Of a stretch of DNA of 64,000 nt, positions 1-64,000 are shown in pieces; position 1 is the stretch's first letter, and each line of letters opens with the position of its first letter. The position numbers and the translations under genes were made by a program. The stretch comes from an uncultured Alphaproteobacteria bacterium (GTDB lineage: Bacteria; Pseudomonadota; Alphaproteobacteria; Rs-D84), in assembly GCA_944392535.1 (NCBI GenBank), contig CALXWY010000004.1, positions 1 through 64,000 of the forward strand. Direction: 5' to 3'. The notes beneath the pieces were generated by a model that worked only from the letters and a program-made list of their open reading frames with translations, was not told where the DNA came from and did not search any database.

Positions 1-46
1 CGATGGTACTTTGGCTTAAGCCACGGAAGAGTAGGTCGTCGCCAGA
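1..46 (+). rRNA. rrf: 5S ribosomal RNA, 3' end (partial)
   Basis: The window opens inside a 5S rRNA. The bases match the typical 3' third of bacterial 5S: CGATGGTA, a short hairpin, then GAGTAGGTCGTCGCCAGA. The 5' part lies before the window, so this is the end of an rRNA operon. The exact 3' end is approximate. A hairpin TTACAC/GTGTAA (61-86) and a terminator follow. Confidence 0.85.
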
Positions 47-108
47 ATAAATCCAGTTTATTACACGAAGTTTTAACAAAGTGTAATTCCGATGTAAAAA
101 CCGAATTT

Positions 109-136
109 AACCGCCCACGTGGCGGTTTTCTTTTTG
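109..136 (+). terminator. Rho-independent terminator of the rRNA operon
   Basis: Stem AACCGCC (109-115) and GGCGGTT (121-127) with loop CACGT, followed by a T-rich tract. It lies about 60 nt after the 5S 3' end, where an rRNA operon terminator is expected. The T-tract runs straight into the promoter of the next gene. Confidence 0.85.
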
Positions 137-146
137 TAATTTTTTG

Positions 147-155
147 TGGTATAAT
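147..155 (+). promoter_or_regulatory. Extended -10 promoter for a leaderless gene
   Basis: TGG followed by a perfect TATAAT (150-155). Exactly 8 nt separate the -10 from the ATG at 164, so transcription should begin at or within 2 nt of the start codon. There is no good -35 and no Shine-Dalgarno sequence. Confidence 0.6.
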
Positions 156-163
156 TTATTATT

Positions 164-733
164 ATGACGCAAGACGATAAAATACAATCTTTGCTGGATA
201 AAATGCACACGATGTTCAACGGCGCGGTTGGGCCAAACAATCGCGCGGAATATATGCGGCAACATAATGTTAGCGGAATAGATTGGCATTTTTCTTTATC
301 TGCCGATGATATTATAAATCAAAAGATTCCGCGTATGGTTGCCGGGTGCACGGGTATTGCAAAAGTTTTCTGTAAATACGCCACAGATGCTGGATTGGAT
401 TGTGTGGTCTTGACCACGGCGCGTATAGAAAATTTGGATGGCGCGGCGCAAGACATCAAAGAAGGCAAAAAAGAACGCATAATCAATGGCCATCAAATTA
501 TTGCTGTGCATGATGCAGGGGGGCGGTTGCGTGCCTTTGACCCAGGACAGAAAGAATTGAAATACATTAAACCAGAAATCAAAGTTGGTAATATAATAAA
601 GTTTCGATTTGATGGTGTGGTTGTGCCGCATCTGATTACCGCTATTTTAACCCCGACCGAATATAACAAAATTGATACATATAAAAAACTGCGTGATGTA
701 TATGTAAATGGCGTGGATAATAAAAAAGCGTGA
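164..733 (+). CDS. Transglutaminase-like superfamily protein
   Basis: A 189-residue protein with the three landmarks of the transglutaminase/papain-like fold in the right order: Cys62 in GCTGIAKVF at the start of a helix, His110 in NGHQIIAV, and Asp126 in FDPG. Bacterial members of this fold are cysteine peptidases or related hydrolases; the substrate cannot be told here. There is no signal peptide, so it is probably cytoplasmic. The ATG lies 8 nt after an extended -10 box without a Shine-Dalgarno sequence, which suggests a leaderless mRNA. Its stop codon overlaps the GTG of the DUF3781 gene (GTGA), so the two are probably translated together. The superfamily call rests on motifs only. Confidence 0.6.
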   Translation: MTQDDKIQSLLDKMHTMFNGAVGPNNRAEYMRQHNVSGIDWHFSLSADDIINQKIPRMVAGCTGIAKVFCKYATDAGLDCVVLTTARIENLDGAAQDIKEGKKERIINGHQIIAVHDAGGRLRAFDPGQKELKYIKPEIKVGNIIKFRFDGVVVPHLITAILTPTEYNKIDTYKKLRDVYVNGVDNKKA

Positions 734-1008
734 CTTTGCGCGGTATCAGATTTCTTTGTATTTTGGGAAGGATGAAAAATTCTGTACAATCTTTACACGC
801 GGCGGGATTGGGGGCGTTACGCATAAAGCGTAATTTGAATCTGGAAACAGATGATGTTGTTGCGGGGCCTCGTGCGGTGGTGGCGGCCACATTGCCAGAT
901 TCTGTTATTCGGCGCGGCAAGAATTATTATATATATGGGTCTGATTTTGTTCTGACCACAAATACCCACAGCAATACCGTTATAACCGCACATAAATTAA
1001 AGAAATAG
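730..1008 (+). CDS. DUF3781 domain protein
   Basis: A 92-residue protein resembling DUF3781 through LHAAGLGALRIKRNL near the N-terminus, RRGKNYYIYG in the middle, and THSNTVITAHK at the end. The function of this family is unknown; as I recall, most members are in Firmicutes of gut origin. The GTG at 730 overlaps the upstream stop codon and would allow coupled translation. An ATG at 772 is closer to the usual family start, but the GGGAAGG before it abuts the codon, too close for an ideal Shine-Dalgarno. The true start is undecided. Confidence 0.6.
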   Translation: MTLRGIRFLCILGRMKNSVQSLHAAGLGALRIKRNLNLETDDVVAGPRAVVAATLPDSVIRRGKNYYIYGSDFVLTTNTHSNTVITAHKLKK

Positions 1009-1023
1009 GTTGACAATCTTTTA

Positions 1024-1051
1024 TTGCAATATTTTATTTATTTGCTATTCT
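1024..1051 (+). promoter_or_regulatory. Promoter for the hypothetical gene at 1077
   Basis: TTGCAA (1024-1029), 16-nt spacer, then TGC-TATTCT (-10 at 1046-1051). An ATG at 1059 lies 7 nt downstream and would be nearly leaderless. A second ATG at 1077 has a GGGGG Shine-Dalgarno at 1064-1068. A TTGACA at 1010-1015 has no good matching -10. Confidence 0.45.
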
Positions 1052-1076
1052 GTGCGAAATGAATGGGGGCTGTGAT

Positions 1077-1442
1077 ATGAAAATTTTTGCAAAATATTTT
1101 GATGAAAATGGTGAAGTTTATATGTTTCGACCGAAAGAAATGTATGATCGCGCCACAAATACATTTAAGCCAACTGGGGATAATACTTTTACTGTAGCGA
1201 TGGAAAAATTTTCGCCATTGGGCAATAGCCATATTTTGCAGCATACCGTATACGATTTTGAAGAAGCCGTTGATGAATATCGTGCGTACATTGATAAATT
1301 GCATGATCGTGTGCCTGCGCGTATGTGTGCGGCAAATCCGAACCATCGTTGCAAGTGCAGCCCGCAAAATTGCCCACAGGAATTTGGTGGGCCGGCATTT
1401 TGGCAGATGTTTCGCGAATCTTGTATGAAACGGTCAAGATAA
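1077..1442 (+). CDS. Hypothetical protein
   Basis: A 121-residue protein I do not recognise. The N-terminus is a beta-like stretch (MKIFAKYFDENGEVYMF), the middle is acidic and helical, and the C-terminal third has several Cys and His (CAAN, HRCKCS, NCPQ, ESC) that could bind a metal. I chose the ATG at 1077 because GGGGG stands 8 nt before it; the in-frame ATG at 1059 would add six residues and be almost leaderless. No signal peptide or membrane segment is visible. It is the first of three unrecognised same-strand genes. Confidence 0.55.
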   Translation: MKIFAKYFDENGEVYMFRPKEMYDRATNTFKPTGDNTFTVAMEKFSPLGNSHILQHTVYDFEEAVDEYRAYIDKLHDRVPARMCAANPNHRCKCSPQNCPQEFGGPAFWQMFRESCMKRSR

Positions 1443-1498
1443 ATATTGACAAATAATATTATTTGTATAAAATATTCCTGTTGATAAATGGGGTTATT

Positions 1499-2176
1499 AT
1501 GAATGGTGCTGATGTCCAGAAATCTTTGCGTCGTGGCATGCGTGATGCGCGTAACGCGGTTATCAAGGACGGAAAAATTTTTATAAATGATATAGTGATT
1601 ATGCCCGATAATCCGTTCTATACGAATGTTTCGTTGACGGTATCGGGTGCACGTATTAATTTATCAGATGATCCATTACTGTCTGTGGGGACATATCGCT
1701 TGATGCATCGTGTATATAAAATTGCCAATCGGCGTAATCGCATTCGGGCGGCTATCCAGCAGTTTTCAGATAAAATCACACATAACAAGTATCTGGACTG
1801 TTTATCTGATGATGACATTTGTTCTTGGTTTGCGTTGGAACGTATTCGTCGTGGGCTGCATAACCCGTTTAACATTGTTATAATAAAAGATAACCGCGCG
1901 GCGGACAAGCGTCGTTGTCAATCTGATGGTATTGTGATTACGCGCGTTGGGTATATGTTCAAGATATACTGTGGTAATGTTGCGTTATGTCACATACCCG
2001 CAGATGAAAAAGAACGGCGTTATATTCTGGAAATTGGTGAAAAAGTTATTTGTATTAATGATAAATCAGTGCCAAGATTATACGCACGTGCCGAAGATTT
2101 ATTTTTTGGCATATATTCGCAACACATATTGCCGCATATAAGTCGTTTGCAATGTAATAAACAACGGACAAAGTAA
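1499..2176 (+). CDS. Hypothetical protein
   Basis: A 225-residue basic protein with no family I recognise. The middle is rich in Arg and Lys (KIANRRNRIRAAI; LERIRRGL), and the rest alternates short beta-like and helical stretches. It has no signal peptide or membrane segment. The ATG at 1499 has GGGG a few bases upstream; an in-frame codon at 1463 sits inside the probable promoter (TTGACA at 1446-1451, TATAAA nearby) and is unlikely. The next gene follows after 17 nt, so they are probably cotranscribed. Confidence 0.55.
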   Translation: MNGADVQKSLRRGMRDARNAVIKDGKIFINDIVIMPDNPFYTNVSLTVSGARINLSDDPLLSVGTYRLMHRVYKIANRRNRIRAAIQQFSDKITHNKYLDCLSDDDICSWFALERIRRGLHNPFNIVIIKDNRAADKRRCQSDGIVITRVGYMFKIYCGNVALCHIPADEKERRYILEIGEKVICINDKSVPRLYARAEDLFFGIYSQHILPHISRLQCNKQRTK

Positions 2177-2193
2177 TAAAAGGGTATGAAAAT

Positions 2194-2652
2194 ATGAATG
2201 AAAATAAAGTGATTACAGTTAATGATTCTGGGGTATATTCTAATGATGCACGTGGCAACAAGTACTATCGTGGATATCCGCAAACTAATTTGAATATGGC
2301 GCGTTTTTATTTTGCCCAGGCAAAAAATTTCTGGGCGCATCAAACATTAAATGGGCGGCCATTGGTACTGCGCGAAGTTCAATTACAAACCGCGGCGAAC
2401 AGTTCTGTTCCGTATAATATGTCATATCAAAAACGCGCCACCCCGACCGAGGCCCCTGGCATAAAAGTTAATCGTGTTGCATGGTACAATGTAAAATTTG
2501 ACTGTGGTGAAACAGGATGGATTTGTAACAGATTATATTTGTCTGTGGCCGATGCGTGCACTAATTTGGCGGTTGATACACTGTACCAGTTGTATATGGA
2601 TAAAAAGGTCGTGTCTTGCATCCGTAATGTTATGGAAAACACGCGAATCTAA
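2194..2652 (+). CDS. Hypothetical protein
   Basis: A 152-residue protein, unrecognised. It has aromatic-rich stretches (KYYRGYPQTN; RFYFAQAKNFWAHQ) and four Cys in the second half (FDCGETGWICN, DACTN, VSCIRN). No signal peptide or membrane helix is visible. It is the last gene of the 1077-2652 group and is followed directly by a clear terminator. Confidence 0.55.
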   Translation: MNENKVITVNDSGVYSNDARGNKYYRGYPQTNLNMARFYFAQAKNFWAHQTLNGRPLVLREVQLQTAANSSVPYNMSYQKRATPTEAPGIKVNRVAWYNVKFDCGETGWICNRLYLSVADACTNLAVDTLYQLYMDKKVVSCIRNVMENTRI

Positions 2653-2671
2653 ATGATGGTTGATTTGTACG

Positions 2672-2703
2672 AAAAATCCGCACGTAAATGCGGATTTTTA
2701 TTT
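2672..2703 (+). terminator. Rho-independent terminator
   Basis: Stem AAAATCCGCA / TGCGGATTTT with a short loop and a following T-rich tract ends the group of three hypothetical genes. Confidence 0.85.
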
Positions 2704-2739
2704 TGTATCTACTATCACGATTGGGCACGATTAATATAC

Positions 2740-3252
2740 CTATAATCCGAAAGATTCGTTTGCACACAGACCGATTAAAAAAGCAACAATTGACACACCT
2801 GTGCATACCCCCAGCATTTCCAGAAAGTTTCGCATATATGGTTGTCGTCGCGTGCGCCCCAGGTAATAATTAAATCCAAAAATCTCGGCCACGGCAATCA
2901 CAAACATTGCCGCTATTTCCGCAACGCGATTTTCAAACATAAAAAACGGTACGATTAACATTGCACAGGTTGCCATATATGCGCCACCGGTGTAAAGTGC
3001 GTATTTGAATGCGTGTCCACCATCGTTGTCGCCCGCCCGCGTTGCCAGGTAATTTGACGCGCCCATGGACAGACTGGCCGTGATGGACGCAATAATCGCG
3101 GTCAGGATAATTACATATCTGTCGGCCATTGCGACGGCCAATCCAACAATCAGCCCAGTCAGTGATACCAACGCATCATGCATGCCCAATACAATTGCAC
3201 CGGCAGAACGAAAATTATTTTTATGTTCCATGCGCCCCAGTATATCACCCAT
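2740..3252 (-). CDS. VIT/CCC1-family membrane protein (predicted iron/manganese transporter)
   Basis: A 170-residue protein with five predicted membrane helices and the VIT1/CCC1 signatures: VLGMHDALVSLTGLIVGLA in helix 1, where the family has G-x-D-G-L-V-S, and SMGASNYLATRA after helix 2. The family moves Fe(II) or Mn(II) across membranes, in bacteria usually out of the cytosol. The cytoplasmic metal-binding insert of the longer eukaryotic proteins is absent. The open frame extends upstream to 3402, but the ATG at 3252 (MGDILGR) has GGGGCGG just before it and gives a normal length; an ATG at 3231 is also possible. It points away from the restriction gene at 3532. Confidence 0.7.
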   Translation of the reverse strand: MGDILGRMEHKNNFRSAGAIVLGMHDALVSLTGLIVGLAVAMADRYVIILTAIIASITASLSMGASNYLATRAGDNDGGHAFKYALYTGGAYMATCAMLIVPFFMFENRVAEIAAMFVIAVAEIFGFNYYLGRTRRQPYMRNFLEMLGVCTGVSIVAFLIGLCANESFGL

Positions 3253-3395
3253 GCATCCGCCCCGCACCAGGCATGGATTCTTAAAAATTCTTTTGCAAGA
3301 TAAAACGAAGTATGATAGCATATCACACGTCGGTATGAATATGTATCGATGGGCTTGAACACCCAAAATTCGTTGCGTCCAAGTGATGACGAAAA

Positions 3396-3510
3396 ACTCC
3401 AACTGTTTGGTTGGAGTGTGTGGAATATATTGAATAACACACGCTATTTTTCAACGAATATAGTGTTCAAACTCCAACCACCTGAAATATAAAAATCGGT
3501 GGTTTTTTAT
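3396..3510 (+). promoter_or_regulatory. Attenuator-like leader before the GmrSD gene
   Basis: Three mutually exclusive pairings can be read. ACTCCAAC (3396-3403) pairs with GTTGGAGT (3410-3417). The second arm, extended to 3408-3417, can instead pair over 10 bp with 3471-3480. The latter overlaps the left arm of a terminator hairpin AACCACC (3476-3482) / GGTGGTT (3498-3504), which is followed by a T-rich tract. A further hairpin GTGTGT/ACACAC lies between. This is the classic anti-antiterminator, antiterminator, terminator layout. The Shine-Dalgarno AGGAG (3521-3525) and ATG (3532) follow. Function is inferred from pairing only. Confidence 0.5.
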
Positions 3511-3531
3511 TAAAAATAACAGGAGTTTTCA

Positions 3532-5655
3532 ATGCGCGCACAATCAAAAAAAATCACCGAGTTTATGCACGGCAAAGATAAACGGTTTATGATACCGGTT
3601 TATCAAAGAAATTATAATTGGAAAAAGAAAGAACAATGTCAGACATTATGGGGTGATTTGGAATATATAATAAAACAAGGAAATAACAAGCCACACTTTT
3701 TTGGTTCTATTGTCAGTGTTCGTGATAAAAATACTGATGATTTGATTGTCATAGACGGTCAACAAAGATTGACAACGGTTTCATTATTATTATTGGCCAT
3801 AGGCAATAAGGCAAAAGAATTTAATGATGTTATTCAAAAGAATAAAGATGCTGATAATTCATACAACATTCCGCCAGTTGACGAGATAATGAGCCTGTGT
3901 TTGGATTACAAGAATAAAAACAAAATTAAATTAAAACTTATTCGCGGTGATATGGAAGCATATCAGTCCTTGATAGATGGTTCAAACACAAGCAAATATG
4001 ACAAGAATAACATAATTATCAACTATAATTTTTTCAAATCACAATTAACACAAAAAAATATTGGCGATATATATAAGGCAGTTCAGCAGTTAGAGATTGT
4101 TGATATTGGCTTGGGCGATAATGATGACAACCCCCAGTTAGTATTTGAATCACTGAACTCCAAGGGGTTGGATTTAAGTGATGCCGATAAAATAAGAAAT
4201 TTTATTTTAATAGGCTTGGATTATGAAGAACAAGAAAGATTGTATTCGCGTTATTGGGAACCAATAGAAGAAAACGCAGGCACCAGTTCTAATGATACAA
4301 CTACTTATATTTGGAATTTTTTGGCGTGCAAAACCAACAAAAAAAGTGCGTTGCCAGATGTATATAAAAGTTTCAAGGAATATAAACGACCAACCGATAA
4401 ACCAGAAGATATATTAAAAGAACTGTATGATTATTCAGAAATTTATTTTCAAATAAAAACCAAACAGACAGATAATAAAGAGATAAATGACAAACTTACA
4501 GATTTGTTGGACGAACTGCAGAAAACCACTGTAATTCCATTATTGTTGGATGTGCTTATGAAATATTCGCATCAAAAATTAGGCGTGCAAGATGTCCTGG
4601 AAATAATGAAAGTTATAGAGAGTTATTCTGTACGCAGAAGTATTTGCAGATTAAAAACAGCTAGCTCGGACAAATTTTTTCTGATGAATAAAAAAATAGA
4701 TTCTATCTTGAAATCAGATTGTAATGCATCGTATGCAGATGTATTTAAATTCTTGATATATTCAGCCGAATTACCATTCAGATTCCCAGACGATGGCGAA
4801 TTCATAGAAGCACTGCGTGGAAATGACGTTTATTCAAATGATAAAAAGACGTGTAAGTATGTTTTGTTAAAAATAGAAAAATCTTATAACCAGAAAGAAG
4901 TTGTTGAATCAATTGGGCTAAATTTGGAACATGTTATGCCCCAAGCACTAACGGATGCATGGCGGCGTGATTTAGGAGAAAATTGGGAAAATATACACAA
5001 GACATATTTGAATACAATAGGAAATTTGACACTTACGGGGTATAATTCAGAATACAGTAATCGTTCATTTCAGCAAAAAAAACTTATGAAAAACGGATTC
5101 AATGATTCTGCTTTATACCTGAATCATTATATGCGCGATATAGATACATGGACAGAGCACGAAATCATTGAACGCGGTAATAAATTATCCGCAGATATTT
5201 TGCAACTTTGGCCTGTATATAAACCAATGCATTCATACGCAAATGCGCGCGATATTGAAACGGTGGCACTTGATAATGATTCTTTGAAAGAAATTATTAC
5301 AAATCGCAAACCACAAAGTTTTAATTTTTCACTATTGGATACAGATATAGAGGTAAAATCTTGGAAAGATTTATATGCCAGGGTTATAGAAACCTTATAT
5401 GCAAATGACCAATACAAGGTAAAAATGCGTAAAGCATTTGCACATGGAAATGATGGAAGGTTCAAAGATATTGTGTCCAAGAAAGAAGAAAACATCGGTC
5501 AGCATGGCGAACGATTTTGGGAACAATTATTGTATCCCTATGAAAATATATATTTTCGTGTAAACAAATCGGCGGATTCTTTGCTCGGGGCCATTAAAAT
5601 TTGGTTTGATTATCTGGGAATAGATGAAAGCGATTTGAGTATAAATTTGAAATAA
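3532..5655 (+). CDS. GmrSD-type modification-dependent restriction endonuclease (DUF262 + DUF1524)
   Basis: A 707-residue single-chain protein. The N-terminal DUF262 (ParB/sulfiredoxin-like NTPase) domain shows IPVYQRNYNW (21-30), DGQQR (75-79) and a later FESLNSKGLDLSDADKIRNF. The DUF1524 HNH-type nuclease domain shows LEHVMPQAL with His467, then GNLTLTGYNSEYSN. Together these define GmrS and GmrD fused in one chain, which in type IV restriction cuts glucosylated hydroxymethylcytosine phage DNA. A further C-terminal domain of about 130 residues is not recognised. The gene is clearly richer in A and T than its neighbours, as expected for an acquired defence gene. No partner methylase or other defence gene lies beside it. 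AGGAG precedes the ATG. Confidence 0.85.
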   Translation: MRAQSKKITEFMHGKDKRFMIPVYQRNYNWKKKEQCQTLWGDLEYIIKQGNNKPHFFGSIVSVRDKNTDDLIVIDGQQRLTTVSLLLLAIGNKAKEFNDVIQKNKDADNSYNIPPVDEIMSLCLDYKNKNKIKLKLIRGDMEAYQSLIDGSNTSKYDKNNIIINYNFFKSQLTQKNIGDIYKAVQQLEIVDIGLGDNDDNPQLVFESLNSKGLDLSDADKIRNFILIGLDYEEQERLYSRYWEPIEENAGTSSNDTTTYIWNFLACKTNKKSALPDVYKSFKEYKRPTDKPEDILKELYDYSEIYFQIKTKQTDNKEINDKLTDLLDELQKTTVIPLLLDVLMKYSHQKLGVQDVLEIMKVIESYSVRRSICRLKTASSDKFFLMNKKIDSILKSDCNASYADVFKFLIYSAELPFRFPDDGEFIEALRGNDVYSNDKKTCKYVLLKIEKSYNQKEVVESIGLNLEHVMPQALTDAWRRDLGENWENIHKTYLNTIGNLTLTGYNSEYSNRSFQQKKLMKNGFNDSALYLNHYMRDIDTWTEHEIIERGNKLSADILQLWPVYKPMHSYANARDIETVALDNDSLKEIITNRKPQSFNFSLLDTDIEVKSWKDLYARVIETLYANDQYKVKMRKAFAHGNDGRFKDIVSKKEENIGQHGERFWEQLLYPYENIYFRVNKSADSLLGAIKIWFDYLGIDESDLSINLK

Positions 5656-5656
5656 A

Positions 5657-5686
5657 AAAACCGCCATTTTGGCGGTTGTTTTTTAT
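5657..5686 (+). terminator. Bidirectional terminator between GmrSD and tsaC
   Basis: Stem AACCGCC (5659-5665) and GGCGGTT (5671-5677), loop ATTTT, with A-run before and T-run after. It can serve the convergent genes on both strands. Confidence 0.85.
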
Positions 5687-6252
5687 TCAATCACCACGCT
5701 ACCGGTGCGGACGATGTTTATATCGTCGCCGTCCAGAACAGCCACTGTGCTGGGGGCGCCACCCATCGGTTCAAACGCGTTATCAATTACGATTATGTTT
5801 GGAAATGTTTTTCGTATCTCGTCGGCGGATTGTAATGTCGGCTGACCTGATATGTTGGCGGATGTTGTTGCCAAACAATGCCCGTCAATCACGCCGCATA
5901 ATTCCATAAATGGCATGTAATTCGGCACGCGCACCCCACCAAACACCATGGAATCAGTCCCCGCCACCGGCACACCAATGGTCAGTGCGCCCGGCCAATA
6001 TTTTTGTGCCAATTCAAACGCACGCGCGGGATAATTCGCCATGTATGGTTTAATGTGTTCAAAACGGTCCGACATAATGATTAAATGCTTGTTCGCCGGT
6101 CGCCGTTTAATTTCAAACAGCGCATCCGCGCCCGCGCGTGTTGGTAATGCCCCCAGTCCCCATACGGTATCAGTTGGGAATGCAATTACACCGCCGGTTT
6201 TCAGATGATTATTTAATTCGGCAACAAATGCCAAGTCTTTCAAATTTGTCAT
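5683..6252 (-). CDS. tsaC: Threonylcarbamoyl-AMP synthase (TsaC/YrdC/Sua5 family)
   Basis: A 189-residue YrdC-domain protein. It makes threonylcarbamoyl-AMP from threonine, bicarbonate and ATP, the first step of t6A37 modification on ANN-decoding tRNAs. Family motifs present are FPTDTVWGLG, the KRRPANKHL substrate loop, TTSANISGQPT and PSTV. It is the short TsaC form, without the extra Sua5 domain. The ATG at 6252 has GGTGAG close upstream; a TTG at 6261 would add three residues. It shares a bidirectional terminator with the restriction gene. Confidence 0.9.
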   Translation of the reverse strand: MTNLKDLAFVAELNNHLKTGGVIAFPTDTVWGLGALPTRAGADALFEIKRRPANKHLIIMSDRFEHIKPYMANYPARAFELAQKYWPGALTIGVPVAGTDSMVFGGVRVPNYMPFMELCGVIDGHCLATTSANISGQPTLQSADEIRKTFPNIIVIDNAFEPMGGAPSTVAVLDGDDINIVRTGSVVIE

Positions 6253-6386
6253 ACTCACCAAAATACCCGCGAAATTCGCATTTGTAAAGTTAAAAAATCC
6301 AAAATATGGTGCTTTTTTTCTTGCATTTATGCGTTATTTTCCGCAAAATCGCTGGGCGTTTTAATTTTAAGCAAGGAGAAACCATA

Positions 6387-9044
6387 ATGAGCAATAAATG
6401 GGTATATACCTTTGGCAATGGTGCCGCAGAGGGCAAAGCCGATATGCGCAACCTGCTGGGGGGCAAGGGTGCAAACTTGGCGGAAATGAATTTGGTTGGA
6501 TTGCCGGTTCCGGCGGGATTTACTGTCACGACCGAAGTGTGCAAATACTATTACGACAATAACCAGACATATCCGTCTGATTTAATGGACCAGGTTCGTG
6601 ATGGTGTTGCGCATATTGAAAATATAATGGGCAAAAAGTTTGCAGACATGGATAATCCATTATTGGTTTCTGTTCGTTCTGGGGCGCGTGTTTCAATGCC
6701 TGGCATGATGGATACTGTGTTGAATCTGGGCTTGAATGACGAAACGGTCAAGGCACTGGCACGTCATTCTGGCAACGAACGGTTTGCATATGATTCGTAT
6801 CGTCGCTTTATCATGATGTTTTCTGATGTTGTTCTGGGGGCAGATATTGATTTGTTTGAACATACACTGGAACGGATGAAGGAAGATAAGGGGTACAAGG
6901 TTGATACAGAATTGACCGCAGATGACCTGAAAGAACTGGTGGAAAAATTCAAAGAAATCGGTGTTAAAATTGGCAAGGTATTCCCGCAAGATCCATGGGA
7001 ACAATTGAAATTGGGTATTGGCGCCGTATTTGGCAGTTGGATGAGCAAGAAAGCCATCACATACCGCAAATTGAACAACATCCCGGGTGACTGGGGTACT
7101 GCGGTTAATGTCCAGGCAATGGTGTTTGGAAATTCTGGGGATGATTCCGCCACGGGTGTGTGTTTCAGCCGTGACCCCGCGACCGGTGAAAACAAATACT
7201 ATGGTGAATATTTGATTAATGCCCAGGGCGAAGACGTTGTTGCCGGTATCCGTACCCCACAACCGATGAGTCGCGATGATTCTGGACGTCCGTCATTGGA
7301 AGAAACAATGCCAGATGTATATAAAGAACTGTGCGATGTTCGTGAAAAATTGGAAAAACATTACAAAGATATGCAGGATATGGAATTCACCATTGAACAT
7401 GGCAAACTGTGGATGTTACAGTGCCGTAATGGCAAACGCACTGCGGCCGCGGCGGTTCGTATGGCGGTTGAAATGGTGAACGAAGGGTTGTTGACCAAAG
7501 AAGAAGCAATCTTGCGCGTTGGTGCCGACCAGTTGGATCACTTGTTGCACCCAATGCTGGACCCCAAGGCGGAAAAGAACGTCATCGCAACTGGATTGCC
7601 GGCATCCCCGGGTGCCGCCGTTGGCCAGGCCGTATTCAGTGCCGAAGATGCGGAAAAATGGGCCGCAGATGGCAAAAAGGTAATGTTAATTCGTGTTGAA
7701 ACATCACCCGAAGATATCGCTGGAATGAATGCCGCCCAGGGTGTTATCACGGCGCGTGGTGGTATGACATCGCATGCGGCGGTGGTTGCACGTGGTATGG
7801 GTACGCCATGCGTATCTGGTTCCCCAGATATCAAGATTGACTATGAATCCAAGACAATGAAAACGACATCTGGTGTTGTTATTAACGAAGGTGACTGGGT
7901 TTCTATTGATGGGGCCAAGGGACAAATTATCGCCGGCCAGGTTCCAACCGTATCTGTGGAATTAACGGGTAATTTCGGTACGTTGATGCAATGGGTTGAC
8001 GAAATCAAGACATTAAAGGTCAAGGCAAACGCCGAAACACCAAAAGATGCCAAACAGGCGCGTGATTTTGGTGCCGAAGGTATTGGTCTGGCGCGTACAG
8101 AACATATGTTCTTTGATCCGGCCCGTATCCAAGATATGCGCGAAATGATTTTGGCTGATGACGAAGCGGGACGCCGTGCGGCATTGAACAAATTGTTGCC
8201 GTATCAAAAGGCCGATTTTGCAGAACTGTTCAAGATTATGGATGGCTTGCCGGTTACAATTCGCTTAATTGACCCGCCGTTACATGAATTCTTGCCACAT
8301 ACCGATGCGGAAATTGCCGAACTGGCGGCGCATATTGGTAAATCTGTTGAATTCGTCAAGGCGCGTGCCGAAGCGTTACATGAACAGAACCCAATGTTGG
8401 GACATCGTGGTTGCCGTTTGGCGATTACATATCCGGAAATTTGCGAAATGCAAACGCGTGCAATTTTGTCTGCGGCAATTGAATGCAAAAACGCCGGAAT
8501 TCGCGTGTTCCCGGAAATAGAAGTTCCACTGGTTGGTTCCAAGAAAGAAGTAGACATTGTCAAGGCTGTGATTGATGCCACGGCGGACGCATTGTTTGCA
8601 GAAACAGGCGACAGTGTTGAATATACGGTGGGTTCAATGATTGAATTACCGCGTGCCGCGTTGTTGGCAAATGAAATCGCGGAAAGTTGCGAATTCTTTG
8701 AATTTGGCACAAATGATTTGACCCAGACAACACTGGGGATGTCGCGCGATGACACGGGCAAGATTCTGGATGAATACCGTGCCCGCGGAATATATGTTGC
8801 GGACCCATTCGCGTCTGTGGACCAGGCGGGTGTTGGCTTGTTAATCCAAGATGCAGTGGACAAGGCACGTCGTACCAAGGGTGAACAGATTCACCTGGGG
8901 GTATGTGGTGAACATGGGGGCGATCCAGTATCGGTGGAATTCTTTCACCGTGTCGGATTTGATTCTGTGTCATGCAGTCCGTTCCGCGTGCCAATTGCAC
9001 GTTTGGCGGCGGCCCAGGCGGCGGTTAAGTTCCCGCGCAAATAA
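6387..9044 (+). CDS. ppdK: Pyruvate, phosphate dikinase
   Basis: An 885-residue enzyme that interconverts pyruvate, ATP and phosphate with phosphoenolpyruvate, AMP and pyrophosphate. The N-terminal ATP-grasp domain begins GGKGANLAEM. The phosphocarrier loop is GGMTSHAAVVARG with catalytic His463. The C-terminal TIM barrel ends with GVCGEHGGDP, catalytic Cys near 840. Length matches the family (about 880). The ATG at 6387 follows AAGGAG with good spacing; the open frame upstream of it is not coding. Together with pyk at 43615 it suggests flexible, possibly pyrophosphate-saving glycolysis. Confidence 0.97.
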   Translation: MSNKWVYTFGNGAAEGKADMRNLLGGKGANLAEMNLVGLPVPAGFTVTTEVCKYYYDNNQTYPSDLMDQVRDGVAHIENIMGKKFADMDNPLLVSVRSGARVSMPGMMDTVLNLGLNDETVKALARHSGNERFAYDSYRRFIMMFSDVVLGADIDLFEHTLERMKEDKGYKVDTELTADDLKELVEKFKEIGVKIGKVFPQDPWEQLKLGIGAVFGSWMSKKAITYRKLNNIPGDWGTAVNVQAMVFGNSGDDSATGVCFSRDPATGENKYYGEYLINAQGEDVVAGIRTPQPMSRDDSGRPSLEETMPDVYKELCDVREKLEKHYKDMQDMEFTIEHGKLWMLQCRNGKRTAAAAVRMAVEMVNEGLLTKEEAILRVGADQLDHLLHPMLDPKAEKNVIATGLPASPGAAVGQAVFSAEDAEKWAADGKKVMLIRVETSPEDIAGMNAAQGVITARGGMTSHAAVVARGMGTPCVSGSPDIKIDYESKTMKTTSGVVINEGDWVSIDGAKGQIIAGQVPTVSVELTGNFGTLMQWVDEIKTLKVKANAETPKDAKQARDFGAEGIGLARTEHMFFDPARIQDMREMILADDEAGRRAALNKLLPYQKADFAELFKIMDGLPVTIRLIDPPLHEFLPHTDAEIAELAAHIGKSVEFVKARAEALHEQNPMLGHRGCRLAITYPEICEMQTRAILSAAIECKNAGIRVFPEIEVPLVGSKKEVDIVKAVIDATADALFAETGDSVEYTVGSMIELPRAALLANEIAESCEFFEFGTNDLTQTTLGMSRDDTGKILDEYRARGIYVADPFASVDQAGVGLLIQDAVDKARRTKGEQIHLGVCGEHGGDPVSVEFFHRVGFDSVSCSPFRVPIARLAAAQAAVKFPRK

Positions 9045-9050
9045 ACACCG

Positions 9051-9073
9051 GCGCCCCATTCGGGGCGCTTTTA
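9051..9073 (+). terminator. Terminator of ppdK
   Basis: Stem GCGCCCC (9051-9057) / GGGGCGC (9062-9068), loop ATTC, then a T-rich tract. The 140 nt between here and 9212 holds no gene I can support. Confidence 0.88.
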
Positions 9074-9211
9074 TTATATTGTCATTGACATAAAATTCAG
9101 ATAAATATAGAATAAAAACGTAAATAGATGCCTAACCTAAACCATCGTTTATAATGGCGTTTTTTATTTTTGTAAAAATCCCAGAATTCTGCATTTTTTG
9201 TCTCCCACTTT

Positions 9212-10096
9212 TTGCCGAATCCAAACGGTGGTTTGTTTTCAGCGATTATGTTAACCATGTGTGCCCAATATGCGAACGCGGCCAGTTCTTCGGGTGGCGA
9301 TATCAGTTTTTCTGACGACAGATGTATCCATAACTGCATAGAATGCGGCAGTTGGGAAGGCGCCAGTTGCTGTGTTCAGTGTGAAGATAGTACTGGTGGT
9401 GCCGGTGGTGGTGGCGGCGGATTTGCGTTGTGTATATCTGCGGGATGTACCGATATTTCCAGTCGCACCGAATGGCAAGATACGGGTTCGTCTGCATCTG
9501 TGTTGGGTGATTCTGGGGCCACAGGTACCACAAATGTATGTTTTGATATTGACGGTATAAAATATTACGCAAAATCCGCAACAGGTTGCAAAACGAATTA
9601 CACCCGCAAGACATTTGAAATCCGCGGATGTCCGTCAACATTGATATTCTATAAATGCCTGTATAACAAAACGACATCGCCGTCTGGTTCATGTGATGAA
9701 TCAACATGCGTGCCGGACGAATGGGAAACTTTATACAGCGGCAGTAATGCAATTCAAATGCGTACGTTTCGCAGTTGCAGTGGTAATAAGTGTGTGACAA
9801 ATCTGACCAAACAAATTCGTTGCCCCAAGGGCTATTATGGAACCCCCAAGACAAGCGGAATAGGTGCATCTGCAAAACCATCACAATATTGTACACCGTG
9901 CCCGTCGCATTCGTCTGGGACCCAAACGACGGCCAATCCCGGTGATGCGGTGTATGGTGGCAATATCGGTGTCGGTGGCACCAGTGGTCCCACAGGTGAA
10001 GTTTCCGTATCAAAATGCTATGTTCCGTCTTCGTACAGCACCGGCAGTGACACCACCGGCAGTTGGGCTTGCACATCAAACGCATATTATCAGTGA
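9212..10096 (+). CDS. Secreted cysteine-rich hypothetical protein
   Basis: Up to 294 residues with about 20 Cys, a Gly run near residue 70, and much Ser/Thr. A hydrophobic stretch ending in MCAQYANA looks like a signal peptide with cleavage after ANA, so the protein is probably exported. The start is unclear: no ATG precedes the hydrophobic core, the frame is closed at 9173, and only TTG (9212) gives a usable length; ATG 9248 would leave a signal that is too short. The Cys pairs (CIECGSW, CCVQCED, RCPKGYYG, YCTPCPSH) recall small disulfide-bonded repeats. I do not recognise the family. A terminator follows. Confidence 0.55.
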   Translation: MPNPNGGLFSAIMLTMCAQYANAASSSGGDISFSDDRCIHNCIECGSWEGASCCVQCEDSTGGAGGGGGGFALCISAGCTDISSRTEWQDTGSSASVLGDSGATGTTNVCFDIDGIKYYAKSATGCKTNYTRKTFEIRGCPSTLIFYKCLYNKTTSPSGSCDESTCVPDEWETLYSGSNAIQMRTFRSCSGNKCVTNLTKQIRCPKGYYGTPKTSGIGASAKPSQYCTPCPSHSSGTQTTANPGDAVYGGNIGVGGTSGPTGEVSVSKCYVPSSYSTGSDTTGSWACTSNAYYQ

Positions 10097-10120
10097 TACT
10101 GTAATTTTGCGTAACCAGTT

Positions 10121-10150
10121 CCCGCCATGTTCTCCCACGGCGGGTTTTTG
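10121..10150 (+). terminator. Terminator after the Cys-rich gene
   Basis: Stem CCCGCC (10121-10126) / GGCGGG (10139-10144) followed by TTTTT. Confidence 0.75.
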
Positions 10151-10172
10151 TTGAATTTTTTATGCAAAACAC

Positions 10173-10200
10173 TTGACTTTTGATACAAAAATGTTATCTT
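10173..10200 (+). promoter_or_regulatory. Promoter of rplU-rpmA
   Basis: TTGACT (10173-10178), 16-nt spacer, TATCTT (10195-10200). It gives a leader of about 50 nt before rplU. Confidence 0.65.
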
Positions 10201-10254
10201 TTGCATAAACTTTTATACAAAACGGAACAAGAACAATACAAAAGAGAAAGACAA

Positions 10255-10554
10255 ATGAGTGATTATGCAATCTTTCAAACTGGCGGAAAACAATATCGTG
10301 TAAAAGCGGGCGATGTTATCAAGGTTGAAAAACTGAACGCCGACGGTACTGTTGAATTTGACCAGGTTTTAATGCTGGGCGATAAAATTGGCACACCATT
10401 CGTTGATGGTGCGCGCGTTATTGCGGATGTCGTTGAACAAAAACGTGGGGACAAGGTTTTGGTCTTTAAGAAAAAACGTCGTCAAAATTATCGCCGCACA
10501 CGTGGTCATCGCCAACATATTACGGTTTTGAAAATTACGGAAATCAAGGGTTAA
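10255..10554 (+). CDS. rplU: 50S ribosomal protein L21
   Basis: A 99-residue L21, a 23S rRNA-binding protein of the large subunit. It begins [16 protein letters not shown] and has the conserved [13 protein letters not shown] near the C-terminus. Length is typical. The ATG at 10255 is used because the family starts here; the frame upstream overlaps the promoter. AGAGAAAG lies before it. rpmA follows 27 nt later in the standard rplU-rpmA operon. Confidence 0.97.
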
Positions 10555-10581
10555 TTTATCCCTGGATAAAGGAGTTTAATT

Positions 10582-10848
10582 ATGGCACATAAGAAAGCAG
10601 GTACATCAACCGCCAACGGACGCGATTCCGCGGGGCGTCGTTTGGGTGTTAAAAAATCTGGGGGCAGTCGTGTTATCCCGGGTAACATCATTATTCGTCA
10701 GCGTGGAACATCGGTTCATCCGGGTCTGAATGTTGGTATGGGCAAGGATCATACACTGTTTGCAAAAATCGCAGGCATTGTAACGTTCAAGCGTGGTTTG
10801 GGTGATCGGAAAACAGTTTCTGTTATCCCAGAAAGTGACGCAAAATAA
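10582..10848 (+). CDS. rpmA: 50S ribosomal protein L27
   Basis: An 88-residue L27 whose N-terminal tail reaches the peptidyl-transferase centre. The start [16 protein letters not shown] and the core [10 protein letters not shown] are diagnostic. It has no N-terminal pre-sequence of the kind cleaved in Firmicutes. AAAGGAG stands before the ATG, and a strong terminator ends the rplU-rpmA operon. Confidence 0.97.
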
Positions 10849-10850
10849 TA

Positions 10851-10877
10851 AACGGGGCATTGCCCCGTTTTTTTACG
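10851..10877 (+). terminator. Terminator of rplU-rpmA
   Basis: Stem AACGGGG / CCCCGTT with loop CATTG and a run of seven T. Confidence 0.9.
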
Positions 10878-10908
10878 TATTTTTCATCTTTTCTGTTTTG
10901 TATTGTTG

Positions 10909-10922
10909 TGATATAATATACT
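10909..10922 (+). promoter_or_regulatory. Extended -10 region before paralogue A
   Basis: TGA-TATAAT (-10 at 10912-10917) overlaps TATACT (10917-10922). The second box ends 9 nt before the ATG at 10932. There is no Shine-Dalgarno, so the mRNA may be leaderless or have a very short leader. Confidence 0.5.
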
Positions 10923-10931
10923 AATAAAAAT

Positions 10932-13082
10932 ATGAAAAAAACGTCCTTTTGTTTTTTTATGACGGTTGTTATGACTGCGCCATTTGCGTTGGCGGATACA
11001 ACAATATCGCGCGTGTTGCCGACATCTGGTGCCGGTAATACGGGGACGCAATCTGGCCGCACGGCGGGGGCGACAAATGTATCACGTGCCGCGGTTATGC
11101 CGTCGGTTGTGCGAACGGCGAACGTGGTACCTGATGCGTCACCACGTGAATCTGGGGATACAAAAACTGAATCTGGTACGGTGCGCAGTGTTGTAAATCG
11201 CGACGCGTCATCTGGTACATCGGTTTCTGATACATCGGTTGTGCGTGTTGGTTCGCGCGTTTTGAATATGGGCGATGATGCGCCGGGAACGACATCGCGT
11301 GGGTCTGGCAATACGCGGACGGCACCGGTGTCGCGTTCGGTCAGTGCGACAAAAACAAATTCTGCGCGTGAAAATTTAGAAGCGACGGTTAACACAGTTG
11401 GGCGCAACGCACGTGTTGAATCGGCCAGTATAAACAGTAATCCTGTGGTGCGTCGTGCGGGTGTAACATTACGACCAACCACGGCCGAGGTTGGCGGTCG
11501 TGCCACAATCGCGGGCACAGATATCCAGACTGGTTCTAATATCGCGACCGAGGCACGCGCCGTCCAATCGCGCGCGACGACAAACGCGGGAACAGAAACG
11601 ACGGCGGAATCAATCGCGGCGGCCAAGGCAACATTGGAACAGACGGCGGAATTAAACGCATCATGCCAACAACAGTATAATGATTGTATGGATCAATTCT
11701 GTGCGGTTATTGATTCTAACCAGGGACGTTGTTCTTGTTCTGCAAACTTATCTAATTATGCCGAAGTAGAAGAAGCCGTAACCGATGCCAATACCCAGTT
11801 GAATGAGGTTGCACAACAAATTCGCTATGTTGGCCTGTCGGCGGATGAAATACGCGCAATCATGAATGCAACAGAAGCAGAAGAGGCACTGGCCGGCGCG
11901 CGTGATAACACGGCAAACCGCAATATGCTGGAAGAAATAGAAGAATTAATTATGGACCCCACCGGTGGCACATCATATACCGCCAGCAGTGGTTATACGG
12001 GACTGGACATGAACATAGATTTTTCATCGGATATGAGTGATTTGTTCAGCCTGGACTTTTTGAATATGGGCACGACCAGTTTATCTAACCTGCGGGGTAC
12101 GGCGCTGTATAATGCGGCCAAAAGTCGTTGCAAGACAGTGTTGAACCAGTGCAAGGAAGCCGGCGCAAACATTGATCAAATCAGTGGTAATTACGATTTG
12201 GCAATTGACAAGGATTGTATTGCGTATGAACAGGGATTGGAAAAGATGAACGAAACATTAAAATCCAATGTGCGCAGTGCAAATCTGATGTTACAAAAGG
12301 CGCGATTGGCGGTTGTCCAGAACAAAAATCAGTATGATATACGCGGATGCATTGGTGCGCTGGAAACATGTATGACGGATGACATGGTGTGTGGTTCTGA
12401 TTATGAAAAATGCCTGGACCCCAGCAAAAAATACATTGATGAAAACGGCGAAGTGGTATTGGGGCAAGATATCAGTACAATATTGACGAATATGAGTACA
12501 TATGATAATTCCGCCATAAATGCCGACTTTATAAAAAACGCGGTCACAGGATCCGCTGATGACGCAGCTGACACAAACGGGTCCAGCGTCGTAAAATATT
12601 TAATGCAGAAAATCGGTATGGGGGAAGAGGTCACAGATGGCGGTCTGTGTCGGCCGGTACTGGATAAATGCCAGATGTACACATATACCGACAGTGATGA
12701 TGGTAATAAATACAATCAATACAATGATGTTGTTGTGAACTATATCCAGCGTGCCTTGGTAAATATACGCGCGGCCCAGCAACAGATAATATCAGATTAC
12801 GCATCTGAATGCATGGTTGATGTTGCAAATTGCTATAACCAACAGGTGACCCAGGTTAATGCATGGTCTTCAAATGCAGATATTGGCAGTATATATAACG
12901 TTATGCGTGGCGCATGCTATAACGTGGCATTGACGTGCGCATACGCTGTATTTGCAAATGATAAAGCGAACTCATGCAGCACTGCTGATACATGTATAAC
13001 CAATATATCACAAATGTTTTACCAGTCATTGTTGTGTCCGGACGATAAAACATTTGATGTTGTATCCAAGACATGTAAATAA
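10932..13082 (+). CDS. Large secreted protein with low-complexity N-terminus and conserved Cys domain (paralogue A)
   Basis: 716 residues. A signal peptide (MKKTSFCFFMTVVMTAPFALA) is followed by about 190 residues of low-complexity Ser/Thr/Arg/Val/Gly sequence with SGRTAG/SGNTRT-like units. Then comes a domain beginning CQQQYNDCMDQFC and RCSCSANL with a helical, probably coiled-coil segment (AEVEEAV...LNEVAQQI). A middle region (near LFSLDFLNMG) and a C-terminal region with many paired Cys follow. The arrangement matches the gene at 52451, so the two are paralogues. It is probably periplasmic, surface-exposed or secreted. It lies about 2.9 kb from the VirB6-like island and its paralogue lies near virB10; a link to the T4SS is inference. 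The start has a -10 box just upstream and no Shine-Dalgarno. Confidence 0.7.
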   Translation: MKKTSFCFFMTVVMTAPFALADTTISRVLPTSGAGNTGTQSGRTAGATNVSRAAVMPSVVRTANVVPDASPRESGDTKTESGTVRSVVNRDASSGTSVSDTSVVRVGSRVLNMGDDAPGTTSRGSGNTRTAPVSRSVSATKTNSARENLEATVNTVGRNARVESASINSNPVVRRAGVTLRPTTAEVGGRATIAGTDIQTGSNIATEARAVQSRATTNAGTETTAESIAAAKATLEQTAELNASCQQQYNDCMDQFCAVIDSNQGRCSCSANLSNYAEVEEAVTDANTQLNEVAQQIRYVGLSADEIRAIMNATEAEEALAGARDNTANRNMLEEIEELIMDPTGGTSYTASSGYTGLDMNIDFSSDMSDLFSLDFLNMGTTSLSNLRGTALYNAAKSRCKTVLNQCKEAGANIDQISGNYDLAIDKDCIAYEQGLEKMNETLKSNVRSANLMLQKARLAVVQNKNQYDIRGCIGALETCMTDDMVCGSDYEKCLDPSKKYIDENGEVVLGQDISTILTNMSTYDNSAINADFIKNAVTGSADDAADTNGSSVVKYLMQKIGMGEEVTDGGLCRPVLDKCQMYTYTDSDDGNKYNQYNDVVVNYIQRALVNIRAAQQQIISDYASECMVDVANCYNQQVTQVNAWSSNADIGSIYNVMRGACYNVALTCAYAVFANDKANSCSTADTCITNISQMFYQSLLCPDDKTFDVVSKTCK

Positions 13083-13110
13083 ACGGCGTATTTTACGCCG
13101 TAATTTTTTC
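13083..13110 (+). terminator. Terminator between paralogue A and dnaQ
   Basis: Stem ACGGCGTA (13083-13090) / TACGCCGT (13094-13101) followed by a T-rich tract. It overlaps the 3' end of dnaQ, which runs toward it. Confidence 0.8.
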
Positions 13111-13770
13111 TATGAATTCATTGTGGTGTGCGATTTCATCGGGGTGGGCCGGAAATTGCCGATGTGGAAAGTTTGTGCCGATTTTTGGATGTTTCAAAAA
13201 ATCGGCATGCTGTTTTTCAATTATTTCGTGCACATCTGGGGCCGGTGCGGTGTTTTCCAGTTCTTTATACACCTTGGCCAGAATTTCTGCGTCAATTAAC
13301 GCGCCGTGTGCATCGGCACGCGCGGTCAGGGATATTCCATACCACTTGGCCAATGCGTCTAATGAATAACTCTTGGGGCCAAATACACGATTGCGTGCGA
13401 TAATGATTGAATCCAGTTGTTGACTGCGCGGAATTTGGGGCAGTCCAATCATCTGTAATTCGTGATTGATAAACGGAAAGTCAAAATCAGCGCCATTATG
13501 CGCAACAATCGGACTGGTGCCGATGAAATCCAAGAACTTTGGTGCAACTGTTGCCATTTTGGGTTTATCTTCCAAGAATGCATTTGATATTTTGTGCACC
13601 ATGTACGAATCGGGCGGAATAATTTTCCCATCTGGGTTTATGTATTCATGAAACGTATTATCTGTGATTTGACCATCAATCATTTCAACCGCGCCAATTT
13701 CAATACAGCGGTCCCCGCGCGTGTATTCCAGGCCTGTGGTTTCAATGTCAAAACAAATAACGCGTCCCAT
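13093..13770 (-). CDS. dnaQ: DNA polymerase III epsilon subunit (3'-5' proofreading exonuclease)
   Basis: A 225-residue DEDDh exonuclease. Exo I is FDIETTGL, Exo II is AHNGADFDFPFINHEL, and Exo III has the His and Asp of DAHGALIDAEIL. It removes misincorporated bases for the replicative polymerase. Length fits bacterial DnaQ, including a short C-terminal tail. GAAGGG precedes the ATG. It is transcribed away from uvrD, with which it shares an intergenic region of about 75 nt. Confidence 0.93.
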   Translation of the reverse strand: MGRVICFDIETTGLEYTRGDRCIEIGAVEMIDGQITDNTFHEYINPDGKIIPPDSYMVHKISNAFLEDKPKMATVAPKFLDFIGTSPIVAHNGADFDFPFINHELQMIGLPQIPRSQQLDSIIIARNRVFGPKSYSLDALAKWYGISLTARADAHGALIDAEILAKVYKELENTAPAPDVHEIIEKQHADFLKHPKIGTNFPHRQFPAHPDEIAHHNEFIEKITA

Positions 13771-13803
13771 TTTTTCCCTTCCATAATAATAAAAAATAAC
13801 TTT

Positions 13804-13831
13804 TTGATAACTGAACGTTGTGTATTATAAT
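13804..13831 (+). promoter_or_regulatory. Promoter of uvrD
   Basis: TTGATA (13804-13809), 16-nt spacer, perfect TATAAT (13826-13831). Transcription should start near 13838, so the leader is about 9 nt before ATG 13847, or zero if the in-frame GTG at 13838 is used. No Shine-Dalgarno is present. Confidence 0.7.
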
Positions 13832-13846
13832 GTGATGGTGAATTTA

Positions 13847-15949
13847 ATGCTAGAAAATCTTAACCCAGAACAACGATTGGCGGTTGAAAGCACGGATGGA
13901 CCGTTATTGGTGCTGTCTGGGGCGGGTACGGGCAAAACGCGCGTTCTGACGACGCGCATTGCGTATATATTAAATAACCATCTGGCCGCCCCGTGGCAGG
14001 TTTTGGCCCTGACATTTACAAACAAGGCCGCCAATGAAATGAAAAATCGTTTATTTGGATTTGCCGATGATACCACGTGGTATGCGGGCGATGTATGGTG
14101 TGGAACATTTCATTCAGTATGCCTGCGTATATTGCGCGCAAATGCGTCTGCGGTGGGCCTGCGTCGTGATTTTTTGATATATGGTGAAGACGAACAAAAA
14201 ACAGTATTAAAAAATGTTTTGGCCGATATGGGTTTGGATATCAAGGATTTTAATCCATCTGATTGGATTGAACGAATATCGGCAATCAAGGACAAAGGAT
14301 TACATCCAACAACGCATACATCGCCCACGGCGTTAAAAATCTTGGATGCATATAATGCAGAATTGAATCGCTTGGGTGCGGTTGATTTTGGTGATATAAT
14401 ATTGCATGTGTTGCGCTTGTTTGATTCAATGCCAGATATTTTGGCGCGCTATCAAAATCAGTTCAAATATATATTGGTTGATGAATTCCAAGACACAAAT
14501 GCCGCCCAGATGCAATTTTTGGAAATGCTGACCCGTGGGATTGAAAATCCGAATATTTGTTGTGTTGGTGATGATGACCAGTCTATATATTCATGGCGTG
14601 GCGCAGAAATTAAAAATATTTTGAATTTTGAAAAAACGTTTCCGTCGGCAAAAATCATTCGGCTTGAAACAAATTATCGCAGTACGCCAAATATACTGGG
14701 GGCGGCAAATTCGTTAATTCGTCATAACCAGGATCGCTTGGGCAAAGATTTACGTACGGCCCCTGGGGTGGATGCGGGCGAACCGGTATATGTTTTGACT
14801 GTGCCATCGGATTTTGATGAAGCGCGCCTGGTCGCAGATGTTGTTGGACGCAAATGTGAAACAGAATCATTTGCGAATTATGCGATTTTAATTCGCGCTG
14901 GGTCACTATCGCGATTGTTTGAAGAAGAATTTACGTCCCGTGGTGTACCGTATAAGTTAATTGGGGCGACCAAGTTCTATGACAGGGCGGAAATTCGTGA
15001 CGCAATTGCATATCTGCGTTTACTGGTATATCCGTTTGATGATATATCATTTATGCGTATTATTGGGCGTCCACGTCGTGGATTTGGTCCGTCGGCAATC
15101 GCAAAGTTGCGCGCGGCCGGCAAAAATTTAATGGATGGATTGCGGGTGGCACAACTGTCTGGGAAACAGCGCGCCAGTGCTGATGAATTCTTATCGGTGT
15201 TCGGTTTTGATTGGGAATCAATGTCGCCAATGGACGCGGCGCAAAAGTTACTGGATGATTCGGGGTATATGAAAATGTGGCGTGAATCCAAGGAACCTGA
15301 TGCATCGGACCGGTTGGATAATATTCGTGAATTAATAACAAATGTGATTGCAAAGTATGATACGTTGCCAGATTTTTTGGAACACGCGGCATTAATGATG
15401 ACTGATGATAATGATTCTGATGATTCTGGTGCGACGTCTGATGCGGTCAGTATAATGACAATTCATGCCGCCAAGGGATTGGAATTTGATACTGTATTTT
15501 TACCCGCATGGGAAGAAGGCATTTTTCCCAACGACATGGCTGTTCAATCAGGTGGACTGGAAGAAGAACGTCGTTTGGCATATGTCGCGATTACACGTGC
15601 ACGCCGTCGCGCCATAATAATAAATGCAATGTCGCGTATGGTGTTCGGCAATCGCCAGTATAATTCGCCCAGTCGCTTTATTACAGAAATGGATAACCGA
15701 TTTTTGGATTTCCAGGGTGGCGCACCCCGGCACAGTTATAATTCTGGGTATGTCGCAAAATCGTATACCCCACATCGCAAGGCACCAAACCCACGCCCGG
15801 CGCACAGTGGTTCGGTTGGGCGGTTGGTTGAACATGACGAAATGGGACGCGGCGTGGTCATAGAAGAAAATGACGACATTTTAACCGTGGCATTTCGGGC
15901 CCGCGGTATTAAAAAGGTTGCGCGTCAATTTGTCAAATTTATTGATTAA
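13847..15949 (+). CDS. uvrD: UvrD/PcrA superfamily I DNA helicase
   Basis: A 700-residue 3'-5' helicase for nucleotide excision and mismatch repair. Motifs include NPEQRLAV (Q motif), SGAGTGKTRVLTTRIAY (Walker A), LVDEFQDTN (Walker B), GDDDQSIYSWRGA, TIHAAKGLEFDTVFLP, and EEERRLAYVAITRAR. A C-terminal Tudor-like extension ends in VEHDEMGRGVV. The family normally begins LENLNPEQ, which fits ATG 13847; upstream in-frame codons lie in or right next to the -10 box. It is slightly short for UvrD and close to PcrA length. Confidence 0.93.
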   Translation: MLENLNPEQRLAVESTDGPLLVLSGAGTGKTRVLTTRIAYILNNHLAAPWQVLALTFTNKAANEMKNRLFGFADDTTWYAGDVWCGTFHSVCLRILRANASAVGLRRDFLIYGEDEQKTVLKNVLADMGLDIKDFNPSDWIERISAIKDKGLHPTTHTSPTALKILDAYNAELNRLGAVDFGDIILHVLRLFDSMPDILARYQNQFKYILVDEFQDTNAAQMQFLEMLTRGIENPNICCVGDDDQSIYSWRGAEIKNILNFEKTFPSAKIIRLETNYRSTPNILGAANSLIRHNQDRLGKDLRTAPGVDAGEPVYVLTVPSDFDEARLVADVVGRKCETESFANYAILIRAGSLSRLFEEEFTSRGVPYKLIGATKFYDRAEIRDAIAYLRLLVYPFDDISFMRIIGRPRRGFGPSAIAKLRAAGKNLMDGLRVAQLSGKQRASADEFLSVFGFDWESMSPMDAAQKLLDDSGYMKMWRESKEPDASDRLDNIRELITNVIAKYDTLPDFLEHAALMMTDDNDSDDSGATSDAVSIMTIHAAKGLEFDTVFLPAWEEGIFPNDMAVQSGGLEEERRLAYVAITRARRRAIIINAMSRMVFGNRQYNSPSRFITEMDNRFLDFQGGAPRHSYNSGYVAKSYTPHRKAPNPRPAHSGSVGRLVEHDEMGRGVVIEENDDILTVAFRARGIKKVARQFVKFID

Positions 15950-15959
15950 TTGTGACGGA

Positions 15960-17243
15960 TTATTTTTTACCCAGTTTGTTAAAGAATTTTTTTGTGTTGT
16001 CCCACAGTTTTTTTGCGTCTTTGGATAAATTTGTACCAAAACTGGCGTCAATTTTGCCGCCAAAGTTATCTTTGGCAATACTGTCGGCGCGCGATGCCAA
16101 GTATGCAACCAGGCATCCCGTTAATAATGTTACAATAAATCCATTGTTTTCTAATGTTGGTATATCTGTTGCGTTATTCAAACTGACTGTCCCAGATAAC
16201 AGGGCCGCACATATGGCAATTACAACAGACAATGATACAAAATAAACAGCCGCATTAATAAAACGTTCAATCTGTCGGTTCAGTGTTTCTGTTTTGAATA
16301 ATCCCAGGAATCCGTTAAATATATCACCGGCGATACCCTTGTATGATGTTTTGCCAATCGTTTCACTGATTGCCGTGAATGGTAACAGCAGCACAGCCAA
16401 GAATAAATCAACAATAACCCCCAGTCCCATAAACGCAAACTTAAATGCGTTATAGATAAATATTACAATAAATGCAATTCCAACCAATACAGTAAAAGCA
16501 CTGGTCCCAATGCCATTAACAACCCATTGCCATCCGGTGGCAACCGCTGTTACGAAAAATCCAGACAGCCGTGTCGGCAGGCACATCATATCTGCGGCGG
16601 CGTCGGAATTAATAATCATGTTGGGCGACGTATGTGTCGCAGCATATTGATGTATCGCCGCACACGTATCGGGTAATTGAACGCCGATAACATTTGTAAC
16701 CGCGTTTAATATCAGGTCAGATAAATATGTTGCAACACCGATAATCGGCCCCATTACCCACATAAAAACCTGGGCCGGGCCAAATGCCAAGATGATAATC
16801 CATATTGCCAGAACAGCGCCTTTTTTGACCAGGTTAACGCCCAATTCCATTGCACTGGAACCCTTGGTCATCATGTTGTATGCTTCAAACATCACCCAGA
16901 ATATGTACGCAACAATTAAAAATATTATTACAAATCGTACCAGCGAATTGTCTAAAACTTCCCCCACCAGCGATAATCCGTTCATTAATGCCAGTCCAAT
17001 TTTCGCCTCTATGGGTACATAATCGGGCACCAGTGTTTTTTCTGTGGATGATTGTTCAAACGCCGTTATATCGTCTTTCAGATTTGTTGTGAACAGCCCC
17101 ATGTTACTGTCTGTGGCCCATGTTCCATAATCGCCAATTTCCGACATCGGGACATTTGCGGTGGCCGCACCCGCCGGGCCCATCATCACCACCATGACGA
17201 TAAGTACCAGAAGTTTTATAAAGATGCGTTTCAGTTTTTTCAT
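15960..17243 (-). CDS. VirB6/TrbL-like T4SS inner-membrane protein (copy 4 of the minus-strand cluster)
   Basis: A 427-residue polytopic protein with a signal peptide (MKKLKRIFIKLLVLIVMVVMMGPAGA cleaved near GAA) and about seven hydrophobic helices, the typical VirB6/TrbL layout. This family forms part of the inner-membrane channel of type IV secretion systems. Two Cys (PDTCAAI, MMCLP) lie in a middle periplasmic loop. The C-terminus is a Lys-rich amphipathic tail (KDAKKLWDNTKKFFNKLGKK) like those of the neighbouring copies. I use ATG 17243 rather than the GTG at 17246. It begins 6 nt after the stop of the gene before it, so it is the last gene of a four-gene operon. Confidence 0.7.
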   Translation of the reverse strand: MKKLKRIFIKLLVLIVMVVMMGPAGAATANVPMSEIGDYGTWATDSNMGLFTTNLKDDITAFEQSSTEKTLVPDYVPIEAKIGLALMNGLSLVGEVLDNSLVRFVIIFLIVAYIFWVMFEAYNMMTKGSSAMELGVNLVKKGAVLAIWIIILAFGPAQVFMWVMGPIIGVATYLSDLILNAVTNVIGVQLPDTCAAIHQYAATHTSPNMIINSDAAADMMCLPTRLSGFFVTAVATGWQWVVNGIGTSAFTVLVGIAFIVIFIYNAFKFAFMGLGVIVDLFLAVLLLPFTAISETIGKTSYKGIAGDIFNGFLGLFKTETLNRQIERFINAAVYFVSLSVVIAICAALLSGTVSLNNATDIPTLENNGFIVTLLTGCLVAYLASRADSIAKDNFGGKIDASFGTNLSKDAKKLWDNTKKFFNKLGKK

Positions 17244-17249
17244 CACAGA

Positions 17250-18692
17250 TTACTTTTTCCCGACCGCCTTGGATATTGTTTCAAATATTTGTTGTGGTGC
17301 ATGCCAGATTTTTTTACCTAAATCTTTTGCCCAGTTTCCAAAGTCAAAACTTTCTTTGCCACCAACATTTAATATTCCATCAATTTTTGGTTTTATGATA
17401 TATAAATATAAACAGAACAATCCAATCATAATTAACAAGAATTCCCATGCGTTACCCATAAAATCAAATGCGCCGGGATATTCGCGTTCCACCGCCGCGC
17501 GTTGCGCGGTAAAGCAGTTTTTGAATACATCTTTATCCATTTCGCCATTGGCGGTGGCAACTTGTTCGCATGTTGAAAATACGTTTACGACCGCCATTGT
17601 TTGGGCGTCTGGATTTTGAATTTCTGCGCCCATCATGGGGGGTAATATCGCACTGTATCCATCACGCGGTCCGGGGAAATATGTGTCTGCGGCGAATGAT
17701 ACAGTTGCATATATTATTAATGTTTTCAATGTAATACCCACAACTTGGATTGCTGTTTTAACCAACAGGTCAATTGATTTTTTTACAACCCCAGATGCCA
17801 ACGACCAAGTTTGTTCAAATGCCGCCGCCGCCAGTAATAATGGCAAGAATATTATCACAAAGACCAATTTGAATACCACAGATAATACTTGGAATACTAA
17901 ATCAAAACCGATAATTAAAAATATCAATACTAACGCCAGGCCAACAACCCATGTTATCGCGCCACCCCCCATATCCAGCCACGCGTAATTCATTAATGAA
18001 AATCCACCCGCTGCCCCGGCCAGCATGACACTGTTTATATTTCCCATAACACACATAAAAGGCTGCAATATTGGGTTCAATATATCGTTTTCTGTACCTG
18101 TTGTGGTATTGGTCATTGCGCCGCATGTCGCAGCATCACTGACCCCTGTTGCCGCCATAGACAATTCTGCGCCGACAAACAGCACCGGCGTAATGGTTAT
18201 GTTCGCAACCGTTTTTAACGCGCCAACACCCCCCATACCTAATGCGCCCATCAGCGCGCCGACAATCAGTACACGGGCACCTTGCCGCCATACTTTGTCA
18301 AACCATGCTTTTAATTCCAGTTTCTTTTCATCTGTATTCAGTTTTTGAGTGTTTTTTGCCGCATCAAATATATATTGTGCGGTATAAATAAATAAAAATA
18401 CACCAAAACCAATTGCCAGCAGTATCCATATATTATCAACCATTGCGGTCCAGAACATTTCAGCCGCCCGCCCGATGACACCAAATAATTCGGCGATATA
18501 TTTACATAAAAAGCACCCATTTGCGGTTGCAATATCACCGTTTGTCACACCAATTGCACCCAGAAAACCATCCATGCTGGTATACGTAATTGCTGCCCCA
18601 CTGATTGATGAAGACAGGTACCATATACCGATACCCAACGCAATTGCGCCCATCAGAAATCGTACGGCAATCATAATCAGTGATGATTTCAT
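17250..18692 (-). CDS. VirB6/TrbL-like T4SS inner-membrane protein (copy 3)
   Basis: A 480-residue polytopic protein. It has an N-terminal hydrophobic helix, a short CFLCKYI loop, several central helices (ILLAIGFGVFLFIYTAQ; WVVGLALVLIFLIIGFDLVF; LVFVIIFLPLLLAAAAFE), a periplasmic loop with CGAM and FMCV Cys, and a final helix before a basic tail ending SKAVGKK. This matches VirB6-type channel subunits. The start overlaps the upstream stop codon by 4 nt (ATGA), showing translational coupling. It is less similar to copies 2 and 5 than those are to each other. Confidence 0.7.
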   Translation of the reverse strand: MKSSLIMIAVRFLMGAIALGIGIWYLSSSISGAAITYTSMDGFLGAIGVTNGDIATANGCFLCKYIAELFGVIGRAAEMFWTAMVDNIWILLAIGFGVFLFIYTAQYIFDAAKNTQKLNTDEKKLELKAWFDKVWRQGARVLIVGALMGALGMGGVGALKTVANITITPVLFVGAELSMAATGVSDAATCGAMTNTTTGTENDILNPILQPFMCVMGNINSVMLAGAAGGFSLMNYAWLDMGGGAITWVVGLALVLIFLIIGFDLVFQVLSVVFKLVFVIIFLPLLLAAAAFEQTWSLASGVVKKSIDLLVKTAIQVVGITLKTLIIYATVSFAADTYFPGPRDGYSAILPPMMGAEIQNPDAQTMAVVNVFSTCEQVATANGEMDKDVFKNCFTAQRAAVEREYPGAFDFMGNAWEFLLIMIGLFCLYLYIIKPKIDGILNVGGKESFDFGNWAKDLGKKIWHAPQQIFETISKAVGKK

Positions 18693-19912
18693 TTGCCTGA
18701 ATCCTTTGGTTTATCGGTATCTGTTTTTTTATCATCGGATTTTCCGCCACTTATGATTGTGGCACCGATGTTTTTAGCGGTGTTGGCAACAGCCTTGGTT
18801 AATTGCATTGCGTCATTTGCCAGTTGTTCAGATAATGCTTTTTCTTCGCCAACGCCGAATGATTCCATTACCATTTTCGTTACATTGGGAATCTGCGAGT
18901 ATATAAAGTTTATCACATATATTAACACGACGCACGATGCAATGGTCATCATTTCCAGATTATCAAAAGACAAATCACTGGATAATATATTACCGCTGGT
19001 TATCATGGTCATAATTTCTGCGGATGATTGCCCAGGTGCCGCAAAGAATTTAGAAATTATTACCATTATAACTGTATATGTTAATACGGCTGCGGCCAAT
19101 GCAATAATTGCATTTATTAAGTTTTTTATTTGCTGGGTGCCGATGCTTTTACCCAATGTTGACAGCCAAGACGGCACATTGTCGGCACCTTTGAATGCTG
19201 CCAATATCAGCGACAATGGAAACAAGAACGCAAAGAAAGCCATCGCAACAATAATATCTGCAAAATAAAAACAGAATCGTACAAAGAATTTTATAAAACC
19301 ATAAAAAACATAAAACCCGACAAAGAACAAAATAATGTGTTTAATTAAATTACCGATGCCCAATAATGCGCGTATTGAAAATGCGCCGTCCATCAATGCA
19401 ATTCCCATTTTCATATACGATTGAAATTGGGTTATTGTTGTCTTCATCAGCATAATGATTTTATCGCGCAGTTGCGGGCGATAGAAACCATCATCAGACA
19501 TTTTCATTGGTTGATATGTTACTTTTTCATTTACTGTTTCAGAATCTGTTTGCAACATACTCTGTGTATATATTAATGCCAAATCTGCGACGGGTTCAAA
19601 AGTAATTGTTGTCACAAACCGCGGCAGATAAACCCCCATGCTTAAAAAAGTCAACGATACCAGTGAATTTATGATCACAGGCTTAACAGATTTCTGATAC
19701 CACGGGTCACCGACGCCGCCCTTGATATTTTTCCACACGGCATTTATCACGAAAAATGCGAACAATACACAGAATATAATCGCACAGAATATTACAAATT
19801 GATTATACACGGCCCCGGCCGCATCAGACACAATCTGGAACAGCCGGTCAAACACCGGACAGCCCCAGCACTGTACGGATGAATCAACCAAAGAATTCAT
19901 AAATTCGTTCAT
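18689..19912 (-). CDS. VirB6/TrbL-like T4SS inner-membrane protein (copy 2)
   Basis: A 407-residue polytopic protein. Near the N-terminus it has CWGCPVFDRLF, then a helix, then GVGDPWYQKS and YLPRFVTTITFEPV. The same order (CWxCxxF, DPW, LPR, EP) occurs in the divergent copy at 21275, so these two are close paralogues. Central helices follow, and the tail is Lys/Asp-rich (DDKKTDTDKPKDSGK). It is predicted to sit in the inner membrane as part of the T4SS channel. Its start overlaps the upstream stop by 4 nt, and its own stop overlaps the next start in the same way. Confidence 0.72.
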   Translation of the reverse strand: MNEFMNSLVDSSVQCWGCPVFDRLFQIVSDAAGAVYNQFVIFCAIIFCVLFAFFVINAVWKNIKGGVGDPWYQKSVKPVIINSLVSLTFLSMGVYLPRFVTTITFEPVADLALIYTQSMLQTDSETVNEKVTYQPMKMSDDGFYRPQLRDKIIMLMKTTITQFQSYMKMGIALMDGAFSIRALLGIGNLIKHIILFFVGFYVFYGFIKFFVRFCFYFADIIVAMAFFAFLFPLSLILAAFKGADNVPSWLSTLGKSIGTQQIKNLINAIIALAAAVLTYTVIMVIISKFFAAPGQSSAEIMTMITSGNILSSDLSFDNLEMMTIASCVVLIYVINFIYSQIPNVTKMVMESFGVGEEKALSEQLANDAMQLTKAVANTAKNIGATIISGGKSDDKKTDTDKPKDSGK

Positions 19913-21204
19913 TTCTTTTTAATCCACCCGATTGCTTTACCAATTGTTTTACCAAAATCTTTTGTTTTATTAACCAATTTTGTTGTGTCTTTCTTTACCG
20001 TGTTGTACATGTTGTCCATCCCGACACCAACATATTCATTCAATTTTTCACGTGTTAAATTAAATATCTTCATCATCAAATAGAACGTTAGTATTGACGA
20101 CATCCACAATAACGAATGTTGGCCGAATCCCAACGCAGTATTTGCAACCTGGGGGACATTAGATGTCGCAACCCCGCCGGCGGCAACGACGAATACCGAT
20201 GAACTCCATTGAAACAACGATTTTATAATCGCAACATTTACACACAATATAAACGCACATGCAATCATTGTTATGACCAGTTTTTGCAGTGCCTTGATAA
20301 TACCGCCAAACGCCGGCCAGATATCAAACCATTTATCACTGCGTTTTGCCACGTATGCCAGGACCTGGAATGGATACAGCACCAGCGCCATGCCAAAGTT
20401 AAATATCGCCTGGATAATCAGCATCGCCATAAACAAATTGCTGGCCACAAATGTGAAGATTAAAACCAGTCCTGTAACCACGTTCAACAGATTTTCACCG
20501 CCGTGCGGAATCAGGGTTAACATCCCGCGCAACCCATTGGTCAAGAAATCAAATCCGCGTTTAATCACCTGGTTATTTGCGTGTGATATATCTGCCACAG
20601 GTTGCACCAAAAACTCACAACTGGATTGTGAAATCCATCCTTGTTGAATAACTGATGGCGGGCATTCAACATGTGGGGCGGAAATTCCAGTGTCGTTTAA
20701 TGTGTCCAGTATACTTTCGGTATAGATTGCGCCGAACTGCAAAAACGGGTTAACCAGCCATTCGGTCAGATATATCGGCTTTAATTGCAATAATACAACC
20801 GCTGCGATAATTGCGCGTATGGTGGGCTTTAACATATTTGTTGCGATTGTCATGCCACCGACGCCATCTGACATAGATTCCCCACCAGAAATATCCAGCA
20901 TGGATGAAAATGTTTTCGGAAAATACAGTTTTAATAAATATCCCGCCAATGATATGGCCAAGAATCCCCAAACCAAGATATAAATAATACCATCGCCGTT
21001 GCCGACAAAAAATTCATAACCACCGGTTGCAATGGCCATCAATGCATCCAGGATTATTGGAATAAACGGGGCCAGATTCAGTGAATCAACCAATGAATAA
21101 TCGGCGGCATACGCACTGGATGATGTGCAAAACACAGCGACGCATACAATCACTGGAATTATGCGCGTTATAATCGCCAAGATTTTTGACTTTAATTGAT
21201 TCAT
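19909..21204 (-). CDS. VirB6/TrbL-like T4SS inner-membrane protein (copy 1, first gene of the cluster)
   Basis: A 431-residue protein with a signal peptide (cleavage near SSAYAA) and six or seven membrane helices. Two Cys lie in a periplasmic loop (VECPP, SSCEF), and the tail is Lys-rich (KKDTTKLVNKTKDFGK...GWIKKK). This is a VirB6/TrbL-type channel subunit. The open frame extends 232 codons further upstream but runs antisense through the divergent copy at 21275, so it is not coding. The ATG at 21204 follows directly on a run of seven G; ATG 21216 is an alternative. It heads an operon of four membrane proteins. Confidence 0.72.
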   Translation of the reverse strand: MNQLKSKILAIITRIIPVIVCVAVFCTSSSAYAADYSLVDSLNLAPFIPIILDALMAIATGGYEFFVGNGDGIIYILVWGFLAISLAGYLLKLYFPKTFSSMLDISGGESMSDGVGGMTIATNMLKPTIRAIIAAVVLLQLKPIYLTEWLVNPFLQFGAIYTESILDTLNDTGISAPHVECPPSVIQQGWISQSSCEFLVQPVADISHANNQVIKRGFDFLTNGLRGMLTLIPHGGENLLNVVTGLVLIFTFVASNLFMAMLIIQAIFNFGMALVLYPFQVLAYVAKRSDKWFDIWPAFGGIIKALQKLVITMIACAFILCVNVAIIKSLFQWSSSVFVVAAGGVATSNVPQVANTALGFGQHSLLWMSSILTFYLMMKIFNLTREKLNEYVGVGMDNMYNTVKKDTTKLVNKTKDFGKTIGKAIGWIKKK

Positions 21205-21257
21205 CCCCCCCAACATTAATTTTATCTTTTCAATTATATCACATTTAATGCAAAATA

Positions 21258-21266
21258 TGATATACT
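21258..21266 (+). promoter_or_regulatory. Extended -10 promoter for the divergent VirB6-like gene
   Basis: TGA-TATACT with -10 at 21261-21266, exactly 8 nt before ATG 21275. No Shine-Dalgarno is present, so a leaderless mRNA is predicted. The divergent minus-strand operon starts 70 nt away, so the two probably share control signals. Confidence 0.55.
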
Positions 21267-21274
21267 TAAAAACA

Positions 21275-22564
21275 ATGAACAGACTAAAAAAATTCTGGAT
21301 AATTTTTTTATCTTTTCTGCCATTTTCGGCGGGGGCTGTTGCGCCATTTGTTGTTGGGGCAATTGCCGGCGTTGGTGTAATTGCCGGTTTTTCAATATAT
21401 CGTACCGTGGCACCGGTTAATATGTCTGATGCGCTGGATTTCTTTTCAACATGTTGGTCGTGCCAAATGTTTTCTGATGTTATGGCAACAATGGGTGGAC
21501 TGTTACCACGTGTGTACAGTGCAATTGGCACGGTTATTTTACCATTTGCGGCGATATTATTGGCGGTTTGGTTTGCGTGGAAATTGTTTTCTGGATTTAT
21601 TAACGCAAAATTAGAAGATCCATGGGCGCTGACGGGTAATTTTGGCACGCAACTGATAAAATTGTGCTTTGTTGGTGCGTTGCTGATGGCGCCATTACCA
21701 CGGCTGTTGACCAGTGTTGTTATTGAACCAATATTTAATGTCGGACTGTCGTTAAATCGTGTCGTCGCAGGAAATGATGAATTTGCCGAATGCATGGTTG
21801 CGACGGCGTTGGCGGACCCAACATCGGCCAGTGTTGATGCGGCGTCATCTGGGGCGTTTTCGCCGAACTTGCGCCACAGTTTGGCATGTGAAATTGCCAA
21901 TGTACATCAAATGACTGGGCTGGGGATGACGGTCGGATGGACTATGCTGAATATGGCGTTTAATGAAGAATATATGCACAAGATTATGTGGGTAATACCA
22001 ATATTTCCGAATGTACCGATTTTCTTTGCTGGGTTATTAATACTGGTACTGTTTTTCATGGCGCTGTTGCCCGTTCCGTTATATTTTCTGGAAGTTTTTA
22101 TAAAATTGTCTATGGATTTAATAATGTTGCCATTAATGCTGCTGTCGTGGCTGTTCAAAGGCTGGCCGATTTTCCCAAACGGTGGGCGTAATATACGCAG
22201 TATCATAGATGATGTTATAAAATCTACATTGGGAATTGCGCTGGTTGGGGTGTTTATAACATTTGCCGTAATGTTTTTGAATGCAGTGTTTGGTCGCTGG
22301 CATGGTGCTGACAGATTGGCGGCGGCATTGGCACAAAACGATGCAACATTGCTGATGGACGGATTGATGATGCGTAATGACAGTATAATAACGATTCTGC
22401 TGATGGGAATATTTGTCGCGATGTTTATGACAATGATACCGGCATTAGTAAAAACTTTGTTCAGCCAGGTTGAAATACCGCAAACTTTCTATGAAACAGC
22501 CAAAAAAGACATAAATAAAGTGTGGGCAAATGCCAAGAAATGGTACGAATCATTAAAAAAATAA
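21275..22564 (+). CDS. VirB6/TrbL-like T4SS inner-membrane protein (divergent copy 5)
   Basis: A 429-residue polytopic protein with a signal peptide (MNRLKKFWIIFLSFLPFSAGA). It then has CWSCQMFSDVM, a hydrophobic helix, KLEDPWALTG and LPRLLTSVVIEPIFNVG, the same motif order as copy 2. A pair of Cys (AECMV, LACEI), several helices (ILVLFFMALLPVPLYFLEVF) and a basic tail (AKKDINKVWANAKKWYESLKK in outline) follow. A VirB6-like T4SS channel subunit is the best call. ATG 21275 is chosen over 21248, which lies upstream of the -10 box. Confidence 0.72.
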   Translation: MNRLKKFWIIFLSFLPFSAGAVAPFVVGAIAGVGVIAGFSIYRTVAPVNMSDALDFFSTCWSCQMFSDVMATMGGLLPRVYSAIGTVILPFAAILLAVWFAWKLFSGFINAKLEDPWALTGNFGTQLIKLCFVGALLMAPLPRLLTSVVIEPIFNVGLSLNRVVAGNDEFAECMVATALADPTSASVDAASSGAFSPNLRHSLACEIANVHQMTGLGMTVGWTMLNMAFNEEYMHKIMWVIPIFPNVPIFFAGLLILVLFFMALLPVPLYFLEVFIKLSMDLIMLPLMLLSWLFKGWPIFPNGGRNIRSIIDDVIKSTLGIALVGVFITFAVMFLNAVFGRWHGADRLAAALAQNDATLLMDGLMMRNDSIITILLMGIFVAMFMTMIPALVKTLFSQVEIPQTFYETAKKDINKVWANAKKWYESLKK

Positions 22565-22615
22565 AAAATCAAGTCCTTTATTTAACGCCACCCCCTTTTT
22601 TGTATCATCCGAATC

Positions 22616-22624
22616 TGATATAAT
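22616..22624 (+). promoter_or_regulatory. Extended -10 promoter for a leaderless gene
   Basis: TGA-TATAAT (-10 at 22619-22624), exactly 8 nt before ATG 22633, with no Shine-Dalgarno. Confidence 0.6.
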
Positions 22625-22632
22625 TCATATCA

Positions 22633-23151
22633 ATGAAACAGTTTCCGATTCTTTATTGGCCACGCAATACAACCGGTGATTCTGATTACCAGTTATCGCG
22701 CAAGGTTATAAATACCGAAACCGGCGTGATGCCTGATGTTATAACAGGTGATTTTGATTTGTTATCGGTATTGGCGGCCAATCCAGGGGCGACGGTATAT
22801 TATCCTGTATTTTGTGAATCCACCGGCTGGTGGGGGGAATTGTTGGGTGGTAATGCCCTTGTAACAGATAAACTGATAATATCGCCGGAATGCCAATTGA
22901 TGGTAATTGTGTCTGATGGCAATACAATGGCGCATTCGCGTGGCGGTAAAAATCAATTGCTGGCGGCGGAAATATACCCGGCCAGTGGTTTTTTCAAGAA
23001 AATGAATTCTGGAATCGCAACAGTTGCAGATATGTTGGCCACAGATGCCGGAACGATACTGGCGTTGTTTTCTGGAAAGAACCAGGGCCAGTTTATAAAT
23101 ATTCTGGAATCAACCGGCAATGCGTATTTGGGATGTATTGGCCGGTATTAA
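22633..23151 (+). CDS. Hypothetical protein
   Basis: A 172-residue protein I do not recognise. It reads as a compact mixed alpha/beta protein with no signal peptide; the C-terminal half has a weakly hydrophobic helix (IATVADMLATDAGTILALF). Three Cys are present (PVFCEST, SPECQL, LGCIG). Placement right after the divergent VirB6-like gene could mean a T4SS role, but it has its own promoter and nothing in the sequence shows this. Predicted to be translated from a leaderless mRNA. Confidence 0.55.
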   Translation: MKQFPILYWPRNTTGDSDYQLSRKVINTETGVMPDVITGDFDLLSVLAANPGATVYYPVFCESTGWWGELLGGNALVTDKLIISPECQLMVIVSDGNTMAHSRGGKNQLLAAEIYPASGFFKKMNSGIATVADMLATDAGTILALFSGKNQGQFINILESTGNAYLGCIGRY

Positions 23152-23165
23152 TATGCGAATATTGC

Positions 23166-23193
23166 TTGATTTCTGAAAAAATACTTGTATAAT
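23166..23193 (+). promoter_or_regulatory. Promoter of rpmE
   Basis: TTGATT (23166-23171), 16-nt spacer, perfect TATAAT (23188-23193). It leaves a leader of about 30 nt that contains an AAAAGGG Shine-Dalgarno. Confidence 0.7.
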
Positions 23194-23229
23194 TTCGTGG
23201 CTTAAAAGAATTAATAAAAGGGTAATACG

Positions 23230-23442
23230 ATGAAAAAAGGGATTCATCCAGAATACTATGCAATCAAAGTAACCAGAACAGATGGTAAAACCATAGAAAT
23301 GTTCTCTTCGGTTAATAAAGATTTGGTATTATCTACGGATAACCTGAATCATTCTGCATGGACGGGCCAGCGTAATGATGCCGCCGACAAGGGGCGTCGT
23401 GCATCTGAATTCAAAACAAAATTCGCAGGATTCAAATTTTAA
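23230..23442 (+). CDS. rpmE: 50S ribosomal protein L31
   Basis: A 70-residue L31. MKKGIHPEYY at the start, HSAWTGQ in the middle and FKTKFAGF near the end are typical of the alphaproteobacterial form. The zinc-binding Cys residues of other L31 types are absent, as in the Cys-minus subgroup. AAAAGGG lies before the ATG. The SuhB-like gene starts 27 nt downstream and is probably cotranscribed. Confidence 0.93.
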   Translation: MKKGIHPEYYAIKVTRTDGKTIEMFSSVNKDLVLSTDNLNHSAWTGQRNDAADKGRRASEFKTKFAGFKF

Positions 23443-23469
23443 TAATATTGCTTCTGGTGGGGGCATAAA

Positions 23470-24174
23470 ATGGATTTGTTAATCAAAGGTTCAACCGAAC
23501 TGAATAAGATGTTTATGGCGTTACAACGGACGGCGTCTGGGTTACGTCATGATTTCGGCGAAGTTGAAAATTTGCAACAATCATTACGCGGTGCGCGTGA
23601 TTTTGTTAACAAGGCTGCCGCCCGAATTGAAGAATCAATATTGGATGATTTGTTGTTGGTGCGCCCATCGGCGGGGTTGTTGACCCCGAATGTAACGCAT
23701 GCGGGGGCGTCGCGTGACGAATTTGTTTTGTCTTTGTCGGGTGCGGCGAATTTTGTGCGTGCCAATCCACACTTTGCAATATCGTTGGCATTGCGTTCTG
23801 GGGACGAAACGAAAATTGCATTGGTGTATTCACCAATTGACGAACGCCTGTACTATGCCGAACAGAATCGTGGTGCGTATGTGTTTTCGGCATATCATTC
23901 GGCGCGTGTTCGTGTTTCTAATTTATCTGAACCATCTGATTTAACGGTGGCATATAACACATCTGGGGCGCGCCCGACTGTTGGCGATGTTCGCCGTACT
24001 GGATGTCCGGCGTTGGATATGGCATGGGTTGCATCGGGTAAATTTGATGGTTTTGTATCTGATATATTGGATTATGCCGAAATTGCCGCTGGGGACCTGT
24101 TGGTACGTGAAGCGGGCGGTCGCGTCACAATGGATGGCGAATTAATTGCATCAAACGGAAAAATAGAATTATAA
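23470..24174 (+). CDS. SuhB/inositol monophosphatase-like protein, metal site lost (probable pseudoenzyme)
   Basis: A 234-residue protein of the inositol monophosphatase fold. Matching segments are NFVRANPHFAISLALRSG, VYSPIDERLYYAEQNRGAY, RRTGCPALDMAWVASGKFDGF and IAAGDLLVREAGG. The catalytic ligands are gone: the DPLDGT motif reads LSLSGA, the upstream Glu-Glu-Ser position is not conserved, and the Asp of WDxAAG is Glu. It should not hydrolyse phosphate esters by the usual two-metal mechanism. SuhB also acts without catalysis in rRNA antitermination in E. coli, so a regulatory role beside rpmE is plausible. The sequence is intact, so this is not a broken gene. Confidence 0.8.
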   Translation: MDLLIKGSTELNKMFMALQRTASGLRHDFGEVENLQQSLRGARDFVNKAAARIEESILDDLLLVRPSAGLLTPNVTHAGASRDEFVLSLSGAANFVRANPHFAISLALRSGDETKIALVYSPIDERLYYAEQNRGAYVFSAYHSARVRVSNLSEPSDLTVAYNTSGARPTVGDVRRTGCPALDMAWVASGKFDGFVSDILDYAEIAAGDLLVREAGGRVTMDGELIASNGKIEL

Positions 24175-24200
24175 AAACGCCAATTTGGCGTTTTTTTTTG
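24173..24200 (+). terminator. Terminator after the SuhB-like gene
   Basis: Stem AAAACGCCAA / TTGGCGTTTT followed by a long T-run. Confidence 0.88.
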
Positions 24201-24204
24201 TGAG

Positions 24205-24284
24205 TGACCCGGTACTGCCATGACGGCAGTTTTTTTGATGCTTTTCAGGAGAGAGAAACATCACAGATTGTTTTTTCCGGGTCA
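24205..24284 (+). other. Structured intergenic element, possible small RNA
   Basis: TGACCCGG (24205-24212) pairs perfectly with CCGGGTCA (24277-24284). Inside is a second perfect hairpin ACTGCC (24214-24219) / GGCAGT (24225-24230) followed by six T, which by itself looks like a terminator. An AGGAGAG sequence lies in the unpaired part. The rest of the 24285-24463 gap holds only the promoter region of the next gene. I cannot match this to a known RNA family. Confidence 0.35.
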
Positions 24285-24463
24285 AAATGATTCTTGTTTG
24301 TAAAATGATGTATACAGAAATATTTCCGCTGGATACACCTTGCGCAACGCAGGCTGAATTCTATCAGCAAAAAAAAATATTTCCAGTATAAAATTTTCTG
24401 GCACAAAAAATTGCAAACACAATACTTGCAAAGGCATAATAAATATCCTAGAATTCGCACGTT

Positions 24464-26512
24464 ATGACACTGAAAAAAGTACTGCGCATTTGCTTAAATA
24501 TCTTGTTTTGGGGCTTTACGATTGGAATTGCTGCGTTGGCGGTATTGGTGTTCATATATGGCAATGATTTGCCAGATTATAAAAAATTGGCGACCTATGC
24601 GCCGCCGGTTGCGACACGTTTGTATGCATCGGATGGCAGTTTGCTGATTGAATACGCCGAAGAACGCCGTGTTTTTATTGATTTTAATGATTTACCGCCC
24701 CAGTTGGTAAATGCATTTGTTGCCGCCGAAGATCAAAATTTCTGGACGCATCCCGGAATTGATGTCCAGGGAATTGCGCGTGCGGTTGTAAACAATACGT
24801 TAAATATGTTGGGATTTAATACGCGTTTTTCTGGGGCGTCAACCATCACGCAACAGGTTGCAAAGAATTTCTTTTTAACACCTGAACGTACGATTTCGCG
24901 CAAAATCAAAGAGGCTATTTTGGCCATGCGACTGGAACGTACGTTTTCAAAACAGCATATAATGACCTTGTATTTGAACCAGATATTCTTGGGCGCGCGT
25001 GCGTATGGTGTTGGTTCGGCGGCATTGATGTATTTTAACAAGCCTGTATCTGAATTAACATTGGCAGAATGTGCGTTTTTGGCATCACTGCCCAAGGCAC
25101 CAAATAATCGCGACATGGCGATTGAACGCCGCAATTATGTTCTGCGTCGCATGGTTGAAGAAGGATATATTACCCAATCTGCGGCGGATGCCGCGGCGGC
25201 GGAACCATTAAATATCAACAGTGGCTTTACCGCACAAATGGAAGAAGATTTCCAGTATTTTGCCGAAGAAGTGCGCCGGCAATTACTGAATACATTGGGG
25301 CGTGAAACCCTGTATAACGAAGGGTTGTATATTAAAACAACAATTGTCCCAGAACTGCAACACGCGGCCAGTGCGGCGTTAAACAAAGAACTGGATGCAT
25401 ATAATGCGAAACTGGGGCCTGATGAACCAAAGTTACAGGGCGCAATAATTGCCATGAACCCGCATACAGGGCGAATTGTTGCGATGTCGGGCGGGCGTTC
25501 GTTTGCCGACAGTGCTTTTAACCGCGCAACCCAGGCAATGCGCCAAATCGGCAGTACGATTAAGCCGTTCGTTTACTTGGCGGCGTTGGAACGTGACATA
25601 TCACCCGAAGCGTTAATATTAGATGCCCCAATTGTCGGACTGCGTGCGGACAACAGTTTATGGAAACCAGAAAATTATGACCGTAAATTTATGGGGGATA
25701 TACCGCTGCGTTTGGCGGTTGAAACATCACGAAATATTCCGGCGGTTCGCATGGTTCAACAACTGGGGGTTGAAAACGCCATAGAAGTGGCCCAGCGTTT
25801 TGGGGTATATCCAGATGATTTGGCCGATGTTAACTTGTCTTTGGCATTGGGATCGGGTGAAACAACGTTGCAACGGCTGGTTACTGGGTATTCGGCATTT
25901 GTAAATGGTGGTCGCGCGATACAACCGAAAATGGTGGATTATATAGAAGACAGATATGGCCATGCCATTGGCGGTAATGTCACAGAATTGATTGAATGGC
26001 ACGAAGATTTGTTGCCACCTGAACGTGTTGCTGAATCCCAACCATTGTCAGATGCACAAAGTTTATATCAAATGGTATCAATCTTACAGGGGGCGGTTGA
26101 ACGCGGTACCGGCAAACAGGCACGCGTATATGGCCACACAATTGCGGGAAAAACAGGCACCACGAATGATGTCAAAGACGTATGGTTCGTCGGATTTTCC
26201 AAGAATTTAATCGCGGGGGTTTATTTAGGGTTTGATACGCCAAAGCCACTTGGTCCCGGCAGTGGCAGTCATATGGCCGCCCGTGTTTTTGCTGATTTTA
26301 TGCGTGTTGCGTTGGCAAATGAAACCAATCAACCGTTTGCCATCCCAGATGGATTAACGTTTGTTCGTGTCAATCGGCGCACCGGTGCGGCGGCATCAGA
26401 CGACCCGAATGGCATGATTATTACCGAAGCGTTCAAGCCTGGTCAACATCCAAATCCGGCACCACAGCGGGCGGCACGCCAGTCTGGGCCGGCGGTTGGC
26501 GGTGTGTTTTAG
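24464..26512 (+). CDS. mrcA: Class A penicillin-binding protein (PBP1A type)
   Basis: A 682-residue bifunctional cell-wall synthase in the inner membrane. After one N-terminal membrane helix comes a GT51 glycosyltransferase domain with AAEDQNFWTHPGIDV, GASTITQQVAKN and the ERTFSKQHIMTLYLNQIFLG region. The transpeptidase domain has STIKPF (Ser364, Lys367), SRN in ETSRNIP, and KTGTTND. It is shorter than many PBP1A proteins (about 750-850) because of a small insert between domains and a short tail. A promoter TTGCAA (24411)-18 nt-CATAAT (24435) fits, with no clear Shine-Dalgarno. Confidence 0.93.
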   Translation: MTLKKVLRICLNILFWGFTIGIAALAVLVFIYGNDLPDYKKLATYAPPVATRLYASDGSLLIEYAEERRVFIDFNDLPPQLVNAFVAAEDQNFWTHPGIDVQGIARAVVNNTLNMLGFNTRFSGASTITQQVAKNFFLTPERTISRKIKEAILAMRLERTFSKQHIMTLYLNQIFLGARAYGVGSAALMYFNKPVSELTLAECAFLASLPKAPNNRDMAIERRNYVLRRMVEEGYITQSAADAAAAEPLNINSGFTAQMEEDFQYFAEEVRRQLLNTLGRETLYNEGLYIKTTIVPELQHAASAALNKELDAYNAKLGPDEPKLQGAIIAMNPHTGRIVAMSGGRSFADSAFNRATQAMRQIGSTIKPFVYLAALERDISPEALILDAPIVGLRADNSLWKPENYDRKFMGDIPLRLAVETSRNIPAVRMVQQLGVENAIEVAQRFGVYPDDLADVNLSLALGSGETTLQRLVTGYSAFVNGGRAIQPKMVDYIEDRYGHAIGGNVTELIEWHEDLLPPERVAESQPLSDAQSLYQMVSILQGAVERGTGKQARVYGHTIAGKTGTTNDVKDVWFVGFSKNLIAGVYLGFDTPKPLGPGSGSHMAARVFADFMRVALANETNQPFAIPDGLTFVRVNRRTGAAASDDPNGMIITEAFKPGQHPNPAPQRAARQSGPAVGGVF

Positions 26513-26538
26513 TTCTGGAATCAAATATGGGGGGAAAT

Positions 26539-26832
26539 ATGCGTAATATTCTGGTTTGTCTGTGTGCGATGTTCGTTGTATCTGCATGTGATATGTATGA
26601 ATTTAATTTGCAGTGTGACAGTCATGACGTTGGTATAAATTTGTCTGGGGATGGTGAACATTTGGATGTTAATCTGGATGGGACCAAGATGACACTGGAT
26701 TTGGCGATATCCGCATCCGGGGTGCGTTACGTTGGTACATTAAATGGCACAGATGTGACGTTGTGGAACAAGGGTTCGGATTGGATGCTGTTTTTTGATG
26801 ATGGCATGCCGATATATTGTACTGTTAAATAG
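26539..26832 (+). CDS. MliC-like lipoprotein (predicted c-type lysozyme inhibitor)
   Basis: A 97-residue lipoprotein with a short signal peptide ending in the lipobox VVSAC (Cys17), so it should be lipid-anchored. The mature part resembles the MliC/PliC beta-barrel: SASGVRY matches the family Ser-Gly-x-x-Tyr inhibitory loop, LWNKGSDWMLFF matches the W-x-K-G-x-x-x-L strand, and two Cys (LQCDS, IYCTV) could form the family disulfide. MliC blocks host lysozyme in the periplasm. Low length and weak overall similarity keep this tentative. GGGGGG stands before ATG 26539, which is preferred to ATG 26527. Confidence 0.55.
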   Translation: MRNILVCLCAMFVVSACDMYEFNLQCDSHDVGINLSGDGEHLDVNLDGTKMTLDLAISASGVRYVGTLNGTDVTLWNKGSDWMLFFDDGMPIYCTVK

Positions 26833-26893
26833 TTTTTGTTTTGCGTGATTTCTGTGATAGAATGTCAGTATAATTAAATCAAAGGAATTGAGA

Positions 26894-27982
26894 ATGCTGA
26901 CTTCGTTATTTCTTGACAGTGGTGCGACTTTTTTTGCCAGTGGTTGGACACAATTTGCGGCGGCATTTGGCGTGGCGTTTTTAATAATGCTGGCGTTCGG
27001 TCGGCCTTTTATTAATTTAATGCATCGGTGGCAAAAAAGGGGCCAACCAATCAGTGAAAATGTTCCGGCTGAACATAAAAAAAAGGCCGGCACCCCCAGC
27101 ATGGGCGGATTGCTGATAATCATTGCGATTATTATCCCCAGTATTTTATTTATGCCGATTTCAAATCCCACAGGATGGATTGCGCTGTTGTCATTGTTGA
27201 TGTTTGGGGCAATCGGATTTGCCGATGATTATAAAAAAATATCATCCCAATCGCACAAGGCATCAAATGGACTGTCGCCGGCGGCACGTTTGGCACTGGA
27301 AGGTGTGTGTGTCATCATCTTGGCATATTTAATTAACCGCACATTTCCGCTGTATATACCAGAACTGTCGTTAAGTTTGCCGTTTGGTATAATATTACCA
27401 CTGGGGATATTCTATTACATATTTGCATATTTTGTAATCGCGGGCAGTGCGAACGCCACCAATATCACAGATGGGCTGGATGGCATGTTGGCGAAATTGT
27501 ATATGCCGGTACTGGTCGTATTGGTGGTTGCATTGTATGGGGCGACGCGTATTGGGTTTATGGATACTGTGATGTTCTTGCCAACCGCCAGTGGTTTGTA
27601 CGCTGTATTGGGTGCGGCGTTTGGGGCGGTTCTGGGGTTCTTGTGGTTTAATGCCAAACCGGCATCAATATTTATGGGTGACGTTGGTTCATTGGCGTTG
27701 GGCGGATTTATGGGAACGGTTGCGATGCTGTTAAAATCAGAAATAATAATGGCAATTGCGGCCGGCATGATGGTTTTAATTCTGTTGTCTTCGTTTATCC
27801 AGACAATGTATTTCAAGGCGTCACGTAAAATTACCGGTACCGGCAGGCGGGTGTTTTTACGTGCACCATTACATCATCATTTTGAAGAATTGGGGTGGTC
27901 AGAAACCAAGATTGTAGACAGATTTTTTGTAATGTCTGTATTATTTTCTGGACTGGCAATGATTTTATTAAAATTCGCGTAA
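26894..27982 (+). CDS. mraY: Phospho-N-acetylmuramoyl-pentapeptide transferase
   Basis: A 362-residue polytopic enzyme that makes lipid I from UDP-MurNAc-pentapeptide and undecaprenyl phosphate. Motifs are HKKKAGTPSMGGLL, GFADDYKK (catalytic Asp pair), NATNITDGLDG, FMGDVGSLALGG and APLHHHFE near the C-terminus. Length is normal. AAGGA precedes ATG 26894. ftsW follows after 25 nt; murD, which lies between the two in the usual dcw cluster, is not here. Confidence 0.96.
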   Translation: MLTSLFLDSGATFFASGWTQFAAAFGVAFLIMLAFGRPFINLMHRWQKRGQPISENVPAEHKKKAGTPSMGGLLIIIAIIIPSILFMPISNPTGWIALLSLLMFGAIGFADDYKKISSQSHKASNGLSPAARLALEGVCVIILAYLINRTFPLYIPELSLSLPFGIILPLGIFYYIFAYFVIAGSANATNITDGLDGMLAKLYMPVLVVLVVALYGATRIGFMDTVMFLPTASGLYAVLGAAFGAVLGFLWFNAKPASIFMGDVGSLALGGFMGTVAMLLKSEIIMAIAAGMMVLILLSSFIQTMYFKASRKITGTGRRVFLRAPLHHHFEELGWSETKIVDRFFVMSVLFSGLAMILLKFA

Positions 27983-28007
27983 TGGACCGATGGTGTGATA
28001 TCTGGCA

Positions 28008-29147
28008 ATGCTGAAACGAACCGAAGAAAGTAAACTGACCAACTGGTATTTTGAAACAGACAGACGTTTGTTGCTGTATGTGCTGATATTAATATTTATC
28101 GGGGTTATTTTTGGTGTGTCTGCTGGTTCGGTGGCCGCTGAACGTATTGGCCAGCCATGGAATTATTTTATATTAAAGGCAATTCCTTTTTACATCGGTG
28201 GTATTGCGACATTGGTCATATTCAGTACATTTAATCGCAAAATGGTTCTGGGGATGTCGTTGTTGGATGTTGCGTTTTGCCTGGTGCTGTTATTGGTTAC
28301 ACTGATTGCACCGCATGAAATCAAGGGTTCTGCGCGATTTGTTGATTTAATGTTTTTTAATGTTATGCCATCTGATGCGATGAAGCCCGGGTTTATAATT
28401 CTGACGGCATGGTTTTTGGCCAAGATGCGTGAATTGTACGGCGAAAATATGTTTTTAACCAAAACAGCGTGGCGCCCAAAATTGTTCAGTTGGTGGACAT
28501 ATCTGGCGATATTTATTCCGGCTGTTTTGATTATATTAAATCACCCTGATTTAGGAACGGCGGTATTGTATTGTACGGTCCTGTGCGCGATGTTGTTTGT
28601 TGCAGGATTGCCGATGTCTGTTGTTCTGGGGCTGGTGGCCTTGGTTGGTGTGATTGGTGTATTTGCATTTTTTACCATGTCGCATGTGCATAATCGTTTT
28701 ATGGCATTCTTTACCGGCACCGGTGACACGTACCAGGTTACGCAATCTGTCCAGGCAATTCAGCATGGTGGCTTGCTGGGCAGTGGTGATGAAGCGTTTG
28801 TAAAGCAATCTTTGCCTGATGCGCATACGGATTTTATATTTGCGGCGATTGCCGAAGATTGGGGGGCGCTGGTTGCATGTGTAATAATTGTTTTGCTGTT
28901 GTTGGTATTAAAGCGTTTAATTGTAAACGCATCAAATGCGCGTGATCGGTTTGTTGCATATGCGGCTGGGGGAACGGCTGCGCTGTTTGGTGCCCAGGTA
29001 TGTATTAATCTGATGTCAACATTGAATTTATTCCCGCCAAAGGGAATGACATTACCATTTATTTCATATGGTGGTACATCGTTGTTGGCGTTTTGCGCGC
29101 TGTTTGGAATGATTTTGGCATTGGTTCGTGAAGACAAGTGGAAATAG
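28008..29147 (+). CDS. ftsW: Lipid II polymerase / cell division protein FtsW (SEDS family)
   Basis: A 379-residue SEDS protein with about ten membrane helices that polymerises lipid II at the division septum with its partner PBP. Typical segments are NHPDLGTAVLY, GSGDEAFVKQSLPDAHTDFIFAAIAEDWG and FPPKGMTLPFISYGGTS. The position between mraY and murG supports FtsW rather than RodA. The start at 28008 has only weak Shine-Dalgarno character; coupling from mraY is likely. Confidence 0.92.
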   Translation: MLKRTEESKLTNWYFETDRRLLLYVLILIFIGVIFGVSAGSVAAERIGQPWNYFILKAIPFYIGGIATLVIFSTFNRKMVLGMSLLDVAFCLVLLLVTLIAPHEIKGSARFVDLMFFNVMPSDAMKPGFIILTAWFLAKMRELYGENMFLTKTAWRPKLFSWWTYLAIFIPAVLIILNHPDLGTAVLYCTVLCAMLFVAGLPMSVVLGLVALVGVIGVFAFFTMSHVHNRFMAFFTGTGDTYQVTQSVQAIQHGGLLGSGDEAFVKQSLPDAHTDFIFAAIAEDWGALVACVIIVLLLLVLKRLIVNASNARDRFVAYAAGGTAALFGAQVCINLMSTLNLFPPKGMTLPFISYGGTSLLAFCALFGMILALVREDKWK

Positions 29148-29213
29148 CGCGTTATTGCAATACTAAATTCCAGTGATATAATTATTATGATATCAAAGCA
29201 GGGGTGCAAAATC

Positions 29214-30260
29214 ATGAAAATATGGATTGCAACAGGTGGTACAGGTGGGCACGTTTATCCGGCGTTAAGTGTTGCAGATGAATTGGTGGCACGTGGACAT
29301 TCTGTTATAATTTCAACGGACGGCCGTGTAAAAAAAATGGTGCGCGATGGTGCGCCGGCGGGTGCACGAATTACAACTGTGTGGGCGGCGGGTGTTGGCG
29401 CAAAAAGCAAAATACAACAAATCATCGCGTTGTTCAAAATCGGTGTATCTGCGATTTGGTTAACTGTGCGATTTTTATTTTCGCGTCCGGCGCGTGTGGT
29501 TGCATTCGGTGGATATGCGTCTGTGGCACCGGTTTTTGCGGCGCATGTGTGGCATATACCAACATTTTTACATGAACAAAATGCGGCAATTGGTCGGGCA
29601 AATAAATTTACTATGCGCTGGGTGCGTACATTGATGACCAGTTTTCATTCGGTCAGTGGTATACCAAACAATACATCTGCGCGCGTGGTATATACTGGGT
29701 TGCCGGTTCGTCGTGAATTTATTGATGCCGCGGCATGTCCAATCCCAAAAGAATCCAGACTGTTTGTCACGGGTGGTTCACTGGGGGCAAAAATATTGGA
29801 CGACGTTGTCCCGGCGGCGATTTTGCAAATGAAAAACAAACGTATTTTTGTAATGCACCAAACGCGTCCGGAAAACGTCGCACGATTACAGAAATTATAC
29901 GCAGATAATAAAATTCATGCGAATGTTTTGTCGTTTGTACACGATATGGCGGGTGCCATATGTGCATCTGATTTAATTATTGGTCGTGCCGGGGCCAGTA
30001 CGGTTGTTGAAATTGAAACAATTGGGCGACCAGCAATTCTGGTTCCGTTAAATATAAATCCAGACCAGGCGGCAAACGCAGCATGCTTTGCACAACTGGG
30101 GGGCGGCTTTTCTGTGCCCCAAGAAAAATTTACCCCAAAATGGTTGGCGACAACATTAACAGAACTGTTTGATAATCCATTGCGACTGGAAAAAATGGCA
30201 AAAAAATCATTGGTTCCAAATAATGCCGTACAAATAATTTGTGATGAAATAACAAAATAA
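29214..30260 (+). CDS. murG: UDP-GlcNAc:lipid I N-acetylglucosaminyltransferase
   Basis: A 348-residue GT28 glycosyltransferase that converts lipid I to lipid II on the inner face of the membrane. It has GGTGGHVYPALSVADEL at the N-terminus, HEQNAAIGRANK, TGGSLGAK and the sugar-nucleotide loop GRAGASTVVEIETIGRPAILVP. ATG 29214 follows AGGGG with good spacing. An extended -10 (TGA-TATAAT, 29177-29182) upstream gives it its own promoter. murC and murB do not follow, unlike in the standard cluster. Confidence 0.96.
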   Translation: MKIWIATGGTGGHVYPALSVADELVARGHSVIISTDGRVKKMVRDGAPAGARITTVWAAGVGAKSKIQQIIALFKIGVSAIWLTVRFLFSRPARVVAFGGYASVAPVFAAHVWHIPTFLHEQNAAIGRANKFTMRWVRTLMTSFHSVSGIPNNTSARVVYTGLPVRREFIDAAACPIPKESRLFVTGGSLGAKILDDVVPAAILQMKNKRIFVMHQTRPENVARLQKLYADNKIHANVLSFVHDMAGAICASDLIIGRAGASTVVEIETIGRPAILVPLNINPDQAANAACFAQLGGGFSVPQEKFTPKWLATTLTELFDNPLRLEKMAKKSLVPNNAVQIICDEITK

Positions 30261-30281
30261 TCCGGGTGATGTATTTTCTGC

Positions 30282-30311
30282 TTGCCTGCGATTCGTCATT
30301 TGTTCTATGAT
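30282..30311 (+). promoter_or_regulatory. Promoter of the OmpA-like gene
   Basis: TTGCCT (30282-30287), 18-nt spacer, TATGAT (30306-30311). AGGAAAGGA lies before ATG 30333. Confidence 0.5.
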
Positions 30312-30332
30312 AAATACAGGAAGGAAAGGAAA

Positions 30333-31745
30333 ATGCGTCATTTTGCCGTCTCTGTATTGTCTGTATTGCTTGTGTTTCCGGCGTTTGCAGATGCGCGGTT
30401 GCCTGTTGTGAATTTGGCGGCGGGTGGTGTTTCTGCACGTGCGGCGTTTGGTGAACCCATTGTGAAAATAAATGAATCTCAATCTGGGGGGCAAGATATC
30501 GCGTTAAATAACGATGTAACAGATACGGATGTTATATTGGGTAAATCGCACACGGAAATACGGCCTGATGTGAATGTTACGCACGGCGGGCCAATTGTCG
30601 CGGCGGCGGATGTTTTATCGCCACATCGCCCCAGTTCTGATTTGTGGGCGCATTCTGATACATCTGTGGGATATACAGACGCGCCATTGCGCCTGCCCAG
30701 TCCGGATGAATTTTCTGTTATTCGTTCGGATGACATACTGCCCGAAGAAAGTTTGATTGGTGCGCCACGTGCCACAACAACAATTGCACGTAATGATAAT
30801 GAACGCCAAATTGCCAATCGTGTTCCAACATATGACACATATGATACAAACGTTGCGCGTGCGGTGTCACAACCATTAAGTGAAATTGACGCCCAGATTG
30901 CGCGATTGAATGAACTGCAACGTCGTGCCGATGCCAGTGTTATGGAACAACAGAATCTGGAACCTGTTGCGCCGCGCGCTGTGGCCCATGAAACGCGTTC
31001 TGTGGTTGCGCGGCCAAGCGTAAAAAAACAAAATGTTGTTCGTGATATTAATGCGGATACGCGTATTGCAAGCAAGGATAACAATGATTCAGATGTAACA
31101 TTATCGCGTGTTGTTGTGCCAATGGTTGATGACGTGGTTGTCCGTGCGGTTGAAAAGTCGGAATCGCCACGTATCGCATCTGTGCGTGATGACATGACGA
31201 AGATGAGTCCCAGTGAACTGCGCAAGGCATTCAGAAAAACATTTTTGTCTGAAAATAAACATCTGTCTGCATTCCAGATTGATGACAGATTTGATGTCGC
31301 CAGTGATGTAACCGCAAACGCAGCCGGATTTACATCGGCCCGTGATTTATCCGAAGCGGGCGGCATACGACCACTGGAAATCAAAATAAAATTCCGTAAC
31401 GAAGATTCTGCATTGTCACGTGATAACTATAATTTGCTGACAGAATATGCGGGTATTGTGTTAAGTAATCCAACCCGTGCGGTTCAAGTATCAATCCCAG
31501 AAAGTGTTACGCGTGATGCCGATGATCGTAAATTGGCGGCGCGCCGATTGGCCATTGTGGAACAAGTTTTACGTGATAATGGAATTTCTGAACAACGCAT
31601 TTTACCGGTGTTGTCACAACGTGATGATTCGGGATTAGTGTTGCGTATGATTTCATTAGACCAATATGAAACATTGACCCAGCAACAGCGCGATATATTC
31701 GGTGACACGGTCAGCAAAAAAACATACAGAAGCATGTCTTGGTAA
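30333..31745 (+). CDS. Exported protein with degenerate OmpA-like C-terminal domain
   Basis: A 470-residue protein with a signal peptide (MRHFAVSVLSVLLVFPAFADA) and a long, probably disordered middle rich in Arg, Asp and Val, including a helical segment (EIDAQIARLNELQRRAD). The last 120 residues resemble an OmpA peptidoglycan-binding domain: IKFRNEDSALSRDNYNLLTEYAGIV, then LAARRLAIVEQVLRDNGISEQRI. The usual NxxLSxxRA motif is altered (DDRKLAARRLA), so peptidoglycan binding is uncertain. It is probably a periplasmic or outer-membrane protein. The stop overlaps the comF start (TAATG). Family not named. Confidence 0.6.
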   Translation: MRHFAVSVLSVLLVFPAFADARLPVVNLAAGGVSARAAFGEPIVKINESQSGGQDIALNNDVTDTDVILGKSHTEIRPDVNVTHGGPIVAAADVLSPHRPSSDLWAHSDTSVGYTDAPLRLPSPDEFSVIRSDDILPEESLIGAPRATTTIARNDNERQIANRVPTYDTYDTNVARAVSQPLSEIDAQIARLNELQRRADASVMEQQNLEPVAPRAVAHETRSVVARPSVKKQNVVRDINADTRIASKDNNDSDVTLSRVVVPMVDDVVVRAVEKSESPRIASVRDDMTKMSPSELRKAFRKTFLSENKHLSAFQIDDRFDVASDVTANAAGFTSARDLSEAGGIRPLEIKIKFRNEDSALSRDNYNLLTEYAGIVLSNPTRAVQVSIPESVTRDADDRKLAARRLAIVEQVLRDNGISEQRILPVLSQRDDSGLVLRMISLDQYETLTQQQRDIFGDTVSKKTYRSMSW

Positions 31746-32497
31746 TGCCGAATAAAAATGCTGCGCGTCGTTTTATTAATAATGCGACGCGTTTTTTAAT
31801 GAACTTTTTGTTCCCTGCATCGTGCCCGTTGTGCGGGACACGTGTTTCTGTGCACGGTGAATTATGCGCCGAATGTTGGACAGAATTTAATTGGATATGT
31901 AATCCAAAATGTGCCAAGTGTGGGTATCCATTTCCGGCGAATCTGGATTTGGGACCCCGGCCATTGTGTCCGCGCTGTGCGGCTGGGGAATGTGGGCTGG
32001 ATTTAATTCGTTCTGCATGTGTTTATGATGATGTATCACGTGCGGCAATGTTGCCGTTCAAGCATGCGGGACGTATAAAATATTCATTGTTCATGTCGCG
32101 CGCGATGATTTGGGCAATGCGTGATGTGACGATATCCCCAGATGTTGTTTTGCCTGTACCATTGGCATATCGTCGTTTGTTTCATCGTGGTTATAACCAA
32201 GCCGTACTGTTGGCACGTCCCATCGCACGTGCGTTTGGTGTGCCTTTGGATTTGTCCAGTGTACATCGTGCATATCGTCCAGATATGGGGCACAAGAACG
32301 CCGCACAACGTGCAGAAAACATTCATGGTGTGTTCACGGTTAAAAATCCAGATAAAATTCGTGGCCGCAGAATATTGTTGGTGGATGATGTTATGACAAC
32401 CGGTGCAACGTTTTCAGAATTGCGACGTGTGCTGATGGCGGCCGGCGCGGTGGCGGTTTATGGTGTTGTATTTTGTCGCACAGTGCGTGCAATATAG
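31745..32497 (+). CDS. comF: ComF-family phosphoribosyltransferase-like protein
   Basis: A 250-residue ComF protein. The N-terminal zinc finger has CPLCGTRV, CAECW, CAKCGYPF and CPRC. The C-terminal phosphoribosyltransferase domain has HRGYNQAVLLARPIA, HKNAAQRAENIHG and the PRPP loop ILLVDDVMTTGATFSEL. ComF is required for DNA uptake during natural transformation, and the window also has comEC. The ATG at 31745 overlaps the preceding stop codon by one base (TAATG), so the two genes are coupled. Confidence 0.9.
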   Translation: MPNKNAARRFINNATRFLMNFLFPASCPLCGTRVSVHGELCAECWTEFNWICNPKCAKCGYPFPANLDLGPRPLCPRCAAGECGLDLIRSACVYDDVSRAAMLPFKHAGRIKYSLFMSRAMIWAMRDVTISPDVVLPVPLAYRRLFHRGYNQAVLLARPIARAFGVPLDLSSVHRAYRPDMGHKNAAQRAENIHGVFTVKNPDKIRGRRILLVDDVMTTGATFSELRRVLMAAGAVAVYGVVFCRTVRAI

Positions 32498-32505
32498 GGA
32501 AAAAA

Positions 32506-32898
32506 TCAGTGAATATGTTCGCTTTTCTGGGCAAACAGATTTTTCAGCATATGATTTCTTTGACTGATTGCTTCTTGTTTTAGTATTTTTCGCGAACACA
32601 TGCGCATCAATTGTTCTATTTTTTCTGCTTCGGCGGTTTCGCGTGATACGTTTTTGACAGATGGCGTATCAATCAGCGATATTGGACGTTGGGCACAGAC
32701 AACCAGTTCATCGTTTATAAATATTTCATATCGTGCATATATTGTGTTCGTGCCGGTGTATGCAACGCGGCTGCAAATATCTATGTACATGTCTTGACCC
32801 GCATCAATACAGTATGATGTTTCTTCGGGTGAATTGCTCACCGATATCCAACACATTGGAATCAGTTTTGATAATTTATTACATAATTTATTAAACAT
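32506..32898 (-). CDS. Hypothetical protein
   Basis: A 130-residue protein I do not recognise. The first half is beta-like with three or four Cys (NKLCNKL, MCWISVS, YCIDAG, DICSR); the second half is charged and helical (ETAEAEKIEQLMRMCSRKILKQEAI). No signal peptide. It has a clear promoter ending 9 nt before the ATG and no Shine-Dalgarno, so a leaderless mRNA is likely. It converges on comF, with 8 nt between them and no terminator. Confidence 0.5.
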   Translation of the reverse strand: MFNKLCNKLSKLIPMCWISVSNSPEETSYCIDAGQDMYIDICSRVAYTGTNTIYARYEIFINDELVVCAQRPISLIDTPSVKNVSRETAEAEKIEQLMRMCSRKILKQEAISQRNHMLKNLFAQKSEHIH

Positions 32899-32907
32899 TT
32901 GGTGTTT

Positions 32908-32935
32908 ATTCTAGTTCAATATATCGTTTTGTCAA
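32908..32935 (-). promoter_or_regulatory. Promoter of the minus-strand hypothetical gene
   Basis: Read on the minus strand: TTGACA, 16-nt spacer, TAGAAT, then 9 nt to ATG at 32898. It is the best -35/-10 pair in the window and predicts a leaderless mRNA. Confidence 0.7.
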
Positions 32936-33025
32936 TAAAATTACGCATTGTGGTGATACACAGGATGCTTGAATTTTGTTTTTAATCTGTTAATCTATAT
33001 CCTTGATATTTATGGGGTAACAGAT

Positions 33026-35425
33026 ATGAATACAGAACTGGGCAAAAATATTAATACACGCGAAATGGAAAATAAAATCCAGGATTTTTGGGATTCCAAT
33101 AATTTCTGGGATAATCATACAGAATCTGACAAAGCGCCATTTTGCGTAATGATGCCACCGCCAAATGTTACGGGCAATTTGCATTTGGGACATGCGTTGG
33201 ATAATATTTTGACGGATATTATTTGCCGTTATAAACGCATGTGTGGATATGATGTCCTGTGGCAACCGGGTACCGACCATGCATCTATTGCAACCCAGTT
33301 ATTGGTTGAACGTGATTTGTCAAAGCGTGGAATAAATCCGCGCACATTAACAACCGCCGAATTATTACAACACGCGTGGCAATGGCGTACGGACAAGGGT
33401 GGCCAGATTATAAATCAATTACACACATTGGGTGTAACGCCGGTATGGCACCGTGAACGCTTTACAATGGATGACGGATTGTCGCGTGCAGTTATAAAAC
33501 TGTTTGTAAAGATGTATAATGACAAATTGATTTATCGGGCAAAGCGCTTGGTTAATTGGTGTCCAAAACAGCAAACGTCTATATCGGATTTAGAGGTTCT
33601 TACACGCGAAGAACATGGCAAATTTTATTATTTTAATTATCCATTGGTCGGTGGCGGTGTGATTGAAATTGCCACCACGCGTCCTGAAACGCTATTCGGG
33701 GACCAGGCAATCGCCATACACCCAGACAATGAAAAATTGAAACATCTTATCGGGCGTCGTGCGATTATACCGCTGACAGATCGTGAAATACCGGTTATTG
33801 CCGACGAACATGCTGATCCAGACAAGGGAACAGGGGCGGTAAAAATTACGCCGGCACATGATTTTGATGACTGGGACGTTGGTGTGCGACATAATTTGAC
33901 CCCAATAAATATTTTAACCCCAGATGCACGATTAAACGATAATTCTGTGGTACCAGAAAAATATCGCGGTATGGACAGATTTACGGCCCGCGATGCGGTT
34001 GTTGCTGATATAGATGCAGCAGGACTGTTGGTTAAAATAGAAGACAAGGTGATTCCAACACCATATTCAGAACGCGGTGGTGTGGTTGTTGAACCGTACT
34101 TGACAGACCAGTGGTTCGTTGATGCGGAAAAATTGGCCACGGCGGCCATACGCGTTGTGGAAAACGGTGATATCAAATTTATGCCTGAACATCGGTATAA
34201 CTTGTTCATGTCATGGATGAAAAACATTCGCCCATGGCCGATTTCGCGTCAATTATGGTGGGGACATCATATACCGGCGTGGTACGATGCCGATGGTAAT
34301 GTATATGTCGCAGAAACAGAATCTGATGCCATCGCCCAGTCTGGGGGGCGGGAATTAACCCGTGACAATGATGTTCTGGATACATGGTTTTCGTCGGCGC
34401 TGTGGCCATTTTCAACATTGGGTTGGCCGGATGAAACGCCCGAATTGAAGAAATATTATCCTACGGATTTATTGTATACGGGTGCAGATATTATATTCTT
34501 TTGGGTTGCCCGAATGATAATGATGGGCATGTATGTAATGGGTGACGTTCCGTTCAGAACAGTGAATTTCCACGGATTGGTTCGTGATGCGCATGGTCAA
34601 AAAATGTCCAAGACCAAGGGTAACGGTGCGGACCCATTGGAAATTGTTGAAAAATTTGGGGCTGATGCGCTGCGTTACTGGGTTGCAACTGCGCCAATCG
34701 GCACAGATATCAGATACAGCGAAGAAGAAGTTAAACGTGGTTCCAAACTGCTGACAAAGTTATGGAATGCATCAAAATATGTTCTGATGAATTTGACGGA
34801 TTTTGAACCCGGGACGTCTGAATTTGTGGCGCCGGGAAAGCGCTTTATTGAAGATCGTTGGGTATTGTCAGAACTGAATAAGACAATTGCCGATGTGCGG
34901 AAATATCTGGACAAATACGATAACTATAATTCACGTGCGGCACTGGATACGTTTTTCTATGAAGTATTTTGTGACCAGTATTTGGAATTTATCAAGGACC
35001 GTTTCTGGTCACCGGAAAAATACAGTCCAGAATCTAAATTATCGGCGCAATGGACGTTATATGAAGTGTTGCGTGCAATTATCGGAATGTATGCACCATT
35101 CATACCGTTCCAGACCGAAGAATTATGGCAAAAGATTTATCGCCAATACGAAGGTGGCGAAACGCTGCACTTAACGGTATTTCCAAACACTGATGCGGCA
35201 CATGATACAGATGTGTCACAAATGCAAATCGCGCTGGATGTATTAAAGACAGTTCGCGGATTGCGCACAGAACGCAAGGTTGGTAACGGTGCAAAATTGG
35301 CCACGTTGACGATACCGGCTGATGTACCGGCCGAACTGCATGGTGTGATAAAGTCGGCGGCCCGCGCAAGTGAAGTTATATTGGGTGATTCAATTGATTT
35401 TGTTGTTGCCCAGAATAATCAATAA
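33026..35425 (+). CDS. valS: Valyl-tRNA synthetase
   Basis: A 799-residue class I synthetase. The HIGH motif is HLGH (53-56), the KMSKS motif is KMSK (526-529) in KMSKTKGN, and an editing (CP1) domain lies between (TTRPETLFGDQAIAIHP). It is shorter than most bacterial ValRS (about 880-950) and lacks the C-terminal coiled-coil arm, ending soon after the anticodon-binding domain. A short, archaeal-genre ValRS has been described in Rickettsia, and this may be similar. GGGG precedes ATG 33026; the frame upstream to 32969 is not expected to be used. The thioesterase gene follows after 14 nt. Confidence 0.96.
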   Translation: MNTELGKNINTREMENKIQDFWDSNNFWDNHTESDKAPFCVMMPPPNVTGNLHLGHALDNILTDIICRYKRMCGYDVLWQPGTDHASIATQLLVERDLSKRGINPRTLTTAELLQHAWQWRTDKGGQIINQLHTLGVTPVWHRERFTMDDGLSRAVIKLFVKMYNDKLIYRAKRLVNWCPKQQTSISDLEVLTREEHGKFYYFNYPLVGGGVIEIATTRPETLFGDQAIAIHPDNEKLKHLIGRRAIIPLTDREIPVIADEHADPDKGTGAVKITPAHDFDDWDVGVRHNLTPINILTPDARLNDNSVVPEKYRGMDRFTARDAVVADIDAAGLLVKIEDKVIPTPYSERGGVVVEPYLTDQWFVDAEKLATAAIRVVENGDIKFMPEHRYNLFMSWMKNIRPWPISRQLWWGHHIPAWYDADGNVYVAETESDAIAQSGGRELTRDNDVLDTWFSSALWPFSTLGWPDETPELKKYYPTDLLYTGADIIFFWVARMIMMGMYVMGDVPFRTVNFHGLVRDAHGQKMSKTKGNGADPLEIVEKFGADALRYWVATAPIGTDIRYSEEEVKRGSKLLTKLWNASKYVLMNLTDFEPGTSEFVAPGKRFIEDRWVLSELNKTIADVRKYLDKYDNYNSRAALDTFFYEVFCDQYLEFIKDRFWSPEKYSPESKLSAQWTLYEVLRAIIGMYAPFIPFQTEELWQKIYRQYEGGETLHLTVFPNTDAAHDTDVSQMQIALDVLKTVRGLRTERKVGNGAKLATLTIPADVPAELHGVIKSAARASEVILGDSIDFVVAQNNQ

Positions 35426-35439
35426 AATTGGTGTAAATC

Positions 35440-36168
35440 ATGACAGAAAAGTTGATTGAAAAACGTGTGTTACAGGCATATCAGTGTGACAGATATGGGT
35501 ATGTGCGACCACTGATATTAATGAATGAATTACAGGGTGTTGCCGACACGCAGGCCGAACGTTTGGGATGTGGACGCACATATTTACTGGAACACAATTT
35601 GGCGTGGGTGGTTACGCATTATCTGGTTGATATAATTGAACTGCCACGCGAAGGCGAAGAATTATCATTTATCACATGGCCATCGGCGCACGATTTATTG
35701 CGCGCCACACGTGATTTTGAGGTTCGTGGTTCTGATAACCGCTTACTGGTGCGTGCAACGTCCCAGTGGATTTTGATTGATATGACACGTCGTCGGCCAT
35801 TAAAATTGGATGAAAATTTACCACATTGGGAAATTATTCCTGAACGTGCATGGGATGTACCATTTGAAAAATTTCCTGATTTTACACCAACAAAAACACA
35901 TACTATGAAATGTCGTTTTGATGATATTGATGTGAACCAGCATATAAATAACGCTGTATATGCCGTGTGGGCCACTGAAAGCGTTGGATATGTATACCGG
36001 AATCAGCATAAATTAAAGCGCATTGAATTAAATTTCAAAAAGGAAATCAGTCCCGATACACCGCAAATTTCGGTTGATGTTGCGTTTGACGGATTGGTGA
36101 CGCATCATAAAATAAAAACAGACGACACCGAACATGCGTCTGTCATTTGCACATGGGAACAGATGTAA
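35440..36168 (+). CDS. Acyl-ACP thioesterase (FatA/FatB type)
   Basis: A 242-residue double hot-dog thioesterase that hydrolyses acyl-ACP to free fatty acid. The first hot-dog has the FAT pattern RATSQWILIDMTRRRPLKL. The second has DIDVNQHINNAVYAVW, where the Asp-x-Asn-x-His residues are catalytic. This family occurs in plants and many Gram-positive and Bacteroidetes bacteria and is less usual in Alphaproteobacteria. It may adjust lipid chain length or release fatty acids. It is probably cotranscribed with valS. Confidence 0.8.
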   Translation: MTEKLIEKRVLQAYQCDRYGYVRPLILMNELQGVADTQAERLGCGRTYLLEHNLAWVVTHYLVDIIELPREGEELSFITWPSAHDLLRATRDFEVRGSDNRLLVRATSQWILIDMTRRRPLKLDENLPHWEIIPERAWDVPFEKFPDFTPTKTHTMKCRFDDIDVNQHINNAVYAVWATESVGYVYRNQHKLKRIELNFKKEISPDTPQISVDVAFDGLVTHHKIKTDDTEHASVICTWEQM

Positions 36169-36182
36169 TTCTGTTACGTTTA

Positions 36183-37058
36183 TCAGGAATCAAAGTCCAT
36201 GTTGCGCAGTTTTTCTGCACGTGGGGAAATTTTGCCAATTGATGTTTGAATTTGTTCAATATCTGTATTTGCCTGGGCAAAATGCTGTTGAACACGTGCC
36301 GCACGTTCTGATAATCGGCCCAGGTCAGTTAACAGCATATCCAGTTCGCGTTTTATTTTATCTGCGACATGTTTAATTTTTATATCCGATAATACTGCAC
36401 GAATTGTGTTCAGTGTCGCCCACAGTGTTGATGGTGATACGATAAACACCTTTTTACGGGCGGCGTAATCAACAGTTGCTGGAAATTCACGATGCAGTGA
36501 TTCAAATATTGATTCAGATGCGATAAACATCATCGCAGATTCCGCTGTTTTTCCCGGAATAATATATTTTTCGGCAATGGCATCAATATGCTTGCGTACG
36601 TCCAGTTCAAATTGCTTGCGCGCCATGCCATCATTTGGGTCGGACGTCATGCGGTTATAACTTTCCAGTGGAAATTTGCTGTCAATAATCATGTCGCCCG
36701 GTGGATATGGCAGGCGAATTATACAATCTGGGCGCACGCCTGTATCCAGTACGGATTGAAATGCATATGTTTCTGGGGGCATTATATCAGAAACCAAATC
36801 TTCCAGTCTGCGTTCACCAAACGTCCCGCGGGCCTGTTTGTTACCCATCAATATATTTTTGAAATTTGCGATATCGGCACTGATGTTTTTTAATTCAATT
36901 GCATTTTGGCTAAGTGCGCCCAAGCGTTCCGCCAATCGTTCACGCAGACGTGCATTATCTTCGCGCAGTCCCGAAATGTCAACCGTGGGCCGTCGTGCCA
37001 ACAGTACGATTAATAAAACAATTATTATCCCCAGCAATACAAAAATATAAGTTGTCAT
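36183..37058 (-). CDS. rmuC: RmuC-family DNA recombination protein
   Basis: A 291-residue RmuC protein. After an N-terminal membrane helix (IFVLLGIIIVLLIVLLA) and a coiled-coil (LREDNARLRERLAERL) comes the conserved nuclease-like domain: RGTFGERRLEDLV, RPDCIIRLP, IIDSKFPLESY and the later FIASESIF. RmuC limits inversions and recombination at short inverted repeats; the domain is PD-(D/E)XK-like. It is shorter than E. coli RmuC (about 475) because the coiled-coil is short. AAAGGA precedes ATG 37058. It converges on the thioesterase gene. Confidence 0.88.
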   Translation of the reverse strand: MTTYIFVLLGIIIVLLIVLLARRPTVDISGLREDNARLRERLAERLGALSQNAIELKNISADIANFKNILMGNKQARGTFGERRLEDLVSDIMPPETYAFQSVLDTGVRPDCIIRLPYPPGDMIIDSKFPLESYNRMTSDPNDGMARKQFELDVRKHIDAIAEKYIIPGKTAESAMMFIASESIFESLHREFPATVDYAARKKVFIVSPSTLWATLNTIRAVLSDIKIKHVADKIKRELDMLLTDLGRLSERAARVQQHFAQANTDIEQIQTSIGKISPRAEKLRNMDFDS

Positions 37059-37100
37059 TTTCCAATCCTTTGATAGAATCAATTATAAAAGGATTTATAT

Positions 37101-37601
37101 ATGTTGCAAATGAAACTTTGTGGTGATTTGATTTTGCGGGAAAAATGTGCACCGATTACCGAAATTACACCAGATGTTTTGGATATAATGGATGAAATGG
37201 TTGGTATGATGCATGATCAGTCGGGGGTGGGGCTGGCCGCGCCCCAGGTGGGGCAATTAAAGCGTTTTTTGGTAATGATGAATCCAGATGATAATCATGT
37301 GTTCAAAATGATAAATCCAAAAATATTATCGCGCAGCGAAGATGTTTGCACCATGGAAGAAGGATGTTTGTCCGTTCTGGGGAATGATAATTTGCCGGTA
37401 TATGCAAATGTTACCCGTCCATCGTCTGTGGACGTTGAATGGACTGATGAAAATGGCAAGACTTTACGTGCTGAAATGTCTGGGTTGCCGGCGCGAATTG
37501 TTCAACATGAAACAGACCATCTGGATGGCGTTTTGTTCATAGATTATTTGTCGCCTGTGCATCGTGAAATGCTGATGCGTAAAGTAAGGAAACGCAAATG
37601 A
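37101..37601 (+). CDS. def: Peptide deformylase
   Basis: A 166-residue metalloenzyme that removes the formyl group from new proteins. All three motifs are intact: GVGLAAPQVG, EGCLSV (metal Cys) and QHETDHLDG (metal His pair and catalytic Glu). AAAGGA stands 8 nt before ATG 37101. The stop overlaps the fmt start by 4 nt (ATGA), the usual def-fmt coupling. Confidence 0.96.
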   Translation: MLQMKLCGDLILREKCAPITEITPDVLDIMDEMVGMMHDQSGVGLAAPQVGQLKRFLVMMNPDDNHVFKMINPKILSRSEDVCTMEEGCLSVLGNDNLPVYANVTRPSSVDVEWTDENGKTLRAEMSGLPARIVQHETDHLDGVLFIDYLSPVHREMLMRKVRKRK

Positions 37602-38404
37602 AAATTGTATTGATGGGAACAAACGAATTTGTTGTTCCGATATTTGATGCGGTGCGTTGTGCTGGGCATGACATTATCGCGGTATTTACGCGTGCGCCAA
37701 GGCCTGTGGGGCGCAAACACATTTTGACACCGTCGCCGGTCCAGAAATGGGCTGAAACACACGGATTGCCGGTGTACACAAATATTCGTGATTATAACTT
37801 TACGCCCGACATGGTTGTTGTTGTGTCATATGGTGTGATATTGCGTGATAATGTTTTATCATCTGCGCCGTGTGTGAATATTCACCCCAGTCAATTGCCA
37901 CAATATCGCGGGCCGTCACCAATTCGTACCGCAATATATAATGGCGATACGCACAGTGCGGTTTGTTTAATGCAAATGACGCGCGATTTGGATTCTGGGG
38001 ATGTTTATATGTGTCGTGAATTTGATATTGGCGAAAATGATACAAACGCTGATGTGGAAAAACGTGTATCTGAAATTGGTTCAGAAATACTAATGGAATA
38101 TTTATCAAATCCATCTGCATATGTGCCAACACCACAAATCGGCACCCCGACATATACGCGCAAATTCACAGGTGATGATGAAATAATTGATTGGCGCCGG
38201 ACACCACGCGAAATACACAACCAAATTCGTGCGCTGGGTGCGGGGCGCACAAAGATAAACGGAATTGATGTAAAAATTCTGGACGCGCGCGTTGCCAATA
38301 ATAAATTAAATATAATCAAAATTCAACCTGCGGGCAAGAAGCCCATGGATTGGCAGAGTTTTGTAAACGGTCTGCATGGTGCAGAAATTCGTTTCGGTGA
38401 ATAA
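37598..38404 (+). CDS. fmt: Methionyl-tRNA formyltransferase
   Basis: A 268-residue enzyme that formylates initiator Met-tRNA with 10-formyl-tetrahydrofolate. The N-terminal Rossmann-like domain has MGTNEFVVPIFDAV, NIHPSQLPQYRGPSPIRTAI (catalytic Asn and His) and TRDLDSGDVY. The C-terminal barrel is present but trimmed: the protein is about 45 residues shorter than usual (310-315), with DDEIIDWRRTPREIHNQIRALG still recognisable. It overlaps def by 4 nt. Confidence 0.93.
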   Translation: MKIVLMGTNEFVVPIFDAVRCAGHDIIAVFTRAPRPVGRKHILTPSPVQKWAETHGLPVYTNIRDYNFTPDMVVVVSYGVILRDNVLSSAPCVNIHPSQLPQYRGPSPIRTAIYNGDTHSAVCLMQMTRDLDSGDVYMCREFDIGENDTNADVEKRVSEIGSEILMEYLSNPSAYVPTPQIGTPTYTRKFTGDDEIIDWRRTPREIHNQIRALGAGRTKINGIDVKILDARVANNKLNIIKIQPAGKKPMDWQSFVNGLHGAEIRFGE

Positions 38405-38422
38405 ATAAAGGATGTTAACATA

Positions 38423-38704
38423 ATGTATAAAGAACTGTTTTGTAAGTATAAAAATCGTACGGTTATATTGAATGAATTTAATGTAGATTGTATTTGTGCG
38501 CATTGCCACCAAGAAAACTGTAATTCTGTCAAAACATTAAATATAATGAATGACTGCCAAGAACGAATAATATTAAAAATCAAAGATAATTACAGAATGG
38601 CCAAGGCATACCGATGCCGTTTGTGTGCACGTATGTCACGCAATATAAAACAAAATGAACCAACGCATGAAATAATTCGCGCACATCGCGCACATACCAG
38701 ATAA
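38423..38704 (+). CDS. Small hypothetical protein with zinc-ribbon-like Cys pairs
   Basis: A 93-residue basic protein. CICAHCHQENC near residue 24 and YRCRLCARM near residue 63 give two Cys-x-x-Cys knuckles that could form one zinc ribbon. The C-terminal tail is rich in Arg and His. Family not recognised. AAAGGATG lies before the ATG, and the gene sits tightly between fmt and truA, so it belongs to the def-fmt-truA transcript. The order def-fmt-truA is otherwise standard, which makes this an inserted extra gene. Confidence 0.6.
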   Translation: MYKELFCKYKNRTVILNEFNVDCICAHCHQENCNSVKTLNIMNDCQERIILKIKDNYRMAKAYRCRLCARMSRNIKQNEPTHEIIRAHRAHTR

Positions 38705-38705
38705 A

Positions 38706-39452
38706 ATGACACGATATAAAATAACTGTTGAATACGATGGCACAGATTTAATTGGATGGCAACAAAATCGCCAAGGCCCGTCTGTACAGTCGTTGTTATC
38801 GGATGCGATTGAAAAATTTTGTGGTGCGCGTCCAGACATTGTTGCCGCTGGTCGTACAGATGCAGGTGTGCATGCGATTGCAATGGTTGCGCATTTTGAT
38901 TTAGATGATGCAGTGGATGCAAATACTGTCATGCGCGCAATGAATTTTTATTTAACTGGTTCACCTGTTTCGGTATTGGGATGTGAAATTGTGCCTGATG
39001 ATTTTAATGCGCGTTTTTCATGTGTGGCGCGGCACTATAAATATGTTGTACTGAATCGTGGTGCGCCACCTGTATTGGATAAAAATCGCGTATGGTGGGT
39101 GCCACGTAAATTGAATGTCCCAGCAATGCGTCGCGCGGCGAAAAAATTGATTGGCCATCATGATTTTACCAGTTTCCGTGCATCAGAATGCCAGGCCCAC
39201 AGTCCGATTAAAACACTGGATGAATGCCGGATAACCCGGCGCGGTGATGTGATTGTGTTTGAATTTTCTGCGCGATCATTTTTACATCATATGGTACGCA
39301 ATATGGTTGGCACACTGGTTGAAATTGGACTGGGCAAGCCATATGATATTGACCAGATTTTTGCCGCCAAAAATCGCAGTGCTGCGGGACCAACGGCGCC
39401 GGCATCTGGGTTGTACTTTATTCAGGCGGATTATGCCACGGGCGCGAATTAA
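38706..39452 (+). CDS. truA: tRNA pseudouridine(38-40) synthase
   Basis: A 248-residue TruA that makes pseudouridine at positions 38-40 in the tRNA anticodon arm. MTRYKITVEYDGTDLIGWQ opens the protein, AAGRTDAGVHA holds the catalytic Asp, and FLHHMVRNMVGTLVEIG is conserved. Length is normal. It starts one base after the preceding stop. Its last 35 nt overlap the 3' end of comEC on the opposite strand. Confidence 0.96.
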   Translation: MTRYKITVEYDGTDLIGWQQNRQGPSVQSLLSDAIEKFCGARPDIVAAGRTDAGVHAIAMVAHFDLDDAVDANTVMRAMNFYLTGSPVSVLGCEIVPDDFNARFSCVARHYKYVVLNRGAPPVLDKNRVWWVPRKLNVPAMRRAAKKLIGHHDFTSFRASECQAHSPIKTLDECRITRRGDVIVFEFSARSFLHHMVRNMVGTLVEIGLGKPYDIDQIFAAKNRSAAGPTAPASGLYFIQADYATGAN

Positions 39453-41361
39453 CCAGGTATTTAATTTTTCCGTTTGGATAAATTACAAATCCGCCGCGCA
39501 GAATTTTGTGGTTACACTGTTTTGATTGAACATCAAAAAACGAAACAATATAATCAATATCATCATCATTGCATAATTTTTCTATATTGCGCATCAATGG
39601 TACAAATTTCTGAATATACGCTAATGTAAATTTTTGCGTTTTGTACACCCAGACACCATCAACTGGGGCACGGCGTATGTTTTTCGTTCTGGCATCTTCG
39701 CCGTTTATGTGTTTCCATGTATCAAATGTAAAGTAATGATTTGATGCGCGTGACTTGGTGAATTCCAGTTTATTATCTGGACCAACAAATGCCGCCAGTT
39801 CATGATCATGTGTGACATAGAATACTGGTGGCTGGGTTGTGCATATGATTGTAATTCCAATTGCAAAAAATACTGCGCATAAAATCCAGTTAATTTTTAT
39901 TCGTATTGGCCGAATAAACATCAGACACAGAAAACCGATTATTATTGTCCCCAGTGCGACGTTTGTAATATGCGGCATTGTTATTGTTGCCATCGGCATA
40001 GACGAAATTTTTGTTGCAATCCCAAGTGTGAATTGATAAATCTTTTCTGCCACATCCAGTGGCAACGACCAACCAAACAGCGGTGCAGTAAAAATGCCCA
40101 GCATCACCATTGGCATAATCGCCACGGAAAATACGGGCAACAGAACCAGATTTCCAATTAATCCATAAATTGGCATGCTGTAAAAGTGCGCGATAACAAA
40201 TGGCGTGGTAAATATTGTGGCGACAACGGATGTCAGTATTGCTGTATAAATTACTTTTAATATTTTGTTGTTCGGCATTTTGGGACGCACGTCATTCCAT
40301 AACCAAACCAGTCCGAATATCGCTGCAAATGATAATTGGAAACCTGGTTGCATAACATAGTGTGGATTTATCAGAAATATTATGCAAAACGCGACACATA
40401 CGTTGCGCACAGATATCGCGTTCCGTCCAAATATAAATGCCATAAATACCAGTGTTGCCATCAAGAACGCGCGTACTGTTGCAACATCGCACCCTGACAA
40501 GAACAGATAAAACATTAATCCAATCCACGCACAAATTAATGCCGGAATGCGCGCCGGTATTCGGCGTGTTATTGGCGCAATTGCACGAAATAGTAAATAA
40601 AATATTGCAAACAGCCATGCGGACACCAATGTGATGTGAAATCCACTGATTGACCAAACGTGTCCAACGCCAGTTGCTGTCCATGTTGATGAATCTGATT
40701 TTGGAACGGCGTTTTTATAACCCAGAACCAACGTATCGGCCAGAAAGGAATTTGCTGATTTATGTAAACTGTTTCGCAGTGTTGCAATTCCGTGACCAGA
40801 TGCGTGTGCGATAACGTCGTAATCATTCATATACCCATTTGCACTTAACCCATTAAAATACGCCCAACGTGCATAGTCAAATGTTTCGGGTCCGTCTGGG
40901 CCATTTGGGCGGAACAGGCCGATTTTCGCCCGAATTTTATCGCCAACATTTGGCGGTGGAATGCTTGACGACGCTGATACGCGCACGATTGCCGTGCCAT
41001 CGCCGGCATGAATATCAGATGCGTCCAATTTAATATAAATTCTGGATTTATTATTTGTATAATCAATATGTTCCACGGTGCCACATACGTCCAGATTGTG
41101 TAAATCGCGCGGAATTTGTGGTGTATTAATTATCTGGGTAAATATTGCGGAATAACAAAAGCCGAACAAGAACAGTGCAAATGCACGAACCCCGCGGTTA
41201 TGCAAACAAAACAGTAAAATGATTGCTGTAACAATCCCCAGTATAATTATGATTATATTTGGATTCCATGGAATGTTAAAATACATTCCACCACCAAACG
41301 CCATCAGAAACGGTACCCACAGAAACAAATTATCTGATTGGTTTTCCAAAAAATCTTTCAT
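39418..41361 (-). CDS. comEC: ComEC/Rec2-family DNA uptake channel protein
   Basis: A 647-residue polytopic protein thought to carry single-stranded DNA across the inner membrane during transformation. An N-terminal hydrophobic region and a DUF4131-like soluble domain (DLHNLDVCGTVEHID) are followed by the competence domain: WSISGFHITLVSAWLFAIFYL, CAWIGLMFYLFLSGCDVATVRAFLMA, and many helices. The C-terminal soluble part lacks the metal ligands of the beta-lactamase-like domain found in longer ComEC proteins. ATG 41361 is chosen; the frame upstream runs antisense to the 5' end of pyrG. The 3' end overlaps truA by 35 nt. Confidence 0.88.
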   Translation of the reverse strand: MKDFLENQSDNLFLWVPFLMAFGGGMYFNIPWNPNIIIIILGIVTAIILLFCLHNRGVRAFALFLFGFCYSAIFTQIINTPQIPRDLHNLDVCGTVEHIDYTNNKSRIYIKLDASDIHAGDGTAIVRVSASSSIPPPNVGDKIRAKIGLFRPNGPDGPETFDYARWAYFNGLSANGYMNDYDVIAHASGHGIATLRNSLHKSANSFLADTLVLGYKNAVPKSDSSTWTATGVGHVWSISGFHITLVSAWLFAIFYLLFRAIAPITRRIPARIPALICAWIGLMFYLFLSGCDVATVRAFLMATLVFMAFIFGRNAISVRNVCVAFCIIFLINPHYVMQPGFQLSFAAIFGLVWLWNDVRPKMPNNKILKVIYTAILTSVVATIFTTPFVIAHFYSMPIYGLIGNLVLLPVFSVAIMPMVMLGIFTAPLFGWSLPLDVAEKIYQFTLGIATKISSMPMATITMPHITNVALGTIIIGFLCLMFIRPIRIKINWILCAVFFAIGITIICTTQPPVFYVTHDHELAAFVGPDNKLEFTKSRASNHYFTFDTWKHINGEDARTKNIRRAPVDGVWVYKTQKFTLAYIQKFVPLMRNIEKLCNDDDIDYIVSFFDVQSKQCNHKILRGGFVIYPNGKIKYLVNSRPWHNPPE

Positions 41362-41440
41362 GCTAAAAGTATAGGAATTTATTTGTTTGCGTCGCAATGA
41401 AAAATTTCGTATCATGACAGTCCATAAGGGGGCATTTCTT

Positions 41441-43018
41441 ATGGCAAAATATATTTTTATAACCGGTGGTGTTGTTTCCAGTTTGGGCAAGGGCGTCGCG
41501 GCGGCAAGTTGTGGCGCCCTTCTTCAATCGCGCGGGTATTCTGTTCATGCGCGAAAGTTTGATCCATACCTGAATATTGATCCGGGCACTATGTCGCCGT
41601 TCCAGCATGGTGAAGTATATGTTACGAATGACGGCTTTGAAACAGATTTGGATTTAGGATATTATGAACGATTTTTGGGTGTACAGTTATCCAGAAATGA
41701 TTCCGTATCAGGGGGGCGCATATATTGGGATGTGCTGAATGCCGAACGTCGTGGTGATTATCTGGGGGCGACGGTTCAGATGATTCCGCATGTCAGTAAC
41801 AAAATCAAAGAATACATTGCGGCACCAACAAATACAGATTTTGTTGTGTGTGAAATTGGTGGCACTGTTGGTGATATAGAAGGCAAAATATTCTTGGAAT
41901 CTGTGCGCCAGTTTGCAAATGACGTTGGACGTAAAAACGTTATGTTTGTGCATTTAACATTGGCACCATATCTGGAAAAAAGTGGCGAATTAAAGACAAA
42001 ACCAACCCAGATGTCGGTGCGTGAATTATTGGAAAACGGCATCCAGGCAGATATGCTGATTGTGCGCACGCCACGTATGTTAACCGCCGACGAACGTGCA
42101 AAAATCGGCATGTTCTGTAATTTGCCGGCAAAAAATGTAATCAGTGGTATTGACGTTGATAATATATATAAAATCCCACTGGCATATGATGACCAGCATG
42201 TGTTTGATATAATTGCGGATTACTTTGATTTACCAAATGCCGCCGGCAATATGGACAAATTTAATCGCATAGAACATTATCTGGATGCGGATTTGCCACG
42301 CGTTACAATCGGGATTGTCGGAAAGTATTTTGATGTCCCAGATGCGTACAAATCCTTGAACGAAGCGTTGTTTCATGCGGGTATTCAAAACAATGTACAT
42401 GTTGAATTAAAGAAAATAAATGCCGAAACATTTACCCCTGATGATGCGGCTGATGTTGATGGTATTTTGGTCCCAGGTGGATTTGGTACACGTGGTGTTT
42501 CTGGTAAAATTGCGGCGGCGGGATATGCGCGTGAAAATATGGTGCCGTATATGGGAATATGTCTGGGGATGCAGGTGGCGGTCATTGAATTTGCACGAAA
42601 TGTTTTAGGAATCAGTGATGCAGATTCAACAGAATTTTCAAAAAATTGTACCCCTGTTATAAATATTATGCCGAATCATGATTCTGAAAATCTGGGGGGG
42701 ACATTGCGTTTGGGGGCGTACCCATGTGTTATCACACCGGGCACATTGGCCAATGAAATATACGGCAAAACAGAAATATCAGAACGCCATCGTCATCGTT
42801 ATGAAATGGATATATCGTACGCGGATAAATTCGCCGCAGCAGGCATGATAATATCTGGACGCAGTCCGGATGGCCGTCTGCCAGAGATGGTTGAATTAAA
42901 AAATCATCCATTCTTTATTGCGGGGCAATTTCATCCAGAATTTCAATCCAGTCCATACATCGGCCATCCAATGTTTAACGCGTTCATCGCGGCGGCGGCC
43001 CGGCATGTACGGAAATAA
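41441..43018 (+). CDS. pyrG: CTP synthase
   Basis: A 525-residue enzyme that makes CTP from UTP, ATP and glutamine. The synthase domain starts MAKYIFITGGVVSSLGKG and contains DPGTMSPFQHGEVYVT and EIGGTVGDIE. The glutaminase domain has GGFGTRG, the nucleophile loop MGICLGMQVA, and the His-Glu pair in QFHPEFQSSP. AAGGGGG precedes ATG 41441. A strong bidirectional terminator separates it from gapR. Confidence 0.97.
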   Translation: MAKYIFITGGVVSSLGKGVAAASCGALLQSRGYSVHARKFDPYLNIDPGTMSPFQHGEVYVTNDGFETDLDLGYYERFLGVQLSRNDSVSGGRIYWDVLNAERRGDYLGATVQMIPHVSNKIKEYIAAPTNTDFVVCEIGGTVGDIEGKIFLESVRQFANDVGRKNVMFVHLTLAPYLEKSGELKTKPTQMSVRELLENGIQADMLIVRTPRMLTADERAKIGMFCNLPAKNVISGIDVDNIYKIPLAYDDQHVFDIIADYFDLPNAAGNMDKFNRIEHYLDADLPRVTIGIVGKYFDVPDAYKSLNEALFHAGIQNNVHVELKKINAETFTPDDAADVDGILVPGGFGTRGVSGKIAAAGYARENMVPYMGICLGMQVAVIEFARNVLGISDADSTEFSKNCTPVINIMPNHDSENLGGTLRLGAYPCVITPGTLANEIYGKTEISERHRHRYEMDISYADKFAAAGMIISGRSPDGRLPEMVELKNHPFFIAGQFHPEFQSSPYIGHPMFNAFIAAAARHVRK

Positions 43019-43050
43019 AAATGGCGATGTTTTTAACATCGCCATTTTAA
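43018..43050 (+). terminator. Bidirectional terminator between pyrG and gapR
   Basis: Stem AATGGCGATGTT (43020-43031) / AACATCGCCATT (43035-43046), flanked by A-run and T-rich tract. It serves the convergent genes. Confidence 0.88.
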
Positions 43051-43060
43051 TAATGCGGTA

Positions 43061-43309
43061 TTACAGCCCCAGTGCATTACGATACATTTGGGTCAATTCA
43101 TCTGCTTCGTCCAGTTCATCTGGATCCAGTTTGCGCAGACGTATCATCTGGCGAATATATTTCGGATCAAACCCCGCAGATTTTGCTTCGCTGTAAATTT
43201 CTTTGATATCTGCGGCGATTGCGGCTGTTTCTTCATTTAATTTTTCAATGCGTTCAATTATGCTTAACAATTGCTGATTATCAATTGCGCCATGATTTGC
43301 GTTTTTCAT
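43061..43309 (-). CDS. gapR: GapR nucleoid-associated protein (DUF2312)
   Basis: An 82-residue DUF2312 protein. It starts with a helix (LLSIIERIEKLNEETAAIAADIKEIYSEAKSAG in outline) and has FDPKYIRQMIRLRKLDPDE, the family core. GapR clamps overtwisted DNA ahead of polymerases and is essential for normal replication in Caulobacter. The family is a good marker for Alphaproteobacteria. It is slightly short (usual about 85-100). The small gene at 43363-43521 lies just upstream on the same strand and is probably cotranscribed. Confidence 0.92.
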   Translation of the reverse strand: MKNANHGAIDNQQLLSIIERIEKLNEETAAIAADIKEIYSEAKSAGFDPKYIRQMIRLRKLDPDELDEADELTQMYRNALGL

Positions 43310-43362
43310 AGTGTTTTCCCCCGTTTTTATGTTGATTTATGATATATCATAAATATTAAAAA

Positions 43363-43521
43363 TCAAGAAAAAGACATGATTAAAAAATAAATCAGAATCG
43401 GTGTAAATATGAACAGATTAATAAATACCAGTGCACTGACATTATTATTTAATTTTTCAATTTTTTGTGCAATATCTGCCATTGTTGGGCGCGTAATTGG
43501 TGTGTTATGCTGTGGGTGCAT
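43363..43521 (-). CDS. Small single-span membrane protein (52 residues)
   Basis: A short gene on the minus strand. ATG 43521 is preceded by a perfect AAGGAG 8 nt upstream. The product starts MHPQHNTPITRPTM, continues with an amphipathic helix (ADIAQKIEKLNNNVSALV) and ends in one membrane helix (FINLFIFTPILIYFLIM). The stop TGA is at 43363-43365. The layout, a short coiled-coil then a C-terminal anchor, recalls small accessory membrane proteins. It lies 53 nt upstream of gapR on the same strand. I do not recognise a family. Confidence 0.65.
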   Translation of the reverse strand: MHPQHNTPITRPTMADIAQKIEKLNNNVSALVFINLFIFTPILIYFLIMSFS

Positions 43522-43614
43522 ATTGTTTTCTCCTTGTTTTTATAACGATGATATGATATAAGATTAATCGCAAAATTTCAATAAACATTTCTGTTAACAG
43601 GATGGGGATTTTTC

Positions 43615-44985
43615 ATGAACAGATTTACAAAAATAACTGCGTCCATTGGGCCAAAGTGCGAAAATCGTGAAATGCTTGTAAAAATGATTCAGGCGGGCGT
43701 TAACCTGTGCCGTTTGAATTTCAGTCATGATACCGGTGATGTCCAGGGACAAAAAATTGACTTAATTCGTTCGGTGGCATCTGAATTAAATACGCCGGTT
43801 GGAATCTTGATTGATTTACAGGGCCCAAAACACCGTATCGGAAACTTTGCCACCGAAGATAAATATCCATTAACCCCGGGCCAGCAATTTGTATTTGATT
43901 CTGATTCCACCCCGGGCGATGGATCGCGCGTTCAGTTGCCAGATTCAGATGTATTACGGTCATTAAATATCGGTGATCGTATTCTGTTAAATGATGGTAA
44001 AATTGAAATGCGCATAGATGCTGTTTTCCCAGACCGGGCAATTGCCACGGTTATACGCGGTACGGAAATTTGGTCGCGTCGCGGATTTAATTTGCCAGAC
44101 ACAGAAATTGAAACATCTGTACTGACGGATAAAGATCGTTCAGACCTGGAATATGCGATAACAAAAAATCCAGATTGGGTTGCAATTTCATTTGTTCAAA
44201 AACCCGAAGATATCGCCGAAGTTCGTGATTTTATAACTGCACGTACATCGCATCCAATAAAAATTATCGCAAAAATAGAACGCCCAAATGCGGTTGCGCG
44301 CATCGCAGATATCGCCACAGCGGCGGATGCTGTGATGATTGCCCGTGGTGATTTAGCCATAGAAGTCCCATTTGAACAAGTGCCTGCAATATCACGTCAG
44401 ATTATTCGCGAATGTCGCAAATTGAACAGACCTGTTATTGTCGCAACCCAGATGCTGGGCAGTATGGTTGACAGTGATTTCCCCACACGCGCCGAAATCA
44501 GTGATGTTGCAAACACGTCATATTTACGCGCGGATTCGGCAATGACATCCGAAGAAACAACAATCGGTATGCATCCTGTGGACGTAATTGAAACAATGGA
44601 CAAAATCTTGTCATATGCAGACTATGACGCGATTAATAATCCATACGATTGGTCGCGTGTTGAAAATATTCCTGAAAACGATTGGTCACGCAGTGTTGCA
44701 TCAATGGCATACTTGAACCGTGCGGCTGCGATTGTTGTATTCGCGCGTGATGCCGATATTGCAACACACATTTCTTGTCGCAAGCCAGATATCCCAATTA
44801 TTGCCGTGTGTAATGAAAATGTTGTTGCGTGTCATTTGTGTTTGGCGCGCGGTGTATTTCCAATTTGTGACAACGAACTGTACGCGGCGCGTGATGCATT
44901 TAATTCTGCGCGACGTTTTGGATTAAATTCTGGAAAACTGGTAATCGTAGACGGCGATAAAATCAGTCTGCGAACCATAGAATAA
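43615..44985 (+). CDS. pyk: Pyruvate kinase
   Basis: A 456-residue glycolytic enzyme that forms pyruvate and ATP from phosphoenolpyruvate and ADP. TKITASIGPKC opens it, CRLNFSHDT follows, IIAKIERPNAV carries the catalytic Lys and metal-binding Glu, and MIARGDLAIEVP is the next conserved block. The canonical MTSEETTIG follows. The C-terminal regulatory domain is present but shorter than in E. coli (470-480). GGATGGGG stands before the ATG. With ppdK it closes the phosphoenolpyruvate-pyruvate node. Confidence 0.95.
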   Translation: MNRFTKITASIGPKCENREMLVKMIQAGVNLCRLNFSHDTGDVQGQKIDLIRSVASELNTPVGILIDLQGPKHRIGNFATEDKYPLTPGQQFVFDSDSTPGDGSRVQLPDSDVLRSLNIGDRILLNDGKIEMRIDAVFPDRAIATVIRGTEIWSRRGFNLPDTEIETSVLTDKDRSDLEYAITKNPDWVAISFVQKPEDIAEVRDFITARTSHPIKIIAKIERPNAVARIADIATAADAVMIARGDLAIEVPFEQVPAISRQIIRECRKLNRPVIVATQMLGSMVDSDFPTRAEISDVANTSYLRADSAMTSEETTIGMHPVDVIETMDKILSYADYDAINNPYDWSRVENIPENDWSRSVASMAYLNRAAAIVVFARDADIATHISCRKPDIPIIAVCNENVVACHLCLARGVFPICDNELYAARDAFNSARRFGLNSGKLVIVDGDKISLRTIE

Positions 44986-45008
44986 TTTGTTGTAAATATT
45001 CTGTGTTG

Positions 45009-45048
45009 CGTGGCGGGAAAATAGTATTGACCGCCACGTTGTTTTTTT
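45009..45048 (+). terminator. Terminator of pyk
   Basis: Stem CGTGGCGG (45009-45016) / CCGCCACG (45031-45038), 14-nt loop, then TTGTTTTTTT. Its right arm overlaps the -35 of the dacA promoter. Confidence 0.8.
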
Positions 45049-45056
45049 ACTATTAT
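45027..45056 (+). promoter_or_regulatory. Promoter of dacA
   Basis: TTGACC (45027-45032), 18-nt spacer, TATTAT (45051-45056). ATG 45067 lies 10 nt beyond the -10 and no Shine-Dalgarno exists, so the leader is 0-4 nt. The -35 is inside the terminator hairpin of pyk. Confidence 0.55.
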
Positions 45057-45066
45057 TTACATCAAG

Positions 45067-46269
45067 ATGAAACGTTTGCTTTCCGTATTTTTTGCATTCG
45101 CTGTGATGGCAATGCCGACAGTTGCGGCGCCGTATCGGGCGGCACTGGTCGCAGACATGGATTCCGGCCTGATTTTATACGAAGAAAACGCCAATGTTCA
45201 AAATTACCCGGCCAGTTTAACTAAGATAATGACGCTGTATCTGACGTTTAATGCATTGGAACACGGACGTTTGCATCTGGACGATTATTTGATTGTGTCA
45301 AAATCCGCAGCGTCGGCCGAACCGGTAAAATTGGGCTTGGCCGCGGGCAGCAAGATAAAAGTTGAAGATGCGATAAAGGCATTAACGGTATTAAGTGCCA
45401 ACGATGTCGCGCGCGTATTGGCCGAAAACTTAAAGGGTGGCCGCGAAGGTAACTTTGCCGATTTAATGACCCGCGTTGCCAGTGAAATTGGGTTGTCTGG
45501 GACGAACTTTGAAAATTCGTCTGGGTTGCCAGATGATGACCATTTGTCTACTGCGCGTGACATTGCGCTGTTGGCGATGGCGGTGTACAAGCATTTTCCA
45601 CAATATTGGCACTATTTTTCTATCAATACATGGACATATAACGGCAAGACATATACGAATGGCAATCGGTTGTTGCGTACATACCCTGGGTGCGATGGAA
45701 TGAAGACCGGATATACGCGCAAGTCGCGGTATTCGTTGGTTGCAACGGCAAAGCGGGATGGGCATCATTTATTGTCTGTTGTACTTGGGGCGGAAAGCAA
45801 GGATGTTCGTGCCAGTGTTTCAACACAAATGCTGGACAAGGGATTTGAAATGGTTGCCACTGGTGCCGCGCCGGTGGTTGTCCAGACGTATGCTGCGCCG
45901 GTGGTATCATCAACCGCGCCGTCATCCCAACCTGGGGCGAATTACAATTATGTTCCGACGTCATCAACACACGGGGTATCTACGTTTAATGGTGCATACG
46001 CGGCGGCAACGGCCCAGCCGGCACCACGGGCGGACGTGTCAAATAATACGCCGGGTAATGCCGGGGTCCAGTTCGGGGCGTTTTCTTCACGCAACGCCGC
46101 CCAGACCCAGGTTAATAACGTTATGAATCAAATCGGGGTCAGTACGGTTATTGAAACAGCGCCAAATGGAATGTTTCGTGTGCGGGCAAATAATTTATCC
46201 GAACAATCGGCACAGAACATTCGGCGCCGTGCCCAGGATGCTGGCCTGGACTGTTATGTTTTTCATTAA
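45067..46269 (+). CDS. dacA: D-alanyl-D-alanine carboxypeptidase (PBP5/6 type) with C-terminal SPOR domain
   Basis: A 400-residue exported enzyme that trims the fifth D-Ala of peptidoglycan stem peptides. A signal peptide (ending PTVAAP) leads into the S11 domain with SLTK (Ser50, Lys53), SAND near 113 and KTGYT. A Pro/Thr/Ser-rich linker (about 275-335) leads to a C-terminal SPOR domain (VQFGAFSSRNAAQTQVN, then YVFH at the end) that binds denuded glycan. DacA-SPOR fusions are common in Alphaproteobacteria. The PBP5 membrane anchor is missing, so SPOR probably does the tethering. Confidence 0.93.
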   Translation: MKRLLSVFFAFAVMAMPTVAAPYRAALVADMDSGLILYEENANVQNYPASLTKIMTLYLTFNALEHGRLHLDDYLIVSKSAASAEPVKLGLAAGSKIKVEDAIKALTVLSANDVARVLAENLKGGREGNFADLMTRVASEIGLSGTNFENSSGLPDDDHLSTARDIALLAMAVYKHFPQYWHYFSINTWTYNGKTYTNGNRLLRTYPGCDGMKTGYTRKSRYSLVATAKRDGHHLLSVVLGAESKDVRASVSTQMLDKGFEMVATGAAPVVVQTYAAPVVSSTAPSSQPGANYNYVPTSSTHGVSTFNGAYAAATAQPAPRADVSNNTPGNAGVQFGAFSSRNAAQTQVNNVMNQIGVSTVIETAPNGMFRVRANNLSEQSAQNIRRRAQDAGLDCYVFH

Positions 46270-46284
46270 ATATGGCACAGGTGC

Positions 46285-46884
46285 ATGAATTCCAAAATAG
46301 AACGTTTGATAAAACAATTTGCAAAATTACCACGGTTGGGTTCGCGTGCGGCCCAGCGTATTGTTTTGGCATTATTACAGGATAAAACCGGGCGTGCAGA
46401 AAATTTGGCAAACGCGCTGTTGGATGCATCTGCGACGATTGGTCCGTGTGCTGTTTGTGGAATTCTGACAGATGCGGATACGCATGTATGTGAATTTTGT
46501 CGTGACGCGTCGCGCGCCAATGGACAATTGTGTGTTGTGCGTGATCTGGCCGATGTTTGGACATTAGAAAAGTCTGCGGTATTTCATGGGCGTTATCATA
46601 TACTGGGCGGATTATTATCTGGGGCGTCGGGAACAATGCCTGATGATTTACACATTGCGAATTTGCCATCGCGAATAACGTCTGAAAATATCAGTGAAGT
46701 TATTTTTGCACTGCCCAATACCATAGAAGGTAAAACAACCCAGCACTATGTGATGTCGGTTATTGGGGATGTTTCTGGGGTTCGTTTTTCCGAACTGGCA
46801 TCTGGGGTGCCGTTGGGTGGCGATTTAGATTATCTGGACGATGGCACATTAACATTGGCATTTGGTGGTCGCAAGGAATTATGA
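46285..46884 (+). CDS. recR: Recombination protein RecR
   Basis: A 199-residue RecFOR-pathway protein. An N-terminal helix-hairpin-helix (LIKQFAKLPRLGSRAAQRI) is followed by a zinc finger (CAVCGILTDADTHVCEFC), then a Toprim domain (VVRDLADVW, YHILGGLLS). It loads RecA at gaps together with RecO. Length is normal. The stop overlaps the rsmA start by 4 nt (ATGA). Confidence 0.95.
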   Translation: MNSKIERLIKQFAKLPRLGSRAAQRIVLALLQDKTGRAENLANALLDASATIGPCAVCGILTDADTHVCEFCRDASRANGQLCVVRDLADVWTLEKSAVFHGRYHILGGLLSGASGTMPDDLHIANLPSRITSENISEVIFALPNTIEGKTTQHYVMSVIGDVSGVRFSELASGVPLGGDLDYLDDGTLTLAFGGRKEL

Positions 46885-47708
46885 CGAACGATAAAATAAA
46901 ATCTTTACCACCTGTATCAGAAATGATGCGCAATGCGGGACTGGAACCCAAAAAACAACTGGGCCAGAATTTTTTGTTTGATTTGAATTTAACGGGTCGC
47001 ATTGCAAACAGTGTACCAAATATTGCACATGTTCCGGTCATAGAGGTTGGGCCCGGACCCGGTGGGCTGACACGCGCGCTATTATTGGCGGGCGCGCCAC
47101 GCGTTATCGCCATAGAAGCAGATAAAAAAACAGAACCAATTTTAAGTGATATCGTGGCGGCATCTGGGGGACGTTTAACGGTTATATACGCTGATGCAAT
47201 GCGGGTTAATTTTTCTGAATGTGTTAATGGTGAATATGCAATTTGTTCAAATTTACCATACAATGTTGGCACCGAATTGTTCACGCGATGGATTATTGCG
47301 GCGGCATGTGGTGCACCAATTCAATCAATGACACTGATGTTTCAACGCGAAGTTGCCGAACGCATTACTGCGCGCTGTGGGGATAAACAATATGGGCGCT
47401 TGGCTGTGCTGTGTTCATTGGTTGCAGATTCCAAGATATTATTTGATGTCCCAAACACGGCATTTGTCCCGCGTCCACGTGTACAAAGCGCGGTAATTCG
47501 TGTAATTCCAAATCGGGATAAAATCAGTGAATTGCCAGATATAAAGAAACTGGAATTAATAACGGCGAAATTATTTGGCCATCGTCGCAAGATGATACGT
47601 GGAATAATTCCTGGTGTTGATTGGGCACAGTTTGGATTAAATGGTACCGAACGTGCCGAAGAAATTGCCCCAGAAACATTTGCACAGATGGCGCGTATTT
47701 TGATATAA
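46881..47708 (+). CDS. rsmA: 16S rRNA (adenine1518-N6/adenine1519-N6)-dimethyltransferase
   Basis: A 275-residue KsgA/RsmA enzyme that dimethylates two adjacent adenines at the 3' end of 16S rRNA. KKQLGQNFLFD opens the domain, EVGPGPGGLTRALL is the SAM-binding loop, and CSNLPYNVGTELF holds the catalytic NLPY motif. FVPRPRVQSAVIRV follows in the C-terminal part. It overlaps recR by 4 nt. An extended -10 (TGATATAAT) directly after its stop probably serves the next gene. Confidence 0.95.
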   Translation: MTNDKIKSLPPVSEMMRNAGLEPKKQLGQNFLFDLNLTGRIANSVPNIAHVPVIEVGPGPGGLTRALLLAGAPRVIAIEADKKTEPILSDIVAASGGRLTVIYADAMRVNFSECVNGEYAICSNLPYNVGTELFTRWIIAAACGAPIQSMTLMFQREVAERITARCGDKQYGRLAVLCSLVADSKILFDVPNTAFVPRPRVQSAVIRVIPNRDKISELPDIKKLELITAKLFGHRRKMIRGIIPGVDWAQFGLNGTERAEEIAPETFAQMARILI

Positions 47709-47743
47709 TATAACTGTTATAACATGCAAGAGAGAGAATACCA

Positions 47744-49447
47744 ATGACCCCGGCCATATTAATATTTTTTGCGATATTGTTCATATTAATTTGTCTGTTA
47801 CGTGCGGTGCGCATTGGCGCACTGGTTGCGTTTTTAATTGTTGGGATTGTATCCGGGCCATATGTGTTGGATTTATTTCAATTAACAGACACATGGACAT
47901 TCCTGGGAAATCTGGGGATTCTGTTTTTGTGGTTCACGTTGGGGTTGGAAATAAATATGGGTCGGTTATGGTCAATGCGTCGCACAATATTTGGATTTGG
48001 TGCGGCCCAGGTTTTAATGGTTGCAGTGATGCTGTTCCCGATTTTGGCGGGCATAACCCCGTGGTCAATGCTGGGGTGTATAATGGTTTCATTGCTGTTG
48101 GCGATGTCCAGTACATCTGAAGATATGCAGTTATTAACCGACCGTAACCAGTTAAATACCAACATGGGGCGACAGACATTTTCAATATTGCTGTTCCAAG
48201 ATTTGTTGTCTATACCACTGTTGGCCATGTTGCCGGTATTCGCGGGTAAAAGTTTTAATCTGGGGGCAACGGCAATTGATGTTTTGGTTTTATCCATTGT
48301 TCTGGTTGTTGGCGTTGTGATTGTTGGGCGCTTTATTTTGAACCCATTAATGCGATTGGTTGCCAAATTAAAATCCAAAGAAGCTTTTTTGGTGGCAATA
48401 ATGCTGAACATTGTTTTGTGGGCAATGATAATGGAATGGATGGGACTGCCGGCGGGACTGGGGGCGTTTTTGGCAGGTATGTTATTATCTGAAACAATTT
48501 ACAGTCACCAGATAAATGCGGAAATTTCGCCGTATTCAATGCTGTTTTTGGCGTTTTTTTTCATTGCGCTGGGGATGGGGCTAGACTTAAATCTGTTGGG
48601 CCAGAATTGGTATTGGATATTGGCGGGGGTTGCCGGATTAACAATAATAAAATTCTTTGCGATATTCATCGTTGCGCGCGTTCGCCATGTATCTGTCCCA
48701 GATGCATCAATGATTGCACTGATATTATCCCAGGGTGGCGAATTTGGGTTATTAATGTTGCAAACGATGAAAACATCTGGGATAGATGCGTTGCCAACTG
48801 CACACCAAGAAATATTAACGGCGATAATAATTGTTTCAATTATGTTAACGCCGATATTGTTGGCGGTATTTGATAAATTGCGTCGCAAAGGATGGGTGTT
48901 GTCCAAATATCCTTTGCGCAGTGCGTCTGATATAGATGCGGGTGCCAAACCTGTGGTTGTAATTTGTGGTTTTGGGCGTGTTGGCCAGACAATTGCCACA
49001 ATGTTGGCATCGGAAAAAATTCCATATGTTGCGGTTGATTTAGATGCGTCAACAGTTGTTATGGGGCGCGAACGTGGTTTTAATGTTGTGTATGGTAACA
49101 CATGCAATGATGCGGTTATGCGCAGTTTTGGGTTGGCGCCCCGTCGTACACGTGCGGTTGTGATTGCGTTGGATAATGTTGCGACGGCACGCAATACGAT
49201 ATTGACCGTGCGTAACATTGCGCCCCGGGTCAAGATTTTTGCACGTGCACGCAACTTGGCAGATTCACAAATTTTATTAAAAGAAGGCGTTGATACCGCA
49301 TTACCAGAAACCATAGAATCGTCATTCTTGTTGGGCCAAGATGTTTTATCGCATCTGGGGATTTCAGAACGTAAAATTGACAATTTGTTGGATTCAATGC
49401 GTTCAGATAACTATTCTGGATTAGAACATATAATTTCTGGAAAGTAA
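47744..49447 (+). CDS. CPA2-family cation:proton antiporter with TrkA-N domain (KefB/KefC/YbaL type)
   Basis: A 567-residue protein with about twelve membrane helices followed by a cytoplasmic Rossmann NAD-binding domain. GLEINMGRLW, LLAMSSTSEDMQLL and LPAGLGAFLAGMLLSET match Kef-type transporters. VVICGFGRVGQTIA starts the RCK/TrkA-N domain. The family exchanges K+ or Na+ for protons. The TrkA-C domain is missing. An extended -10 (47704-47709) lies upstream, and AGAGAGAG precedes the ATG. Confidence 0.88.
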   Translation: MTPAILIFFAILFILICLLRAVRIGALVAFLIVGIVSGPYVLDLFQLTDTWTFLGNLGILFLWFTLGLEINMGRLWSMRRTIFGFGAAQVLMVAVMLFPILAGITPWSMLGCIMVSLLLAMSSTSEDMQLLTDRNQLNTNMGRQTFSILLFQDLLSIPLLAMLPVFAGKSFNLGATAIDVLVLSIVLVVGVVIVGRFILNPLMRLVAKLKSKEAFLVAIMLNIVLWAMIMEWMGLPAGLGAFLAGMLLSETIYSHQINAEISPYSMLFLAFFFIALGMGLDLNLLGQNWYWILAGVAGLTIIKFFAIFIVARVRHVSVPDASMIALILSQGGEFGLLMLQTMKTSGIDALPTAHQEILTAIIIVSIMLTPILLAVFDKLRRKGWVLSKYPLRSASDIDAGAKPVVVICGFGRVGQTIATMLASEKIPYVAVDLDASTVVMGRERGFNVVYGNTCNDAVMRSFGLAPRRTRAVVIALDNVATARNTILTVRNIAPRVKIFARARNLADSQILLKEGVDTALPETIESSFLLGQDVLSHLGISERKIDNLLDSMRSDNYSGLEHIISGK

Positions 49448-49521
49448 TTGTATTGCGCATCATGACATTTATGTTTGATTTTGCATAACGGTATGTTATA
49501 TTGCCAAAAACAGGGTTTGAT

Positions 49522-50067
49522 ATGAAAAAGAATATATTAATTTCTGTACTGATAATCGTCGGAATAATTTTATTGGATCAATTGACCAAGGGAATATTGC
49601 TGTATGCCATTACCGGTACGGTTCCATTAATTGGTTCGGCATGGGATATTGTACCAATGTCATATTTAATGACCCAGGTATGTGATTTTTTCAACATAGT
49701 GTTTACATGGAATCCGGGGGCATCTTTTTCAATGTTGCGCGGAATCGGCGAAGCGGCCCCAATAATAATGGTTATATTAACTGGGGCAATAATTGGATTT
49801 ATTGGATATTACCTGTTTGTGCGGGCAAAATCGTACGAACGTGTGCCATTGGCAATGATAATGGGCGGCGCGTTGGGCAATTTGATTGATCGTATCAGAT
49901 TTGGTGCGGTTGTTGATTTTCTGGACTTTCATATTGGTGGATGGCACTATCCATCATTTAATATTGCCGATACATGTATTGTAATTGGCGTATTTTTATT
50001 TATATTAAATTGGTACTTGGCGCGTCGTCGCTGTGTAAAATCTGTAAAAAACCAGGGGAATAATTAA
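49522..50067 (+). CDS. lspA: Lipoprotein signal peptidase
   Basis: A 181-residue inner-membrane aspartyl protease that cuts the signal peptide of prolipoproteins. ILLDQLTKG near the N-terminus, FTWNPGASFS, MGGALGNLIDRIRFGAVVDFLDF (first catalytic Asp) and SFNIADTCI (second catalytic Asp) are all present. Length is slightly above the usual 160-170. ATG 49522 has AGGG before it; TTG 49501 is not needed. Its stop is immediately followed by the yidC ATG. Confidence 0.95.
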   Translation: MKKNILISVLIIVGIILLDQLTKGILLYAITGTVPLIGSAWDIVPMSYLMTQVCDFFNIVFTWNPGASFSMLRGIGEAAPIIMVILTGAIIGFIGYYLFVRAKSYERVPLAMIMGGALGNLIDRIRFGAVVDFLDFHIGGWHYPSFNIADTCIVIGVFLFILNWYLARRRCVKSVKNQGNN

Positions 50068-51645
50068 ATGGTAAAGTATATGAATAATAATCTGTCTGGA
50101 TTCCGTCAGTGGAATGCGGCGCGCGATGCGGCGGCCCCAAAGTCGCGCTGGGGCGGTATCTTATGGTGGTTTATATTATTTTTAGCATCGTGGTGGTTGC
50201 TGTCATGGTGGATGGCACCATCAGAAACGAAAACGACCGGCCCAGATACAGAATACGCACCAATGGTTGATTTATCATCTGTGCCGGTGCATGAAATTGC
50301 ATCAGAAAATCTGACCGCCAATGTCCAAGGATTACGCATATCTGATATAGAATTGTTAAATTATGCCGCGGATGCGGCCCAGCGTGATTCCACAGAACCG
50401 GTTACTTTGTTGGGGTCGGATGGCGCATTCGCAGAAATCGGTATGACGGCCGGTGGCACAACCGCACCAACACCGGAAACAGTGTGGAATTACAGTAATG
50501 GCGTGTATACATGGAAAAATTCTGATAATGTGCAATTTACACGAAGCATTACCACAGATGGCTATGTTATAACCGTCACAGATATGATTGAAAACAATTC
50601 TGGTAATGATATTTCGGTTGCGCCATATGCGAATATCGTGCGTGCGAATGACATGTCGTCATCGGCCGGGGTTTATACTGGGGCGGTGGCATTTGTGAAT
50701 TCTGATTTAGAACATGAAGATTGGTCACGTGTTGCCAAAAAATCATTTGCGTATTCAACAACGAACGGTTTTGTCGGTTTCGTTGACCAGTATTGGGAAA
50801 CAGTGATTGCACTGGACAGTGTTGACCAAACAATGCGGGTTCGCGCATTTGGCGAAATGTTCCAATCAGATGTGACCGCGTCTGGGGTTCAAATTGCGTC
50901 CGGCGACGCGGCGACATTGACGGCGCACCTGTATGTTGGACCACGTGATAACAAGATATTGGACGTTGCAAATCAACAGATTCCGGGCATTGATGAAACT
51001 GTGGATTATGGGTGGTTTTGGTTTTTTGTTCAACCGATATTATGGTTGCTGAACATATTAAATTCCGTGGTTAAAAATTATGGTTTGGCGATAATTGTTT
51101 TAACACTGTTGATGCGTTTGGCGATGTGGCCACTGACGCGCAAATCATATGTTTCAATGATGGCAATGCAGAAAATGCAACCAGAAATGGCACGTATCCA
51201 AAAATTATACGCCAATGACAAGGCGCGATTACAAATGGAAATGTTACGCCTGTACCAGACACACAAGACATCCCCGATGTCTGGATGTTTGCCGATGCTG
51301 ATACAAATTCCAATTTTCTTTGCATTGTACAAGGCGTTATTAATATCTGTACAGATGCGCAGTGCACATTTCTTGTGGATTTCTGATTTGGCGGCAATGG
51401 ATCCATACTTTATATTGCCGATACTGATGGGCGCGACAATGTGGCTGCAACAGTATTTACAGACGCCATCAGGCAATATTGACAAGAATGACGTTACGGC
51501 ACAAACACAGAAAGTAATGAAATGGATGCCACTGATATTTACAGTAATGTTCGCATGGATGCCGGCGGGATTGGTGCTGTACTGGACGGTGTCAAATATA
51601 TTCGGCATTGCCCAGATGTATTATATCAAGCGAATAAACAAATAA
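50068..51645 (+). CDS. yidC: Membrane protein insertase YidC
   Basis: A 525-residue YidC/Oxa1/Alb3 protein that inserts proteins into the inner membrane. An N-terminal helix (WWFILFLASWWLLSWW) is followed by a periplasmic beta domain, then five helices with NSVVKNYGLAIIVLTLLMRLAMWPLT, SYVSMMAMQKMQPEM and SPMSGCLPMLIQIPIFFALY. The end (SNIFGIAQMYYIKRINK) has a short basic tail. AGGGG precedes the ATG. It is directly coupled to lspA; a terminator ends the operon. Confidence 0.96.
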   Translation: MVKYMNNNLSGFRQWNAARDAAAPKSRWGGILWWFILFLASWWLLSWWMAPSETKTTGPDTEYAPMVDLSSVPVHEIASENLTANVQGLRISDIELLNYAADAAQRDSTEPVTLLGSDGAFAEIGMTAGGTTAPTPETVWNYSNGVYTWKNSDNVQFTRSITTDGYVITVTDMIENNSGNDISVAPYANIVRANDMSSSAGVYTGAVAFVNSDLEHEDWSRVAKKSFAYSTTNGFVGFVDQYWETVIALDSVDQTMRVRAFGEMFQSDVTASGVQIASGDAATLTAHLYVGPRDNKILDVANQQIPGIDETVDYGWFWFFVQPILWLLNILNSVVKNYGLAIIVLTLLMRLAMWPLTRKSYVSMMAMQKMQPEMARIQKLYANDKARLQMEMLRLYQTHKTSPMSGCLPMLIQIPIFFALYKALLISVQMRSAHFLWISDLAAMDPYFILPILMGATMWLQQYLQTPSGNIDKNDVTAQTQKVMKWMPLIFTVMFAWMPAGLVLYWTVSNIFGIAQMYYIKRINK

Positions 51646-51671
51646 AAAAACGCCCATTGTGGCGTTTTTTT
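51645..51671 (+). terminator. Terminator of lspA-yidC
   Basis: Stem AAAAAACGCC / GGCGTTTTTT with loop CATTGT. The symmetric A and T runs could also serve the convergent pagL-like gene. Confidence 0.88.
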
Positions 51672-51686
51672 TGTTGCCACAATAAA

Positions 51687-52253
51687 CTAAAAACTATAAC
51701 TGACGGCCAATCCGAAAAAGTTAAATCCGCGATTTATATCAGTAAAATCGCCATTAGAAAAATGTTGGGTAAACAGTTCAATCCGCCATGCATCACCAAT
51801 ATTTTTGCCAATAAAGAACCGTTCGCCAAATACCAAACGACTGTTTACATAATCGTCGCGTGAATCACGCATATATGGTCCAACACCCAACCCAATATAC
51901 AATCCACGCCAGTGCACCAGCACAACATCCCACGACACGCCAATTGCAAAGAACGCCAGTTCATGATCATCGCCATACGCGACATTTTGAACCAAGTTAA
52001 AATTCATTCGCGCCGGCAGTCGGAAAAACGTCATCGGTTGACTGTATTGCAACATTGCCATTGTCATTGGTTCAAATTCCCACAAGAATGGGTCAACCAG
52101 TTTGAACAGTGTTCCTGGCCCTGTGCCCTGGGCACCGTACAACGCGATTGCATTTTGTGCATTTGGGGCAAACATGGGATTGTCTGAATCCGCCAGTGCG
52201 GTGCCGGCGGTCATGGATAACACCAGAAAAACAGATAATACAGATTTCTTCAT
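51687..52253 (-). CDS. pagL: PagL-like lipid A 3-O-deacylase (outer-membrane beta-barrel)
   Basis: A 188-residue protein with a signal peptide (ending GTALAD) and repeated amphipathic strands ending in Phe, typical of an outer-membrane barrel. Near the C-terminus is LFTQHFSNGDFTDINRGFNFFG, where the His-x-Ser of PagL (HFS) and the following Asn match the family active-site region. PagL removes an acyl chain from lipid A and dampens TLR4 signalling. The catalytic acid cannot be placed with certainty. The ATG at 52253 has an extended -10 only 8 nt upstream and no Shine-Dalgarno. Confidence 0.65.
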   Translation of the reverse strand: MKKSVLSVFLVLSMTAGTALADSDNPMFAPNAQNAIALYGAQGTGPGTLFKLVDPFLWEFEPMTMAMLQYSQPMTFFRLPARMNFNLVQNVAYGDDHELAFFAIGVSWDVVLVHWRGLYIGLGVGPYMRDSRDDYVNSRLVFGERFFIGKNIGDAWRIELFTQHFSNGDFTDINRGFNFFGLAVSYSF

Positions 52254-52261
52254 CGCCCGAC

Positions 52262-52270
52262 ATTATATCA
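52262..52270 (-). promoter_or_regulatory. Extended -10 promoter of the pagL-like gene
   Basis: On the minus strand: TGA-TATAAT, then exactly 8 nt (GTCGGGCG), then ATG at 52253. This is the same geometry as at 164, 21275 and 22633. Confidence 0.6.
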
Positions 52271-52450
52271 TGTATTTTGCCAAAATAAAACTGATAAAGA
52301 TTCATAAATTCATATTGTTTGTTGCGGGTTTTCTTATTTACAGACATTCGCAAAAATGATATAATTATATAAAATAATGACGTAATGGCGTGCCCATTGC
52401 GTGCGAAATTGGCGGGATTCCGGTCTTTCCCGGAACACAGGGAGTGTTTA

Positions 52451-54643
52451 ATGAAAAAGCGTAATTTTGCAGATTCATTCAAAAATGCGATGGGGACTGT
52501 ATTTTTACTGGCGGGCGCATTTTTTGTTTGCTCTACATTTTTATCTATGCGTTCGGTGTTGGCGGATCCGATTGCACCGGTGGCCCAGAATAATGTTATC
52601 ACCCCCCAGGCAACGCGTGCCGGCAACACATCACGCACATCGCGTCCGGCAACATCGCGTGGGAATTCTGCAAATATTGTTTCGCGTGGAAACGCGACGA
52701 CAACGGTCACATCACCGCGCGGCACCACCGCCAGTCGCAGTGTTGTATCACGTACGACCACCACACCAACAGTGGCGGCTGGGACGGCGACGGCATCATC
52801 GCGTGTGGCGACGTCTGGTCGTCCGACAATGACAACATCACGCGGAAATACGACAACAACGGCGCGTCCATCTGCGTCGGGGGCGTCACGTAATGTCGTG
52901 TCGCGTACGACGACAACAACGGCATCGCGCGTGGCGGCAAATAATCCGACGCGCAGTGTGCGTTCGCGTACGACAACAAATCCATCGCGCATATCATTAC
53001 AGGGCAGTGCCATCCGTGGCAGTTATGCAACAAATTCCAATACGTATACATACCTGCAAAACAGATTGTACACTGGGAATTATTCAAACATCATTGATTC
53101 TTCAACCGGATTGATTTCCGCCGAAGCGTACAATAACTGTATGGAATCATATTATGCATGTATGGACGAAATCTGCACGGCCCGTAACGCGGCCCAGCGT
53201 CGTTGTGCATGCGCAGGACGCGTTCGTGCATTTGCCGATGCCGAAGCAAAACTGGAACAGGCAAACGAAGAACTTATCAAGGTTTCTGGTGAACTGGCAC
53301 TGTTAATCGCAACCAAGGGCAAAGATATCAGTGCCGCATTCCAATTGACTGATGCAGAAAAAGTGATGAACTGTGTTTCATGGCAAGAAATTACCAGCCA
53401 ATATGGTGACAGTTCGGATGAGGCGGTTGAATGGTGCTATAACCACGGCTTTTATGATGACAGCAATGGCGGTGGGATGAGCCCATGTACGAACCCCAGT
53501 TATTGTACATCAGATGGTAATTCGTTTGGCTTTGATATCAATAATATTTCCGGTGGCAGCAGTGATATTTTGGCATCATTACAGTCATGGGCCGATGCCA
53601 AGGAAAAAACACTGACAATATTGGATCAAGATAATGATAATATCTTGGAAGCGTTTGAAAACCTGACCGATGTTGTTGGTAATTTGGCGGGGATTGGTAA
53701 TGCGATTGGTGATACAGAATCTTTGAAAGATTCATTGGCTGAAACATGGGGGTACGAATTATTTGAATATGCCCATAATAATGTATGTAACCGCGTTTTG
53801 GATTCTTGCTTTAATGGTATATATGAAGCATGCGGTACCCCGCCATCTGGGGGCACCAAGTGCGGAAACGGTCGTTCACAATGTCCGTACAATTACAACA
53901 GTTATATATCTGTATCCAACACGGGTGATTATTCGTTGAACTTTATTACCCCAGATACTGGATATACATCATCCAATTCGGCGACATGTTTTGGATATTC
54001 ATCTGCATCGGGTGACCCGTATGCCGACCTGCGTGGACCGGTTGCTGATGCACGGCGCAGCATTATGCAGAAATATGCATTGGATGCAAATGCGGACTGT
54101 GACGCGTATGGTGAACAATTGACCACCACGGCACAAAATATTGGTTATCAAAAGGCCGCGGCGCAACAGGCATTGCAACAGAAACGTCTGGAATTCTATC
54201 AAGAAGAACAAGAAACAATGAAATCTGATTATGATGATGCGATCAGCAATTTTACAGAATGTTTGTCTGAATTGTATGATTGCTATGAAACCCAGGCAAA
54301 ATCAGAATCAGGTTGGACCGATGCGCGTATCAAAACATATTGCGCCCAGGTTGCAAATGTTCCGCATTGCTATGAACAAATGGTTTGCAATCCATCTGAT
54401 TCCCAGATATCCAAGGTTATCAGTCTGACAGACAGCAAAACATGCAATAATACCCAGGATGTCAGCAAGAATACATGCCGCAATGTTGTAACATTAAATG
54501 AAATATTGAACGGCGTGACCGGTGGGGATGGGGATACGGAATGCACAGGTGATGATTTGACCCAGTGTAATTCTGCGGTGATACGTGAAAACTGCTTGCT
54601 GGAAAATTGGGCGTCTGAAATCCGTGACTGGACCAAGCAGTAA
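52451..54643 (+). CDS. Large secreted protein with low-complexity N-terminus and conserved Cys domain (paralogue B)
   Basis: 730 residues. A signal-anchor or signal peptide (TVFLLAGAFFVCSTFLSMRSVLA) is followed by about 150 residues of Thr/Ser/Arg/Ala low complexity (SRGNATTTVTSPRG, VVSRTTTTP). Then comes the shared domain: YNNCMESYYACMDEIC, QRRCACAGRV and a helical segment (AEAKLEQANEELIKVSGEL). Later Cys-rich regions (CGTPPSGGTKCGNGRSQCPYN) and a long C-terminal helix (YQKAAAQQALQQKRLEFY) are present. It matches the layout of the gene at 10932. GGGAG precedes ATG 52451, and an extended -10 (52359-52364) lies upstream. It sits about 1 kb from the 3' end of virB10. Function unknown. Confidence 0.7.
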   Translation: MKKRNFADSFKNAMGTVFLLAGAFFVCSTFLSMRSVLADPIAPVAQNNVITPQATRAGNTSRTSRPATSRGNSANIVSRGNATTTVTSPRGTTASRSVVSRTTTTPTVAAGTATASSRVATSGRPTMTTSRGNTTTTARPSASGASRNVVSRTTTTTASRVAANNPTRSVRSRTTTNPSRISLQGSAIRGSYATNSNTYTYLQNRLYTGNYSNIIDSSTGLISAEAYNNCMESYYACMDEICTARNAAQRRCACAGRVRAFADAEAKLEQANEELIKVSGELALLIATKGKDISAAFQLTDAEKVMNCVSWQEITSQYGDSSDEAVEWCYNHGFYDDSNGGGMSPCTNPSYCTSDGNSFGFDINNISGGSSDILASLQSWADAKEKTLTILDQDNDNILEAFENLTDVVGNLAGIGNAIGDTESLKDSLAETWGYELFEYAHNNVCNRVLDSCFNGIYEACGTPPSGGTKCGNGRSQCPYNYNSYISVSNTGDYSLNFITPDTGYTSSNSATCFGYSSASGDPYADLRGPVADARRSIMQKYALDANADCDAYGEQLTTTAQNIGYQKAAAQQALQQKRLEFYQEEQETMKSDYDDAISNFTECLSELYDCYETQAKSESGWTDARIKTYCAQVANVPHCYEQMVCNPSDSQISKVISLTDSKTCNNTQDVSKNTCRNVVTLNEILNGVTGGDGDTECTGDDLTQCNSAVIRENCLLENWASEIRDWTKQ

Positions 54644-54651
54644 TGAAAACA

Positions 54652-55020
54652 TTAAAATCCGCCGATTATGGCGGATTTTTTTAATCGTTTGTATAATGCA
54701 TGTGGTGTCATAATCGGTGAATATGTATGACCAATGGCGATACAGCATAATTCAACACATGAACGTGCACAGCGTGCCTGATGCATAAGGTTGCGTGGAA
54801 CATCGTGTTTTAATGAAATAAATCGCCATCCATACGCGTGTAATAATTTTATTGCCCGTCTGCTTAATGATATTTGCGCAATATAATTACGTCGGATAAA
54901 TTGGTACATTATGTACCGGTTATCAGTAATCTGAACGATTGGTGCACAATGCCGTGGCGCGCGACAAAAAATGCGTGGTAATAACTTTGATGTGTTTGTT
55001 GCAAAACCAATTATAATCAT
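54652..55020 (-). CDS. Small hypothetical protein, Cys/His-rich
   Basis: A 122-residue basic protein starting MIIIGFATNTSKLLPRIFC. The layout, a hydrophobic strand, Arg/Lys-rich stretch, aspartate/asparagine turn, then YIMYQFIRRNYIAQI, suggests a compact alpha/beta fold. It has five Cys and several His in the second half (QARCARSCVELCCIAIGH). Family not named. AAGGAA lies before ATG 55020, which is preferred over the longer frame to 55170. It follows the 55064-55411 gene after 43 nt and is probably cotranscribed with it. The terminator of paralogue B overlaps its last codons. Confidence 0.5.
   Translation of the reverse strand: MIIIGFATNTSKLLPRIFCRAPRHCAPIVQITDNRYIMYQFIRRNYIAQISLSRRAIKLLHAYGWRFISLKHDVPRNLMHQARCARSCVELCCIAIGHTYSPIMTPHALYKRLKKSAIIGGF
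54654..54684 (+). terminator. Terminator of paralogue B
   Basis: Stem AAAATCCGCC (54654-54663) / GGCGGATTTT (54670-54679), then a T-run. It overlaps the 3' end of the convergent gene, whose last codons lie inside the stem. Confidence 0.85.
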
Positions 55021-55063
55021 GTGATATTCCTTGTGTTTCAAAAACGGGGCCAAAGCCCCGTTT

Positions 55064-55411
55064 TTATTCAATCCATCCGCGTTTAATTGCGGCGTCGCCC
55101 AATATGACCATTGCATCGCGCCAAACATCGGCGGCACGATTTTCAGACCATACATATTGATGTGGTGCACGCCGCCGATCGCCGTATTTTTTCATGACTG
55201 ATAATTGTTCATCGGACAATCGGCCCGACAAGTATAATTTTGTTATCAATATTTCTACATCCAATAATTCGCATATGCGATGTGTTTCATGTCCTTTTGC
55301 AGGACTGAATCCATTCTGAACCGATTTAGAATACAAAAACCAGAACCACAGTTGTTCCGCATTTTGAAACTTTTCTGATGGATATATGATTTGTGTATTT
55401 TGCGATGTCAT
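55064..55411 (-). CDS. Conserved hypothetical protein
   Basis: A 115-residue helical protein. AEQLWFWFLYSKSVQNG, HRICELLDVEILITKLYLSGRLSDEQL and MKKYGDRRRAPHQ resemble, as far as I recall, an uncharacterised protein widespread in Alphaproteobacteria (pattern WFWF, CE-x-x-D, RL-x-x-x-G-x-L, YG-x-x-x-x-P); no function is known to me. GGAGAAA precedes the ATG. A 27-bp palindrome (55464-55490) and other inverted repeats upstream could control it. The downstream gene at 54652-55020 is probably in the same transcript. Confidence 0.6.
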   Translation of the reverse strand: MTSQNTQIIYPSEKFQNAEQLWFWFLYSKSVQNGFSPAKGHETHRICELLDVEILITKLYLSGRLSDEQLSVMKKYGDRRRAPHQYVWSENRAADVWRDAMVILGDAAIKRGWIE

Positions 55412-55463
55412 GTATTTTTTCTCCTTTTATGTTGTTTGGTTATGATTGGATATATATACCATT

Positions 55464-55490
55464 GGTTGTATTATGTAAAACAGTACAACC
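55464..55490. promoter_or_regulatory. Candidate operator palindrome
   Basis: GGTTGTA (55464-55470) and TACAACC (55484-55490) form a perfect inverted repeat around 13 nt. A direct repeat TTGGTTG occurs at 55462-55468 and 55492-55498. It is about 50 nt upstream of the gene at 55411 and looks like a repressor or activator site. The regulator is unknown. Confidence 0.4.
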
Positions 55491-55504
55491 GTTGGTTGAT
55501 TTGT

Positions 55505-55522
55505 GAATCGGAAAACCGATTC
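55505..55522. repeat. Inverted repeat GAATCGG / CCGATTC
   Basis: Seven-base perfect arms (55505-55511 and 55516-55522) around AAAA. It is the second of three consecutive inverted repeats in the gap 55412-55707, which holds no gene. Confidence 0.6.
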
Positions 55523-55532
55523 GTTTATGCGA

Positions 55533-55583
55533 TTTATACACATGCGCGCGAATCGTAATTGGTGCGATTATTATGTGTATAAA
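55533..55583. other. Paired perfect DnaA boxes in a large inverted repeat
   Basis: TTATACACA at 55534-55542 and its reverse complement at 55574-55582 are perfect matches to the DnaA box consensus TTATnCACA. They form the ends of an 11-bp perfect inverted repeat (55533-55543 / 55573-55583). Inside is a second inverted repeat AATCG / CGATT. An A-rich stretch follows. A DnaA-bound site, perhaps part of a replication origin or a DnaA-regulated promoter, is possible; a chance hairpin is not excluded. Confidence 0.45.
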
Positions 55584-55608
55584 ATAAAAAAAACGCGCAA
55601 ATCGCGCG
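55583..55608 (-). terminator. Terminator of the virB8-virB9-virB10 operon
   Basis: On the minus strand: stem CGCGC / GCGCG with loop GATTT, followed by a run of eight T. It lies about 100 nt beyond the virB10 stop codon. Confidence 0.7.
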
Positions 55609-55707
55609 CGCAATATAATATCAGATATTTTCAGACTTGCATTATAGCATAACTCCCTTGGTTTTTCAATCTGTTATTAAAACAGCCCGCCAATGGCAGG
55701 CCGTTAT

Positions 55708-58152
55708 TTACAATATCGGCGGGAAACAATCGCCCCCTGTTTCCGGACAGCAATTGAATCCTTGTTCGCCCATATCGGTATATATTTCACCCGGACAGCA
55801 ACCGTATTCATCAGGTGCCACCCCGCCATCGCATGTTATGACTGTTTCTGTGGTTTCTGTGACATCTGTCAATGCGTCTGATTCAACGAATGGATTTTGA
55901 ATCGCGCCACTGTCATCATATGTCAACCCCAAGATATCTTCGTTATACGCCTGGCTGCCGGTTATACCACTCAGGCCACTGATTGTATTTGATGCCCCCG
56001 ATGATTGAACACTGTAACTGTTCTGGAATTGCTGTTGTTGATTTTGGTATACCGCATCTTGGCGTGCATTATTAATCGCCTGGTAATTCAATGATTGACA
56101 ATACGCCAACACAGTTCTGTAATCGTATCCAGAATTTATAATTTCACCTTCTACGCCAGGCTTAATATCCCAAATGCCATCACTGTCCGTTGTGCAATAT
56201 TGTTCCAGATTAAATGAACGTACTTGGCCTGTCCATGAACCATCATTCGGATTAACGGTGACATTGTGGCGCCAATTAGGACGCAATTGTGTCTCCTGGT
56301 ACAGATTTTCAACAGAACAGATTTTATCTGCGTCGTGACCACATGTTATAACCAAATCAGTCGGTGAATATACGGTTATACGTGTACCGGCCGCAATAGA
56401 AAATGGCGGAATGGTATTATCCATGGCATCAACCAGTAACTTTTGTGCAACCTGGTTCCATGCGGTAATAATTTCATTTTTGGCCAATTCGGATGAACGA
56501 ATTGTTCCGCTTTGCACAACGGTATTATTATCCAGATCAATTTGGTTTATAAATGCATCTGATATTGGTGCAATCATATTAACCGCCGCCGGCACAATCG
56601 CGGTCAGCATTGGCATAACCAATTGTTCAACATAATCTGTACTGCCGTGTCCAGGAACACCGACACGACCCTGGGAATCCGCCGAAAAAGGATCCTGGTT
56701 TGGGTCGCCGGTGAAATTGAATTCAACCCCATTTGGCAATATAAATTGATACCAATTAATATTCATGCGTCCAATTGACTTATACGGTCCCGGCAATTCA
56801 CCATTAACATATCCCAACATTAGTGTGCCAGTTGGAATTACAATCGTGCGTCCATCATCAGAATAAACATTTCTGTCAACAGTTGCCTGGACCGGCAGTG
56901 CATGACCAGATTCATAAATTGTTGGGTCGGCGCGAACCTCGGACACAATTGTTGCAGGAATTGGTTTATACTGGCGCAGAACAAAACTTCTGTCATATGG
57001 GTCTGACGAATATGTTGCCGAACCACTGGTTCCGACAATAACTTGTGCTTTGGGTGCGGCCTTTAATTCAACATGCTTCATTTGACCCGCTGACGATAAT
57101 TGTGGCAGTGCGTTTATTTCCGCCGCGGTTAATTGTACCGCTTTATTTTCATTGCGTGTTGTTGCCGGATTAGACAGTTGTGGTAATGTTCCATTTGTTA
57201 TTGTTGTATATCCGATATGTTCGGCATCTGTACCAATTTTTTGTGCCGGATTATTTATATCTGTGATAATACCGTTGTCTGGATTATACGTTCCGGTTGG
57301 ATTTTTGCACTCTGTATCAGAAAACGGATGGAAATAATATGCGCCACCGCTGGGGCGAATCCATCCACTCTGCACCCCTGACAAGTTGTAACCCGGCATG
57401 GCAAAGTCAGAACATGCCTCAGACGGTACAGGGGCCGTTGTATTTGCGCCGGTATCTGTCATTGTGGTGACAGTTGGTTCATCATCAAACACAAAATCAT
57501 TTGTTGGTATAATTTCTGCCAATTCAGATTTTATTTCTTGTTTGATTGTTGGGGTTGGCGCAACAACCGGTTCAGGCGCAACCACGGGTTCTGATTCAAT
57601 AATCGGTTCTGGATCTGGGATTACAAGCGGTTCTGGTTCAACAACCGGCGCTGGGTCGTTGGCACCAACAACCAAAATGGCACGCCCAGTATTTTTCATG
57701 CTTTCAGATGCGTTTGCATCATGCCATTCAATGTACAATTCTGTGGTTGTTACATCAGATGCCGCAATCGGACTGTATTCCAAAACAATTGTGCATGCAT
57801 TATCTGCATCAATTTGCCCCATTGATGTGCATGTTTGCTGTATTGGTTGCTTTAATCCCGGAATATCGTGTTCCAGGTTAACCCCGACAATTTTTATTGG
57901 TGCACTGGCCGTAACCTTTATTGTTTCGGTTTTTGTATCACCAACAGACACATCTGGCCATTCAATTGTATCTGGCACAATTCCCAATGTAATGGCGACA
58001 TCGCCGTTGCTTTCCAGTACTTCTTCTTCGTGGTTTGTTAACAACAGTGTTAACAGTATAATTACGACAACAAACGCCGCCGCCAACAACAGCCATTGTA
58101 TATGCTTTGGCGTATTTTTGCGCATTTCTGAAAATTGTTTTTTTATATTCAT
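55708..58152 (-). CDS. virB10: T4SS core protein VirB10/TrbI with N-terminal Ig-like domain and Cys-rich C-terminal tail
   Basis: A 814-residue core subunit that spans inner membrane, periplasm and outer membrane. One membrane helix lies at about 19-39 (WLLLAAAFVVVIILLTLLL). Next is a beta-rich domain (about 50-165) resembling an Ig-like/ASH fold (IEWPDVSVGDTKTETIKVT, CTIVLEYSP). A Pro/Glu-rich linker (about 170-205) follows, and then the TrbI/VirB10 domain with LPVQATVDRNVYSDDGR, VIPTGTLMLGYVNG and GRMNINWYQFILPNG. Beyond it are about 200 residues, ending in a Cys cluster (YGCCPGEIY, NCCPETGGDC). The helix and domain make it VirB10. ATG 58152 has GTGGGT before it; TTG 58173 is an alternative. 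Confidence 0.85.
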   Translation of the reverse strand: MNIKKQFSEMRKNTPKHIQWLLLAAAFVVVIILLTLLLTNHEEEVLESNGDVAITLGIVPDTIEWPDVSVGDTKTETIKVTASAPIKIVGVNLEHDIPGLKQPIQQTCTSMGQIDADNACTIVLEYSPIAASDVTTTELYIEWHDANASESMKNTGRAILVVGANDPAPVVEPEPLVIPDPEPIIESEPVVAPEPVVAPTPTIKQEIKSELAEIIPTNDFVFDDEPTVTTMTDTGANTTAPVPSEACSDFAMPGYNLSGVQSGWIRPSGGAYYFHPFSDTECKNPTGTYNPDNGIITDINNPAQKIGTDAEHIGYTTITNGTLPQLSNPATTRNENKAVQLTAAEINALPQLSSAGQMKHVELKAAPKAQVIVGTSGSATYSSDPYDRSFVLRQYKPIPATIVSEVRADPTIYESGHALPVQATVDRNVYSDDGRTIVIPTGTLMLGYVNGELPGPYKSIGRMNINWYQFILPNGVEFNFTGDPNQDPFSADSQGRVGVPGHGSTDYVEQLVMPMLTAIVPAAVNMIAPISDAFINQIDLDNNTVVQSGTIRSSELAKNEIITAWNQVAQKLLVDAMDNTIPPFSIAAGTRITVYSPTDLVITCGHDADKICSVENLYQETQLRPNWRHNVTVNPNDGSWTGQVRSFNLEQYCTTDSDGIWDIKPGVEGEIINSGYDYRTVLAYCQSLNYQAINNARQDAVYQNQQQQFQNSYSVQSSGASNTISGLSGITGSQAYNEDILGLTYDDSGAIQNPFVESDALTDVTETTETVITCDGGVAPDEYGCCPGEIYTDMGEQGFNCCPETGGDCFPPIL

Positions 58153-58173
58153 TTTACCCACAGATTCTGACAA

Positions 58174-59697
58174 TTATTGTACGCGCACGACACTGCAACT
58201 GGTTCCACTGAATTCCAGTAACTGGTTGCATAATTGTTGGGCCGTATTTACATCAGACAGCGGTCCAATGCGCAACCGATACAGACGCGCAGCCGAAGAA
58301 TCCGCCCCCAAATCACCGACCCCTTGTTCGTCCACCGCAAAGAACACCATGTCTTTATATGGGGTTAATATACCTTGACCGTCATCGCCACTGAATTTCG
58401 CCAACAGATTTGCCCAATAATCATCCAACGCCTTGACCGATGTGTCGGATTTCAATTCAACCGCGACACCGGTTTGATTACTGGTTATCAATGGAATGTT
58501 TGACTGTGGCAAGAACGAACCCGCCGTTAACCGTTCTGTGGGCACCATTGCGGTTGTGGTTGTCCCGCCACTGGTGACGGCCGGCATGGCGTACCCCGCC
58601 GGTGCGTAATATCCACTGGTTGTGCCCGCCGGCATATTACCAACCATAATTGGTGACGTTGTATAACCATTTACAGATGCGTTAATCGCCGCCTGGTCCG
58701 CGCTGTACGCGATATTATTTAACGATTGGCCAGACATAATGGATTGCGCAACGTTCGCTTCGGCCAACGCCATAACCGATGCCGTATCCGCAATCAAGAA
58801 CGGTTTTTCGCGCTTTTTGATACAAACAATGCGTTGCCCACTGCGCAGAACCATGTCACCAACCGCTTCAACGATTAACAGACGGCCATCTTCGCCATCC
58901 GTGCGGAATCCGACTGGTGATTCACCGCCTTCTATTAATAAAGATACAACCGGGCGCTGGGTCATGGAAATAACCTTGTCCCCAAAGTCAATATACGTAA
59001 ATATCCGATCGCGCCATACGCGTTCAGGTGCAATAACATAATCGTCTGGATTTGGAACGAATATATCCAGGTCAAATCGGAATTCAGACGGATCAATTTT
59101 CATTGATTTAATCCATCCGTAATCTTCGCCATCAACCCCAATCGTACTGGCGGCGGCATTTTGCTTTTTGAATATAGACGACGATCCGCCGGCGGCATTT
59201 GTTGCGCCAGATGCGGTTGACACTGGTGCATTACCATCCAATACGACATCAACCTGGGAATATGTAATTTCACTGGAATTAGATGGTTCGCTGCGCAGAT
59301 AAAATGTGTACACGTTCCCAGATTCACCCGACACAATCAAATTAGTATCCGAACCCTGGTTGCTGGATACCGGGGTGATGAACATCGTGCTGCCCCCTTG
59401 GGTTGCATCAATTGAAAACAGCCCATCATTTCCGATAACGGCATCTGCAATTTTTTCGCCGTTTGGCAGTGCAATCAATGTTGTCATTCCGTTACGCAAT
59501 TTTACGGGTAAAACACTGCCCTTGGACCAGGTCAATTGTGCGTATCCAGGCTTGACACTGCCGGCGGCCATGTTTGCCGTTGGATTATCCCATGCCGATT
59601 GCACGCCATAGTTCGTTCCAGCAGCCATCGCGCCCCCGCACAACAACACCAGGCATAATACAGATACATTTAATTTAACCGCCTTTGAAAATGTCAT
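58174..59697 (-). CDS. virB9: T4SS outer-membrane complex protein VirB9 with C-terminal SPOR domain
   Basis: A 507-residue exported protein (signal peptide ending AMAA). The N-terminal VirB9/CagX domain has RNGMTTLIALPNGEKIADAV and TNLIVSGESGNVYTFYLR. The C-terminal VirB9 part has PERVWRDRIFTYIDFGDKV, GESPVGFRTDG and MVLRSGQRIVCIKK. The usual VirB9 ends there (about 270-300 residues). Here an additional linker (about 320-410) and a SPOR domain (about 412-507: VELKSDTSVKALDDYWANL, RLYRLRIGPLSD, CNQLLEFSGTSCSVVRV) follow. SPOR binds peptidoglycan lacking stem peptides. AAGGGAAAGG precedes the ATG. Confidence 0.87.
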   Translation of the reverse strand: MTFSKAVKLNVSVLCLVLLCGGAMAAGTNYGVQSAWDNPTANMAAGSVKPGYAQLTWSKGSVLPVKLRNGMTTLIALPNGEKIADAVIGNDGLFSIDATQGGSTMFITPVSSNQGSDTNLIVSGESGNVYTFYLRSEPSNSSEITYSQVDVVLDGNAPVSTASGATNAAGGSSSIFKKQNAAASTIGVDGEDYGWIKSMKIDPSEFRFDLDIFVPNPDDYVIAPERVWRDRIFTYIDFGDKVISMTQRPVVSLLIEGGESPVGFRTDGEDGRLLIVEAVGDMVLRSGQRIVCIKKREKPFLIADTASVMALAEANVAQSIMSGQSLNNIAYSADQAAINASVNGYTTSPIMVGNMPAGTTSGYYAPAGYAMPAVTSGGTTTTAMVPTERLTAGSFLPQSNIPLITSNQTGVAVELKSDTSVKALDDYWANLLAKFSGDDGQGILTPYKDMVFFAVDEQGVGDLGADSSAARLYRLRIGPLSDVNTAQQLCNQLLEFSGTSCSVVRVQ

Positions 59698-59726
59698 AAC
59701 CTTTCCCTTACGTTTCGTGTCACACT

Positions 59727-60401
59727 TTAATTACTTGCCAGATAACCTGTATCCAACGGATCGCCGTTACCAGATTCAATTGTGTATTCAGAAACCCGAA
59801 TGCCCAATGGATTATCCAGTCGTTCGTCCCATTTTATCGTTGCGTTATCTTCCATTTCCAATTTCAATTGTATTGTATAATCTTTTTTATCCATCTGTCT
59901 ATTACTATCTGAACAGAAATAACGAAATTTTACAGAATAAACATCATTTCCGCGTGGCGAAATCGCCCCATTGTCAAATTCCACAGAACAAGAAAATTCA
60001 AAATCCGGAACCCCACCCATCCATGCATTCCACATATTTGTTTGGGTAAAGGCGTTGTATACATCTTGGGTTGACCATTCGTACACGACACCGTTATCAG
60101 CATTATTCCATTTTTCGCGCATTTCGGCGGCATTTGGTACAATTTCATTCCGTGCCCGAATGTATTCGCGAATAAATGTGCGCTTAAAATTATCAAGATT
60201 TTCATCAACCGGCACCAATTCCCGTAATACAACGGTCAAATTATCCTGGGGGGCGGTCATTAAAAAGAACACCTGGGGCCGATTTAATGGATACATATTA
60301 TACACCGCAACCAGCATCACAACCAGCACGACCAGCATCGTTGTAAAAACAAACAGCATCAGCCTGGACAACAAAATCGGCGGTTCTATGCGGTTTTGCA
60401 A
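59727..60401 (-). CDS. virB8: T4SS inner-membrane protein VirB8
   Basis: A 224-residue protein with one N-terminal membrane helix (LMLFVFTTMLVVLVVMLVAVY) and a periplasmic NTF2-like domain. FIREYIRARNEIVPNA and the ending NPLGIRVSEYTIESG match VirB8, where the last segment is usually NPLGFxVxxYR. VirB8 bridges VirB6, VirB9 and VirB10. It starts at TTG 60401, because AAGGAG lies 9 nt before it; the longer frame upstream to 60458 is not needed. virB9 follows after 29 nt, virB10 after that. The gene order and spacing show one operon. Confidence 0.8.
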   Translation of the reverse strand: MQNRIEPPILLSRLMLFVFTTMLVVLVVMLVAVYNMYPLNRPQVFFLMTAPQDNLTVVLRELVPVDENLDNFKRTFIREYIRARNEIVPNAAEMREKWNNADNGVVYEWSTQDVYNAFTQTNMWNAWMGGVPDFEFSCSVEFDNGAISPRGNDVYSVKFRYFCSDSNRQMDKKDYTIQLKLEMEDNATIKWDERLDNPLGIRVSEYTIESGNGDPLDTGYLASN

Positions 60402-60609
60402 CTGATTTCTCTCCTTCTTATTAACCAGATTGTAGAAAAAAATCAGACATATACGCAAGTAAAAAAAGTTATGTTTTTGTGCGTCTGGGAAACGCCAGTT
60501 TGTGTTTGGTATATCGTGTTCAAACTTTGTTCACATATTTTCGCGATGTTTTTGATAATAATAACTTTTTGCTTGCGCTGCGGTGATTAAAAAATTATAA
60601 TATTTCCGC

Positions 60610-60637
60610 TTGATTTTCTGTACGTATGTGCTATCTT
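60610..60637 (+). promoter_or_regulatory. Promoter of the tRNA-Trp-secE-nusG region
   Basis: TTGATT (60610-60615), 16-nt spacer, TATCTT (60632-60637). Similar to the rplU promoter. It lies about 55 nt upstream of tRNA-Trp. Confidence 0.6.
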
Positions 60638-60692
60638 GTCGCAGACTGTTGGGGTAAAACGGTGCGGCAAGACGGATAAAAGTGCAGTTTTC

Positions 60693-60766
60693 AGGGGCAT
60701 AGTTCAACGGTAGAATATCGGTCTCCAAAACCGCGGATGAGGGTTCGATTCCTTCTGCCCCTGCCA
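60693..60766 (+). tRNA. trnW: tRNA-Trp (anticodon CCA)
   Basis: Acceptor stem AGGGGCA (60693-60699) pairs with TGCCCCT (60756-60762), and GCCA is encoded at the 3' end. The anticodon loop is CTCCAAA with CCA, and the T-arm has GGTTCGATTCC. tRNA-Trp upstream of secE-nusG is a common bacterial order. The antisense frame over it is not a gene. Confidence 0.96.
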
Positions 60767-60806
60767 GAAAATTCGCCAAAATATGCTTGTCATATTTTGG
60801 GGAATT
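60749..60806 (+). repeat. Direct repeat copy 1 including the tRNA-Trp 3' end
   Basis: 58 nt that include the last 18 nt of the tRNA (from TTCCTTCTGCC to CCA) plus 40 nt beyond. It recurs 181 bp downstream with two mismatches. Confidence 0.85.
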
Positions 60807-60808
60807 TT
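60768..60808 (+). terminator. Long hairpin after tRNA-Trp
   Basis: AAAATTCGCCAAAATATG pairs with CATATTTTGGGGAATTTT (17 of 18 pairs, one mismatch) around a 5-nt loop. The stem is A/T-rich at its ends and may act as a processing signal or weak terminator. It is repeated with small changes at 60949-60988. Confidence 0.5.
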
Positions 60809-60929
60809 AAGTCGTGGTGTGGGTAAAGGAAGTGAACCCGAATACATAAAATGCTGGGTTCGCATACGAGTTGGATTTTGCAAGCGCAGCGCGGCGAAAT
60901 CCGTACGAGTGGTGAGGTGACGCCGAACT
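60809..60929 (+). other. Palindrome-rich insert between the tRNA-Trp repeats
   Basis: A 121-nt segment with inverted repeats GAACCC / GGGTTC and GGATTT / AAATCC and two copies of ACGAG. It is richer in G and C than the flanks and carries no convincing gene. Flanked by 58-nt direct repeats, it looks like a small inserted palindromic element or the scar of one. Confidence 0.4.
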
Positions 60930-60987
60930 TTCCTTCTGCCCCTGCCAGAAAATTCGCCAAAATATGCCTGTCATATTTTTGGGAATT
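60930..60987 (+). repeat. Direct repeat copy 2 (truncated tRNA-Trp 3' end)
   Basis: Matches 60749-60806 in 56 of 58 positions. It carries the last 18 nt of a tRNA-Trp but no complete tRNA, so it is a remnant. secE follows 61 nt later. Confidence 0.85.
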
Positions 60988-61048
60988 TGATGTCTGCTGC
61001 TGCGTTTGGCAATGGTGGATGGACGCGAAATATTTGGGATGTGTTTGT

Positions 61049-61228
61049 ATGAAAAAAATACTGGATTATATTAAATCTGTGCGCAGTGAATGGTTCAAGA
61101 TTGTGTGGCCGTCGCGCGATGCGGTTATTCGTGCAACGATAATGATTTTAATATTTTCTGGGTTGGCGGCGTTGTTCTTTTTTGTGGTAGACAGTGGTTT
61201 GAACGCGCTGGTTGGTTGGATTTTCTAA
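61049..61228 (+). CDS. secE: Preprotein translocase subunit SecE
   Basis: A 59-residue SecE with the family signature SVRSEWFKIVWPSRDAVIRAT and one C-terminal membrane helix (IFSGLAALFFFVVDSGLNALV). It clamps SecY in the Sec translocon. This is the short form common in Alphaproteobacteria. The ATG at 61049 is the family start; the longer frame upstream crosses the direct repeat. nusG follows. Confidence 0.95.
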   Translation: MKKILDYIKSVRSEWFKIVWPSRDAVIRATIMILIFSGLAALFFFVVDSGLNALVGWIF

Positions 61229-61255
61229 AAAAAATACGGGCAAGGGGTATTTGTC

Positions 61256-61789
61256 ATGGATGAAAAAATGCAATGGTTCGTTGTTAATGTTCATACCGGC
61301 TGTGAAGACAAGGTTGCGCGTAATTTACGCGAACAGATTGACAAACGTCGTTTGAATGCGTATTTTGGCGAAATTTTGGTTCCAACGCGTGAAGTTACAG
61401 AAATCAAGGCGGGCAAGCGTGTAAAGTCTGAAAAAAAGTTTTTTCCTGGATATATCGTTGTTCAAATGGTTTTGAATAATGAAACGTTTTCACTGGTCAA
61501 ATTAATGCCCCAGGTTGTAATGTTCTTGGGGACAAAAAATAAGCCAATCGCCGTCAGCGAAGAAGAAGCGCGTCGTCTGTTGAAACAGGTTGAAGAAGGC
61601 AGTGTTGTCGCCGATGATATTACATACGAAGTTGGACAAGAAGTCCATGTTATTGACGGGCCTTTTTCCGGGTTCAATGGTGTTATTGCCGAAGTTGATA
61701 ATTTGAAACAGAAGATGACGGTAACAATTTTGGTGTTTGGCCGGGAAACCAGTGTTGAACTGGATTTTACCCAGGTAGAGAGGGTATAA
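61256..61789 (+). CDS. nusG: Transcription termination/antitermination factor NusG
   Basis: A 177-residue NusG. The NGN domain begins QWFVVNVHTGCEDKVARNL, and has KKFFPGYIVVQM. The C-terminal KOW domain is VHVIDGPFSGFNGVIAEVD. It binds RNA polymerase and couples transcription to Rho or the ribosome. AAGGGG precedes the ATG. A small TTG-started gene lies between it and rplK. Confidence 0.96.
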   Translation: MDEKMQWFVVNVHTGCEDKVARNLREQIDKRRLNAYFGEILVPTREVTEIKAGKRVKSEKKFFPGYIVVQMVLNNETFSLVKLMPQVVMFLGTKNKPIAVSEEEARRLLKQVEEGSVVADDITYEVGQEVHVIDGPFSGFNGVIAEVDNLKQKMTVTILVFGRETSVELDFTQVERV

Positions 61790-61791
61790 GA

Positions 61792-61974
61792 TTGAATGTG
61801 TACAGGGATTTAACTGGCGAAATTCGGGTAACAATATCGCGTGATGAATTGATGGATTTATTGCAAAAATGGCGCGAAAAGCCCGAAACAAAACAATTGG
61901 TTGCCAGATTAAATGCCGAACGTCGCGAATTTATTGACAGAATTATGTCTGGAATAAATGACCGGCAAAAATAA
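61792..61974 (+). CDS. Small hypothetical protein between nusG and rplK
   Basis: A 60-residue, mainly helical, charged protein (TISRDELMDLLQKWREKPETKQLV, NAERREFIDRIMSGIND). It starts at TTG 61792, 2 nt after the nusG stop, with AGAGGG about 8 nt upstream inside nusG; GTG 61798 is an alternative. No family is recognised. The usual order nusG-rplK has no gene here. Codon use and helical character look protein-like, but the non-ATG start keeps this uncertain. Confidence 0.5.
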   Translation: MNVYRDLTGEIRVTISRDELMDLLQKWREKPETKQLVARLNAERREFIDRIMSGINDRQK

Positions 61975-61979
61975 GTTTT

Positions 61980-62043
61980 GGATTTTTTGTGGCATATGCC
62001 AATAAAAAATCCGCCCGTGGTAGATGCGCCACATCGTACCACG
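61980..62043 (+). promoter_or_regulatory. Structured leader of rplK-rplA, candidate L1 site
   Basis: Two hairpins. The first has GGATTTTT / AAAAATCC with an inner GGCA / TGCC. The second, at 62016-62043, pairs CGTGGTA-GATG with CATC-TACCACG around CGCCA and has one bulged G. In many bacteria L1 represses L11-L1 synthesis by binding the leader. Position and structure fit such a site; binding is inferred. Confidence 0.45.
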
Positions 62044-62072
62044 AACACTAACCAAAAAATGGAGTGAATAAA

Positions 62073-62507
62073 ATGGCAGCAAAAAAAGAAGTCAAGGGGA
62101 TTGTAAAATTGGTCGTCCCCGCGAAACAGGCGAATCCTGCGCCACCAATCGGGCCGGCGTTGGGTGCGGCTGGTGTTAATATTGCAGAATTCTGCAAACA
62201 GTTTAATGACAAAACGGCTGATAAAGAACCGGGTATGCCGATTCCGTGCATAATTACCGTTTATACAGATCGCAGTTTTGAATTCATAATGAAACTGCCA
62301 CCTGTGTCGTACTATATCAAAAAGGCATTAAAACTGAAAATCGGCTCTCATAAGCCGGGCCGTGATTTTGTTGGCAAGATTACCAAAGATCAAATTCGTG
62401 AAATCGCGGAAAATAAAATGCCGGACTTAAATTGCTCTACCATTGAATCTGCGATGAATATTGTTGCAGGTCAGTGCCGTTCAATGGGCGTAAAGGTGGA
62501 GGATTAA
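62073..62507 (+). CDS. rplK: 50S ribosomal protein L11
   Basis: A 144-residue L11, part of the GTPase-associated centre. [26 protein letters not shown] is the conserved N-terminal block (Pro-rich hinge), and the C-terminal rRNA-binding domain has [21 protein letters not shown] 62073 is preceded by GGAGTG with 8-nt spacing. The GTG at 62064 overlaps that Shine-Dalgarno and is unlikely. Confidence 0.97.
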
Positions 62508-62510
62508 GAC

Positions 62511-63185
62511 ATGAAAATTACAAAAAGACAAAAAACATGGGCAAATCTGGACCGCAATAAAGTTTATTCTGTGGCGGATGCCATTGATGCATTGCGTGAA
62601 TATTCGTCCAAAAAGTTTGACGAAAGTCTGGAAGTTGCGGTTCGTTTGGGTATTGATATTACCAAGGCGGATCAAAATATTCGTGGCATGTTGTCTTTGC
62701 CGAACGGCACGGGTAAAACTGTGCGCGTTGCTGTGTTCACGGTAAACAGCGCGGATGAAGCCAAAAAGGCTGGGGCCGACGTTGTTGGTGGCGAAGATTT
62801 GATTGATCGTGTTGCCGGTGGTGAAATTAATTTTGATCGCGTTATTGCAACACCAGATATGATGCCCAAAATGTCAAAAATTGCACGTGTGTTGGGCCCC
62901 AAGGGACTGATGCCGAATCCAAAATTGGGTACGGTTACAAATAATGTTGCAGATGCTGTTGCAACAGCCAAGGCGGGCCAGATTGAATACCGCGCAGAAA
63001 AGAATGGCATCATTCATGCCGCTGTTGGAAAAATGTCATTCCCAACAGAAAAATTGGTTGAAAATGTAAATGCATTGATTGACCAATTGAAAAAGGTTAA
63101 ACCGGCATCGGCCAAGGGACAGTATATCTTGGCGGTTGCGGTTGCAACAACCCAAGGCCCTGGGCTGAAAGTTGATGCAAAATAA
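62511..63185 (+). CDS. rplA: 50S ribosomal protein L1
   Basis: A 224-residue L1 of the ribosome L1 stalk. SSKKFDESLEVAVRLGID, LSLPNGTGKTVRVAVF, and LGPKGLMPNPKLGTVT are diagnostic. It binds 23S rRNA and represses its own operon. The gene starts 3 nt after the rplK stop, with GGAGG in the end of rplK as Shine-Dalgarno. Confidence 0.97.
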   Translation: MKITKRQKTWANLDRNKVYSVADAIDALREYSSKKFDESLEVAVRLGIDITKADQNIRGMLSLPNGTGKTVRVAVFTVNSADEAKKAGADVVGGEDLIDRVAGGEINFDRVIATPDMMPKMSKIARVLGPKGLMPNPKLGTVTNNVADAVATAKAGQIEYRAEKNGIIHAAVGKMSFPTEKLVENVNALIDQLKKVKPASAKGQYILAVAVATTQGPGLKVDAK

Positions 63186-63398
63186 TAAACGTGCGTCGGA
63201 CTGGTTTCGGCGCACACACAGATTTCTGTCCAAGACTGATGGTGCCCGGTGCGCCGGACTTAATTGCCATCATAGACAAAGAAAATTTCTTTGGGGCAGG
63301 AAGCACAGGCCCCACCCGATGGCAACATCGGATGGAAAGTTTAACAAGAACAGGGGTTTTGAAATCTATTTCAAAATCTTGCAGATAAGGGTAAAGAT
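63186..63398 (+). promoter_or_regulatory. Leader of rplJ-rplL (L10 leader type)
   Basis: 213 nt with no open gene between rplA and rplJ, the usual place of the L10 leader RNA, where the L10(L12) complex binds and represses translation. Short inverted repeats such as TGTGGG-type pairs around GGGGCAGG...GGCCCC and CCGATG...CATCGG, and TTTTGAAAT...ATTTCAAAA near 63356-63376, show a structured RNA. No family model was run. Confidence 0.55.
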
Positions 63399-63875
63399 AT
63401 GAGACGCGAAGAAAAATCAGATTTGATTTCAGCGTTGCAATCGTCCTTGAAAGAAGCAAACGGTGTTTTCGTTATTGAAAATCATGGTTTGACCGTAAAG
63501 GAATTTGAAACATTGCGTAATGAATTGCGCCCATTGGTTTCAACATTCAAAGTTGTCAAAAACCGTTTGATGAAGTTGGCATTAAAAGATACCGACTTTG
63601 AACCCATATCCGATATGTTAAAGCGCCCAACCGCGGTTGCTGTTGCAACAGATGGTTTGGCGGTTACCAAAGTATTGGCCAAGTTCGCAGATGAACATCC
63701 AAACTTGACAATCATTGGTGGTAAAATGGACGCGGATGTTTTGGGTGTGGACGATATTTTGCAATTATCCAAACTGCCGTCCCTGTTGGAAATTCGTGGC
63801 AAAATTGCGCGTATATTGGTTGAACCAGCATCGCGCTTGGCCCGCGTTTCTGCAGAGTATGGAAAAAAGAATTAA
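63399..63875 (+). CDS. rplJ: 50S ribosomal protein L10
   Basis: A 158-residue L10, the base of the L7/L12 stalk. GVFVIENHGLTVKEFETLRNELR, KVVKNRLMKLAL and the C-terminal helix for L12 dimers are present. Length is slightly below the usual 165-175. AAGGGTAAAG precedes the ATG. rplL follows 43 nt later. Confidence 0.96.
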   Translation: MRREEKSDLISALQSSLKEANGVFVIENHGLTVKEFETLRNELRPLVSTFKVVKNRLMKLALKDTDFEPISDMLKRPTAVAVATDGLAVTKVLAKFADEHPNLTIIGGKMDADVLGVDDILQLSKLPSLLEIRGKIARILVEPASRLARVSAEYGKKN

Positions 63876-63918
63876 AACAAACCAGAATGTAATATTCTGA
63901 TTACATAGGAGCAAAAAA

Positions 63919-64000
63919 ATGGCAGACATTCAAAAATTAGTTGAAGAATTGTCAAAATTGACCGTTATGGAAGCGGTTGAATTGTCCAAGGCATTGGAAG
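63919..64000 (+). CDS. rplL: 50S ribosomal protein L7/L12 (partial, runs off the window)
   Basis: The first 27 residues, MADIQKLVEELSKLTVMEAV then ELSKALE, match the N-terminal dimerisation domain of L7/L12. AGGAGC stands before the ATG. The gene continues past the end of the window, probably followed by rpoB. Confidence 0.95.
   Translation, partial: MADIQKLVEELSKLTVMEAVELSKALE

Follow-up and report, generated by a model that had tools for sequence, protein, structure and literature searches.

A VirB9 protein of Rs-D84 Alphaproteobacteria extended by a predicted SPOR-type domain with an altered glycan-binding position

How the channels of type IV secretion systems (T4SSs) are held in the cell wall is little understood, and a wall-binding-type domain inside a core subunit of such a channel offers a direct handle on it. 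A candidate for such a subunit is encoded in the window analysed here, a stretch of 64,000 nucleotides from an uncultured alphaproteobacterium of the order Rs-D84, to which Candidatus Enterousia has been assigned (PMC12306168). The virB9 gene of this window (58174-59697, minus strand) is a single uninterrupted open reading frame of 507 amino acids plus stop. The first-pass annotation had proposed that this VirB9 is extended by a linker and a C-terminal SPOR domain, which would tie the channel to the wall and perhaps to division sites. Is the extension real and of the SPOR type, and what could it bind?

The protein begins with a putative signal peptide (residues 1-25; 59623-59697, minus strand), as indicated by a hydrophobic N-terminus running to ...GGAMA and by a helix at residues 3-25 of the model. 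The VirB9/CagX core covers residues about 30-300 (58798-59610, minus strand) and is followed by an Ala/Gly-rich, low-complexity linker at residues about 301-405 (58483-58797, minus strand), which is the most variable segment and has a pLDDT below 50 over residues 294-406. The core was matched by the Pfam CagX/VirB9 family (PF03524) at residues 54-295 (E = 2.8e-21, 76.7 bits against a curated cut-off of 34.2 bits), and so were all of the 29 diverse aligned VirB9 homologues. Foldseek searches with the whole-protein AlphaFold model returned VirB9 homologues first (6gyb, 8rt6, 7o3t), with RlpA-SPOR among the next matches; the core has a predicted VirB9 fold, with VirB9, TrwF and DotH at the top and CagX also matched, and its C-terminal half is of low confidence in a full-length model that is poor overall (pLDDT 58). 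Against the NCBIfam equivalog for P-type VirB9 (TIGR02781), the protein scored 50.5 bits, below the cut-off of 217.7 bits.

The remaining residues, about 406-507 (58177-58482, minus strand), were assigned to a SPOR-type domain based on Pfam, fold prediction, Foldseek and dN/dS. When the protein was searched alone with hmmscan, the SPOR family (PF05036) matched only through the second half of its profile, at residues 467-504 (E = 0.0023), with 18.7 bits against a curated cut-off of 21 bits; in the genome search the score was 21.3 bits, above the cut-off, which makes the match borderline overall, and relatives clear the cut-off. SPOR was matched at E <= 0.05 in all 29 aligned homologues (best 1e-7), and the weak single-sequence score is therefore not a chance result. 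An alignment of the C-terminal region gave only chance matches in a profile search against the PDB, so a fold search was needed. Residues 410-506 were predicted by AlphaFold to adopt a beta-alpha-beta-beta-alpha-beta fold, separated from the core by the disordered linker. The top three PDB matches of the domain-only model (pLDDT 78.5) were all SPOR domains, namely the two RlpA-SPOR entries 6i09 and 6i05 and DedD 6ztg, the best being 6i09, from P. aeruginosa and with denuded glycan (E = 1.8e-3, TM 0.70 by target); the E values of the three, about 2e-3 to 9e-3, are modest, yet they point to one family throughout. The SPOR motifs quoted earlier, including YRLRIGPL, are present. The tail of VirB9 was thus confirmed, at the level of the predicted structure, as a SPOR-type domain, whose boundary lies nearer to residue 406 than to residue 400.

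The fusion is widespread. In Rs-D84, a VirB9 orthologue was matched in 185 of 201 genomes, covering 22 of the 23 genera and all six families, and the match is nearly always one alignment through residue 507 with the frame open. The fusion also occurs in five further alphaproteobacterial families; it was found in 12/12 genomes of one further order, and in another order VirB9 was matched in 91 of 112 genomes, with the SPOR part seen in nearly all of them. No VirB9-SPOR was found outside Alphaproteobacteria in a phylum sample of 398 genomes, an absence that is open to doubt given a profile weak for distant VirB9 proteins. VirB4 is present in seven Enterousia genomes in which VirB9 was not matched, and since many VirB9-bearing contigs start or stop about 1 kb from virB9, we suspect contig breaks rather than loss of the gene. 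The breadth of this distribution bears on whether an assembly or sequencing error joined virB9 to an unrelated gene, or whether SPOR was matched by chance. The sub-threshold score of the single sequence and the metagenome-assembled nature of the genomes would speak for such an artefact; against it stand the structure search, which puts SPOR first, and the single open frame in independent assemblies from six families and other orders. An artefact is exceedingly improbable, and a sequencing error, which had been named as one event that would undo the claim, was rejected on the conservation of the fusion across these assemblies.

To trace the origin of the fusion, 55 VirB9 cores (39 SPOR-bearing, 16 SPOR-less) were placed in a tree after removal of the SPOR part. 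The 39 SPOR-bearing cores form one clade with a long stem and a support of 100/100; some SPOR-less rows have long branches and an unsure order, and the split between the two kinds is well supported. Since all SPOR-bearing cores form one clade, the tree indicates that the fusion arose once, long ago, in an alphaproteobacterial ancestor. Two genomes (G263 and G585) of an order with VirB9-SPOR throughout hold one or two extra VirB9 copies that end normally, and these copies are an internal control for the extension. Based on comparisons with 31 close orthologues, the median dN/dS was 0.031 for the SPOR part, 0.052 for the core and 0.088 for the linker, values that are rough, with dS near saturation and only 20-23 pairs giving valid estimates; the median dN followed the same order (0.069, 0.086 and 0.147, respectively). 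These estimates indicate that the SPOR part is under constraint at least as strong as that on the core, which speaks against an appended tail in decay.

The gene lies in a T4SS context. It is preceded in the same cluster by virB8 (59727-60458, minus strand; Pfam VirB8, 6.8e-15) and directly followed by virB10 (55708-58173, minus strand; Pfam TrbI, 5.2e-15), and the order virB8-virB9(-virB10) is conserved across the VirB9-SPOR loci compared. The system resembles the VirB/VirD4 type: besides VirB8 and VirB10, the genome encodes a single VirB4 and a separate VirD4, and a gene just before VirB4 is assigned to VirB3 by size and place only. Five polytopic membrane proteins (15960-22564, four on the minus strand and the last on the plus strand), for which Pfam gave no explanatory match, are VirB6-like by context only and may be several copies of VirB6, an arrangement seen in Rickettsiales. 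The genome also encodes a cell-wall amidase and three ordinary SPOR proteins, an FtsN-like protein, RlpA and DacA, the last in agreement with the SPOR domain already ascribed to it.

Several other genes have features of their own. The VirB10 of the window has a Cys-rich tail and a weak Ig-like stretch at residues 66-142 (choice-of-anchor D, choice_anch_D; NCBIfam), and HYDIN/Cep192-type Ig matches were found in a SPOR-less relative (L190:4449-6038). In three other VirB9-SPOR families, VirB10 reaches giant size, with as many as 2348 amino acids (L182:8847-15890, L184:9011-15589, L183:1-3942; one of these is cut by the edge of its stretch), in which many beta-flower repeats (PF21785/PF21784) are followed by a TrbI domain near the C-terminal end. 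The literature search returned no paper with VirB10 and beta-flower together, and these giants are possibly more striking than VirB9-SPOR itself. Rs-D84 members examined have one virB8, and several families that do not belong to this order have a tandem pair of virB8-like genes upstream of virB9-SPOR (L182:5618-7326, L183:9191-11035, L185:9162-10894, L186:4691-6543). Elsewhere in the window, two large, secreted-looking, Thr/Ser-rich, Cys-containing proteins (52385-54643 and 10932-13082) without a Pfam family are candidate surface proteins; they have in common a partly low-complexity region (E = 2e-9) that shows a Cys pattern like CxxxYxxCMDxxC. The open reading frame at 60531-60779 is probably no gene, because a tRNA-Trp gene (60693-60766) overlaps it on the opposite strand.

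What the domain could bind was considered from its glycan-site residues. In RlpA-SPOR, three residues (Q270, R302 and R309) were reported to touch the denuded glycan through their side chains, and R311 completes a basic patch; when SPOR domains with solved structures are compared, only Q270, which corresponds to Q251 of FtsN, is highly conserved (PMC6895207). In an alignment of 41 VirB9 SPOR domains, this position is Glu in 40 and Asp in one (E414 in the window protein, codon 58456-58458, minus strand), whereas all 30 of the other SPOR domains, taken from this and related genomes, have Gln. Four residues further on, at the position of RlpA F274, 26 of the 41 have Asp, and Phe or Tyr is found in 21 of the 30 others. 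The position of R309 is Arg in 36 and His in five, and that of R311 is Arg in 41/41. Compared with the glycan-binding kind, the VirB9 domain retains the basic patch and lacks the conserved glutamine. Judged from the sequence, a negative charge opposite the lactyl carboxylate would be unfavourable for the classical SPOR ligand, and the exchange of Gln for Glu with retained arginines suggests a retuned target other than the usual septal glycan; a peptide-substituted strand, an N-deacetylated strand or a protein could be guessed as the ligand favoured by Glu. Since Glu or Asp replaces the glutamine throughout the VirB9 SPOR domains, even binding to the wall is uncertain.

A tether to the wall or to a wall-bound partner is nevertheless a plausible function and the best reading of the domain. 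Core complexes of known structure contain about 14 copies of VirB9 or more, their N-terminal domains forming the I-layer and their C-terminal domains the outer ring of the O-layer (PMC12857230). By analogy, about 14 SPOR-type domains arranged in a ring would hang into the periplasm below the outer layer, a placing borrowed from other systems because the full-protein model is poor, and the flexible linker of about 100 residues would allow the domains to reach the wall. Through numerous weak contacts with the cell wall, or with a wall-bound partner, they could then hold the outer-membrane channel in place at the sacculus and may aid its assembly, spacing or mechanical stability; the AMIN domains of PilQ are a precedent for wall-binding domains that position an envelope machine (PMC5285504). 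It is on balance somewhat probable that the protein is a VirB9 belonging to a chromosomal T4SS, that it gained a SPOR-type domain once, and that weak contacts with wall or partner seat the channel at the sacculus. A more specific version, in which the Gln-to-Glu change has respecified the domain to read another wall glycan (e.g., peptide-bearing or N-deacetylated) or a new partner, and in which about 14 copies in a ring anchor the channel, is tentative and on the whole doubtful.

Two other readings were weighed against this tether. The domain could bind denuded septal glycan in the classical way and so place the T4SS at division sites and hence later at the poles. The SPOR fold, the retained equivalents of R309 and R311, the three ordinary SPOR proteins of the same genome and the amidase, which could generate denuded glycan, are all consistent with this, and PilQ is a precedent here too, as its AMIN domains show that a channel subunit can bring its machine to division sites by means of wall-binding domains (PMC5285504). 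The residue that was replaced in 41/41 domains, however, is among the principal contacts that side chains make with denuded glycan (PMC6895207), and the aromatic residue four positions on is mostly Asp as well, which makes the classical reading rather unlikely. Of what was proposed at first, the fusion stands, the wall tie is plausible, the denuded-glycan reading is unsecured, and targeting to division sites is a guess. Alternatively, the SPOR fold could serve as a protein-protein module without glycan binding, for instance docking a periplasmic T4SS or wall protein, or VirB10. Loss of the glutamine while the remainder is very strongly conserved would fit such a module, as would the unusual VirB10 partners of SPOR-bearing lineages (the beta-flower giants of three families), but the arginine pair and the strand register of the glycan site are retained; this alternative is considered unlikely.

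If the tether exists, a ring of respecified SPOR domains would be a wall anchor built into the T4SS core, absent from described systems. The literature search, with subscription journals and most preprints outside its coverage, returned no paper with VirB9 and a SPOR domain, and a 2025 review of T4SSs makes no mention of SPOR (PMC12857230). The component families are known; neither their combination and its breadth nor the residue switch seems to have been described. VirB9-SPOR has been passed down in several orders, among them host-dependent gut bacteria whose genomes are near 1 Mb in size, and it shows that a T4SS is widely conserved in Rs-D84, for which a metabolic study inferred a symbiont or parasite lifestyle, with the word "secretion" absent from its main text (PMC12306168). 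The consistent switch from Gln to Glu or Asp provides a clean single-codon test of recognition by the SPOR fold.

Among known systems, the VirB9/TrwF/CagX/DotH core subunits are the closest in the Pfam CagX core, the Foldseek matches and the order virB8-virB9-virB10, and the linker and SPOR-type domain are extra in the window protein: solved VirB9 chains have 255-266 residues and SPOR-less copies in related genomes about 290-347, against 507 here. With the SPOR domains of FtsN, DamX, DedD and RlpA, the domain has in common the beta-alpha-beta-beta-alpha-beta fold (predicted here) and the YRLRxGP strand, and like the alphaproteobacterial FtsN-like SPOR domain of the same genome it contains two Cys; it differs from them in the replacement of Gln by Glu or Asp and in its fusion to a secretion-channel subunit. 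The PilQ secretin of type IVa pili is likewise an outer-membrane channel subunit with wall-binding-type domains (PMC5285504), but both its channel and its domain, an N-terminal AMIN, are unrelated to those of VirB9-SPOR. GspB/OutB of the type II secretion system is also reported to tie a secretion pore of the outer membrane to the wall, and it does so as a separate scaffold protein (PMC9239104), whereas in VirB9-SPOR the domain lies within the pore subunit itself.
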